Shown piece after piece: positions 1-36,154 of a DNA stretch of 36,154 bases. Under the pieces are notes generated by a model. That model was not told the DNA's origin, made no database searches, and was given only the letters and a program-made list of their open reading frames with translations. The stretch is from Pseudomonadota bacterium. GTDB taxonomy: Bacteria; Myxococcota_A; Bradymonadia; UBA4248. Position numbers and translations under genes: made by a program. The stretch is taken from the NCBI GenBank assembly GCA_017441205.1, contig JAFRYG010000204.1, positions 1-36,154 on the forward strand, written 5' to 3'. Position 1 is the first letter of the stretch. Every line of letters starts with the position of its first letter.

Positions 1-145
1 CATGGACAGTAAGTTGCTAGAATTCTTTCTCGTAATTCGTTGTTGATCACTTCCGTTCTCCTTAAGTCTGAAAGTGTCTACCAAAACAGGGATACCTCAT
101 ATGCGGGGGGGCGATATCGCATCGCGGACGCCCGCCAAATATCGA

Positions 146-308
146 AATCCAAACAATTCGCCTCAGTTCGCAAGGGGCCATTCACTTCGCCTCCCGCGTC
201 TGTCGGCGCTCCGACTCGTGTCTGGCCGTTGCTCACTGGGCTCTGCGACTCGCACCGTTGTACGAATACAGAATCCAAACAATTCGCCTCAGTTCGCAAG
301 GGGCCATT
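146..308. repeat. Direct repeat pair, 37 bp identical (146-182 and 272-308)
   Basis: The 37-base block beginning AATCCAAACAATTCGCC and ending GGGGCCATT occurs identically at 146-182 and 272-308. A diverged version (AACTCGCCTCACTTCGCAAG) lies near 650-669. The copies are not in an open coding frame, so duplication of an intergenic element is the simplest reading. Confidence 0.85.
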
Positions 309-603
309 ATTTACTAACCAATAACACCTAACAACTTCCTGCTATTGCAATGATTCCGAATAGCCATGATTGGTATTCATCACAATCACTGCGCCGCCAT
401 GGACGGCGGCGAGAGGCGAGGGAGGCATGTCCAGGGATGGACATTCGACCCGCAACTACGGCAGCACAAAGAAGCGTGCGGGGGTGCCGGGGGTGTTCAC
501 AATCGAACACCCCCGGCCGCGAAGCGTACAAGAAAAACCGCGCCTGTCGGCGCTCCGACTCGCGACTGGCCGTTGCTCACTGGGCTCTGCGATTCGCACC
601 GTT
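200..603. repeat. Direct repeat pair, 60 bp (200-259 and 544-603)
   Basis: A 60-base block starting CTGTCGGCGCTCCGACTCG and ending TCGCACCGTT is present at 200-259 and again at 544-603. By eye there are about three mismatches. Together with the 37-bp repeats it suggests a composite element that was partly duplicated. No terminal inverted repeats or transposase were seen. Confidence 0.8.
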
Positions 604-699
604 CACAGGACGGTGCTCATCTCGGCCCCCCGCAACGCCCCCAATTCTAACAACTCGCCTCACTTCGCAAGATGCCCGTAATTGCAAATATTCGCGAAC

Positions 700-732
700 A
701 AAATAGCCACCCTCAAATAACAGGGCTATTTT
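700..732 (-). terminator. Weak intrinsic terminator after the sigma-factor gene
   Basis: On the minus strand a 9-bp stem is formed by 732-724 and 708-700 (AAAATAGCC pairing with GGCTATTTT). The loop is 15 bases and the 3' arm ends in TTTTG. The stem begins inside the last codons of the sigma gene. The T-run is short and the stem AU-rich, so efficiency is uncertain. Confidence 0.35.
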
Positions 733-1331
733 TCATCCGGCCCGATATCTTCGCAATCGATATAGCTGCGCAGATTGCTTTGAAGTCTGAGACGCGCATA
801 ATGCAGACGGCTCATCACCGTACCGATTTGAATATCCAGAACACTGGCAATTTCTTCGTATGAAAGGCCATCGATTTCGCGCAGCGTAATTATCGTGCGC
901 TGTTTTTCTGGCAAAGCTTCCAAAGCTGCGCTCAGCTTAATTCGCAGTTCAGCACACTCGCATGCTCGCTCGGGATTAATTCCCAGACTGGGAGGCAGAA
1001 CGGCCTCCGGTCTGGAAAAATTCTTTTGATAATCATTATCGAACTCGACCTCGCGAGCCGTTTTTTTGCGGCGATATTTATCGACAGCAAGATTGTAGGC
1101 AATGCGGTATGCCCAGGTAAAAAAACGCGTTCCGGGCTGATACTTGTCGATATTTTTATAAATGCGGACAAAAACTTCCTGGCAGATCTCCAGAGCATCC
1201 TGGCGATTATGAACGACACCGTAGACGACACCAATGATGCGATCCTTGTATCGCCAATAAATCTGCTCAAATGCAGATCTGTCACCCGCCTGAATTTTCA
1301 GGACGAGCTGTTCGTCCGACAATGCATCCAT
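726..1331 (-). CDS. ECF-type RNA polymerase sigma factor
   Basis: This is a 201-residue sigma-70 family protein of ECF architecture. Region 2 holds QEVFVRIYKNIDKY followed by TWAYRIAYNLAVDKYRRKK. A linker leads to region 4, with LPEKQRTIITLREIDGLSYEEIA and a helix-turn-helix ending GTVMSRLHYARLRL. It should redirect RNA polymerase to a small regulon. I chose the ATG at 1331 (MDALSDEQ), which has GGGG about 12 bases upstream. An in-frame ATG at 1370 adds 13 residues but lacks a Shine-Dalgarno. The gene lies 69 bp after the pseudokinase stop, last in a four-gene minus-strand run. No anti-sigma factor of the usual zinc-binding or membrane type is seen next to it, so the kinase-like neighbour or the lipoprotein may be the regulator (inference). 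Confidence 0.93.
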   Translation of the reverse strand: MDALSDEQLVLKIQAGDRSAFEQIYWRYKDRIIGVVYGVVHNRQDALEICQEVFVRIYKNIDKYQPGTRFFTWAYRIAYNLAVDKYRRKKTAREVEFDNDYQKNFSRPEAVLPPSLGINPERACECAELRIKLSAALEALPEKQRTIITLREIDGLSYEEIASVLDIQIGTVMSRLHYARLRLQSNLRSYIDCEDIGPDEK

Positions 1332-1400
1332 GAACCGTAAAAACCCCAAATTAATGCATCGCCGAATCATTACTGATTCGGCGAAAGCAGACCTGGCAGA

Positions 1401-3248
1401 TTAGTACCCAATCGGGAGAGAAACTTTCTTCGAAGTACCGCCAAACTTCCTGAAGTGAACCGATGAGAACGCAGAAACGATACACGAATTCAATTCTCCC
1501 GATGCCGTCGACGAAAGATCACGGACGATACCAGTTGGATGAATCTTAAAGCTCACGACGACATCAATCCGTCGTCCGCCGGCGAACTTGTCATAACAGG
1601 ATCGAATTCGTCTCACCATCGTCGGAGACATGCATTCCTTCTCGATTTCCCAATCGAGCAATGGGCCCAGTTCTTCCCCATCATCGCCGGTAAATACCAG
1701 CGTTTCAATTTCATCGCCTCCCCCAGGACCCTTTTTCGCCCCAGGACGCCGCATGGATGCGTATTTCTTACGATGTTCTTCTTCCCAGGCTTTCAATGCA
1801 GCTTCGAGTTCTGCTTCCGTCGCCTTCGGATCAAAGAAAGCGCGGGCCTTGGATTCATCCACATTAAGTGCGACAGCTTCTTCCTTGGGCCGTTCAAATT
1901 TCTTTTCAAATGCAGGAAGGGCTGAAGCAAAATCAACCGGTACCGGCTCAACAAGATTCCACAAATAGATCAAAGGAATCAGCATCACAGCCAAAACGCC
2001 GATGACAATTCCCAAAACCGTCGTCACACCGAAAGCCTTGGCCCTTGCTTTCTTCTTTTCGGTTGCAGCCTGTTTGACCGCCTGCTTGTGTGCACGAATC
2101 GGAAGATAATCTTCAACTTCCTTCCTGAACTCCGCAATGGTTCCAAGATTCTGGCGTTTCTTCGTTGATGTGTTGAAAATACTTGTCGATTCCGTGATTA
2201 CATCATCATAAAATTTCTGAATCAGTCCTTTATGATCAAACGGTCCAAAATCCATTCCATCTTTCTGATAAATCCAGACTTCGGATTTGACAATTCGGGA
2301 AGATGCCTTAAATCCACCGCTGTCAAAAAGATCTGGTTTGGACGAGGATCCGGAATCGACGACAGGATTTTCAGAACTCACAGACAAAGCCCGAAGATCA
2401 TTTACCCCCACGACGATCGAAGAAAGATCATTGTCTGAGGGAGCATCCATGGCATTCTTCAGAGAATCCTTAAACGTCTGTGCGTTCGGGAAACGATCCC
2501 CTGGTTCGGGCTTTGTTGCCTGAAACAGTGATTCTTTGATCATCGTCGATACGCCGGGAAGCCTTGCAATAAATGCCTCCGGGGAACCGTTGAATTCAGT
2601 CAGCGAAACACCGCTCAGCAATTCAGAAAATAGCAGCGCCAGGGAATAAACATCTGCCGCAGGCTTTGCTGCATTTCGTGCATACCGAATTTCAGGGGCA
2701 CAGAACAAAGATCCAAAATAAGAATCCCTGTCCATATCATCCAGATAGCGCTCGGCAAGACTCGAATAAATATAGTTGGCAATTCTTACACGACCTTCGC
2801 GCGTGACAAAGATCATTTTCGGCGACAAACATCCATAGCAATAACCGGCATTGTTCAACACTTCTATGCCGAGACAGATGTGCGCCAAAAAGCTGTAAGC
2901 AGCCTTTGTACCGAGAATCTGGCCTCGCTCCCGACGCAGTTTAAGATGGGCATCGAGCGACTCTCCATCTATGTACTCCATCAGTACATAGCCCGTCTCA
3001 CCGTCGACGATAAAATCCTTCAGCGTCGCTATGCTTTTATGAGCAATTCCCCTTAGGGATGCACACATCTGACGAATTTCATTTACGCGCTGCTCGTTAC
3101 AGTCAAAGCTCAGCTGTTTTACAAGGAAATTCTCGCGATTGTGCGTATTGCTCATTAAATATGAAACACCAAGCTCGGTTTCACCAATGACTGCTTTGAC
3201 TTCAAGACAATCCGCAACGATATCGCCGACATTATGTTTTAGAATCAT
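1401..3248 (-). CDS. Transmembrane protein-kinase homologue (predicted pseudokinase) with GYF-like and C-terminal AgmX/TonB-C-like domains
   Basis: This 615-residue protein has a Hanks-type kinase fold at about 10-265. The nucleotide-binding lysine is kept (K44 in FLVKQL), as are the APE motif (184-186) and the following ADVYSLALLFSELLSG helix. The HRD motif reads Y138-G139-C140. The catalytic-loop lysine and asparagine are S142 and M145, and DFG is N158-Y159-I160. The glycine loop is also degenerate. It therefore should not transfer phosphate in the normal way. Residues 324-380 resemble a GYF_2 module (GPFDHKGLIQKFYDDVITEST). One membrane helix spans about 408-433, and a charged linker leads to a C-terminal domain at about 530-615. 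That domain has the C...V...F.I...G.V pattern of AgmX/PglI or TonB-C domains and would be periplasmic. The gene starts 13 bp after the lipoprotein stop and precedes the ECF sigma gene. The fold call is firm; inactivity is inferred from the missing residues. Confidence 0.85.
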   Translation of the reverse strand: MILKHNVGDIVADCLEVKAVIGETELGVSYLMSNTHNRENFLVKQLSFDCNEQRVNEIRQMCASLRGIAHKSIATLKDFIVDGETGYVLMEYIDGESLDAHLKLRRERGQILGTKAAYSFLAHICLGIEVLNNAGYCYGCLSPKMIFVTREGRVRIANYIYSSLAERYLDDMDRDSYFGSLFCAPEIRYARNAAKPAADVYSLALLFSELLSGVSLTEFNGSPEAFIARLPGVSTMIKESLFQATKPEPGDRFPNAQTFKDSLKNAMDAPSDNDLSSIVVGVNDLRALSVSSENPVVDSGSSSKPDLFDSGGFKASSRIVKSEVWIYQKDGMDFGPFDHKGLIQKFYDDVITESTSIFNTSTKKRQNLGTIAEFRKEVEDYLPIRAHKQAVKQAATEKKKARAKAFGVTTVLGIVIGVLAVMLIPLIYLWNLVEPVPVDFASALPAFEKKFERPKEEAVALNVDESKARAFFDPKATEAELEAALKAWEEEHRKKYASMRRPGAKKGPGGGDEIETLVFTGDDGEELGPLLDWEIEKECMSPTMVRRIRSCYDKFAGGRRIDVVVSFKIHPTGIVRDLSSTASGELNSCIVSAFSSVHFRKFGGTSKKVSLPIGY

Positions 3249-3261
3249 TATCCACCCACTA

Positions 3262-3723
3262 TCAGTCTAAAGGCAGGTCAATTGCCCACCTCTGAGCATC
3301 GCGATGCATGGCAACATCAATCGTATTGCCATCATGAAGCACAATTTTTACCACGGCATTCCGGTCATTCTCAAATGCCAGCTCGAGTTTTTTGTATTCA
3401 CGAGTCGTCGAAAGCACATGACCGGCACGAATCATATCGCATCCACGCCGCTGCCCGCCTTCAGGCTGCATCGCATTGAATTCCTGCGCTCGGGAATCCA
3501 GGCGCTGACGCGTTTCTGCCGAAAGATACTCCCACATTTCATCGACACCGCGATACTCGGTCGTCTGAAGAAATCCTGCGAGCACATCACAGGGATCGTC
3601 GCGCATCCAGACAGGACCTGATCCACAACCAGCCAAAAAAGACGTCATAAACAGAATACAAAACCACATCCCGGGATGATTCTTTCCCGGAACAAGTGAT
3701 TTTACTTTCCATTCCAACGCCAT
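3262..3723 (-). CDS. Small predicted lipoprotein in the sigma/pseudokinase operon
   Basis: This 153-residue protein has a basic start, a hydrophobic stretch (MWFCILFMTSFLAGC) and a lipobox whose lipidated cysteine would be C33. The mature part contains DPCDVLAGFLQTTEYRGVDEMWEYLSAETRQRLD, then a beta-rich end with KIVLHDGNTIDVAM and RWAIDLPLD. That pattern recalls small NTF2-like (DUF4878-type) lipoproteins, but I cannot confirm a family. I chose the ATG at 3723 because AGGCGG lies 7 bases upstream. An ATG at 3729 sits too close to that site. The gene lies 13 bp from the pseudokinase and is probably co-translated with it. A periplasmic partner for the kinase's C-terminal domain is possible (inference). 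Confidence 0.7.
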   Translation of the reverse strand: MALEWKVKSLVPGKNHPGMWFCILFMTSFLAGCGSGPVWMRDDPCDVLAGFLQTTEYRGVDEMWEYLSAETRQRLDSRAQEFNAMQPEGGQRRGCDMIRAGHVLSTTREYKKLELAFENDRNAVVKIVLHDGNTIDVAMHRDAQRWAIDLPLD

Positions 3724-3808
3724 GTCCATACCGCCTGCTGATGAGTCTGGATCCCCCCGAACTATAAAATATGACACGACGCCCCAAAACCGTCAACGCA
3801 ATTACGCG

Positions 3809-4273
3809 CTACTTTCCGCAAACCAGGCGACGCAGTCCATCTTCAAACAGAACTTCAGCTTTCGTGGAATCCGTCATTTCGACGACGATACCCAATCCGA
3901 ACTTCGGATGCCGAATGACATCCCCCTTCAGGAGCTTCAATCGAATGGAATAGCTGCGAATCGAGTCTGTCTCGACATCCGTCAAACGTTTCCAGGCATT
4001 CGCAAGATTTTCAGATGACGCCTGGTCATCAGCAGTTAACAGGCTCTTAACAACCGGGCCGCCTGTCCCTTCTGATTCACGCAAATGCTCATGGTTACAC
4101 GACGCGCACGCTATTTTGTCGCCCTTTACGATTGCATGCGGCTTAATATCACGGCAAATCGGACACCATTCCTCAATCAAATCAGCTTCGAGCTCACTCT
4201 CCAATGCCGGTTCATCAAAAGAATCGTCATCCATACCACCTTCAAGCTCTCGTTCTTCGTCATCTCGTGCCAT
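3809..4273 (-). CDS. Zinc-ribbon protein with C-terminal CarD/UvrD-tudor-like module
   Basis: This 154-residue acidic protein carries a four-cysteine zinc ribbon (C37-P-I-C40 and C56-A-S-C59). It ends with a module at about 117-154: GDVIRHPKFGLGIVVEM, then KAEVLFEDGLRRLVCGK. The HPKFGxGxV...VxFxDGxRxL pattern is shared with small SH3/tudor-like domains such as the PcrA/UvrD C-terminus and the CarD RNA-polymerase-interacting domain. A nucleic-acid or polymerase contact is plausible but not shown. The ATG at 4273 is preferred, with AGGGAAG a few bases upstream. An alternative TTG lies at 4291. It is the first gene of the minus-strand run ending in the sigma factor. Confidence 0.7.
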   Translation of the reverse strand: MARDDEERELEGGMDDDSFDEPALESELEADLIEEWCPICRDIKPHAIVKGDKIACASCNHEHLRESEGTGGPVVKSLLTADDQASSENLANAWKRLTDVETDSIRSYSIRLKLLKGDVIRHPKFGLGIVVEMTDSTKAEVLFEDGLRRLVCGK

Positions 4274-4329
4274 TTTTTCTTCCCTAAACAACTATGATTA
4301 AGCAAGGATTCTATCCCAGAGCGCGCGCC

Positions 4330-4357
4330 TTTTTACACATGCGTCCCATATCGTCAA
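4330..4357 (-). promoter_or_regulatory. Candidate sigma-70-type promoter for the 4273-726 gene run
   Basis: On the minus strand TTGACG (4357-4352) is followed after 16 bases by TAAAAA (4335-4330). They match the -35 consensus at five of six positions and the -10 consensus at four of six. Transcription would begin near 4322, about 50 bases before the ATG at 4273. This is a match by eye only. Confidence 0.3.
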
Positions 4358-4456
4358 CGTTATTTTCACAAATAATGAACCAAACTATGGGAAAACCGCA
4401 TCCATTCGCAAATCCCTGCCCAGAAACAGCCCACGGCAAACTGCCGGAACCGTTTT

Positions 4457-4642
4457 TTACTCCACTCTCTTCTTCAATTCAGGATCATCCGGATTCAGAC
4501 TCAATGCAACATCCAGCATATCCTCTGTCAGATTCTCAAATGTAACACATCCATCGCGAATCACAATTCGCGTTCCTTCCGGAAGCACATCGAACAGAGC
4601 GTCATCCTCGTCCAGCAGTTTTTCGCCTTTATTCATTGGCAT
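4457..4642 (-). CDS. Small acidic protein of unknown function
   Basis: This is a 61-residue acidic protein with no family I recognise. The middle reads LPEGTRIVIRDGCVTFENLTEDMLDVA, suggesting two short beta strands and a helix. The end is NPDDPELKKRVE. The ATG at 4642 has GGAG 11 bases upstream. The ATG two codons later would be farther from that site. It is read divergently from the gene starting at 4711, leaving 68 bp for both promoters, and lies about 180 bp upstream of the zinc-ribbon gene on the same strand. Confidence 0.5.
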   Translation of the reverse strand: MPMNKGEKLLDEDDALFDVLPEGTRIVIRDGCVTFENLTEDMLDVALSLNPDDPELKKRVE

Positions 4643-4710
4643 AGTATTATTATCTCCATTTGTCAGACTTCTGACGATGTTTGTTCACCTCCACAATTAA
4701 CAGGCCACTC

Positions 4711-6039
4711 ATGTCTAAAACGATTGCTCTTGCAGGTCAATTCGATACCTTTATTCCCAAGTTAATCCACTGGCTTTGCCGGGAAAACAATCACTGCCAG
4801 TTCACCGGCATCACGCATTCCCAGTATCGCGGAGTGCCTAAAATTATCTGGCGAACCTGTTCACTTCTGCGAGCACGCAATACGACCCACCTCCTGGATG
4901 ATACCCATACGCTCATCTATTTTGCCCTGACTCCACCGGACAAATCCAAAACTCCCGAAGGCTACGCACGCGACGTCGCACTTGCCTCTGCCGTCAACAT
5001 CGCAAAATGTGCCCAGCAATCCCCCAATATCCGAATTATCCTCGTCACACGGTTCATCCCCGAAACAGACGTTCTGCCCCCCTGCTATAGCTTCTGGCAC
5101 AACCTCATCAGCATTTTCAGGGAAACATGCACAAATCTGACTATCATTCAGACGGCGCCCATACTTTCGGATTCCGATTCCATTGCGCTCGCTCTCTATG
5201 ACCGATGCCTGAATTCACCCAAAGATAACATCTCCGCAGACGACCGATCCGTCTTTCACCCCATTGCCGAAGCACAGCTCTTCAAAACCCTGGAACAATG
5301 CATTCAGGAAAACGAGATTGAACCCCATTATTCCCTCATCGGGGAATCAGAAATCACCCCCGATGAATGGATGCAGACAATCCGAAAAGCCATCCCGCGA
5401 AAACTGCTCACTCGAAGATTCCATGCCTTTCGCCAGAAGCTGAATCCGGAACACCGGCTTCGGGCAGAATTGCTCGACGAAACACTATCACTGCTCCCGA
5501 AATCCGATCAGATTCTGCCTGCCGCCATACACCTGAGTTCTTCGATCCGCCATCTTACCGAAGATATTTCTGACGACGACAACCCAACGGTTTACCTTGA
5601 AAAGAATACCGGAATATTCCCGCATCCAGACGACAGCCCATGCTACGTTCAAAGGGTACTGGATCGCCCCAGACGAAGCGTTTCCGAAATTGCCGACCTC
5701 CTTATGGAATGGATGCCAAGGTATTTTCAGCGCATGCTCAGCGTCGAAAACATCTGTTCCAATCGCGTTTTGTGCAGATTATCGAGGATTCCGCTGCTCG
5801 AAATCGAAAAACACATGGAAGCGCCCAACCGATGTTACCTGAATATGCGCTGTCCATGGACGGTGAACGTCCACAATCCGGCGCGCCTCGTCGTCATGAC
5901 GACCGGCAGACCGGATGCCCCGGATTTGCTGATGATCATCATCGAAGAAACGCCGGAATTTCATCCGATAAAACTTGGATTCCGGGCTCTGCTGCTCGCC
6001 TTCGGACAATACCTGAAAGAATACGGATGCGGTGATTAA
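4711..6039 (+). CDS. Atypical SDR / NAD(P)-binding Rossmann-like protein
   Basis: This is a 442-residue soluble protein. The N-terminal third follows the extended-SDR plan: a first strand with a degenerate nucleotide-binding turn (IALAGQFDTFIPKL), then HTLIYFALTPPDKS, a helix of the type GYARDVALASAVNIAKCA, and IRIILVTRF, where SDRs place the catalytic-serine strand. It then has a FRETCTNLTIIQTAPIL segment like the 'lr..ltilR' of NAD-dependent epimerases. The glycine-rich GxxGxxG is not intact, so cofactor binding is uncertain. The C-terminal half (about 300-442) could be a DUF2867-like domain, but I cannot verify that. The ATG at 4711 is chosen over an upstream TTG at 4681. No strong Shine-Dalgarno is present. 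Confidence 0.55.
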   Translation: MSKTIALAGQFDTFIPKLIHWLCRENNHCQFTGITHSQYRGVPKIIWRTCSLLRARNTTHLLDDTHTLIYFALTPPDKSKTPEGYARDVALASAVNIAKCAQQSPNIRIILVTRFIPETDVLPPCYSFWHNLISIFRETCTNLTIIQTAPILSDSDSIALALYDRCLNSPKDNISADDRSVFHPIAEAQLFKTLEQCIQENEIEPHYSLIGESEITPDEWMQTIRKAIPRKLLTRRFHAFRQKLNPEHRLRAELLDETLSLLPKSDQILPAAIHLSSSIRHLTEDISDDDNPTVYLEKNTGIFPHPDDSPCYVQRVLDRPRRSVSEIADLLMEWMPRYFQRMLSVENICSNRVLCRLSRIPLLEIEKHMEAPNRCYLNMRCPWTVNVHNPARLVVMTTGRPDAPDLLMIIIEETPEFHPIKLGFRALLLAFGQYLKEYGCGD

Positions 6040-6083
6040 CACAAACGGATAACCGCGGGTGCCCCCCGAAAGGGCACGGCCGA

Positions 6084-6103
6084 GCGTATGCCGCAGGCAT
6101 AGC
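6084..6103 (+). repeat. Bulged-G hairpin (family A), copy 1
   Basis: GC-G-TATGCC, loop GCA, GGCATA-GC forms an eight-pair stem with one unpaired G two pairs from the base. It lies 45 bases after the stop of the SDR-like gene, on the same strand. It belongs to a family seen at least nine times in this window with the same base and different inner stems. Confidence 0.75.
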
Positions 6104-6118
6104 GAGGCAAAATGGCGA

Positions 6119-6153
6119 GCGTATGCGGTGCCCCGAACGGGGGCACCCATAGC
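6119..6153 (+). repeat. Bulged-G hairpin (family A), copy 2, long stem
   Basis: The base GC-G-TAT / ATA-GC is the same as in copy 1, but the inner stem is longer (GGTGCCCC pairing with GGGGCACC, loop GAAC plus one G). Both copies are flanked by GCGAG-like sequence. A further small hairpin (TGCCCC...GGGCA) lies at 6060-6076. The remaining 160 bases before the next gene show no clear feature. Confidence 0.7.
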
Positions 6154-6314
6154 GAGCATAAAAAACAAAATCCATTTATTGTCGGAATAAATCCAAATGT
6201 GGTATCGTTACCTACACAGGCGACGTCTGTCCCCAAAATGACGACAATACGACAGGGACAGGATGGAACCTTATCCATTTTCGTACAGTATCTATACATG
6301 GGACTTATTCCGGC

Positions 6315-8090
6315 ATGTTGCAGCTTCAGGTTATATATGGAAAAGATGCGGGGAAATGCGTGCGTTTCCACCAAAGCATTGTCCATATTGGCTCTGATCC
6401 GGGAAACGATTTTCAGCTCAATGATGCAGAGAGCAGCCAATACCATGGGGAAATCACCTGCAACCACGAGGCAAATCATTATGCATACCGCGATCTGCAG
6501 AGTGATCACGGAACGCGGGTGAGATCAGCCAATATTGATGTCATGCTGTACAGTCATCAGATGGCGCAGTCCGTTGCCATTGCCGGCGAATGTATGCTGC
6601 ACATCGGGCAGAGTACCCTGCGCTGCACGTATATCCCAAGTCCGGAAAGCATCGTTCCGAATACTGTACAGTGCGTTTCCTCGCTGCCGCTTCACAGTCT
6701 GCCGCCGACCAACGATCCCGATCTGCTTTCATTTTTGCTCGACACCTCGACGACGCTGACGAGCAAAACGACTTATCAGGCGGTGTTGAAGCATCTGGTC
6801 ATCAAACTGGAGCAGCGCATAGAGAAAGCCACCCATCTGGCCATTTGGCGTTATGATTCATGCCGCGATTCCTTTTCGTGTGTGATGGAGCGTTCGCGCA
6901 TCAACCAATCCGCGCCGTCAATTCTGACCGAAGATGACTACCGCAAGGCCATCCGCATGCGAACGGTCAGCCTGTTTCGTTCGGATGATGTGACATTTCC
7001 GGGATGTGCCGTCGTTGCACCGCTCATTTCATCGCAGCACGAGCTCGGTGTACTGACCGTGGACGCATCGGATTCCAATGGTCTGCAAGAATCGGATCTT
7101 GAGATATTATCACGGGTTGCCGTAGTCGCGGCCCACTCACTCGAACGCACTTTCATCAATGCCGATTTGAGTGAAGTTTTTGACGGATTTATTCGCTCGA
7201 TCATCGCGGTAATGGATGCGCGCGATCCGGCATCGGCGGGCCATTCCATGCGAGTTGCGAGATATGCCATGATGACCGCGCAGGCGATACATTCGTCGAC
7301 GCGCAAGGCATTCATAAACATTACATTTTCGAGCAACCATCTGGATGAAATCCGGTTTGCATCCCTGCTGCACGATATCGGCAAGGTCGTTCTGCGAAGG
7401 GAAATTCTGCTCAAAGCTGCCAAACTCACGCAGGATGACCTGAAGCATCTGCTGGAACGAATCGATCTTTTTGCAGCCTGGTTTGCGACGCAATCAGCCG
7501 AAACGATGGGCAGCAGCTACCGAACGCCGCAGCAGTTTGAACACTACCGTGAAATGGTCACGCGCGTTCAACAGGCCCAGGCAAAGGCGACAGAGGACGA
7601 TCGCCAGCTCATTGACGAAATGACCCGGACGTTCATTACCCCCTGTCCTCATCTGCCGCTTCTGACGTCACAGGAAAAGGAATCGCTGCTCATCGAACAT
7701 GGCACGCTCAATGCCGAAGAGCGTCAGGAAATCGAACGACATGTCCTGATTTCATGGCAGTATCTGTCGCAAATTGCGTGGCCGCAGCGATGGAGCAATG
7801 TCCCCATTTTCGTTCTGCAGCATCACGAAAAGCTCAATGGAACCGGATATCCTTACGGCATTTCCGGGGATCAGATCGTTTTGCAGAGCAGAATCATAAC
7901 TGTCTGTGACATTTTTGATGCCCTGACCGGAGGCGACAGATCCTATAAAACGCGCCATTCCTTTGGTGATGCAGCACAGATTCTGCAGGAAGAAGCCCAT
8001 TCCGGAGCACTCGACGCCGATATCGTCGATCTCTTTGTTTCTGAAGTCATTCCGCAAATCAGCGATCCCGAAGGAAGTATCGGCATTTAA
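6315..8090 (+). CDS. FHA-GAF-HD-GYP signalling protein (probable cyclic-di-GMP phosphodiesterase)
   Basis: This is a 591-residue cytoplasmic protein. Residues 1-105 form an FHA domain (HIGSDPGNDFQLNDAESSQYHGEI, then DHGTRV), expected to bind phosphothreonine peptides. Residues about 135-275 look like a GAF sensor domain. The rest is an HD-GYP hydrolase with metal-site residues H310, H353-D354 (HDIGK), H476, H503-H504-E505 and D532, and a GTGYP motif in place of GYP. About 95 extra residues lie between HDIGK and the next conserved histidine. This layout, with a GTLNAEERQEIERHV lead-in, matches a known subfamily. The expected activity is hydrolysis of c-di-GMP or a related cyclic dinucleotide. 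The start lacks a clear Shine-Dalgarno. The FHA domain could link it to Ser/Thr kinase signalling. Confidence 0.88.
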   Translation: MLQLQVIYGKDAGKCVRFHQSIVHIGSDPGNDFQLNDAESSQYHGEITCNHEANHYAYRDLQSDHGTRVRSANIDVMLYSHQMAQSVAIAGECMLHIGQSTLRCTYIPSPESIVPNTVQCVSSLPLHSLPPTNDPDLLSFLLDTSTTLTSKTTYQAVLKHLVIKLEQRIEKATHLAIWRYDSCRDSFSCVMERSRINQSAPSILTEDDYRKAIRMRTVSLFRSDDVTFPGCAVVAPLISSQHELGVLTVDASDSNGLQESDLEILSRVAVVAAHSLERTFINADLSEVFDGFIRSIIAVMDARDPASAGHSMRVARYAMMTAQAIHSSTRKAFINITFSSNHLDEIRFASLLHDIGKVVLRREILLKAAKLTQDDLKHLLERIDLFAAWFATQSAETMGSSYRTPQQFEHYREMVTRVQQAQAKATEDDRQLIDEMTRTFITPCPHLPLLTSQEKESLLIEHGTLNAEERQEIERHVLISWQYLSQIAWPQRWSNVPIFVLQHHEKLNGTGYPYGISGDQIVLQSRIITVCDIFDALTGGDRSYKTRHSFGDAAQILQEEAHSGALDADIVDLFVSEVIPQISDPEGSIGI

Positions 8091-8155
8091 TCCGATGTTC
8101 TGCCGAATGGATGCAGCGAGTTTTGTCTGCTTCGTACTGCGACACGAATTCTCCA

Positions 8156-8204
8156 CTAAAGCTATAAGCTGAGTGCTATAAGCAAAGAGCTATAAGCCAA
8201 CAGA
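8156..8204 (+). repeat. Heptamer-periodic repeat, GCTATAA type
   Basis: AAGCTATAAGC recurs with seven-base spacing (GCTATAA GCTGAGT GCTATAA GCAAAGA GCTATAA). It fills the gap between the HD-GYP stop and the CPBP protease start. The same words recur near 13945-13970 and 25503-25520. Confidence 0.6.
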
Positions 8205-8228
8205 ATATTTCAAACGGATTTTGCCATC

Positions 8229-9572
8229 ATGCGCCCATTGCCTGCTATCATCTCCATCACCCTGTCGGTCATTGCAGCCTTTGCACTGCTGATCTTCATG
8301 GGATTGCGCAGTGATGGGGAAATCATCGGTATTGCTGACCAAAGCGGCAATGCAGTTTTTGAATTTCAGCAGAGTTCAAAACTATCCGTTTTTGTCTGTC
8401 TGCCCGAGGAACGGAAATCAGACCTTCCCGAACAGATCATCATCACATCATCCCAGTCAACTGAACAACTGGAGATGATTCCTCCGCGCCCGCTCACGTT
8501 TCCCTCACAGTTTGCAGAGACGTATCACGTACAACAGCAGGTCAGCTGCATTGCTCCGCTCGATACAGTTCTCGAAACCGAGGGACCGGACAGTGTGAGT
8601 GTTTCTGTCCCGCCGAACTCGATCGTCATCGCAGCCGTCTCAAAACTGGAATACACCGCACTCTCCAAAGCATTATTCTTCGTTTTTTTGCTGTCGCTGA
8701 TATATGGCATTGCCAGCCTCAGCCGCCGTCCCCACCAAAACATCATTCCCGTCAGACAGCGGGACGGCCTGTTCATTGCTGCGCCCGCCATGGATGCAGA
8801 CACCTGGCTTCCGCTCAAACGATACGACGGCGTACTCGCCTTTGTTCTGGCGATGGTTCTTTCATTCGGGATTGCGGAATGCATCGACAAGGTCATTCCC
8901 CCGGCACAAACGCTGCTGCCGGGATACATGGAATTCACGGCCATGCTCTGCTCCAATTTCTTCGCATTTTTCGCGATATACATCGTATTTGCAAAATTCC
9001 GGAGCCGAAGTTTACCCGCCCTGGTCGCAGAAAAGTTTCCGGCCTTTGAAAATCCTGTAACTATCGTGGATTCCCCCACACCTGATGCGGAATCCACCCC
9101 CAAAAGCAGCCTCCGGATTCCAATATTCAAGCCGTGGATTTCGATCGTCGCTGCGGTTGGCCTGGCCGTCACCGCAGCCTTGCTGACGCTTGCAGCCCCC
9201 ACGCCCGGAATCACCACCATAGAAATGGCATCTCATCTCCATTCGACCCTGATTCTGAGTGCCATCTTCGCCGTATTTGCCGGCGTTTCGGAAGAACTCC
9301 TCTTCAGAGGGCTCATCCAGGGCAGTCTCGAAGCCCAGCCGGACTCCCATCACCCCAATATCGAAAACGCCATAGCCATCACCGTCGCAACCGCACTGTT
9401 TGTCCTGGTTCATGTGCCGCAGTCCATCGAACACCTCTGGGCTTTGATCCCCATCGGAACGGTTTCGATCATATCCGGCTGCCTAAAAATTCATTACCGG
9501 TCGATTTTTCCATCCATTCTGCTCCACATGACGTACAATGCCACGCTGTTGATGCCATCCATCATCATCTGA
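8229..9572 (+). CDS. CPBP-family intramembrane metalloprotease
   Basis: This is a 447-residue polytopic membrane protein. A hydrophobic N-terminal helix (about 5-25) precedes a soluble, probably extracytoplasmic segment (about 30-140) and then several membrane helices. The C-terminal part has the three CPBP/Abi motifs: E355-E356xxxR in SEELLFRGLIQG, H395 in FVLVHVPQ, and H433xxxN437 in LLHMTYNA. All proposed catalytic or metal-binding residues are present. Relatives cleave prenylated proteins (Rce1) or process bacterial peptides; the substrate here is unknown. The soluble N-terminal segment is longer than in minimal CPBP proteins. The ATG at 8229 is preceded by GCCATC with no clear Shine-Dalgarno. 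Confidence 0.88.
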   Translation: MRPLPAIISITLSVIAAFALLIFMGLRSDGEIIGIADQSGNAVFEFQQSSKLSVFVCLPEERKSDLPEQIIITSSQSTEQLEMIPPRPLTFPSQFAETYHVQQQVSCIAPLDTVLETEGPDSVSVSVPPNSIVIAAVSKLEYTALSKALFFVFLLSLIYGIASLSRRPHQNIIPVRQRDGLFIAAPAMDADTWLPLKRYDGVLAFVLAMVLSFGIAECIDKVIPPAQTLLPGYMEFTAMLCSNFFAFFAIYIVFAKFRSRSLPALVAEKFPAFENPVTIVDSPTPDAESTPKSSLRIPIFKPWISIVAAVGLAVTAALLTLAAPTPGITTIEMASHLHSTLILSAIFAVFAGVSEELLFRGLIQGSLEAQPDSHHPNIENAIAITVATALFVLVHVPQSIEHLWALIPIGTVSIISGCLKIHYRSIFPSILLHMTYNATLLMPSIII

Positions 9573-9719
9573 TTCAGATACAGCAGCTGCCCGCGTAAAT
9601 GCATATTTACCGGGCGTTCCAAAGATGATTACTGTCCTTCATTTCCTTTAACCTCTGTCCCGACTGCACTTCCGCCCCCCGGAACCCGCAATCCCGACAG
9701 CCTTCTGTTGCAAGTTCCC

Positions 9720-10334
9720 ATGCCAGCACGTTTCATCGCCATAGCAGGTAATATTGGTGCCGGAAAATCCACAATGGTCGGCTTTTTATCGCGCAAATTT
9801 GGACTCCATCCGCTCTACGAACCCGTGGACGACAATCCCTATATTGCGGATTTCTACGAGGACATGAAGCGATGGGCCTTCAATTCGCAGATCTTTTATC
9901 TGTCGCGCAAATTCGCACTGCACCTCAAAGCCCAGAAATCCGATCAGCGCGTCATTCTGGATCGTTCCATCTATGAGGATGCCGAAATCTTTGTCGAAAA
10001 TCTCCATCGCCGGCGCGGCATCACCCAGCGCGATTACAACACCTATATGGAGCTTTATCAAACGATCCGCACGGAACTTCAGCCGCCGGATCTGCTCATT
10101 TATCTGCGCTGCTCCGTGCGTGGTGTCAGAAGGCGCATCAAACGCCGCGGCCGTGAATCCGAAATGTCCATTCCGCTTTCGTACATTCAAAAGCTGCATG
10201 CCCAGTACGAAAACTGGTTCGAACACTACGCTCTCGGCCCCAAAGCCGTCATCGAAACTGAAAAGCTCGACTACCTGCGCGACATCATCCATCGCGTCGA
10301 TCTGATCCAGCAAATCGAGGAACTGCTTAAATAG
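9720..10334 (+). CDS. Deoxynucleoside kinase (dAK/dGK family)
   Basis: This 204-residue cytosolic enzyme transfers phosphate from a nucleoside triphosphate to a deoxynucleoside in the salvage pathway. It has a P-loop (G10-NIGAGK-S17), the EP motif (E34-P35) of the substrate pocket, D81-R82-S83 in ILDRSIYEDAEIF, and an arginine-rich lid (RRRIKRRGRESE, about 136-148). Length and motif order match bacterial deoxyadenosine/deoxyguanosine kinases. Base preference cannot be read from the sequence. The ATG at 9720 is preferred to an upstream TTG at 9708 because the P-loop then lies at the usual distance from the N-terminus. The stop overlaps the start of a heptamer repeat. Confidence 0.92.
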   Translation: MPARFIAIAGNIGAGKSTMVGFLSRKFGLHPLYEPVDDNPYIADFYEDMKRWAFNSQIFYLSRKFALHLKAQKSDQRVILDRSIYEDAEIFVENLHRRRGITQRDYNTYMELYQTIRTELQPPDLLIYLRCSVRGVRRRIKRRGRESEMSIPLSYIQKLHAQYENWFEHYALGPKAVIETEKLDYLRDIIHRVDLIQQIEELLK

Positions 10335-10375
10335 TCGTTCGTCGTGAGTTGTTGGTCGTGAGCTTGGATTGGAGG
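10334..10375 (+). repeat. Heptamer-periodic repeat, GTCGTGA type
   Basis: It reads as successive heptamers: GTCGTTC GTCGTGA GTTGTTG GTCGTGA GCTTGGA TTGGAGG. The last unit supplies the GGAGG Shine-Dalgarno of the next gene (ATG at 10383), so the repeat abuts or forms its translation signal. Confidence 0.65.
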
Positions 10376-10382
10376 ATATCCG

Positions 10383-10637
10383 ATGGCTTTATTTAGGAAA
10401 ATTTATATGAATAAGCCATCTCCAAGTCTGACGATTGCCCTCATTTCTTTGTGCAGTCAGGGATGTTTGTTTGATGAATGCACTTTCGATTCTGACTGCG
10501 ATCCGGATGAAGATGAAACAGCAGCGTGCTCAGAGAATATCTGTGTTTATGAGAAGAAGCCCATCCAAAAGTGCGCTGAAGCGATAGACTGCGGCGTGGG
10601 TTATATATGCAAGGCTAATGTGTGCAAAAAAAAGTAA
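10383..10637 (+). CDS. Small cysteine-rich predicted lipoprotein
   Basis: This is an 84-residue protein with a hydrophobic leader ending LISLCSQGC, so lipidation at C28 is plausible although the lipobox is not ideal. The mature part has a CTFDSDCD...CSENICVYEK module and a C...DCGVGYICKANVCKKK module. This C-x(n)-DC-x(n)-C-x3-C spacing is the same EB-like pattern seen in the large lipoproteins at 23052 and 31836. GGAGG lies 7 bases before the ATG at 10383, a strong start. An internal ATG at 10407 would shorten the leader. Function is unknown; a disulfide-rich surface protein is likely. Confidence 0.7.
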   Translation: MALFRKIYMNKPSPSLTIALISLCSQGCLFDECTFDSDCDPDEDETAACSENICVYEKKPIQKCAEAIDCGVGYICKANVCKKK

Positions 10638-10710
10638 ATACCTTGTGATCGCACGTCTCTATTAACTTCCAACTTCCAACTTTTAAAAGGGGGAAGTCTC
10701 CCCCTGCGTC

Positions 10711-10740
10711 GCTATTGCACGGCAAAGCCATGCAATACGC
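10711..10740 (-). repeat. Bulged-G hairpin (family A), minus orientation
   Basis: Read on the minus strand it is GC-G-TATTGCA, inner TGG-CTTT-GCCG, TGCAATA-GC. The base is the same as in the copies at 6084 and 16454, with a different inner stem. A GGGGGA...TCCCCC inverted repeat lies at 10689-10704. The rest of 10638-10927 contains an AACTTCC heptamer run near 10662-10682 and no gene. Confidence 0.65.
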
Positions 10741-10927
10741 GCCGACCCCCTCGGATTCATCGCTCTCCCCCAAACACATCCATTCACTTTTTTCGGGCAT
10801 GCGCCGCCCAGGCATTCATTCGCTGCGATGATTCGAATGGATACAACAATCTCCCTGCAAATCCGCCAATTATTTGATATGCTGTCGAGAACCATGCGCT
10901 TTCGCGTCGATACTGCCGGAGAACATC

Positions 10928-12433
10928 ATGAAACACATGCTCACAATAATGGCGATATTCGGAATCTTCCTGTTCCAGTTCTGTTTTGCCGGACAGGCGA
11001 GTGCCACCCCCCAATACGATTCACAGGCATGGAAAAAATTCATCGAAAACAACGAAACCGCCAAACTGCCCTCCGGACTTCCCACAGGACCTGCGGCGGT
11101 CAGCCGCTGGAATGGCAAAACATTCTGGGATCGATCATTCATCCGCGTTGCGTCCCCCATCGATATGTCGAAAAAGCCGGGAATGAATTTTTCTGATCAG
11201 GCAAAAGAATACAAAGCGGTCTATGCCAGCCAGACGATGGCCGATTTTCTTGAGGCGACACTTGCTAAATTCCGGGAACTGACGAACGATTCCTCCATCG
11301 CGATTCCAATCAAGCAGCTGCTTTATAATCAAGATAACATTGTGCCTTCCCCTGATGACCTAAAGAATGTTTATGAGGTGAGATTGGGCATTTTTGGCAT
11401 AGAAAATGGCAAAACTGTATCCTATCCCGGTGCAAATTTCAGACAATCCACCTTCTCCCTTTCGGATGAACAGCCGCTCAATGCAATACAGCATCAGTAC
11501 TATGCCAAACTCTGCAATGAACAAAAAGAGACGATTTCCCGATTGTCCTCCGCAGCACTTTTCCCAAAAACCAGAGCACTTTGGAGACAGGCAAACGACC
11601 TTGCACGCAAGGCTCTTGGTTTTCAGCCACTCCCGCGCCTCCGTGAAGCCAAAGAACGCACTGATTATCTCAAAGTCCTCAGTGAAGCCAAAACTGACGA
11701 AGAGCGCAAGGCAATCATGGATAAACACTACGAAGAAGCCAAAGCACAGGACCTGAAGGACGCAGAAGAATTGAATAATACTGCTGCAGCCAGACAGACC
11801 GGCTTCCCTAAAAATCTGTTAGTGGAATACAGAAAAATAAATGATTTGGATTACGCGACGACATGGTTCCTGATCGAAGCCATTTTGACTCAAACAGCTG
11901 CCGAAGTCCAAGAAATCCGTCTTCCCCACGAATTCACCAGGCGGCTCATTGAATACGCCCAAAATAATGATCGCCCCACAGAAGTCATTTCCAAATATCA
12001 AACACTTATAATCTCTACAAACGGCAGTTTTACGATCGTTCTGGGATGCAGCATTCGCGACAGATTTCTGGGATGCCAAATCAAAAGCGGCAATGATGTC
12101 GAAGAAAAGGTCAACGCCCTGGCATCGCAAATGCTCAAACTCGCCGAAGATGCCCCCGTCGAACGCAAATTTGAGATCCTCCAGCTCGTCGTCAATGCCG
12201 ACCCATCCACGCTGACCTATACGTTCAATCCGGATTATTTGGTAAAAGAGGCTTCAACCCCCGAAAAAAGACGCCTTCTTACACAATTCAGAAAAATACC
12301 GCTCAATGGCCTCGTTCCCAATGCCAATAGAATTGATTCTATCGGTGTCAGGACAGATAAAAAGAATAATAAGAATAATAAAAGGCAAACACAGACCCGC
12401 CCAGACGAAACGCGCATCGGTCTGCCATTCTAA
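10928..12433 (+). CDS. Secreted protein of unknown function
   Basis: This is a 501-residue protein with a clear signal peptide (MLTIMAIFGIFLFQFCFAGQASA), probably cleaved near residue 26. The mature part is hydrophilic and largely helical, with a charged stretch around EAKTDEERKAIMDKHYEEAKAQDLKDAEELNN. It ends in an unusual lysine/asparagine/arginine-rich tail (KKNNKNNKRQTQTRPDE). I recognise no family. The ATG at 10928 has GGAGA 6 bases upstream and gives a textbook leader. An upstream TTG at 10874 does not. A strong terminator follows, so the transcript probably ends here. The likely location is periplasm or exterior. Confidence 0.75.
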   Translation: MKHMLTIMAIFGIFLFQFCFAGQASATPQYDSQAWKKFIENNETAKLPSGLPTGPAAVSRWNGKTFWDRSFIRVASPIDMSKKPGMNFSDQAKEYKAVYASQTMADFLEATLAKFRELTNDSSIAIPIKQLLYNQDNIVPSPDDLKNVYEVRLGIFGIENGKTVSYPGANFRQSTFSLSDEQPLNAIQHQYYAKLCNEQKETISRLSSAALFPKTRALWRQANDLARKALGFQPLPRLREAKERTDYLKVLSEAKTDEERKAIMDKHYEEAKAQDLKDAEELNNTAAARQTGFPKNLLVEYRKINDLDYATTWFLIEAILTQTAAEVQEIRLPHEFTRRLIEYAQNNDRPTEVISKYQTLIISTNGSFTIVLGCSIRDRFLGCQIKSGNDVEEKVNALASQMLKLAEDAPVERKFEILQLVVNADPSTLTYTFNPDYLVKEASTPEKRRLLTQFRKIPLNGLVPNANRIDSIGVRTDKKNNKNNKRQTQTRPDETRIGLPF

Positions 12434-12460
12434 CCGATTTCGCTATCATTATAAAAAAAC

Positions 12461-12485
12461 AACGCCGCATTCTGCGGCGTTTTTA
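12461..12485 (+). terminator. Intrinsic terminator after the secreted-protein gene
   Basis: AACGCCGCA, loop TTC, TGCGGCGTT forms a nine-pair GC-rich stem preceded by A7 and followed by TTTTATTT. It starts 27 bases after the stop at 12433. Confidence 0.85.
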
Positions 12486-12546
12486 TTTGGCGACAGTTCC
12501 CTGAGACGAATTAAGCATTACGAATCACCCCAATAATCATCTATAC

Positions 12547-12566
12547 AGACGTTCCGCGGAACGTCT
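12547..12566. repeat. AGACGTTCC palindrome (family B), copy 1
   Basis: This is a perfect 20-bp palindrome, AGACGTTCC-GC-GGAACGTCT, preceded by TAC and followed by CTCT and a heptamer array. Four related copies occur at 14161, 14207, 15064 and 28828. Confidence 0.85.
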
Positions 12567-12581
12567 CTAACAACAATTCAT

Positions 12582-12661
12582 TACGAATTAAGCATTATGA
12601 ATTAAGCATTACGAATTAAGCATTACGAATTAATGCATTATGCATTATGCATTAAGCATTA
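12582..12661. repeat. GAATTAA/GCATTAC heptamer array
   Basis: A tandem array of GAATTAA GCATTAC heptamer pairs with slight decay runs into the stop codon of the Nif3 gene (minus strand). Similar arrays lie at 28861 and 30461. Confidence 0.85.
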
Positions 12662-13777
12662 CTAATACACCGTCATCGGATTGCGCATCGACTCGGCAAT
12701 GCGGATTTCGAGTTCGCCGCCGATTTCGGACGATTCGAGGACATCGGCGAGAATTCTGGGAATGAACTTCTCGGTATCGTAATGGCCGGCATCGATCAGG
12801 GCGATGTTCTGCCGGATGGCGTTGTCAAAATCGTGATGGCCGCAGTCCCCCGTAATAAATGCATCGATGCCGCGGCATGAACTCAGGTATTTGGCTCCGG
12901 ATCCGTTCAGTATTGCGACATTCAAAATCATTTTGCCGGCATTTCCGGCAGCCCGGACAGCAGGAATCTCCCATATTTTCTTAAGATGTGCGACGAATGC
13001 ATCCAGTCGGACGGGCTCGGGAAGGCGTCCGGCAATCCCGAATCCATAATAATCCGTCATGCCATGCACTTCGGATTCCAGCCTGAAAACATCGAATGCG
13101 GGTTCTTCGTAGGGATGTGCCGCCAGCAATGCCTGAATGACCGACTTGAGTTCCCGGCCGGAAACGACCATTTCCAGGCGTGTTTCTTCGACGCTCTCGA
13201 CAGAACCCGGCGTCCCGATGGCGGGATGCGAATCCATTCCGCACGTAAATCTGCCCACGCCATCGGCGCTGAAAGACACTGATGAATACTGCCCCACACA
13301 ACCTGCGCCCTTAGCGTGCATGGCGCGGGCAACGGCTTCTGCATCCTTGCGGGGAACAAAGACGACGATCTTGTATGCCTCGTAAGGATGGTGTTCCAAA
13401 AAAGGATGTCTGCCAGACAAGCCAAGATCGTCGGCGAGTTTTTTGACGATGGCATCCGGTGCAGAATCGAGATTCGTGTGAGCGGCCAGCAGACCGATTC
13501 CGTGTTCCGCAAGCGTGAGCAGCATGTTGCCGTCCGGATTTGCATCCGTCAGGGATTTTATGGGCCGAAAAATAAACGGATGGTGCGTCACGATGAGCTG
13601 CGTTCCCGTTTGAATTGCTTCATCGACAATATCGGGCGTCAGTTCAAGCGCGGTCAGAACGCGCTTTACGTCAGCATTTCTCCGCCCGAGCTGAAGGCCG
13701 GGATTGTCCCAGGATTCCGCACATTTTTCTGGAAAATGACTCGAAATGACGCTTTGAATGGCTTGAATGGTCGGCAT
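12662..13777 (-). CDS. Nif3-like dinuclear metal-centre protein, YqfO type
   Basis: This 371-residue protein matches the long YqfO form of the Nif3/DUF34 family, in which a PII-like domain (about 130-230 here) is inserted between the two halves. Metal-site motifs are intact: H65-H66 in IVTHHPFIFRPIK, H100 and D104 in AAHTNLD, then H332 and E336 in GHYDTEKF. WDNPGLQLG lies near the N-terminus. Family members are hexameric di-metal proteins annotated as GTP cyclohydrolase I type 2 homologues. The physiological role is unsettled. The ATG at 13777 has AGGGG just upstream, closer than usual. The stop lies at the edge of a heptamer array. Confidence 0.93.
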   Translation of the reverse strand: MPTIQAIQSVISSHFPEKCAESWDNPGLQLGRRNADVKRVLTALELTPDIVDEAIQTGTQLIVTHHPFIFRPIKSLTDANPDGNMLLTLAEHGIGLLAAHTNLDSAPDAIVKKLADDLGLSGRHPFLEHHPYEAYKIVVFVPRKDAEAVARAMHAKGAGCVGQYSSVSFSADGVGRFTCGMDSHPAIGTPGSVESVEETRLEMVVSGRELKSVIQALLAAHPYEEPAFDVFRLESEVHGMTDYYGFGIAGRLPEPVRLDAFVAHLKKIWEIPAVRAAGNAGKMILNVAILNGSGAKYLSSCRGIDAFITGDCGHHDFDNAIRQNIALIDAGHYDTEKFIPRILADVLESSEIGGELEIRIAESMRNPMTVY

Positions 13778-13860
13778 GATATTCCCCTGTGTAATGAACG
13801 CATCACCATGAAACGCTATTTTTCTAAGCTATGTTTAACCAGCGTGGATATGGGATGAGT

Positions 13861-14049
13861 TGGGAGCTGGAAGTTGGGAGTTGGAAGTTATGCAATCACC
13901 AAGGTCCTTGCTAAATCATCGGGTAATTGCTGACCACTTCTAAAAGCTAAAAGCTATGAGCTATAAGCTCACTCCAAGCTCCATGCTCCAGGCTTGAATT
14001 ACAATTCTTGGCGTACAAAATATCCACACTCGTACAACAGAGCCTTTTT
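13861..14049. repeat. Long heptamer-periodic intergenic repeat
   Basis: It begins with GTTGGAA-type heptamers, then GCAATCACC..GGTCCTTGCTAAA, then GCTATAA types, then CTCCAAG/CTCCATG/CTCCAGG. It ends with a non-heptameric block (TCCACACTCGTACAACAGAG). The first part (to about 13970) resembles 25422-25520, and the last part resembles 18990-19076. This fills most of 13778-14243, where I see no gene. Confidence 0.7.
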
Positions 14050-14160
14050 CTATATCAAATCCCTGCCAGCCGGCTCAATCATCAGTTTCGATTTTTGTCC
14101 ATTCCGCGATATTGCGAATATAACTGTCATGCCCCTGCGGGGCATGACGATTTTTTGTAC

Positions 14161-14181
14161 AGGCGTTCCCGCGGAACGTCT
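14161..14181. repeat. AGACGTTCC palindrome (family B), variant copy
   Basis: AGGCGTTCCCGCGGAACGTCT is a 21-base variant of the AGACGTTCC palindrome with one arm changed. It is preceded by TTTTTTGTAC. A separate hairpin CATGCCCCTGCGGGGCATG lies just upstream at 14129-14147. Confidence 0.75.
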
Positions 14182-14206
14182 CTGCGAACAACAAATTCTT
14201 TTGTAC

Positions 14207-14226
14207 AGACGTTCCATGGAACGTCT
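14207..14226. repeat. AGACGTTCC palindrome (family B), copy
   Basis: AGACGTTCC-AT-GGAACGTCT is a perfect 20-bp palindrome, 46 bases from the previous copy and 18 bases before the next start codon. Each copy is preceded by GTAC and followed by CTCT. If transcribed, the hairpin would sit in the 5' leader of the 14244 gene. Confidence 0.8.
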
Positions 14227-14243
14227 CTTTCCAACCCATTATC

Positions 14244-14972
14244 ATGCCAGCCAAAAGCCGAAAACCAAGAACAAAATCAGCCGAAGAATCAACGAAATGC
14301 CGTAAAGAAGGCCCAAAACGCAAAAAGGGCAAATCCGCCAAAGGGAAATCCCGAATACCTGGACGGCTTGCCTGGATCATGGCAGCCGTACTCATTCTCG
14401 TTCTCGGAAACCTTTATTTTCTGGACATTTCGCGCGTCAACACAAATTCGATGATGCCGGGGCTTTCGCGCGATGATCTCGTGTTGTCGTGGGCTCCGTC
14501 CTGGGTTACGCCTGAGCTCGAAACCGGGTCCATTGCCTTACTCGATCTCGACGGCATGGACGAAGAGGATACGGAAGAACCGAATTTTCTCAGGGTCATG
14601 GGCTGCCAGGGCGATCATGTCGTATTCCATGACGACAAACTCGAGATTTCCGGCCGCATTCCCAAAAGAAGGCTTCTGACCAATGACGCGATTGTCAGAC
14701 CGGACAACGAGCCGGAAATATGGAGAGAAACGCTCTGGAACGGCCAGGAATACCGCATTATGGTTCCGCGTCAGCCGATCGTCGGAAAGCGATCCGGGGA
14801 ATCCAGCGTCGACGGCGTTTTTCTCGTCGGCGACAACCGAATGGCCTCCTATGACTCCCGGCAGTCTGGAAGCTACGAACCCGGAAAGATACGCGGACGT
14901 GCGCTGTTTATCATCAAATCCGCACGAAATGATGGTATTTTGGGCCACTGGCTAAAACCCATTGATGGATGA
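14244..14972 (+). CDS. Signal peptidase I (S26)-like membrane protein lacking the usual catalytic lysine
   Basis: This is a 242-residue protein with a very basic N-terminus (1-40), one membrane helix (about 42-60) and an extracytoplasmic S26 domain. Box B is present as NTNSMMPGL, with the nucleophile position S69. Box E is present as G196-DNR-M-A-S-Y-D204-SR. TGSIALLDL matches the 'rGDIvvf' strand. In box D the usual K-R-V-x-G-x-x-GD reads L116-R117-V-M-G-C-Q-GD, so leucine sits where the general-base lysine is expected. The protein may be inactive, use another base, or have a specialised role. The start has no evident Shine-Dalgarno. It lies about 140 bp upstream of rimO on the same strand. 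A true signal peptidase would be expected elsewhere in the genome. Confidence 0.8.
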   Translation: MPAKSRKPRTKSAEESTKCRKEGPKRKKGKSAKGKSRIPGRLAWIMAAVLILVLGNLYFLDISRVNTNSMMPGLSRDDLVLSWAPSWVTPELETGSIALLDLDGMDEEDTEEPNFLRVMGCQGDHVVFHDDKLEISGRIPKRRLLTNDAIVRPDNEPEIWRETLWNGQEYRIMVPRQPIVGKRSGESSVDGVFLVGDNRMASYDSRQSGSYEPGKIRGRALFIIKSARNDGILGHWLKPIDG

Positions 14973-15063
14973 CGTCCAACGAACATATATATAATGATGT
15001 ATGGTTGTGAACGCCCCTCCGGGGCGCAGCTGATTTTATCATGCATTAATCATTTATACGTAC

Positions 15064-15083
15064 AGACGTTCTGCGGAACGTCT
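15064..15083. repeat. AGACGTTCC palindrome (family B), copy
   Basis: AGACGTTCTGCGGAACGTCT has one mismatch to the perfect palindrome. It is followed by TTCCCCC and a CCCAACG/CCCAACC/AACGACT/AACCATC heptamer run ending at the rimO start codon. A CGCCCCTCCGGGGCG hairpin lies upstream at 15012-15026. Confidence 0.78.
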
Positions 15084-15115
15084 TTCCCCCAACGCCCAAC
15101 CAACGACTAACCATC

Positions 15116-16435
15116 ATGAAAAATCTACATCTGGTATCACTCGGCTGCCCCAAAACGCGAGTGGACAGCGAAGTCATGCTTGGCCTGCTTCGCAAGGAAG
15201 GCTGGCAGCTTACGCCCGATCCCGAACAAGCCGATGCAATTCTGGTCAGCACCTGCGCTTTTTTGCAGTCATCCATAGAAGAATCCATCGATGAAATACT
15301 GGAATGCGCGGATTACAAATCGGGACGCTGCAAACGTCTGATCGTTGCAGGATGTCTGCCGTCGCGATTCCGCGATCAAATGGCAGAGCTGAAAGCGTCT
15401 CTGCCCGAAGTCGACACATTCCTCATGACCAACGAACTCCAGGGAATCATACGTGCCCTTGAGCCGGCCAAGAGGCCGGATCCGGATTCGGATTACTTTT
15501 TGGCCAGGGAACTGGCCGGGAAGCAATCTTTTGCCTACCTGAAGATCTCTGAGGGATGCAATCGGCGCTGTTCATTCTGTGCAATTCCCCTGATCAGAGG
15601 AAAACAGATATCGCGTCCGATAGACAGTCTCGTTCGGGAAACCCGGTATCTTGCCGAACAGGGCGTGAAGGAAATCGTACTGGTTGCCCAGGAACTGACG
15701 GGATACGGCAGTGATCTTGGCATGCAGAATGGCCTGATCGATCTTTTGGATGCCATCGAACCGATCGACGGTATTGAATGGATTCGCCTGATGTACACGT
15801 ATCCGTGGAATTTTACGGACGCACTCATTGAACGCATCGGGCAGGGCAAGATACTGCCCTATGTGGATATTCCGCTTCAGCATGTTTCGCAGCATATTCT
15901 GGATGATATGCGCCGACACGTTGAGCAGAAAGAGCAGGACAGGCTGATTCGGCGCCTTCGCGAAATTCCGGGAATGGTACTGCGCACATCGCTGATAGCC
16001 GGCTATCCCGGCGAGACGGAAGCAGACGTCGATGAACTGGAACAGTGGATGAAGGAAATCCGATTTGACAGGCTGGGAATTTTTGAATTTTCACCGGAAG
16101 ATGGCACGCCTGCAGGCGAGCGTGAGGATCAGATTCCGGAGGAAATCCGCACCGAACGCAGGGATCGCCTGATGGCAGTTCAGCAGCAGATCCATGCAGA
16201 AAAAATGGAAGCCATGATAGGGCAGGAACTTACCGTACTTGTCGACGGCATCAGTCAGGAACATGAACTTGTGCTGGAAGGACGCTATTATGGCCAGGCT
16301 CCCGAGGTTGACGGAAAGATTTTTCTGTCATATGAGCGCACGGATCGTGAACCGGCAGAAACCGGCGACATGGTACAGGTCGAAGTGGTGGAAGCCTCGG
16401 AATACGATCTTGTGGGCGCCGTGCTCGAAAAATAA
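15116..16435 (+). CDS. rimO: Ribosomal protein S12 methylthiotransferase RimO
   Basis: This 439-residue radical-SAM enzyme adds a methylthio group to the conserved aspartate of ribosomal protein S12. The N-terminal UPF0004 domain supplies three cluster cysteines: C11 in SLGCPKTRVDSE, C47 in VSTCAF and C80 in VAGCLPSRF. The radical-SAM cluster is C148-NRR-C152-SF-C155, in GCNRRCSFCAIPLIRG. The TRAM domain occupies about 370-439. SLGCPK and CAIPLIRGKQISRP favour RimO over the tRNA enzyme MiaB. The ATG at 15116 follows the heptamer run with no clear Shine-Dalgarno. Poly-A and a bulged-G hairpin follow the stop directly. Confidence 0.96.
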   Translation: MKNLHLVSLGCPKTRVDSEVMLGLLRKEGWQLTPDPEQADAILVSTCAFLQSSIEESIDEILECADYKSGRCKRLIVAGCLPSRFRDQMAELKASLPEVDTFLMTNELQGIIRALEPAKRPDPDSDYFLARELAGKQSFAYLKISEGCNRRCSFCAIPLIRGKQISRPIDSLVRETRYLAEQGVKEIVLVAQELTGYGSDLGMQNGLIDLLDAIEPIDGIEWIRLMYTYPWNFTDALIERIGQGKILPYVDIPLQHVSQHILDDMRRHVEQKEQDRLIRRLREIPGMVLRTSLIAGYPGETEADVDELEQWMKEIRFDRLGIFEFSPEDGTPAGEREDQIPEEIRTERRDRLMAVQQQIHAEKMEAMIGQELTVLVDGISQEHELVLEGRYYGQAPEVDGKIFLSYERTDREPAETGDMVQVEVVEASEYDLVGAVLEK

Positions 16436-16453
16436 TCAAAAAAAAATGGCGAA

Positions 16454-16477
16454 GCGTATTGCCGAAAAGGCAATAGC
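16454..16477 (+). repeat. Bulged-G hairpin (family A)
   Basis: GC-G-TATTGCC, loop GAAAA, GGCAATA-GC lies 19 bases after the rimO stop, on the same strand. A10 precedes it and no T-run follows, so it is not a classical intrinsic terminator. The rest of 16436-16723 holds the ompA promoter and leader. Confidence 0.75.
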
Positions 16478-16589
16478 AGAGCCAATGCGGCGTGTAGTGC
16501 AGAGCACAAACGACGCAAAAAAAAGTATGAAAACTTTCGCTTTATTAAAAAAAGGACTATTGGTATATAAAAGAAGCATCGCAGAGCCC

Positions 16590-16618
16590 TTGCTAATCTT
16601 TAAAAAAGGTAGTAGACT
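16590..16618 (+). promoter_or_regulatory. Candidate promoter of the OmpA/TSP3 gene
   Basis: TTGCTA (16590-16595), a 17-base spacer and TAGACT (16613-16618) give a reasonable sigma-70-type match. The implied 5' leader is about 100 bases, ending in AGGAAAG 4 bases before the ATG at 16724. Upstream, several A/T runs might act as an UP-like element. Confidence 0.35.
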
Positions 16619-16723
16619 ATCGCGCCGTGTGGGTTTGTCCTGGAATTTCTGGATTCAGAAAACTTTTACTGGACGGAAAATACAGATTATTAACGCCTTA
16701 ATAGGCCTAACGTAGGAAAGATT

Positions 16724-18862
16724 ATGGGTAAGAAACTTCGTTTTTTGATGGTTGCAGCAGTGATTGCTCTTTTTTCAACGAATGCAATGGCACAGGACGC
16801 CGCATCCGATTCAACGGCAAAAGAAGAAAGAGTCAGTGCAGATGGCAGCTATCAGTTCAAACCGTCTTGGGGTATTGGTCTTCAGTATGGTTTGACCTTT
16901 ACGGACATGGGCAACTGGAATGATTATCTTCTCGTTCCGGCCAAACAGAATTATTTCGATGTCGACTTTGTCGCTGAACACGAACTCTACATCGAAGTGA
17001 CGCCTGTCGAAGGATTCCGTCTGAGCCTCTTCGGTGGCTATCAGTCACTCTACATTACCGACACCGGTTTCAACTATGGCTACGCCGGCATTGAACCCGC
17101 ATTCAGCGTCCGTCGTTCCTTCTATGAATTCGCAGTTGGTATTGGCGTTGGTTATGGTAAATCCTGGCTCGACAGCAAAGTCAACGATATGGAAGGCCAT
17201 GGTCTTTTGGTCCGTCCGTTCGTCGAAGCCCGCTTCTATCCGTGCGATGTCTTCGCGCTCTATCTGCGCGTTGCCTTCAGCTATTACAAAGAATTCGGTC
17301 TTGAAGAGACCAAGTATGCAAAAGCACGTGATCTGAACCACGAGATCAACACCGACAAACTCAGCTATGCCGGCCCGAACGTCGCCGTCGGTATCCGCTT
17401 CGGTAACTATCCTGATCCCGTCGTCGAAGTTCCCGACAGCGATGGTGATGGCGTTCTCGATGATGTCGATGATTGCCCGAATGAGCCGGGTGCAGAAGAA
17501 TTCTATGGCTGCCCGCAGCCTGACCGCGACAGCGACGGTGTCTGTGATGCATGGGTCAGCCAGAAGGGACTCAGCAGCGACAGCTTCACTTGCAAAGGTG
17601 TCGATCAGTGTGAAGACGAAGCCGAAGATATCGATGGCTTCCAGGATGAAGATGGTTGCCCGGATCCCGATAATGACGGCGACGGCGTCTGCGATCCCTG
17701 GGTCGGCGAAAAAGGTCTCTCCGACAAATACGCTGCCCTCTGCACCGGTTCCGATAAATGCCCCGACGAAGCCGAAGACCTCGATGGCAATATGGATTCC
17801 GATGGTTGCCCGGATCCCGATAATGACGGCGACGGCCTCTGCGATCCCTGGGTCTCCGAAAAAGGTCTCTCCGATAAATATGCCTCCATCTGCAAAGGCA
17901 AAGACCTCTGCCCGGACTACACAGCTTCCGATAAATTCTATGGCTGCGCCAATCCTGACCAGGATGAAGACGGTTACTGCGATGCATGGGTTTATGACAA
18001 TAAACTCGAAAGCAGCTTCCCGCAGTGCAAGGGCAAAGATATGTGCCCGAACGAGAAGGGCGATGATGGTAAAGGCTGCATCAAACGTCGTGTTGAAGTC
18101 ACCAGCAGCAAGATCGAAATCAACGAAGCCATTAACTTCAAACTTGGCAAAGCTACCATCGAGAAATCCTCTGACAGCCTCCTCGAGGAAATTGCCCAGG
18201 TCTTCAAGAGCAATCCCCAGATCAAGAAAGTCGAGATCCAGGGCCACACCGACCTCTCCGGCAATGCCAAGAAGAACCAGAAACTCTCCGAAAACCGTGC
18301 AAAAGCTGTCTACGATCGCCTCGTCAAACTCGGCGTCGAGAAAGATCGTATGGTCGCAAAGGGCTACGGCATGACTCAGCCAGTCGAACCGCTCGCCGCT
18401 GGCCAGAAGAAAGAAACTGCCGAACAGGCCGCCAAGAACCGTCGCGTCGTCTTCCTGATCCTCGAGCAGGATGAAGTCAAAAAGACGATGACCGTCGATG
18501 AAGCCAAAAATGCTGGCTATGCCCGCGAAGACGTCAAGGTCCTCAGCAAGGAAGAAAGCAAAGAAGCCGTCGAAAAAGAAGCCGTAGCTTCCGAACTTCC
18601 GAGCAAGAAAGAAGCCAAGAAGTCTGACAACAAGAAGGTTGACGACAGCAAGAAAAATGAGAAGAAAGCTGATGATGCTGCTTCAAAAGCAAAATCCGAA
18701 GCCAAGAAAAAAGCTGACGACGCCGCTGCAAAAGCAAAAGCCGATACTCAGAAAAAAGCTGACGACACCGCTGCAAAAGCAAAAGCTGATGCCGATGCCA
18801 AAGCCAAAGCCGCTGCAGAAGCCGCTGCAAAAGCTGCCGCAGCAGCTGCCGCCAAGAAGTAA
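16724..18862 (+). CDS. OmpA-family outer-membrane protein with TSP3 repeats and Lys/Ala-rich tail
   Basis: This is a 712-residue protein. The signal peptide is 1-23 (cleavage after NAMA). Residues about 30-230 are beta-rich with aromatic-ended strands, consistent with a barrel. Residues about 237-450 contain thrombospondin type-3 calcium-binding repeats (DSDGDGVLDDVDDCP, PDNDGDGVCDPWV and relatives) with paired cysteines and a recurring VSEKGLSDKYA segment. The peptidoglycan-binding OmpA domain is about 463-578, with GHTDLSG at 507-513 and the R of SENRAKAVYD. A 130-residue tail rich in K, A, D and E follows (AAAKAKAD-type repeats), unusual after an OmpA domain. It should tether the outer membrane to the cell wall. 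The Shine-Dalgarno AGGAAAG is strong. Synonymous codon use looks biased, consistent with high expression (impression only). Confidence 0.93.
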   Translation: MGKKLRFLMVAAVIALFSTNAMAQDAASDSTAKEERVSADGSYQFKPSWGIGLQYGLTFTDMGNWNDYLLVPAKQNYFDVDFVAEHELYIEVTPVEGFRLSLFGGYQSLYITDTGFNYGYAGIEPAFSVRRSFYEFAVGIGVGYGKSWLDSKVNDMEGHGLLVRPFVEARFYPCDVFALYLRVAFSYYKEFGLEETKYAKARDLNHEINTDKLSYAGPNVAVGIRFGNYPDPVVEVPDSDGDGVLDDVDDCPNEPGAEEFYGCPQPDRDSDGVCDAWVSQKGLSSDSFTCKGVDQCEDEAEDIDGFQDEDGCPDPDNDGDGVCDPWVGEKGLSDKYAALCTGSDKCPDEAEDLDGNMDSDGCPDPDNDGDGLCDPWVSEKGLSDKYASICKGKDLCPDYTASDKFYGCANPDQDEDGYCDAWVYDNKLESSFPQCKGKDMCPNEKGDDGKGCIKRRVEVTSSKIEINEAINFKLGKATIEKSSDSLLEEIAQVFKSNPQIKKVEIQGHTDLSGNAKKNQKLSENRAKAVYDRLVKLGVEKDRMVAKGYGMTQPVEPLAAGQKKETAEQAAKNRRVVFLILEQDEVKKTMTVDEAKNAGYAREDVKVLSKEESKEAVEKEAVASELPSKKEAKKSDNKKVDDSKKNEKKADDAASKAKSEAKKKADDAAAKAKADTQKKADDTAAKAKADADAKAKAAAEAAAKAAAAAAAKK

Positions 18863-18885
18863 TTCCGCTTCAAAGCACTAAAAAA

Positions 18886-18912
18886 GGCTCCCGTTAGGGA
18901 GCCTTTTTTTTT
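18886..18912 (+). terminator. Strong intrinsic terminator after the OmpA gene
   Basis: GGCTCCC, loop GTTA, GGGAGCC followed by T9 and preceded by A6. It begins 23 bases after the stop codon. Confidence 0.95.
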
Positions 18913-18989
18913 GACTAAATTGGACATGCTGTCCCAAAGAATACGTTTCTCATTGCTCAGAGCTTAGTTCTTTGAGGATGCATTCACTT

Positions 18990-19076
18990 GCTCCAAGCAC
19001 TAAACTCCAGGCTCCAGGCACAGAATTGCAATTATTGGTGAACATAATCCACACTCGTATAACAGAGCTTTTTTTT
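18990..19076. repeat. Heptamer repeat plus conserved block shared with 13971-14049
   Basis: CTCCAAG CACTAAA CTCCAGG CTCCAGG CACAGAA TTGCAAT is heptamer-periodic. It runs into a block (ATCCACACTCGTATAACAGAG plus a T-run) that matches 14024-14048. I see no coding content in 18913-19239 apart from this repeat and the minus-strand terminator. Confidence 0.7.
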
Positions 19077-19138
19077 GGGGGCTCTCATATCTCTCCCGTA
19101 AAAACGGGGCACAAAACGTCTTTAAAACTATCCCAAAA

Positions 19139-19178
19139 ACAAAAAAAACCGCTCATTCTGCAGACTGCAGAACGAACG
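19139..19178 (-). terminator. Intrinsic terminator for the 19656-19240 gene
   Basis: Read on the minus strand, CCGTTCGTTCTGCAG pairs with CTGCAGAATGAGCGG (G-U pairs at two positions) across a tight loop. It is followed by T8-G-T5. It lies about 60 bases beyond the stop at 19240. Confidence 0.82.
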
Positions 19179-19239
19179 GCTCCAAACGCACGTATTCTCC
19201 CACAACAGTAAGAGAATACTTCAAAACAATTCTTTCGAA

Positions 19240-19656
19240 TCAGGAATAATAGGTGTCTTTTACTGCCTGAAGTGCAACTTCGAGGAATTCAATCAAAGCA
19301 CTCAAAGGAACATCTTCGACCTTCTGAGACAGCAATCCATGACAGTTAATGGGATGACTCTTCAGCTTCAGATCCTCGCGGTTCTCAAGGAACTGGTTGA
19401 TGCGATTGCTGAGTGTTTCCGGGGCATTCTTGTTGGGATGCGGCTGCGCATACAATTTGACATCACCTTCGGTGCTGATATCCATAATCGCATAACCGAT
19501 TCCACCAAAACGGAAATTAATCCCCCCAATACGACCGCCCCCTGCTTCAATATTGCAACCAAGATTGCGGGCATAAATCATCAATTTTTCAATGGCTTCA
19601 CGACGGGCTTTTCCACCTTTTTCTTCTGCAGCCTGAATCACTTGAAGTTTATCCAC
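19240..19656 (-). CDS. Conserved-looking small cytosolic protein, function unknown
   Basis: This 138-residue soluble protein has no signal or membrane helix. It starts with a charged helix (LQVIQAAEEKGGKARREAIEKLMIYARNLG). A glycine-rich beta section follows (IEAGGGRIGGINFRFGGIGYAIMDIS), then VKLYAQPHP, and a helical end (LSALIEFLEVALQAVKDTYYS). I recognise no family. The start is GTG at 19656, supported by a near-perfect AGGAGG 5 bases upstream, the best Shine-Dalgarno in the window. It has its own terminator, so it is likely a monocistronic, well-translated gene. Confidence 0.75.
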   Translation of the reverse strand: MDKLQVIQAAEEKGGKARREAIEKLMIYARNLGCNIEAGGGRIGGINFRFGGIGYAIMDISTEGDVKLYAQPHPNKNAPETLSNRINQFLENREDLKLKSHPINCHGLLSQKVEDVPLSALIEFLEVALQAVKDTYYS

Positions 19657-19756
19657 AGTATCCTCCTAACTGATTATGGTTATCTCACACGCAACTTGCG
19701 GTGCAAGGTAATCAGATTACTTCATTTTATTAAAAATGCCAAACAATAAAGCCATT

Positions 19757-20809
19757 TCAGATACCATCCTGCGAAGAATTTTTGAAATGTTTCGCAACAA
19801 ATCTACCAACCCGATGAGGCCCGCACAACAAAATCTGCGAAGCAGCTTTCACAGGGCGCGCCTTTCCATCCAAAAGCGCCATCGAAGCCGCTCTCAGAAT
19901 CACTCCCAGCGCCCCGATTACGCTGGAATCCTCACCGAATACTAGTTCACCGCGCCGGGATGAAGCCAGAATACGATCGAACCACCGATGAGCAGCGACC
20001 TCGATCATCCCGTCACCAGACCACAGACCAACGCGATACGGATCCGTATAGGCATGCACCATCGTTTCGAGAACATGGCTGAGCCTGCTCAAACCGCAGA
20101 CATCGACAGCCGCTTCGTTCGGTGTCATCACTGACAATGCCAGCTCGAGATCCAAAAAGGTTTTGAGCGCAAAATAATGCTCATGGGCATGCAAAAGCAG
20201 GTGAATCCATAAATCTTCATCACAGAGCACAGGAATTTCGCGCCCCTGAATCGTAGCCGCACCGCGTCTGGCAAATGCTTCATCGAATTCAGAAGCCGGC
20301 CACGGCTCCGGCGCAAGCCGCCAGTGAATTTCGACCGGCGCAAGGACATCGTGAACCAGGAGTACCTGATTCGTCGACCACATGCGAGGTTCCACTGCAA
20401 TACGATAACCGGTATCCTCGAGCTTTTTAACCGCATGTTCGCGTTCAGACGGATGCACCCAGATATCGATATCACTGGTACTGCGCCACAAAGCACTCCC
20501 CGTCAGACGAATCCCAAGCGGAACGCCCTTCAGCACAATGCAGTCACTCGCTATTGCATCCAGCACGCGAAATGCCGTCGACTGCCAGTGCGCTATCCGA
20601 GCCGTCTGCTCCAGCCTGAACTTTTTCAGTTTTTTTTCGCACAAAGCCTCGCTCAACCCAAGCATTTCGGGCGTCACCTCACCTTCGCTCACCGCGCGAA
20701 AAACATTCGGTTCAATGCCGCAAAGCCGCGCCCGGCGCAGAATATGGACGCCCGTTGCGCCGCTGCTGCGCGCATTTTCAATCAGTTTCGGTAAAATGAT
20801 CAATCCCAT
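19757..20809 (-). CDS. Nucleotidyltransferase-family protein (NTP_transf_5 type)
   Basis: This is a 350-residue protein. The core pattern is IVLKG (91-95), then a loop, then TGSALWRSTSDIDIWV with the carboxylates D113 and D115. These would bind the metal ions of a minimal nucleotidyltransferase active site. Later PVEIHWRLAP offers the third acidic position, and HLLLHAHEHYFALKTFLDLELAL is typical of PF14907 members. Such proteins are often found in polysaccharide or natural-product clusters with uncertain substrates. The ATG at 20809 overlaps the upstream AAA ATPase gene by 10 bases, so translational coupling and a joint function are likely (inference). Confidence 0.82.
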   Translation of the reverse strand: MGLIILPKLIENARSSGATGVHILRRARLCGIEPNVFRAVSEGEVTPEMLGLSEALCEKKLKKFRLEQTARIAHWQSTAFRVLDAIASDCIVLKGVPLGIRLTGSALWRSTSDIDIWVHPSEREHAVKKLEDTGYRIAVEPRMWSTNQVLLVHDVLAPVEIHWRLAPEPWPASEFDEAFARRGAATIQGREIPVLCDEDLWIHLLLHAHEHYFALKTFLDLELALSVMTPNEAAVDVCGLSRLSHVLETMVHAYTDPYRVGLWSGDGMIEVAAHRWFDRILASSRRGELVFGEDSSVIGALGVILRAASMALLDGKARPVKAASQILLCGPHRVGRFVAKHFKNSSQDGI

Positions 20810-22866
20810 GGATTTGCCCGATTCGGAACGAGTTTTCCCATCTCACGATATTCCTGAATGCCCGCAGCCTCCAGAAGATCCATATCGATCGGAATATTAC
20901 GCTCGGCTGCACGATACGCAGCCCTCACGACGGAATTCTTGATATTGCCGCCCGCGAGCTCAAGATCGCGCCCCAGCACCTCAAAGTCAATGTCGTCGGC
21001 CAAAGGCGCGCTCGCCGGGAGCAGGCGCTTCCAGATGCGCGCACGATAACGCGCTTCCGGAAACGGAAAATCGATCTTGTGATTCAAACGCCGCTCGAAT
21101 GCATCATCGATCGCTGCATCCAGATTCGTCGTCAGAATGACGATTCCCTCAAAACGCTCGACTTCCTGCAGCAGCAGATTGACCTCCATATTGGAATACC
21201 TATCGTTCGAATCCTTGACCTCGGTGCGCTTCGAAAAGATCGCATCCGCTTCATCAAACAGCAGCAATGCGCCGCTTGCAGCAGCTTCCCTAAAGCATTT
21301 TTCCAGGTTTTTCTCGGTCTCGCCGACGTATTTCGAAATGATCGCTGGAATTCGCACGCGATAGAGCGTCATTCCCAGTTCATTCGCAATGATTTCGGCC
21401 GAAAGCGTCTTGCCCGTCCCCGAATCCCCGCGAAACAGCGCACAAATCCCCCTGCCCTTCGTAATCTTTTCGCCGAACCCCCATTCCTCAAAGATCGTGC
21501 GCCGATTGCGCACCGAAGCGATCAGACTGCGAATCTGTTCCTTGACCTTTTTGGGCAGCACCAGATCATCCAGCGTCAGCGTCGTCAGCGTCTTATCGGC
21601 GAGTTTCTTAATCTTGTTGCGTATCTGAGTTTTGGCGGACTCTTCGAGCAGCTTCATGTTTACGACGAGTTCTCCGTCGTGAAGCCCCGATTCCGCAAGA
21701 GCCCTGTTCATCGCGACGACGACGGAATTGCGGATGGTTCCTCCCGAAAACTCGTATTTATCGGCGAGCAGATGCAGATCGACATCATCGGCCAGCTTGA
21801 GCTGTTTGGGCAAGTGCAGCCGCCAGATCTGCTCGCGCAATTTCGTCGGCAGAACATCAAAATCTATCTGCAGCGTCACGCGCCTGTCGAGCGCGGAATC
21901 GAGTACTGTCGGCAGATTTGTCGTCAGAATGACGAGTCCTTCGTAGGCATCGAGCGCCGCCAGCAGCAGCGGCAAATCGCGGTTCCCCTGCGTCCTGCTT
22001 GCAAAAATGAGTTCGCAGTCATCGAACAGCAGCACCGCGCGCTGAAGCCTGGCTTCGCGCATGATCAAATCGAGATTGTCCTCGAGACTCCGGCGCGCCT
22101 GAAGTTCATGGGCATCGACGAGCATGATCGGACGCTTCAGCGTATGCGCAATCGCCTGCGACATCAGCGTTTTGCCCGTCCCGGAAGGCCCGTTGAACAG
22201 CAGCACAATATTGCGTCCGCCACCGCCGATTTCCTCAAAATGCCAGGACTTTTTCAGAGCGAGGCACTGTTCGTACTGATTCACGATAGCCATGATCTGA
22301 TGGCGCTGCTTTTCGGGCATCATGACCTGGTCGAGCGTCGTCTGCGGCCAGTAAATACGGCTAAAACCGTCCAGATTCAGTTCCGAATCCATCCCGAGGA
22401 TGTGACTCGAAATCCTCGACGGCAGCGAAACCGCCATATCCTGAAGCTGCGATTCCGAACCGGGTTTGGGCGTCAGTTCGCACAAATGATTCGAAATCAG
22501 CCGCCCGGATGGCAAAAATGCCCGGCGATTCTCTATCTTTTCGGCAAACGAAGTGCTGAACAGTTCCAGCGACAGCCCAATATCGACCTGCGAGAGCGCA
22601 AAATTCTGGTGAATTCGAATAAGCTTCTGCTTAAATCCAGCATCCAGCGCAGGTGCGAGCGCCAGAAAAATCACTTCACTTTCGAACGGCGTCAGTTCAA
22701 AATCCCTGCAAAGCCTGCAAAATGGCACATCGTCATCCGCCGACGCATCCAGTTCGCGAACCGCATTCATATACTTTTGGGCAGCATCCGGCTTTTTGGC
22801 CGCATAATTATCGCACAGTGCACACAGCAATCCGTAATGAGATTCAAGATAAGAAGCCGAGTTCAT
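20800..22866 (-). CDS. Twin AAA+ ATPase with N-terminal winged-helix-like domain
   Basis: This is a 688-residue protein. The N-terminal region (about 45-160) has the LCRDFELTPFESEVIFLALAPALD pattern of the winged-helix variant found before AAA modules in phage-tail-like injection-system and other bacterial ATPases. AAA domain 1 has Walker A GPSGTGKT (about 226-234) and Walker B LLFDD, where the expected glutamate is aspartate. Domain 2 has Walker A GDSGTGKT and a standard Walker B LLFDEAD, sensor-1 TTNLD and arginine-finger candidates (FERRLNHKIDFPFPE). It probably forms a ring that remodels a protein partner. The ATG at 22866 is preferred (AGAGGA 7 bases upstream) over 22872. No injection-system structural genes are visible nearby. 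Confidence 0.9.
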   Translation of the reverse strand: MNSASYLESHYGLLCALCDNYAAKKPDAAQKYMNAVRELDASADDDVPFCRLCRDFELTPFESEVIFLALAPALDAGFKQKLIRIHQNFALSQVDIGLSLELFSTSFAEKIENRRAFLPSGRLISNHLCELTPKPGSESQLQDMAVSLPSRISSHILGMDSELNLDGFSRIYWPQTTLDQVMMPEKQRHQIMAIVNQYEQCLALKKSWHFEEIGGGGRNIVLLFNGPSGTGKTLMSQAIAHTLKRPIMLVDAHELQARRSLEDNLDLIMREARLQRAVLLFDDCELIFASRTQGNRDLPLLLAALDAYEGLVILTTNLPTVLDSALDRRVTLQIDFDVLPTKLREQIWRLHLPKQLKLADDVDLHLLADKYEFSGGTIRNSVVVAMNRALAESGLHDGELVVNMKLLEESAKTQIRNKIKKLADKTLTTLTLDDLVLPKKVKEQIRSLIASVRNRRTIFEEWGFGEKITKGRGICALFRGDSGTGKTLSAEIIANELGMTLYRVRIPAIISKYVGETEKNLEKCFREAAASGALLLFDEADAIFSKRTEVKDSNDRYSNMEVNLLLQEVERFEGIVILTTNLDAAIDDAFERRLNHKIDFPFPEARYRARIWKRLLPASAPLADDIDFEVLGRDLELAGGNIKNSVVRAAYRAAERNIPIDMDLLEAAGIQEYREMGKLVPNRANPWD

Positions 22867-22930
22867 CTGCATTTCCTCTTGGTTTTATGGATACTCGCCT
22901 ATTCGCCCCCGCAGGGGCCGAATACGGCTT

Positions 22931-22967
22931 CGTTTTGGGGCTATCGGCATGCCGATACGCCCCAAAT
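22931..22967 (-). repeat. Bulged-G hairpin (family A) with extended stem
   Basis: On the minus strand: TTTGGGGC-G-TATCGGC AT GCCGATA-GCCCCAAAA, a long stem with the family's single bulged G. It lies about 85 bases past the stop of the Cys-rich lipoprotein gene, in the same orientation. A near-identical copy follows coaD at 26074-26110, sharing also the flank CGAAGCCGT. Confidence 0.8.
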
Positions 22968-23051
22968 GCTTCTTATACAATATAGACTATGTATGACAAC
23001 TGTGTCGATGCCGGCCATGGCTGTCGAGTTCTAAAAATGGTTCATTCGCAA

Positions 23052-25316
23052 TTACTTGCAGGCCGTACCAGCGGCATTGCAGCCATTTTTACATGAAACC
23101 ATCTTATCGGTATTGGGGGTATAATGATATTTATCATCCGTCATGAGCTTGCATTCGTAAGTCACGGTTGAAAAATAATTCACGGAACCACTGCATACCG
23201 TATAATCCGCACTGCCTTTTGTACAAATGCTGCTGTCATCATAGCAGCCAGCCACAAAAGTAGGTGAATCCACCTCATTCATACAGACTTTGCCTTTGGC
23301 GCAATAGATGGCTTCAACAGTCCCATTGACACAGGCAAGTGCCGCAGAAAAATTCTCACCGTATCTGCATTTTTCTTCGTAAGTGATTTCACTGCAATCA
23401 GCGCCTTCACCTTTAATCGGCTGAACACAGCCAATGTCAGTCACGCAATCATACGAGCAAAAGCTGCTGCTGAGTTTGTACGAATACAACTTTTTGTCTT
23501 CGGCTTTGGCACACATAAAGGAATCATCAAACGCATTGTAGTCATCACCGCTGGCATTCATTTCATACCGACAGACATTGGATGAGCCGAGCGTTTCACA
23601 CGGAGTGTTATCCGTGCACAGCGCCACGCCATGAGCCGCAAATGAATGACAGGTTTGTTTGCCGCAGGCGGTCTTTTTCAGACGTCCGTGAATACATGAA
23701 ACGACACTGTTGTTCTCACAGGTCTCAATATGCGTGGCAACATCGCATCGTTCATTTTCCGGGATTTCAACGCAGCCGACGCCGTCCTTGCATGCCATGG
23801 CACAGACCTCCGAAAACTCATACTGCCCCATCGTATAAAGTTTTCCATCTTCAGCTTTGCCGCAGCCACTGTGATAGGCAACCGTGCCATCTTTATTGCA
23901 TGAAATGGTATCTGACTGCGCATCACATGTGTCCGGATTGCCATCATCATCGTAATATACACATCCGGCCATGCCATTGATCACATGACAACGCATATCG
24001 ATGAAGCTGTATTCTTTATAAATCTCACATCTATCGTCCGTACCGATTCGCCCCTCTGACGTACAATAAATAATCTGGTTGTCTTCACAGTTATCGGTAA
24101 AATCCTCAACACTGCATTTCTTGCCGACATCCGCCAGCGTTCCCGTTTTAAGAACTTCTTCAGGCTTAATGTCAAATGGCTCACAGGCTGTTTTCGTGCA
24201 CGATTCCGAAGCAGAACATTCCTTCTCAACCCATTTGCCTTTATTGCATTTGCGCTCGTGATCGACATCGATGCATTCTGATTTGCCATCAGTACATTCA
24301 TCAGGTGCCGGTCCCGTCTTCGTCCTGCATTCACCGGCATCGCAGACCTCTGTTTCTGCACAGGTTTCGTTGACCCATTTGCCGCCCTGACATCTTCTTG
24401 AATGCTGTTTATCGACACATTCCCGGGCATTGCCTGTGCATTCATCAGGGCCTGGATCCGGATTCTTATTCGGTTTGCATTCACCGGCATCGCAGACCTC
24501 TGTATTCTCACAGGATTCTACGACCCATTTGCCGCCCTGACATCTTTTTGAATGATGTTCATCGACGCATTCCCGGGCATCGCCTGCACATTCATCAGGG
24601 CCTGGATCCGGATTCTTATTCGGTTTGCATTCACCAGCATCGCAGACCTCTGTATCTGCACAGGTTTCATTGACCCATTGCCCTTCCTGACATCTTCTTG
24701 AATGATGTTCATCGACGCATTCCCGGGCATCAGCTGCACATTCATCCGGCATTGGTTCCGGCTTCATATTCGATTTGCATTCACCGGCATCGCATCTCTC
24801 TGTATTTTCACAGGATTCTTCGACCCATTGCCCTTCCTGACATCTTCTTGAATGGTGTTCATCGACACATTCTTTCTTACCATCAGTACATCCAGCAGGT
24901 CCCGGTCCCGGATTCAAAGAACAAACACCATTTATGCATGTTTCATTTGTATTGCATACATAATTGACCAATATGCCATTCTGGCATTTTTGAATATGAT
25001 TTGTATCAATACATTTCACAGAACCTTCTATACATCCGGTATTGGATGATACAGACGGCTCAGGAGATGAAGGTTGATTCGGTATGCTGTTTTGCAGCTC
25101 GCACCTGCCGGTATTGCTGATACAAATATACGAAGGCGGGCAATCTTCCTTAACCCATGCACCATTGCGGCACACATTGGCACTCGCCGCACCCGCGCAG
25201 ACAGACGTACCTTCATTGCACAATGAAACGCCCTTGATGTCAGGATCGTCGGCACAGCCTGCGGCAAATGAGGCCAGAGTTCCCAGCAAAGCAATTATAA
25301 AAACTCGATTTTCCAT
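23052..25316 (-). CDS. Cysteine-rich repeat lipoprotein
   Basis: This is a 754-residue predicted lipoprotein (leader MENRVFIIALLGTLASFAAGC, lipidated C21). The mature protein is a chain of disulfide-rich modules of the form C..G...C.......C..G.WV...C.....C..G.C. Residues about 150-370 are near-identical 50-residue units (ARECVDEHHSRRCQ, GKWV/GQWV, EVCDAGECKPN) joined by Pro/Asp/Gly linkers. The C-terminal half has looser modules with LYSYKLSSSFC-type segments. The style fits surface lipoproteins of myxobacteria-like organisms. Ligand and role are unknown. The ATG at 25316 has AGAGGA upstream; longer in-frame extensions have no support. Confidence 0.85.
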   Translation of the reverse strand: MENRVFIIALLGTLASFAAGCADDPDIKGVSLCNEGTSVCAGAASANVCRNGAWVKEDCPPSYICISNTGRCELQNSIPNQPSSPEPSVSSNTGCIEGSVKCIDTNHIQKCQNGILVNYVCNTNETCINGVCSLNPGPGPAGCTDGKKECVDEHHSRRCQEGQWVEESCENTERCDAGECKSNMKPEPMPDECAADARECVDEHHSRRCQEGQWVNETCADTEVCDAGECKPNKNPDPGPDECAGDARECVDEHHSKRCQGGKWVVESCENTEVCDAGECKPNKNPDPGPDECTGNARECVDKQHSRRCQGGKWVNETCAETEVCDAGECRTKTGPAPDECTDGKSECIDVDHERKCNKGKWVEKECSASESCTKTACEPFDIKPEEVLKTGTLADVGKKCSVEDFTDNCEDNQIIYCTSEGRIGTDDRCEIYKEYSFIDMRCHVINGMAGCVYYDDDGNPDTCDAQSDTISCNKDGTVAYHSGCGKAEDGKLYTMGQYEFSEVCAMACKDGVGCVEIPENERCDVATHIETCENNSVVSCIHGRLKKTACGKQTCHSFAAHGVALCTDNTPCETLGSSNVCRYEMNASGDDYNAFDDSFMCAKAEDKKLYSYKLSSSFCSYDCVTDIGCVQPIKGEGADCSEITYEEKCRYGENFSAALACVNGTVEAIYCAKGKVCMNEVDSPTFVAGCYDDSSICTKGSADYTVCSGSVNYFSTVTYECKLMTDDKYHYTPNTDKMVSCKNGCNAAGTACK
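24295..24890 (-). repeat. 150-bp tandem repeats inside the Cys-rich lipoprotein gene
   Basis: A GCATTCACCGGCATCGCAG landmark recurs at 24327, 24477, 24627 (one change) and 24777, exactly 150 bases apart. Each unit encodes one 50-residue module. High nucleotide identity between units points to recent unequal recombination or gene conversion. Confidence 0.92.
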
Positions 25317-25421
25317 GCTATTCCTCTTTGAGATCTTTGTATGACTTCTCTCCTTCCCCAAAACCACACACACCTACATATGCGCCAACATTAAATAATG
25401 ATGCAAGTATTTTTTAACATC

Positions 25422-25520
25422 AGTGGGAAGTTGGAAGCTGGGTGTTATGAGTCAAACAATCACATAGTTCCTTGCTAAAGGATCGGAATAATGCATTTAA
25501 CGCTAAAAGCTATAAGCTCG
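25422..25520. repeat. Heptamer-periodic repeat related to 13861-13970
   Basis: It shares the order GGAAGTTGGAAGCTGG, CAATCAC..GTTCCTTGCTAAA, GATCGG, GCTAAAAGCTATAAGCTC with the 13861 element. A second partial unit (CACAAAAGTACTTGCTAC) follows at about 25541-25558. Confidence 0.65.
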
Positions 25521-26073
25521 TTATGATTATGAGTTACGCTTTCACAAAAGTACTTGCTACTGTTATGACCATGGAAAATCCCCCAATCCATCCCCCTAGC
25601 ATCAACCCACATGTAGCACATTGTAGTTTTATTGCTATTACTGGTAACCAGGGTTACCGCCCCCCTATTCCCACCCGCCGACTCGCCGTCCTAACCCAAA
25701 ATACGCACGGTCTTGGCACACTGCCCTCTTTCCGACATTAGGCGTCGTAAAAAAAAGCATCCCGATGTGCCTGGCGTGTACGGTGCTCCAGCAGTCGCCC
25801 CCGCGTCCGGGAATCGTTGCCGCTGCAAACCGGCCCTCGGTCGTCCGTACATTATATTGGGCACCGGGCGTCAGACAAATCCGGATGAATACATACTGAT
25901 CTCCCAAAACAGGAAGGAACCATTCCTTCATTACAGTGATGCCATTGAGATCAGATTTGTTTCACTTGGACGTACGATTTTTTGTAACGCCACATTCATC
26001 CCACATATCCCAGAAGAAACAAAGTGTGTGGTGTCATTATCCTTGGCCACCCAAAAAGGATGAAGCACGGCTT
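25521..26073. other. Long gene-free interval with a dispersed element
   Basis: I see no supported gene. At 25643-25658 is a GGTAACC-AG-GGTTACC inverted repeat. The following 80 bases (CCCACCCGCCGACTCGCCGTCC, ACCCAAA, CGGTC, GCACACTGCCC) resemble 35915-35990. The remaining sequence to 26073 has no recognisable motif and may be a remnant. Confidence 0.45.
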
Positions 26074-26110
26074 CGTTTTGGGGCTATCGGCGCGCCGATA
26101 CGCCCCAAAT
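26074..26110 (-). repeat. Bulged-G hairpin (family A) after coaD
   Basis: On the minus strand: TTTGGGGC-G-TATCGGC GC GCCGATA-GCCCCAAAA. It starts about 20 bases after the coaD stop, in the coaD orientation. It differs from the copy at 22931 only in the loop bases, and shares flanking CACGGCTTCG/TACGGCTTCG, so the two form a closely related subfamily. Confidence 0.8.
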
Positions 26111-26128
26111 GTTTCCTATGCAAATGCA

Positions 26129-26617
26129 TTATGACCGCATCAATTCTTTCATCGCACGAACGACGCATTCCGGAGCGTATGGCGTAATATCCCGGCCGCA
26201 GGCTGCGATTTCCTTGACGACAGAACTTGACAGAAAGAGCTTGTCCGTCGCAGCAATCAAAAAGAATGTCTCGATTTCGGGGGCCAGATCGCGGTTGGCC
26301 AGAGCCATTTGGAATTCGTATTCAAAATCCGCAACGGCCCGCAGCCCACGAATAATCACGCGCGCATCGATTTTGCGGCAAAAATCGACGAGCAGCCCGT
26401 CGTATGTATCGCACGAAACGTTTGAACAATCCTTCAGGGATTCCCGCAAAAAAACGAGCCTCTGATCGGTCGAAAACATGGCTTTCTTATTGGGGTTCAC
26501 ACCGATGGCCACGACGACGTGCGTAAACGACTGACAAGCACGCCGAATCAGATCGATGTGACCGAATGTCGGCGGATCAAAGGTTCCGGCGTAGACTGCT
26601 TTTTTCGATTGAATCAT
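26129..26617 (-). CDS. coaD: Phosphopantetheine adenylyltransferase CoaD
   Basis: This 162-residue enzyme adenylates 4'-phosphopantetheine to dephospho-CoA, the penultimate step of CoA synthesis. The nucleotidyltransferase T/HxGH motif is T17-F-G-H20 in AGTFDPPTFGHIDLI. Substrate-binding NPNKKAMFS, RVIIRGLRAVADFEYE and the C-terminal FLSSSVVKEIA are all present. Length is normal. The ATG at 26617 has AGGATG about 9 bases upstream. No rsmD homologue, a common neighbour of coaD, lies beside it. Confidence 0.97.
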   Translation of the reverse strand: MIQSKKAVYAGTFDPPTFGHIDLIRRACQSFTHVVVAIGVNPNKKAMFSTDQRLVFLRESLKDCSNVSCDTYDGLLVDFCRKIDARVIIRGLRAVADFEYEFQMALANRDLAPEIETFFLIAATDKLFLSSSVVKEIAACGRDITPYAPECVVRAMKELMRS

Positions 26618-26751
26618 ATATTCACATCCTGATGACGATATATATTATGGTTATGTATGAAAGATGCCATCATTGAGCTCTGAGCCTGAAGAATGGCAGT
26701 GTTCTCTAAGCTCCAAGCACTAAATCTGTCAACACAATGGTAAAAAATATC

Positions 26752-26785
26752 AATCGGCGTATTTGCCGCAGGCAAATAGCCGATT
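26752..26785 (+). repeat. Bulged-G hairpin (family A), long outer stem
   Basis: AATCGGC-G-TATTTGCC GCA GGCAAATA-GCCGATT is a perfectly paired 15-bp stem interrupted only by the conserved bulged G. It lies in the divergent gap between coaD and the 26961 gene. Confidence 0.8.
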
Positions 26786-26786
26786 G

Positions 26787-26817
26787 GGCGGCCGTATGGC
26801 GTCAGCCAAAGGCCGCC
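26787..26817 (+). repeat. Bulged-G hairpin (family A), degenerate
   Basis: GGCGGCC-G-TATGGC GTCA GCCAAA-GGCCGCC keeps outer and inner stems, but the 3' ATA is AAA. It is adjacent to the previous copy. The rest of 26618-26960 contains a CTCCAAG/CACTAAA heptamer run near 26709 and an A/T-rich stretch likely to hold the promoter of the next gene. Confidence 0.6.
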
Positions 26818-26960
26818 GCATCCATGCATCATGAATCTGCAGCCATTCCGCCATACGTGCATTGTTACATTTTCATTGTTGCATTCTCAAATGTATTCTC
26901 TAATATTACAGTACAATAATTATGCTGGTATCATTCAGCTTTCCCAACTAAGAATAAATC

Positions 26961-27725
26961 ATGAAAGACACTTCATTTTTAAAACCTGACAAAAGAAATA
27001 GCGCTGTTATGCCTGAAAATACAGAGCCCAGAAGTATATTCGTCAGCTTCAGGACAATCGGCATCGCCTGCGCAATCATCCTTTCATTCGTATTCCCAGC
27101 GTTGTCGGGAAGCACAGCCTGGGCAGATGCTGGACCTGCATGCGGCCCAAATTATTACGAGGAATACGATCATGAGCGGCACTGTCTTAACAATTCCTGG
27201 TATTTGCCCCTGGACGAATGTCACGATTTCTGCATGAATTCGGATTACTGTACGCTTTACCAGGACAACCAGCGAACAGTATTCGGCGGTTTTTGGCAGG
27301 GCGCTTTTCCATCTTCGGCGTTTGATGATCTGAAAAACCGATGCACAGAACAGTGTACAAATCTAAAGGCGCAATGCAGCAGCAATAACCAGGAATGTCT
27401 GGCCAGATTTTTGCCGCAGGATCCCGATTGTTCACAACTTACAAATGTGCAGGAAAACGAATACTGCAGCGCGAATTGCATCAATACCATCCTGACATCG
27501 GAATGCGGAAGGAACTGCATGAAAGATGCGGATAAAAACGACATCTGCCGCGTGCTCTGCTCCGAAAATTGTTACGATAGTTACTGTGCATCCATCCCCA
27601 TGAGTTACGATACCAAATGGAGTATTTTTGGGGTATTGATGACCCTGCTTGCAGCAGCGAGTCTTATCATCCTCGTCTTCGTCCACCGAAATAATAATAC
27701 TCAGACGGATAGCGAACATTCATGA
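26961..27725 (+). CDS. Cysteine-rich single-pass membrane protein
   Basis: This 254-residue protein has an N-terminal hydrophobic signal (about 32-55, ending SGSTAWA). An extracytoplasmic region with 18 cysteines follows, many as CxxxC or CxxxxxxC (ECHDFCMNSDYC, RCTEQC, YCSANC, ECGRNC, ICRVLC, NCYDSYC). A C-terminal membrane helix (about 222-243) ends in a short polar tail. No enzyme motif is seen. The stop overlaps the next start as ATGA, so it is co-translated with the MFS transporter gene. Two decayed relatives lie at 29319 and 31179. The ATG at 26961 lacks a good Shine-Dalgarno; an alternative ATG is at 27009. Confidence 0.75.
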   Translation: MKDTSFLKPDKRNSAVMPENTEPRSIFVSFRTIGIACAIILSFVFPALSGSTAWADAGPACGPNYYEEYDHERHCLNNSWYLPLDECHDFCMNSDYCTLYQDNQRTVFGGFWQGAFPSSAFDDLKNRCTEQCTNLKAQCSSNNQECLARFLPQDPDCSQLTNVQENEYCSANCINTILTSECGRNCMKDADKNDICRVLCSENCYDSYCASIPMSYDTKWSIFGVLMTLLAAASLIILVFVHRNNNTQTDSEHS

Positions 27726-28795
27726 GTGACAATGCATTGAAGGCATTTCGGGGGAAGCTGGCCATCTATTCCTGCGCACATTTTTGCGTTGATTTTGCAT
27801 GCGGCTGCCTCGTTACGAGCAGATTCTGGCCATCCCCTGACGGTCTTCTCGCAGTCATTTTATATAATTTCTTCGCCTTTGCCTGCCAGATGCCCATCGG
27901 CATGATTGCAGACAAATGGAACCGTAATGCATTGGTTTCTGCAATTGGCTGTCTGATTGTGATTGCGGGCGTGGGCATTGCTGCGTTTAATATGAAACTG
28001 GTACTGGGAGCCGCAGTGATTGCGGGCATCGGCAATGCCATGTTTCACATGGGCGGCGGCATTGATGTCCTCAATGTATCGGGAGCCAAAAGCGGCCCGC
28101 TGGGCGTCTTTGTTTCCCCCGGTGCGCTGGGACTGTTTCTGGGCGTGGCCTATGGTCAGACGAGGGGATATGTTACGATGCTTCCCATTGGCCTCATGCT
28201 CGCTTGTGCAGCCGTCATCTTTGGCTATCAAATGCTCAGGGAACGAACATTTGTCAGCCGGAATGTGCCCCTCTCTTTCCGCATATCATCCGGCGTTGGA
28301 AAAGCCCTGACGACAGCAGCCATTGCAGCATTATTTATTGTAGTTACCCTGCGTTCCTATGTGGGGATTACGCAGTCCTTCGAATGGAAATCCCAGTGGC
28401 ACTGGGGAATCTTTCTCATTGCTGCACTCGTTTTGGGCAAAGCTCTCGGCGGCGTTTTGTCGGACAAATTCGGCATGCGCAAAACGGCATGCGTCACGCT
28501 CAGTCTGGCCGCATTGCTCTACGCATTTTCGGATTATCCGGCGGCAGGTGTGCTGGCCGTTTTCTGTTTTAATATGACCATGCCGATGACGCTGTGGGCA
28601 CTTTCGCAAATCTTTGCCCAGGCTAAAGGCTTCGCATTTGGTACACTGACTTGCGCGCTCTTTATGGGATTTATGGGAACGCTTCTGTTCGACAAACCCA
28701 TGCTTTCGTATGGCTGGTGCGGGATGATTGCATCCATTCTGTCCGGCATCCTCCTGATCATCGGCTTAAAGGCAGTACGCAATAATAATGCGTAA
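27722..28795 (+). CDS. MFS-type transporter
   Basis: This 357-residue polytopic protein has about ten hydrophobic segments. The first half has the loop DKWNRN after GMIAD, the place of the MFS motif A. The pseudo-symmetric second half has GVLSDKFGMRKT. GNAMFHMGGGIDVL is a notable intramembrane segment. The length is a little short for a 12-helix MFS protein, so 10-12 helices are possible. The substrate is unknown. It is translationally coupled to the upstream Cys-rich membrane protein (ATGA overlap). A truncated relative, with a 65-bp deletion, lies at 30149-30460. Confidence 0.8.
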   Translation: MSDNALKAFRGKLAIYSCAHFCVDFACGCLVTSRFWPSPDGLLAVILYNFFAFACQMPIGMIADKWNRNALVSAIGCLIVIAGVGIAAFNMKLVLGAAVIAGIGNAMFHMGGGIDVLNVSGAKSGPLGVFVSPGALGLFLGVAYGQTRGYVTMLPIGLMLACAAVIFGYQMLRERTFVSRNVPLSFRISSGVGKALTTAAIAALFIVVTLRSYVGITQSFEWKSQWHWGIFLIAALVLGKALGGVLSDKFGMRKTACVTLSLAALLYAFSDYPAAGVLAVFCFNMTMPMTLWALSQIFAQAKGFAFGTLTCALFMGFMGTLLFDKPMLSYGWCGMIASILSGILLIIGLKAVRNNNA

Positions 28796-28827
28796 TGCGT
28801 AATGCCGAATTGGTAATGATTCAGTAC

Positions 28828-28847
28828 AGACGTTCCAAGGAACGTCT
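28828..28847. repeat. AGACGTTCC palindrome (family B), copy
   Basis: AGACGTTCC-AA-GGAACGTCT is preceded by GTAC and followed by CTCTGACAAC and a GAATTAAGCATT heptamer array, the same order as at 12547-12661. Confidence 0.82.
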
Positions 28848-28860
28848 CTGACAACGATCA

Positions 28861-28915
28861 TTACGAATTAAGCATTGGTGAACTACGCATTGGTGAATTA
28901 AGCATTGTGAATTAG
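28861..28915. repeat. GAATTAA/GCATTGG heptamer array
   Basis: Units GAATTAAGCATTGGT, GAACTACGCATTGGT, GAATTAAGCATTGT and GAATTAGAG repeat with a period of 14-15. The array abuts the CCCCCC preceding the ATG at 28924. The duplicated gene at 30529 has the same arrangement. Confidence 0.8.
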
Positions 28916-28923
28916 AGCCCCCC

Positions 28924-29283
28924 ATGGATTACCTCATCAAAACACTGGCATTTTGCCTTGGATTGACCATTCTTCTGGAAACAGCATTTGCACTTTTTGC
29001 AGGCATTCGCGGACGTAAGAATCTGCTGACAGTCGTACTGGTACAGGTGATAACCAATCCATGTGTGGTTCTGCTCATTCTGTGGTGCATGACGCATTTG
29101 AGCTGGCATCGCGCATTGTTTGAGCTTCCCATCGAAGCCGTTGTCGTCGTCGTCGAATGGATCATCTACAAAAAATTCCTGAAAGATCTCAAACGCCCTT
29201 TCGCATTTTCGCTGGCAGCAAATTATTTTTCCTATACTTTCGGTATCGTTCTTGGCTATTTCGGGATATATCCTCAATTCTGA
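28924..29283 (+). CDS. Small polytopic membrane protein, intact copy
   Basis: This 119-residue protein has about four hydrophobic segments (YLIKTLAFCLGLTILLETAFALFAG; LLTVVLVQVITNPCVVLLILWCM; ELPIEAVVVVVEWIIY; SYTFGIVLGYFGI). No family is recognised. Position after the MFS gene and co-duplication with it suggest a shared function. The start is preceded by GAATTAGAGCCCCCC rather than a clear Shine-Dalgarno, and the same leader is kept in the second copy at 30529. By eye the two copies differ at 15 of 360 positions with no indel. Confidence 0.75.
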   Translation: MDYLIKTLAFCLGLTILLETAFALFAGIRGRKNLLTVVLVQVITNPCVVLLILWCMTHLSWHRALFELPIEAVVVVVEWIIYKKFLKDLKRPFAFSLAANYFSYTFGIVLGYFGIYPQF

Positions 29284-29318
29284 GCCAATGCCTGACTGCC
29301 TGAAATCTTAATACAAAG

Positions 29319-29404
29319 AAAGATGGAGTATTCCGGGCATTTTGTAGCATTCCGGCAGCCATGAGTATCACCTCGCGCTCTGTCATTCATCACAGGAATA
29401 ATAC
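29319..29404 (+). pseudogene. Remnant of the Cys-rich membrane protein 3' end
   Basis: GAAAGATGGAGTATT and GCAGCCATGAGTATCAC match the end of the decayed gene at 31179-31585. In one frame it reads KDGVFRAFCSIPAAMSITS, then a degraded helix. No start or upstream part of such a gene is attached, since the small membrane-protein gene ends at 29283. Sequence resemblance continues weakly to about 29500, paralleling 31586-31690. Confidence 0.6.
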
Positions 29405-29626
29405 TCCGTCGGCAGATAGAAATTCCTAATCACTATACTGCGGGAAATAAGGTCCGGCTCTCCGAATCTGCTTATATCTTTGCACCATTTTTGACTGAGC
29501 CAGTCTCACCACAAACGTTCCGCGCCTCCCGGAACGGCATTTTGCTCATCCCCTTCATTGACATTCATAAATATTAAAGCGTAAATTCCAAAGAGGGGGA
29601 TGAGTATAACAGAAGCAGGACAAGTC

Positions 29627-30115
29627 ATGACACAATTACCCAGTCTATCTTTTCCGGAAGCCCTCAAGCTCGCCTTCAATAAACTGATTGTCATTAAGGG
29701 GCGTTCAAGGCGATCCGAATTCTGGTGGTTCTTTCTTTTCGGATTCTTCATCAATCTCGTTAATCTCGGCGTTTCAAAGATTGCCGGTTTCCCAATCATT
29801 CTCGAAATCAGTGAATTCATCGTCAATCTGATGATTGCGCCGGTCGGCATCCGGCGACTTCACGATACCGGCCACAGCGGATTATGGTATTTGGTGATAC
29901 TCCCGATAGTGCTCATGCCGGATCCAAACGAAAACACACCGGTGGTATTGACTATACTCATTGCCATCTATGCTTTGGTCGCCATTTGTATTCTGATTGT
30001 CGTCTTTGTATTCTGGGCGAAAGATGGCTCGCAGGAAGACAACAAATACGGTCCGTCGCCCAAATATGTGAGCGATCAGGAACCCGCTGGCGAATTTGAA
30101 TCGAACCGAAACTAA
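29627..30115 (+). CDS. DUF805 membrane protein
   Basis: This is a 162-residue inner-membrane protein. It has the DUF805 hallmarks: GRSRRSEFWWFFLFGFFINL near the start, VGIRRLHDTGHSGLWYL in the middle, and a final helix followed by a soluble GSQEDNKYGPSPKY tail. There are about four membrane segments. The family's biochemical role is unknown. The ATG at 29627 is chosen because AGGA lies 9 bases upstream. An ATG at 29600 sits directly on a GAGGGGG run, too close to act as its Shine-Dalgarno. It lies between the intact and decayed cassette copies. Confidence 0.88.
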   Translation: MTQLPSLSFPEALKLAFNKLIVIKGRSRRSEFWWFFLFGFFINLVNLGVSKIAGFPIILEISEFIVNLMIAPVGIRRLHDTGHSGLWYLVILPIVLMPDPNENTPVVLTILIAIYALVAICILIVVFVFWAKDGSQEDNKYGPSPKYVSDQEPAGEFESNRN

Positions 30116-30148
30116 GGCCGACGCGCCGGTGCCGCCGCGTTCTACACC

Positions 30149-30460
30149 TTTGTCAGCCAGAACGTTCCGCTTTCTTTCCACATATCATCCGGCATCGGGA
30201 AAGCCCTGACGATAGGAGCAATTGCAGCATTATTTATCGTAGTTACCCTGCGTTGCTGCACTTGTTTTGGGCAAAGCTCTCGGCGGCGTTTTGTCGAACA
30301 AATTCGGCATACGCAAAACGGTATGCGTCAGGCTCAGTCTGGCCGCATTGCTCTACGCATTTTCGGATTATCCGGCGGCAGGTGTGCTGGCCGTTTTCTG
30401 TTTTAATATGACCATGCCGATGACGCTGTGGGCCCTTTCGCAAATCCTTGCCCAGGCTAA
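30149..30460 (+). pseudogene. Truncated, frameshifted MFS transporter copy
   Basis: The sequence matches 28249-28626 of the intact MFS gene closely (TTTGTCAGCC...ATCATCCGGC...CCCAGGCTAA). It lacks 65 bases corresponding to 28356-28420, which breaks the frame, and stops abruptly where a 14-bp repeat array begins. Both gene ends are missing. A frame of 75 codons starting at 30267 survives but only covers the middle of the transporter. Confidence 0.9.
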
Positions 30461-30520
30461 TTGTGAATTATGCATTGTGAATTATGCATTGTGAATTATG
30501 CATTGTGAATTACGAATTAG
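30461..30520. repeat. GAATTAT/GCATTGT heptamer array
   Basis: Three tandem 14-bp units GAATTATGCATTGT, then GAATTACGAATTAGAG. It joins the broken MFS copy directly to the small membrane-protein copy, so it sits at the deletion junction. Confidence 0.88.
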
Positions 30521-30528
30521 AGCCCCCC

Positions 30529-30888
30529 ATGGATTACCTCATCAAAACACTGGCCTTTTGCCTTGGATTGACCATCCTTCTGGAAACATCATTTGCACTT
30601 TTTGCGGGCATTCGCGGACGTAAGAATCTGCTGACAGTCGTACTGGTACAGGTGATAACCAATCCATGTGTGGTTCTGCTCATTCTGTGGTGCATGACGC
30701 ATTTGAGCTGGCATCGCGCCTTGTTTGAACTGCCCATCGAAGCCGTTGTCGTCGTCGTCGAATGGATCATCTACAAAAAATACCTGAAAGATCTCAAACG
30801 CCCATTCTCATTTTAACTGGCAGCAAATTACTTTTCCTATACTTTCGGTATCGTCCTGGGCTATTTCGGGATATATCCTCAATTCTGA
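30529..30888 (+). pseudogene. Second copy of the small membrane protein, interrupted by TAA at codon 96
   Basis: It is colinear with 28924-29283 over the full 360 bases with no indels. Codon 96 is TAA (30814-30816) where the intact copy has TCG (two substitutions). As read, it encodes 95 residues and lacks the last membrane segment. The other changes are mostly synonymous. After the TAA the three differences are all synonymous. It may be a very recent pseudogene, a shortened functional variant, or read through. Confidence 0.85.
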
Positions 30889-30903
30889 GCGGCAGCGCCG
30901 CGA

Positions 30904-30927
30904 GCCGTATGCGCAGCGCGCACAGGC
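30904..30927 (+). repeat. Bulged-G hairpin (family A), one mismatch
   Basis: GCC-G-TATGCGC AGC GCGCACA-GGC keeps the base and bulge, with ACA in place of ATA. It lies 16 bases after the end of the small membrane-protein copy, on the same strand. Confidence 0.6.
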
Positions 30928-30999
30928 GAGCGCAAAAGGGCGTATCATGCAGAGAAGTTCGAACGAACGGTCTCTCAGCACGATAGCCCGAAGATGGCA

Positions 31000-31024
31000 G
31001 GCCGTATGGCACATGCCATAGGCC
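31000..31024 (+). repeat. Bulged-G hairpin (family A)
   Basis: GGCC-G-TATGGCA CA TGCCATA-GGCC shows the conserved bulged G with GC/GG-variant outer pairs. It is similar in sequence to the degenerate copy at 26787. No gene is seen in 30889-31178. Confidence 0.72.
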
Positions 31025-31178
31025 GCCAAATCAACGCATCATGCGTTCTTAATCATTCCGCATCAAAAATTGTGAATTATACGTTTAATTGTTGTCTTTC
31101 AACTAGAATTGCCTGATAAAACAGCCAGTATTTTATGCACAGTTCTGAATTACTCCGCCATGGTACGGGAGAAAACCT

Positions 31179-31585
31179 ATGAATACAAAATTATCAGGTT
31201 TAGACAAAACTAGAAAAGTCAGCTTCATGTCTGCGACTAAGTGCGCAATTCCACGCGGCAGATTCACCGGCAATCTATTCGATATTGCCTGCACAGCCAA
31301 CCTCTCATTTTTATTCCTTGCAATACCATTAAACACAGCTCTGGCAGATTGCGGACCATTTGGTGGCTCCGGCGATTCAGAGTATGCTCCATGTGAATAC
31401 AATCCATTGTATTTCTCCAAAACCGAATGCCGAGATCTTTGTGAGGACTCTGAATTCTGCATGCCCTATCAGGATGAAAAACGAACAATATTCAAAAGAA
31501 AGATGGAGTATTTCTGGGCATCTTGGTGGCATTGCTCACAGCCATGAGTATCACAGCGCTTGTCGTCATCCATCGCCGGGGATAA
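31179..31585 (+). pseudogene. Decayed paralogue of the 26961 Cys-rich membrane protein
   Basis: The 5' part reads like the 26961 protein: a signal-like segment (FLFLAIPLNTALA), then ECRDLCEDSEFCMPYQDEKRTIF, aligning with ECHDFCMNSDYCTLYQDNQRTVF. Then about 120 codons of the cysteine-rich region are missing. The sequence jumps to the C-terminal helix, which is in another frame (GILVALLTAMSITALVVIH, ending at 31585). As read, translation stops at 31547 after 122 residues with no membrane anchor. GGGAG 8 bases upstream of the ATG at 31179 is still good, so a short secreted product is possible. Confidence 0.7.
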
Positions 31586-31835
31586 TAGTCAGGTAGTAAC
31601 AAACATTCATAATCAATAGCGCCTGACAGGCATTTCGGAGGAAACAGGCTCCGTTACCGCACATATCCTTGCATCGTTCCTGTCTGCGAGAGTCTCTGTG
31701 CACTCAGATTCCGGGTATTCCCCGGACAGCGGTTTTACTTAGTCTTCCCTATGAGTATAAAAGAAAATGAAAGACAAATTCTTTGGAACATTGATATCCA
31801 CGCGGGTTAAACAGCCAAAATCGTTGAGGTCAGCA

Positions 31836-34800
31836 ATGAGAATTGAGAAGTGGTTATTATGTATTGCGGTCGTTTCGGCCGGCTGTTCGAACGATGCAGA
31901 AGAAACGGGGCAAAAAGGGCAGGACACTGCGCCTCAGCCTGGTAATTGCATCCATGAATGCGCAAATTATGAAACCAGGTGTGACGGTTTCGATATTGTG
32001 GCATGCGAAACGGACAGTCAGACTGGCTGTCGGATTTGGGGAAAAGCCGCTTCGTGTGGTACAGGAAAGCACTGCAGCGGTGATAAATGTGTCGATGGGT
32101 GTGTCGACAAGTGCACAGAGGGTGATGTCGTTTGTGAAGGTGCCCTGATAAAAACATGTATTCGGAATGAGGATCAATGCACAGACTGGTCTGCAGCAGA
32201 AAGCTGCGGCGAGGACAAACATTGTGAAGGAAATGTTTGCGTTGATAAATGTGCAGATGAATGTACACAGGATGCATTTGAATGCGCGGGCAATGATTAT
32301 CGTATATGCAATAATTTTGATACGGATACATGTCTTGAGTGGGGGGTAAATACATGTCCGACAGGTACAATTTGTGATGCCAAACAACGCAGGTGTATCG
32401 AAGAGGAATGTGCTGATTCCTGCGATCTTGGTACAGCCAGATGTAATTCAGACAAGACGGGGATTGTTATCTGCAATGGGATGGATGAAAATCAATGCCC
32501 GATTTATATCAATGATAAGACCTGCCCCGAAGGAACAATATGTGTCGATGATGGTGATGATGTTGAATGTAAAGCGGATTGTCATGACGAATGTACATTG
32601 AATGACAAAAAATGCAGCGACGATTTGTCATCCTTACTGACCTGCGTCGAGCAGGATGGTTGTCTTGGCTGGAAAAGTACATCATGCAGTTCCAAAGAGA
32701 TCTGTAATGTAACGACAGCAAAGTGTGATGACACGTGCCATCAGTGTGATGCTGGTCAAACGAGATGTTCGGATGACGGGAAAAATGTCGAATCGTGTCT
32801 TACTCGGGAGGATGACTGTACCTATTGGGTGAAATCCGAAAAATGTGAATCCTCGGGTGAAGCAAAGTCCTGCAAAAATGGAAAATGCGTCTACAATTGC
32901 GGTGATCCCAATTCAAAATCATGTGAGCCATTTACAATTATTCTGGTACCGGACACGCAGGATTATACCGGTCTGCTCACCAGCAATTGTGCAGGATATT
33001 ATTACAACGACTGGGGAAGCAAGAAGAATACATGGAACAATAGTTTTCCAGGTATCGAAATGGTAAACCCCAAGGACAGTAATGGGAAACCTGCAAAAGA
33101 TACGAGCGGGAATACATTGAGGTATTATCCGGCATCTGCCGAACCGCCTAAAACGACATTATATCACAAGGAGATGGAATGGATTAAAAATAGATACCAG
33201 AAGGGGGACTTTAAGAACCTGAAAATGGTTGCACATTTAGGTGATATCACAGATAACAATCAGGATTTTCAGTGGAAAATTGCCAAAGCTGCACATAAAT
33301 ATTTACTGGATGCCAAAATTCCTTTTTCACTGGTCAACGGCAACCATGATTATCAAAAGTTTTCATGTAATAATCACACCAAAGATAATGTTGGTACAGG
33401 TAAACGTACACAATCATTATTTACCAAATATTTTGATGAAAACTATCTGAAAAAACTTCCAGGATATGGCGGCAATTATCAGGGACACAATACATATTTT
33501 AATTTTGAGGCTGGCGGGCAGAAATTCTTACTTCTGAGTCTTGAATATGCGCCACGAAATGAAGTCGTTTGCTGGGCAAATGATTTGCTGAATGCAGAGG
33601 AAAACAGGGACAAAAAAGTCATTGTCGTTTCCCATGGAATTATAAAACGCCCAACAAAGACCGGAGAGTATATCAATGGTCCGGATACAAGACTGGAAGG
33701 AATTTATATTCCGAACAGGCCGATACCAGCAGAGGCACGTCCTGGCAGTACAGGTGCAGAGTTGGGAGCTTACCTGCTGAGAAGACATTCCAACATAGTT
33801 TTTTCTGCCTGCGGTCATGTTTCCAGCGACAACCGGCTGTCAGAAAAAGGTTATAACGGGAATACTTTGTATCATTTCCTGGTCGATTATCAAAGAGAAG
33901 GTCCCTGTAATGAGAATACGACCAAGTGCAGCAACAATTGTACGGATATAGCCGGACATGGTGGGAACGGATGGGTAAAAGTATTGGAACTGGATCCAAA
34001 GGACAATACCATCACACTCAGTTCGAGAACTCTATTTGAGGATGAGCCTGCTGAAGTTAAGTCCACTGTATTTTCCAAAGATGGCAAACCGAAATTCCAC
34101 TGTTCGGAAATCTGGGATAAGAATAATAGTTACAATACGAATAATTCGGACCTGTATTTCTACGCGAGTGATACTAAATATCATAAATACACGGAAGGTG
34201 TATCAGAAAGTGATATTGGATATGTCAATAACAAAGTAAAGGTTGATTTTACATTTTCGCATTTAAATCAATATAAAGAAGAAAAGTCAGATAACAAAAC
34301 ATATAAATTCATTCCTTTCATCGTGGATGATTTGAATGTCAATAATCGTACTGCACCACGCGTTGCAGTACGTCCGAATGGTGGTTTTGTCATTGTATGG
34401 AGCGAAAAATCGCCAACCAGCAGCTATTCAACAGACATTCATGCTCAGGTTTTCCGGCCCTATGGATGCGCGGATCCCAATGGCGCTGGTGAAGGCAAAC
34501 AGTTTGTAGTGAATAAAACCACAAAAGGGCCTCAGTACGAGCCCGATGTTGCCATGGATAAAGATGGCAACTTCGTTGTTGTCTGGACAGATGACAAAGA
34601 AGCCGACGGGAATTATGAGATTCTGATGCGTGCCTATAATGCAGACGGTTCCCCCAAATGGGATACGTCAAAAACAGTCAACACGAAGAATAAAGAAGGC
34701 CAGCAAACCGAGCCCCGCATTGCCATGGCTTCAGACGGTACCTATGTCATATCCTGGACGAGCACCCATTTGAAGGATGCTAATGATGATGAGGTGTCCC

Positions 34801-35561
34801 GTATTATGATTCGTGGATATCATGCCGATGGAACGGAACTTTTTGCGGAACGATTGGTATTTGATGACGAGACTTCGATAAAAGCCAACAGCAGCCAGGT
34901 ACATTCTGATATATTTATGGATGATAGCCACCGGATTGTCGTGACATGGGAGGATGATATCGACGGCAATAAGGCGAAAGATGTCCATGTCAGATTCCTG
35001 AATCCCGATGGGACCAATAAAACAAAGATCAAAAATGTAAATGATACTTCTTCAGGCGATCAGACGACCCCTGCTGTTTCCGGTAAGAGGGACGGCAGTA
35101 AAATTGTGATTACCTGGGCGGACAATGACTGGACGACCAAGGCCATTAAAGCGGCATCTTTTGACGGCAATGGCAATTCTGTCGATTCTCCCATGATGGT
35201 CTCAACCATGAAAAAAACGAACTACATACAGCCAACCGTATGTATAAACGAATCCGGACACACATCGTTTGTCTGGTACGATGCTTCTGCCGGCAATATC
35301 ATGCGGCGCCTTGCTTACGATCTCAACGGGAAACTCGACTGGCCTCAGGTTTCATCTTCCGATAAAACACTCATTGCTGAAAAACGGACCAATTCACCGG
35401 ATAATGCCGCCTCAGAAAAAAATGGACAGTCCAATGAACCGCATATTGGCTGTATTCCTGGTACAAACACCGCTGTACTGACCTACGCTGACGACTGGGC
35501 TAAAACGGGACATTACGATATCTTTGTTGCTCCCATTACTTTAACAACCAAAAAGTATTAG
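31836..35561 (+). CDS. Large lipoprotein: Cys-rich modules, metallophosphoesterase and beta-rich repeats
   Basis: This is a 1241-residue predicted lipoprotein (leader MRIEKWLLCIAVVSAGC, lipidated C17). Residues about 30-365 hold seven cysteine-rich modules (CVDKCTEGDVVC, CADECTQDAFEC, CHDECTLNDKKC and so on). Residues about 367-700 are a calcineurin-like phosphoesterase with metal-ligand motifs D373 in PDTQDY, G469-D470-I-T-D473, G502-N-H504-D505, S599-H600-G601 and C-G660-H661-V. Residues about 800-1241 contain repeats of the form EPDVAMDKDGNFVVVWTDD, a beta-propeller-like pattern. The ATG at 31836 has GAGG 7 bases upstream. It could dephosphorylate or cleave extracellular phosphate esters at the cell surface (inference). 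It follows the decayed cassette directly. A second ATG at 31767 gives no signal peptide at the N-terminus. Confidence 0.9.
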   Translation: MRIEKWLLCIAVVSAGCSNDAEETGQKGQDTAPQPGNCIHECANYETRCDGFDIVACETDSQTGCRIWGKAASCGTGKHCSGDKCVDGCVDKCTEGDVVCEGALIKTCIRNEDQCTDWSAAESCGEDKHCEGNVCVDKCADECTQDAFECAGNDYRICNNFDTDTCLEWGVNTCPTGTICDAKQRRCIEEECADSCDLGTARCNSDKTGIVICNGMDENQCPIYINDKTCPEGTICVDDGDDVECKADCHDECTLNDKKCSDDLSSLLTCVEQDGCLGWKSTSCSSKEICNVTTAKCDDTCHQCDAGQTRCSDDGKNVESCLTREDDCTYWVKSEKCESSGEAKSCKNGKCVYNCGDPNSKSCEPFTIILVPDTQDYTGLLTSNCAGYYYNDWGSKKNTWNNSFPGIEMVNPKDSNGKPAKDTSGNTLRYYPASAEPPKTTLYHKEMEWIKNRYQKGDFKNLKMVAHLGDITDNNQDFQWKIAKAAHKYLLDAKIPFSLVNGNHDYQKFSCNNHTKDNVGTGKRTQSLFTKYFDENYLKKLPGYGGNYQGHNTYFNFEAGGQKFLLLSLEYAPRNEVVCWANDLLNAEENRDKKVIVVSHGIIKRPTKTGEYINGPDTRLEGIYIPNRPIPAEARPGSTGAELGAYLLRRHSNIVFSACGHVSSDNRLSEKGYNGNTLYHFLVDYQREGPCNENTTKCSNNCTDIAGHGGNGWVKVLELDPKDNTITLSSRTLFEDEPAEVKSTVFSKDGKPKFHCSEIWDKNNSYNTNNSDLYFYASDTKYHKYTEGVSESDIGYVNNKVKVDFTFSHLNQYKEEKSDNKTYKFIPFIVDDLNVNNRTAPRVAVRPNGGFVIVWSEKSPTSSYSTDIHAQVFRPYGCADPNGAGEGKQFVVNKTTKGPQYEPDVAMDKDGNFVVVWTDDKEADGNYEILMRAYNADGSPKWDTSKTVNTKNKEGQQTEPRIAMASDGTYVISWTSTHLKDANDDEVSRIMIRGYHADGTELFAERLVFDDETSIKANSSQVHSDIFMDDSHRIVVTWEDDIDGNKAKDVHVRFLNPDGTNKTKIKNVNDTSSGDQTTPAVSGKRDGSKIVITWADNDWTTKAIKAASFDGNGNSVDSPMMVSTMKKTNYIQPTVCINESGHTSFVWYDASAGNIMRRLAYDLNGKLDWPQVSSSDKTLIAEKRTNSPDNAASEKNGQSNEPHIGCIPGTNTAVLTYADDWAKTGHYDIFVAPITLTTKKY

Positions 35562-36014
35562 GTGTTTTGAAAGCTTTATATTTCCAAGGGTGTTGAGTTG
35601 GCTTGGAGCTTCGGGAATGTTGAGTTCTTTTATTCTTGCTTGTTTCCTTTCAGCCTTCTGGATGAATTTTGGAGAGACTCTCAATTTTCTCAGGTTACGC
35701 TATCGCTTCACACTGCTCTGATGTTTCCCCCAACCAAGGCGATTTTCAGACAATTGTCCAGATTTCTGCAGTTTTCCGGGAGTCAGGTTATTTAGAATAC
35801 GACATTCCAGTTCCGTCTCTCCATCAACGTAGGTTATGCAGATGAATTGTATTTCGTAAGCCACAACAAACCAACATCCAGCACAATACTATTTTGGACA
35901 TAATACCAGGTAGCCCAGGGTTACCTCACGCTCCCTTCCCGCCCGCCAACGCGCCGTCCAACCCAAATCCCCGGTCATGCAGTGTGCTCCCCTTATTGCG
36001 AACCCTGGACCGGT
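35562..36014. other. Gene-free interval with long-range inverted repeat
   Basis: I see no supported gene. CCAGGGTT at 35915-35922 and AACCCTGG at 36001-36008 are an 8-bp inverted repeat about 80 bases apart. They enclose CGCCCGCCAACGCGCCGTCC and related sequence resembling 25660-25745. No clear terminator follows the stop at 35561. Confidence 0.5.
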
Positions 36015-36154
36015 AATCCCTGCCTGCATAGAGCTATAGACTTGGAACGGTCACCAGACACAAGCACCAAAGAGAAATCCCTGCCTGCATAGAGCTATAG
36101 ACTTGGAGCGGTCACCAGACACAAGCACCAAAGAGGAATCCCTGCCTGCATAGA
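36015..36154. repeat. 61-bp tandem repeat, running off the window
   Basis: Two full 61-base units (36015-36075 and 36076-36136) and 18 bases of a third. Units begin AATCCCTGCCTGCATAGAGC and include GGTCACCAGACACAAGCACC. They differ at only two positions (A/G in each). The whole unit is conserved, including any would-be spacer, so this is a minisatellite-like array rather than CRISPR. Copy number beyond the window is unknown. Confidence 0.92.

Follow-up and report, generated by a model that had tools for sequence, protein, structure and literature searches.

Our analysis of one protein encoded in the window (the whole 36,154-nucleotide stretch of DNA that was analysed) points to a family of bacterial transmembrane pseudokinases that runs through a whole class and has a lipoprotein as its constant partner. 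The lipoprotein and the pseudokinase form the conserved unit of the system throughout the class. Judged from the aligned sequences, the loss of the HRD and DFG motifs is ancestral and conserved, and this is a true pseudokinase family. The family looks undescribed; a literature search on pseudokinases with ECF sigma factors in myxobacteria, and on kinases and sigma factors of Bradymonad- genomes, returned nothing pertinent. The explanation that we prefer, and hold with middling confidence, is that the pair is an ancient, envelope-spanning scaffold or sensor that works by binding throughout the class, and that one lineage captured a sigma factor gene into its operon.

The initial annotation placed the pseudokinase in a tight run of four genes. 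All four genes of the run were confirmed:

3809..4273, minus strand: small zinc-ribbon and UvrD-Tudor-like protein of 160 amino acids, first gene of the run
3262..3723, minus strand: lipoprotein with lipobox LAGC, directly upstream of the pseudokinase gene
1401..3248, minus strand: transmembrane pseudokinase (Pfam Pkinase, 5e-18)
726..1331, minus strand: ECF sigma factor of 201 amino acids from the likely ATG; the open reading frame extends to 1370

Upstream of the run, an FHA-GAF-HD (HD-GYP-like) protein is encoded on the plus strand (6315-8090), and it is also found in the relative G001.

Orthologues were searched for in 58 genomes, which are the window's own and its relatives, nearly all from the same class. 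The window's family (f1) comprises eight genomes, and its order comprises nine genomes only, these eight and one of family f2. Full-length pseudokinase orthologues were found in several families. Their identity to the window protein is 50-61% within f1, 39% in f2, ~23-28% in f5 and ~21-29% in f4 and f7. A search of named genomes with the family alignment led to seven MAGs. These relatives of f1 carry the titles Myxococcales bacterium or Proteobacteria bacterium, and several come from ruminant gut samples.

The earlier reading of the kinase motifs in the window protein was correct. K44 (LVKQL) and APE are kept, YGC stands in place of HRD, NYI in place of DFG, and S/M in place of the K/N of the catalytic loop. 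The same annotation had left it to related loci to show whether the loss of HRD and DFG is conserved, and it is. None of the 39 aligned orthologues across the class has the catalytic HRD Asp. An Asn replaces the DFG Asp in 32 of the 33 orthologues from f1, f2, f4, f5 and f7. The f3 orthologues have the DFG Asp, but their beta-3 Lys and most of their APE are gone. As a control, 13 other kinases from f1 and three f5 genomes were inspected. HRD and DFG were intact in 12 of them, and the remaining one is again a pseudokinase. We give practically no credence to the decay of a single kinase gene, which is ruled out by the occurrence of the same losses in 39 orthologues; no internal stop interrupts the reading frames of the listed orthologues. 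The residues that keep the kinase fold together, namely APE, the F-helix Asp and the helix-I Arg, are conserved in the pseudokinases of f1, f2, f4, f5 and f7.

Retention of K44 stood for the window protein but not as a trait of its family, because the beta-3 Lys is lost in four of the eight f1 members. Nucleotide binding is therefore unlikely to be essential in f1. The catalytic-loop Asn and the HRD His are lost in all eight. These losses argue against an unusual enzymatic or nucleotide-dependent activity of the pseudokinase, which we regard as very unlikely, although all 25 orthologues from f2, f4, f5 and f7 have the beta-3 Lys and most of them also have the catalytic-loop Asn, so that nucleotide binding is compatible with the sequences there.

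Other pseudokinases were also seen. An f5 genome encodes a second, different pseudokinase with HGNLKPQN (L208:1744-4050). The phylum-level relatives L179-L193 are also devoid of HRD (mostly HG[AT]LRP-like), and several of them have a neighbour gene of the YscJ/FliF lipoprotein type (for L180, Pfam 1.4e-22; L180:2343-4190 and L180:1554-2342). This suggests that some pseudokinases lie in type III-secretion-like gene neighbourhoods.

The lipoprotein gene is the constant neighbour of the pseudokinase gene. A profile search placed it directly upstream at 38 of 41 class loci, on the strand of the kinase gene and no more than tens of bases away from it. Clustering added two more class loci, where the start codons chosen by the ORF caller lie too far upstream. 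Outside the class it was found at one of 16 loci. The lipobox LAGC is present in the window's lipoprotein, and its Cys is invariant in 17 aligned homologues. The AF2 model of the lipoprotein (pLDDT 89.7) is of the alpha-plus-beta type, and a Foldseek search with this model gave no significant match. The best profile match is an NTF2-like PDB entry, 3k7c (E 0.0012), and one f5 homologue matches DUF4878 (E 0.013). The domain of the mature lipoprotein is thus probably NTF2-like, as far as profile similarity can tell.

An AlphaFold2 model of the pseudokinase was built with a 24-sequence alignment. The 1401..3248 product is divided as follows:

residues ~9-267: kinase fold
residues 268-291: conserved flexible linker
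residues ~325-371: GYF_2-like module
inside residues 372-430: membrane helix
residues ~531-615: periplasmic AgmX/PglI-type C-terminal domain

The kinase domain was modelled with pLDDT about 90, and Foldseek matched the model to PknA/PknB-type kinases (E 6e-15). Residues 372-430 form one long helix, and the C-terminal domain has the order helix-strand-strand-helix-strand. The GYF-like module that had been proposed fits the beta-rich module modelled at 325-371, but its Pfam GYF_2 match is weak (E 0.0024) and under the cut-off. The AgmX-type tail could be upheld. The window protein itself scores below threshold (19.7 vs 40 bits), yet all 24 aligned relatives match myxo_SS_tail and 16 of the 24 match the GltJ model (E<=0.01). 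Two cysteines in the periplasmic tail, C551 and C589, are invariant, and the order of kinase fold, GYF-like module, membrane helix and AgmX-type tail is conserved. The linker was modelled at low confidence and ranks among the best-conserved parts of the pseudokinase in f1. Its motif, DAPSDxDLSSIVVGVNDLRAL, lies in a segment in which 17 of 24 positions are invariant in f1 (99th percentile of permutations, 15). The motif is partly present in the f2 relative, where the sigma gene is unlinked, and is not evident in f5. From this pattern of conservation, residues 268-291 are a candidate docking site.

The protein resembles several known systems in part. It shares a kinase fold, a membrane anchor and an extracytoplasmic domain with the receptor kinases PknB and PknA, but its catalytic residues are lost and an AgmX-type tail replaces PASTA. 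With GltJ (AgmX) and GltG (PglI) of the gliding machinery of Myxococcus xanthus it shares a cytoplasmic interaction module joined to an AgmX/PglI-type periplasmic tail. GltG combines a cytosolic FHA domain with a TonB-like motif (PMC3169522), whereas the cytoplasmic part here is a pseudokinase with a GYF-like module. The GltJ equivalog cut-off is 450 bits; the f5 member L044 scored 47.6 bits, and the window protein was not listed for GltJ. We recognised no glt cluster near the pseudokinase. In type VIIb secretion, the membrane pseudokinase YukC/EssB is an interaction hub (PMC9600267). The present protein is likewise a bacterial membrane pseudokinase, but it differs in phylum, in extracytoplasmic domain and in gene context, and its Pfam YukC match (E 0.28) is outside the kinase domain.

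The sigma factor matches two Pfam models (Sigma70_r4_2, 1.4e-17; Sigma70_r2, 6.4e-16) and is the reciprocal best hit of an ECF orthologue found throughout the class. Its region 2.2 reads DALEICQE, and DxxExxQE is found in all eight f1 sigma factors. The motif is DxxDxxQE in those other orthologues of the class for which it was read. A search for a promoter motif shared upstream of the sigma orthologues, as in autoregulation, by enumeration of bipartite words gave nothing above shuffled sequence.

The pairing with an ECF sigma factor invited comparison with the ECF43 group. In that group, region 2.2 is devoid of the acidic DxxD (DAED) motif, and the adjacent kinase activates the sigma factor by phosphorylation (PMC8999054, PMC13147305). 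The locus resembles ECF43-type pairs (PknT-EcfP, PknS-EcfK) in that a membrane protein of the Hanks fold is encoded beside an ECF sigma factor with no adjacent anti-sigma factor. It differs in that the kinase is without catalytic residues and the sigma factor has the acidic motif. The analogy drawn in the initial annotation fails on this retained motif, and we rejected membership of ECF43 because the motif is present and the adjacent kinase is, by sequence, not catalytically competent. With both features together, activation in the manner of ECF43 is very unlikely.

The gene order was then judged by its distribution. Inside f1 it is conserved; with the shared loss of HRD and DFG, this removes two of the grounds on which the initial annotation would have been refuted. 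Lipoprotein, kinase and sigma factor follow each other with short gaps in all eight genomes, which represent three genera, and all four genes occur together in seven. The idea that the sigma pairing defines the system was not borne out, since, of the class loci examined, only those of the eight f1 genomes have the sigma gene next to the kinase gene. The neighbours of the pair in f5 are different, namely thymidine kinase- and hpt-like genes, a DUF4388 protein and a TsaE-like gene. These two observations would suit a reading in which the sigma gene simply landed downstream of the pair and shared expression is the sole link. The order nevertheless persists across genera with kinases that share only about 49-60% identity, and we find co-transcription as the only link unlikely.

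Outside f1, the sigma orthologue is directly followed in 13 of 20 sampled loci by a gene that we call s1, and an exported protein of ~150 amino acids (s2) is often next. The s1 product spans the membrane once, carries one to three zf-HC2-like repeats (Pfam E 0.026-0.09) and is without the zinc-binding HxxxCxxC motif. Its position and its weak similarity to zf-HC2 indicate that s1 is probably the ancestral anti-sigma factor. The versions from f1 and from the rest of the class are homologous (hhalign probability 97, E 1e-10). In the seven other f1 genomes (G001-G007) and in the f2 genome G008, s1 is present but unlinked to the sigma gene. G008 carries the sigma gene, the s1-s2 pair and the lipoprotein-pseudokinase pair on three different contigs. 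The class profile, a single family protein and the family profile all failed to find s1 in the genome from which the window comes (94% complete). This counts against the explanation that we prefer and would be compatible with a replacement of s1 there. The remark that the run has no ordinary anti-sigma factor thus holds for the locus but probably not for the lineage. Because s1 is kept elsewhere in the other f1 genomes, the data neither require nor show that the pseudokinase replaced the anti-sigma factor.

The pseudokinase might itself be a membrane-bound regulator that holds and releases the sigma factor through a conformational change driven by the periplasmic AgmX-type domain and the lipoprotein. 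The tight order with the sigma gene in f1, the separation of this gene from its ancestral anti-sigma-like neighbour, the conserved linker as a candidate docking site and the failure to find s1 in the window's genome all speak for such a regulator. However, s1 is retained in all of the other f1 genomes, the pseudokinase occurs throughout the class with no adjoining sigma gene, and part of the linker motif is present in f2, where the two genes are apart. We rate this role as rather unlikely. A bolder version holds that, in the gut family f1, the dead membrane kinase took control of an ECF sigma factor that occurs throughout the class. The envelope would be sensed by the AgmX-type domain together with the lipoprotein, the linker would sequester and release the sigma factor by binding alone, and the anti-sigma-like protein would have been demoted or lost. 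This version appears to us quite unlikely.

In the preferred explanation, an ancient binding scaffold or sensor with a sigma gene captured in f1, the AgmX-type periplasmic domain, which is TonB-C-like and has the two invariant cysteines, would contact the lipoprotein or another part of the envelope. On the cytoplasmic side, the pseudokinase, the GYF-like module and the linker may form a docking platform for client proteins. This scaffold role is assigned by analogy with GltJ/GltG-like and YukC/EssB-like proteins, whose cytoplasmic modules serve in this way in their machines. In f1, the sigma gene would have moved into the operon of the pair, away from its ancestral partner s1, and the sigma factor and the module would thereby be co-expressed. 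Most likely, s1 would still hold the sigma factor in trans, and the pseudokinase would be at most an additional input. We infer both the binding partners and the direction of control. The families provide a natural before-and-after comparison, in which the same pseudokinase occurs both next to an ECF sigma gene and apart from one, and the same sigma factor both next to an anti-sigma-like protein and apart from one. The question whether dead kinases can control sigma factors by binding thereby becomes testable.

The small protein encoded first in the run is loosely associated with it. Its gene adjoins the run in seven of the eight f1 genomes, and in G006 it is on another contig beside a glmM-like gene. 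It had been described as zinc-ribbon/CarD-like. The zinc-ribbon cysteines are present, but a Pfam CarD match is absent; membership of CarD/CdnL was rejected, as the one match obtained was to PcrA/UvrD Tudor and below threshold (E 0.012).

Repeats were also noted in the window. The intergenic region 146-679, beside the operon end, contains a 37-nt unit in three copies and a 66-nt unit in two. A 35-nt repeat occurs in four dispersed copies (12534-12568, 14194-14228, 15051-15085 and 28815-28849) and contains the palindrome AGACGTTCC..GGAACGTCT.
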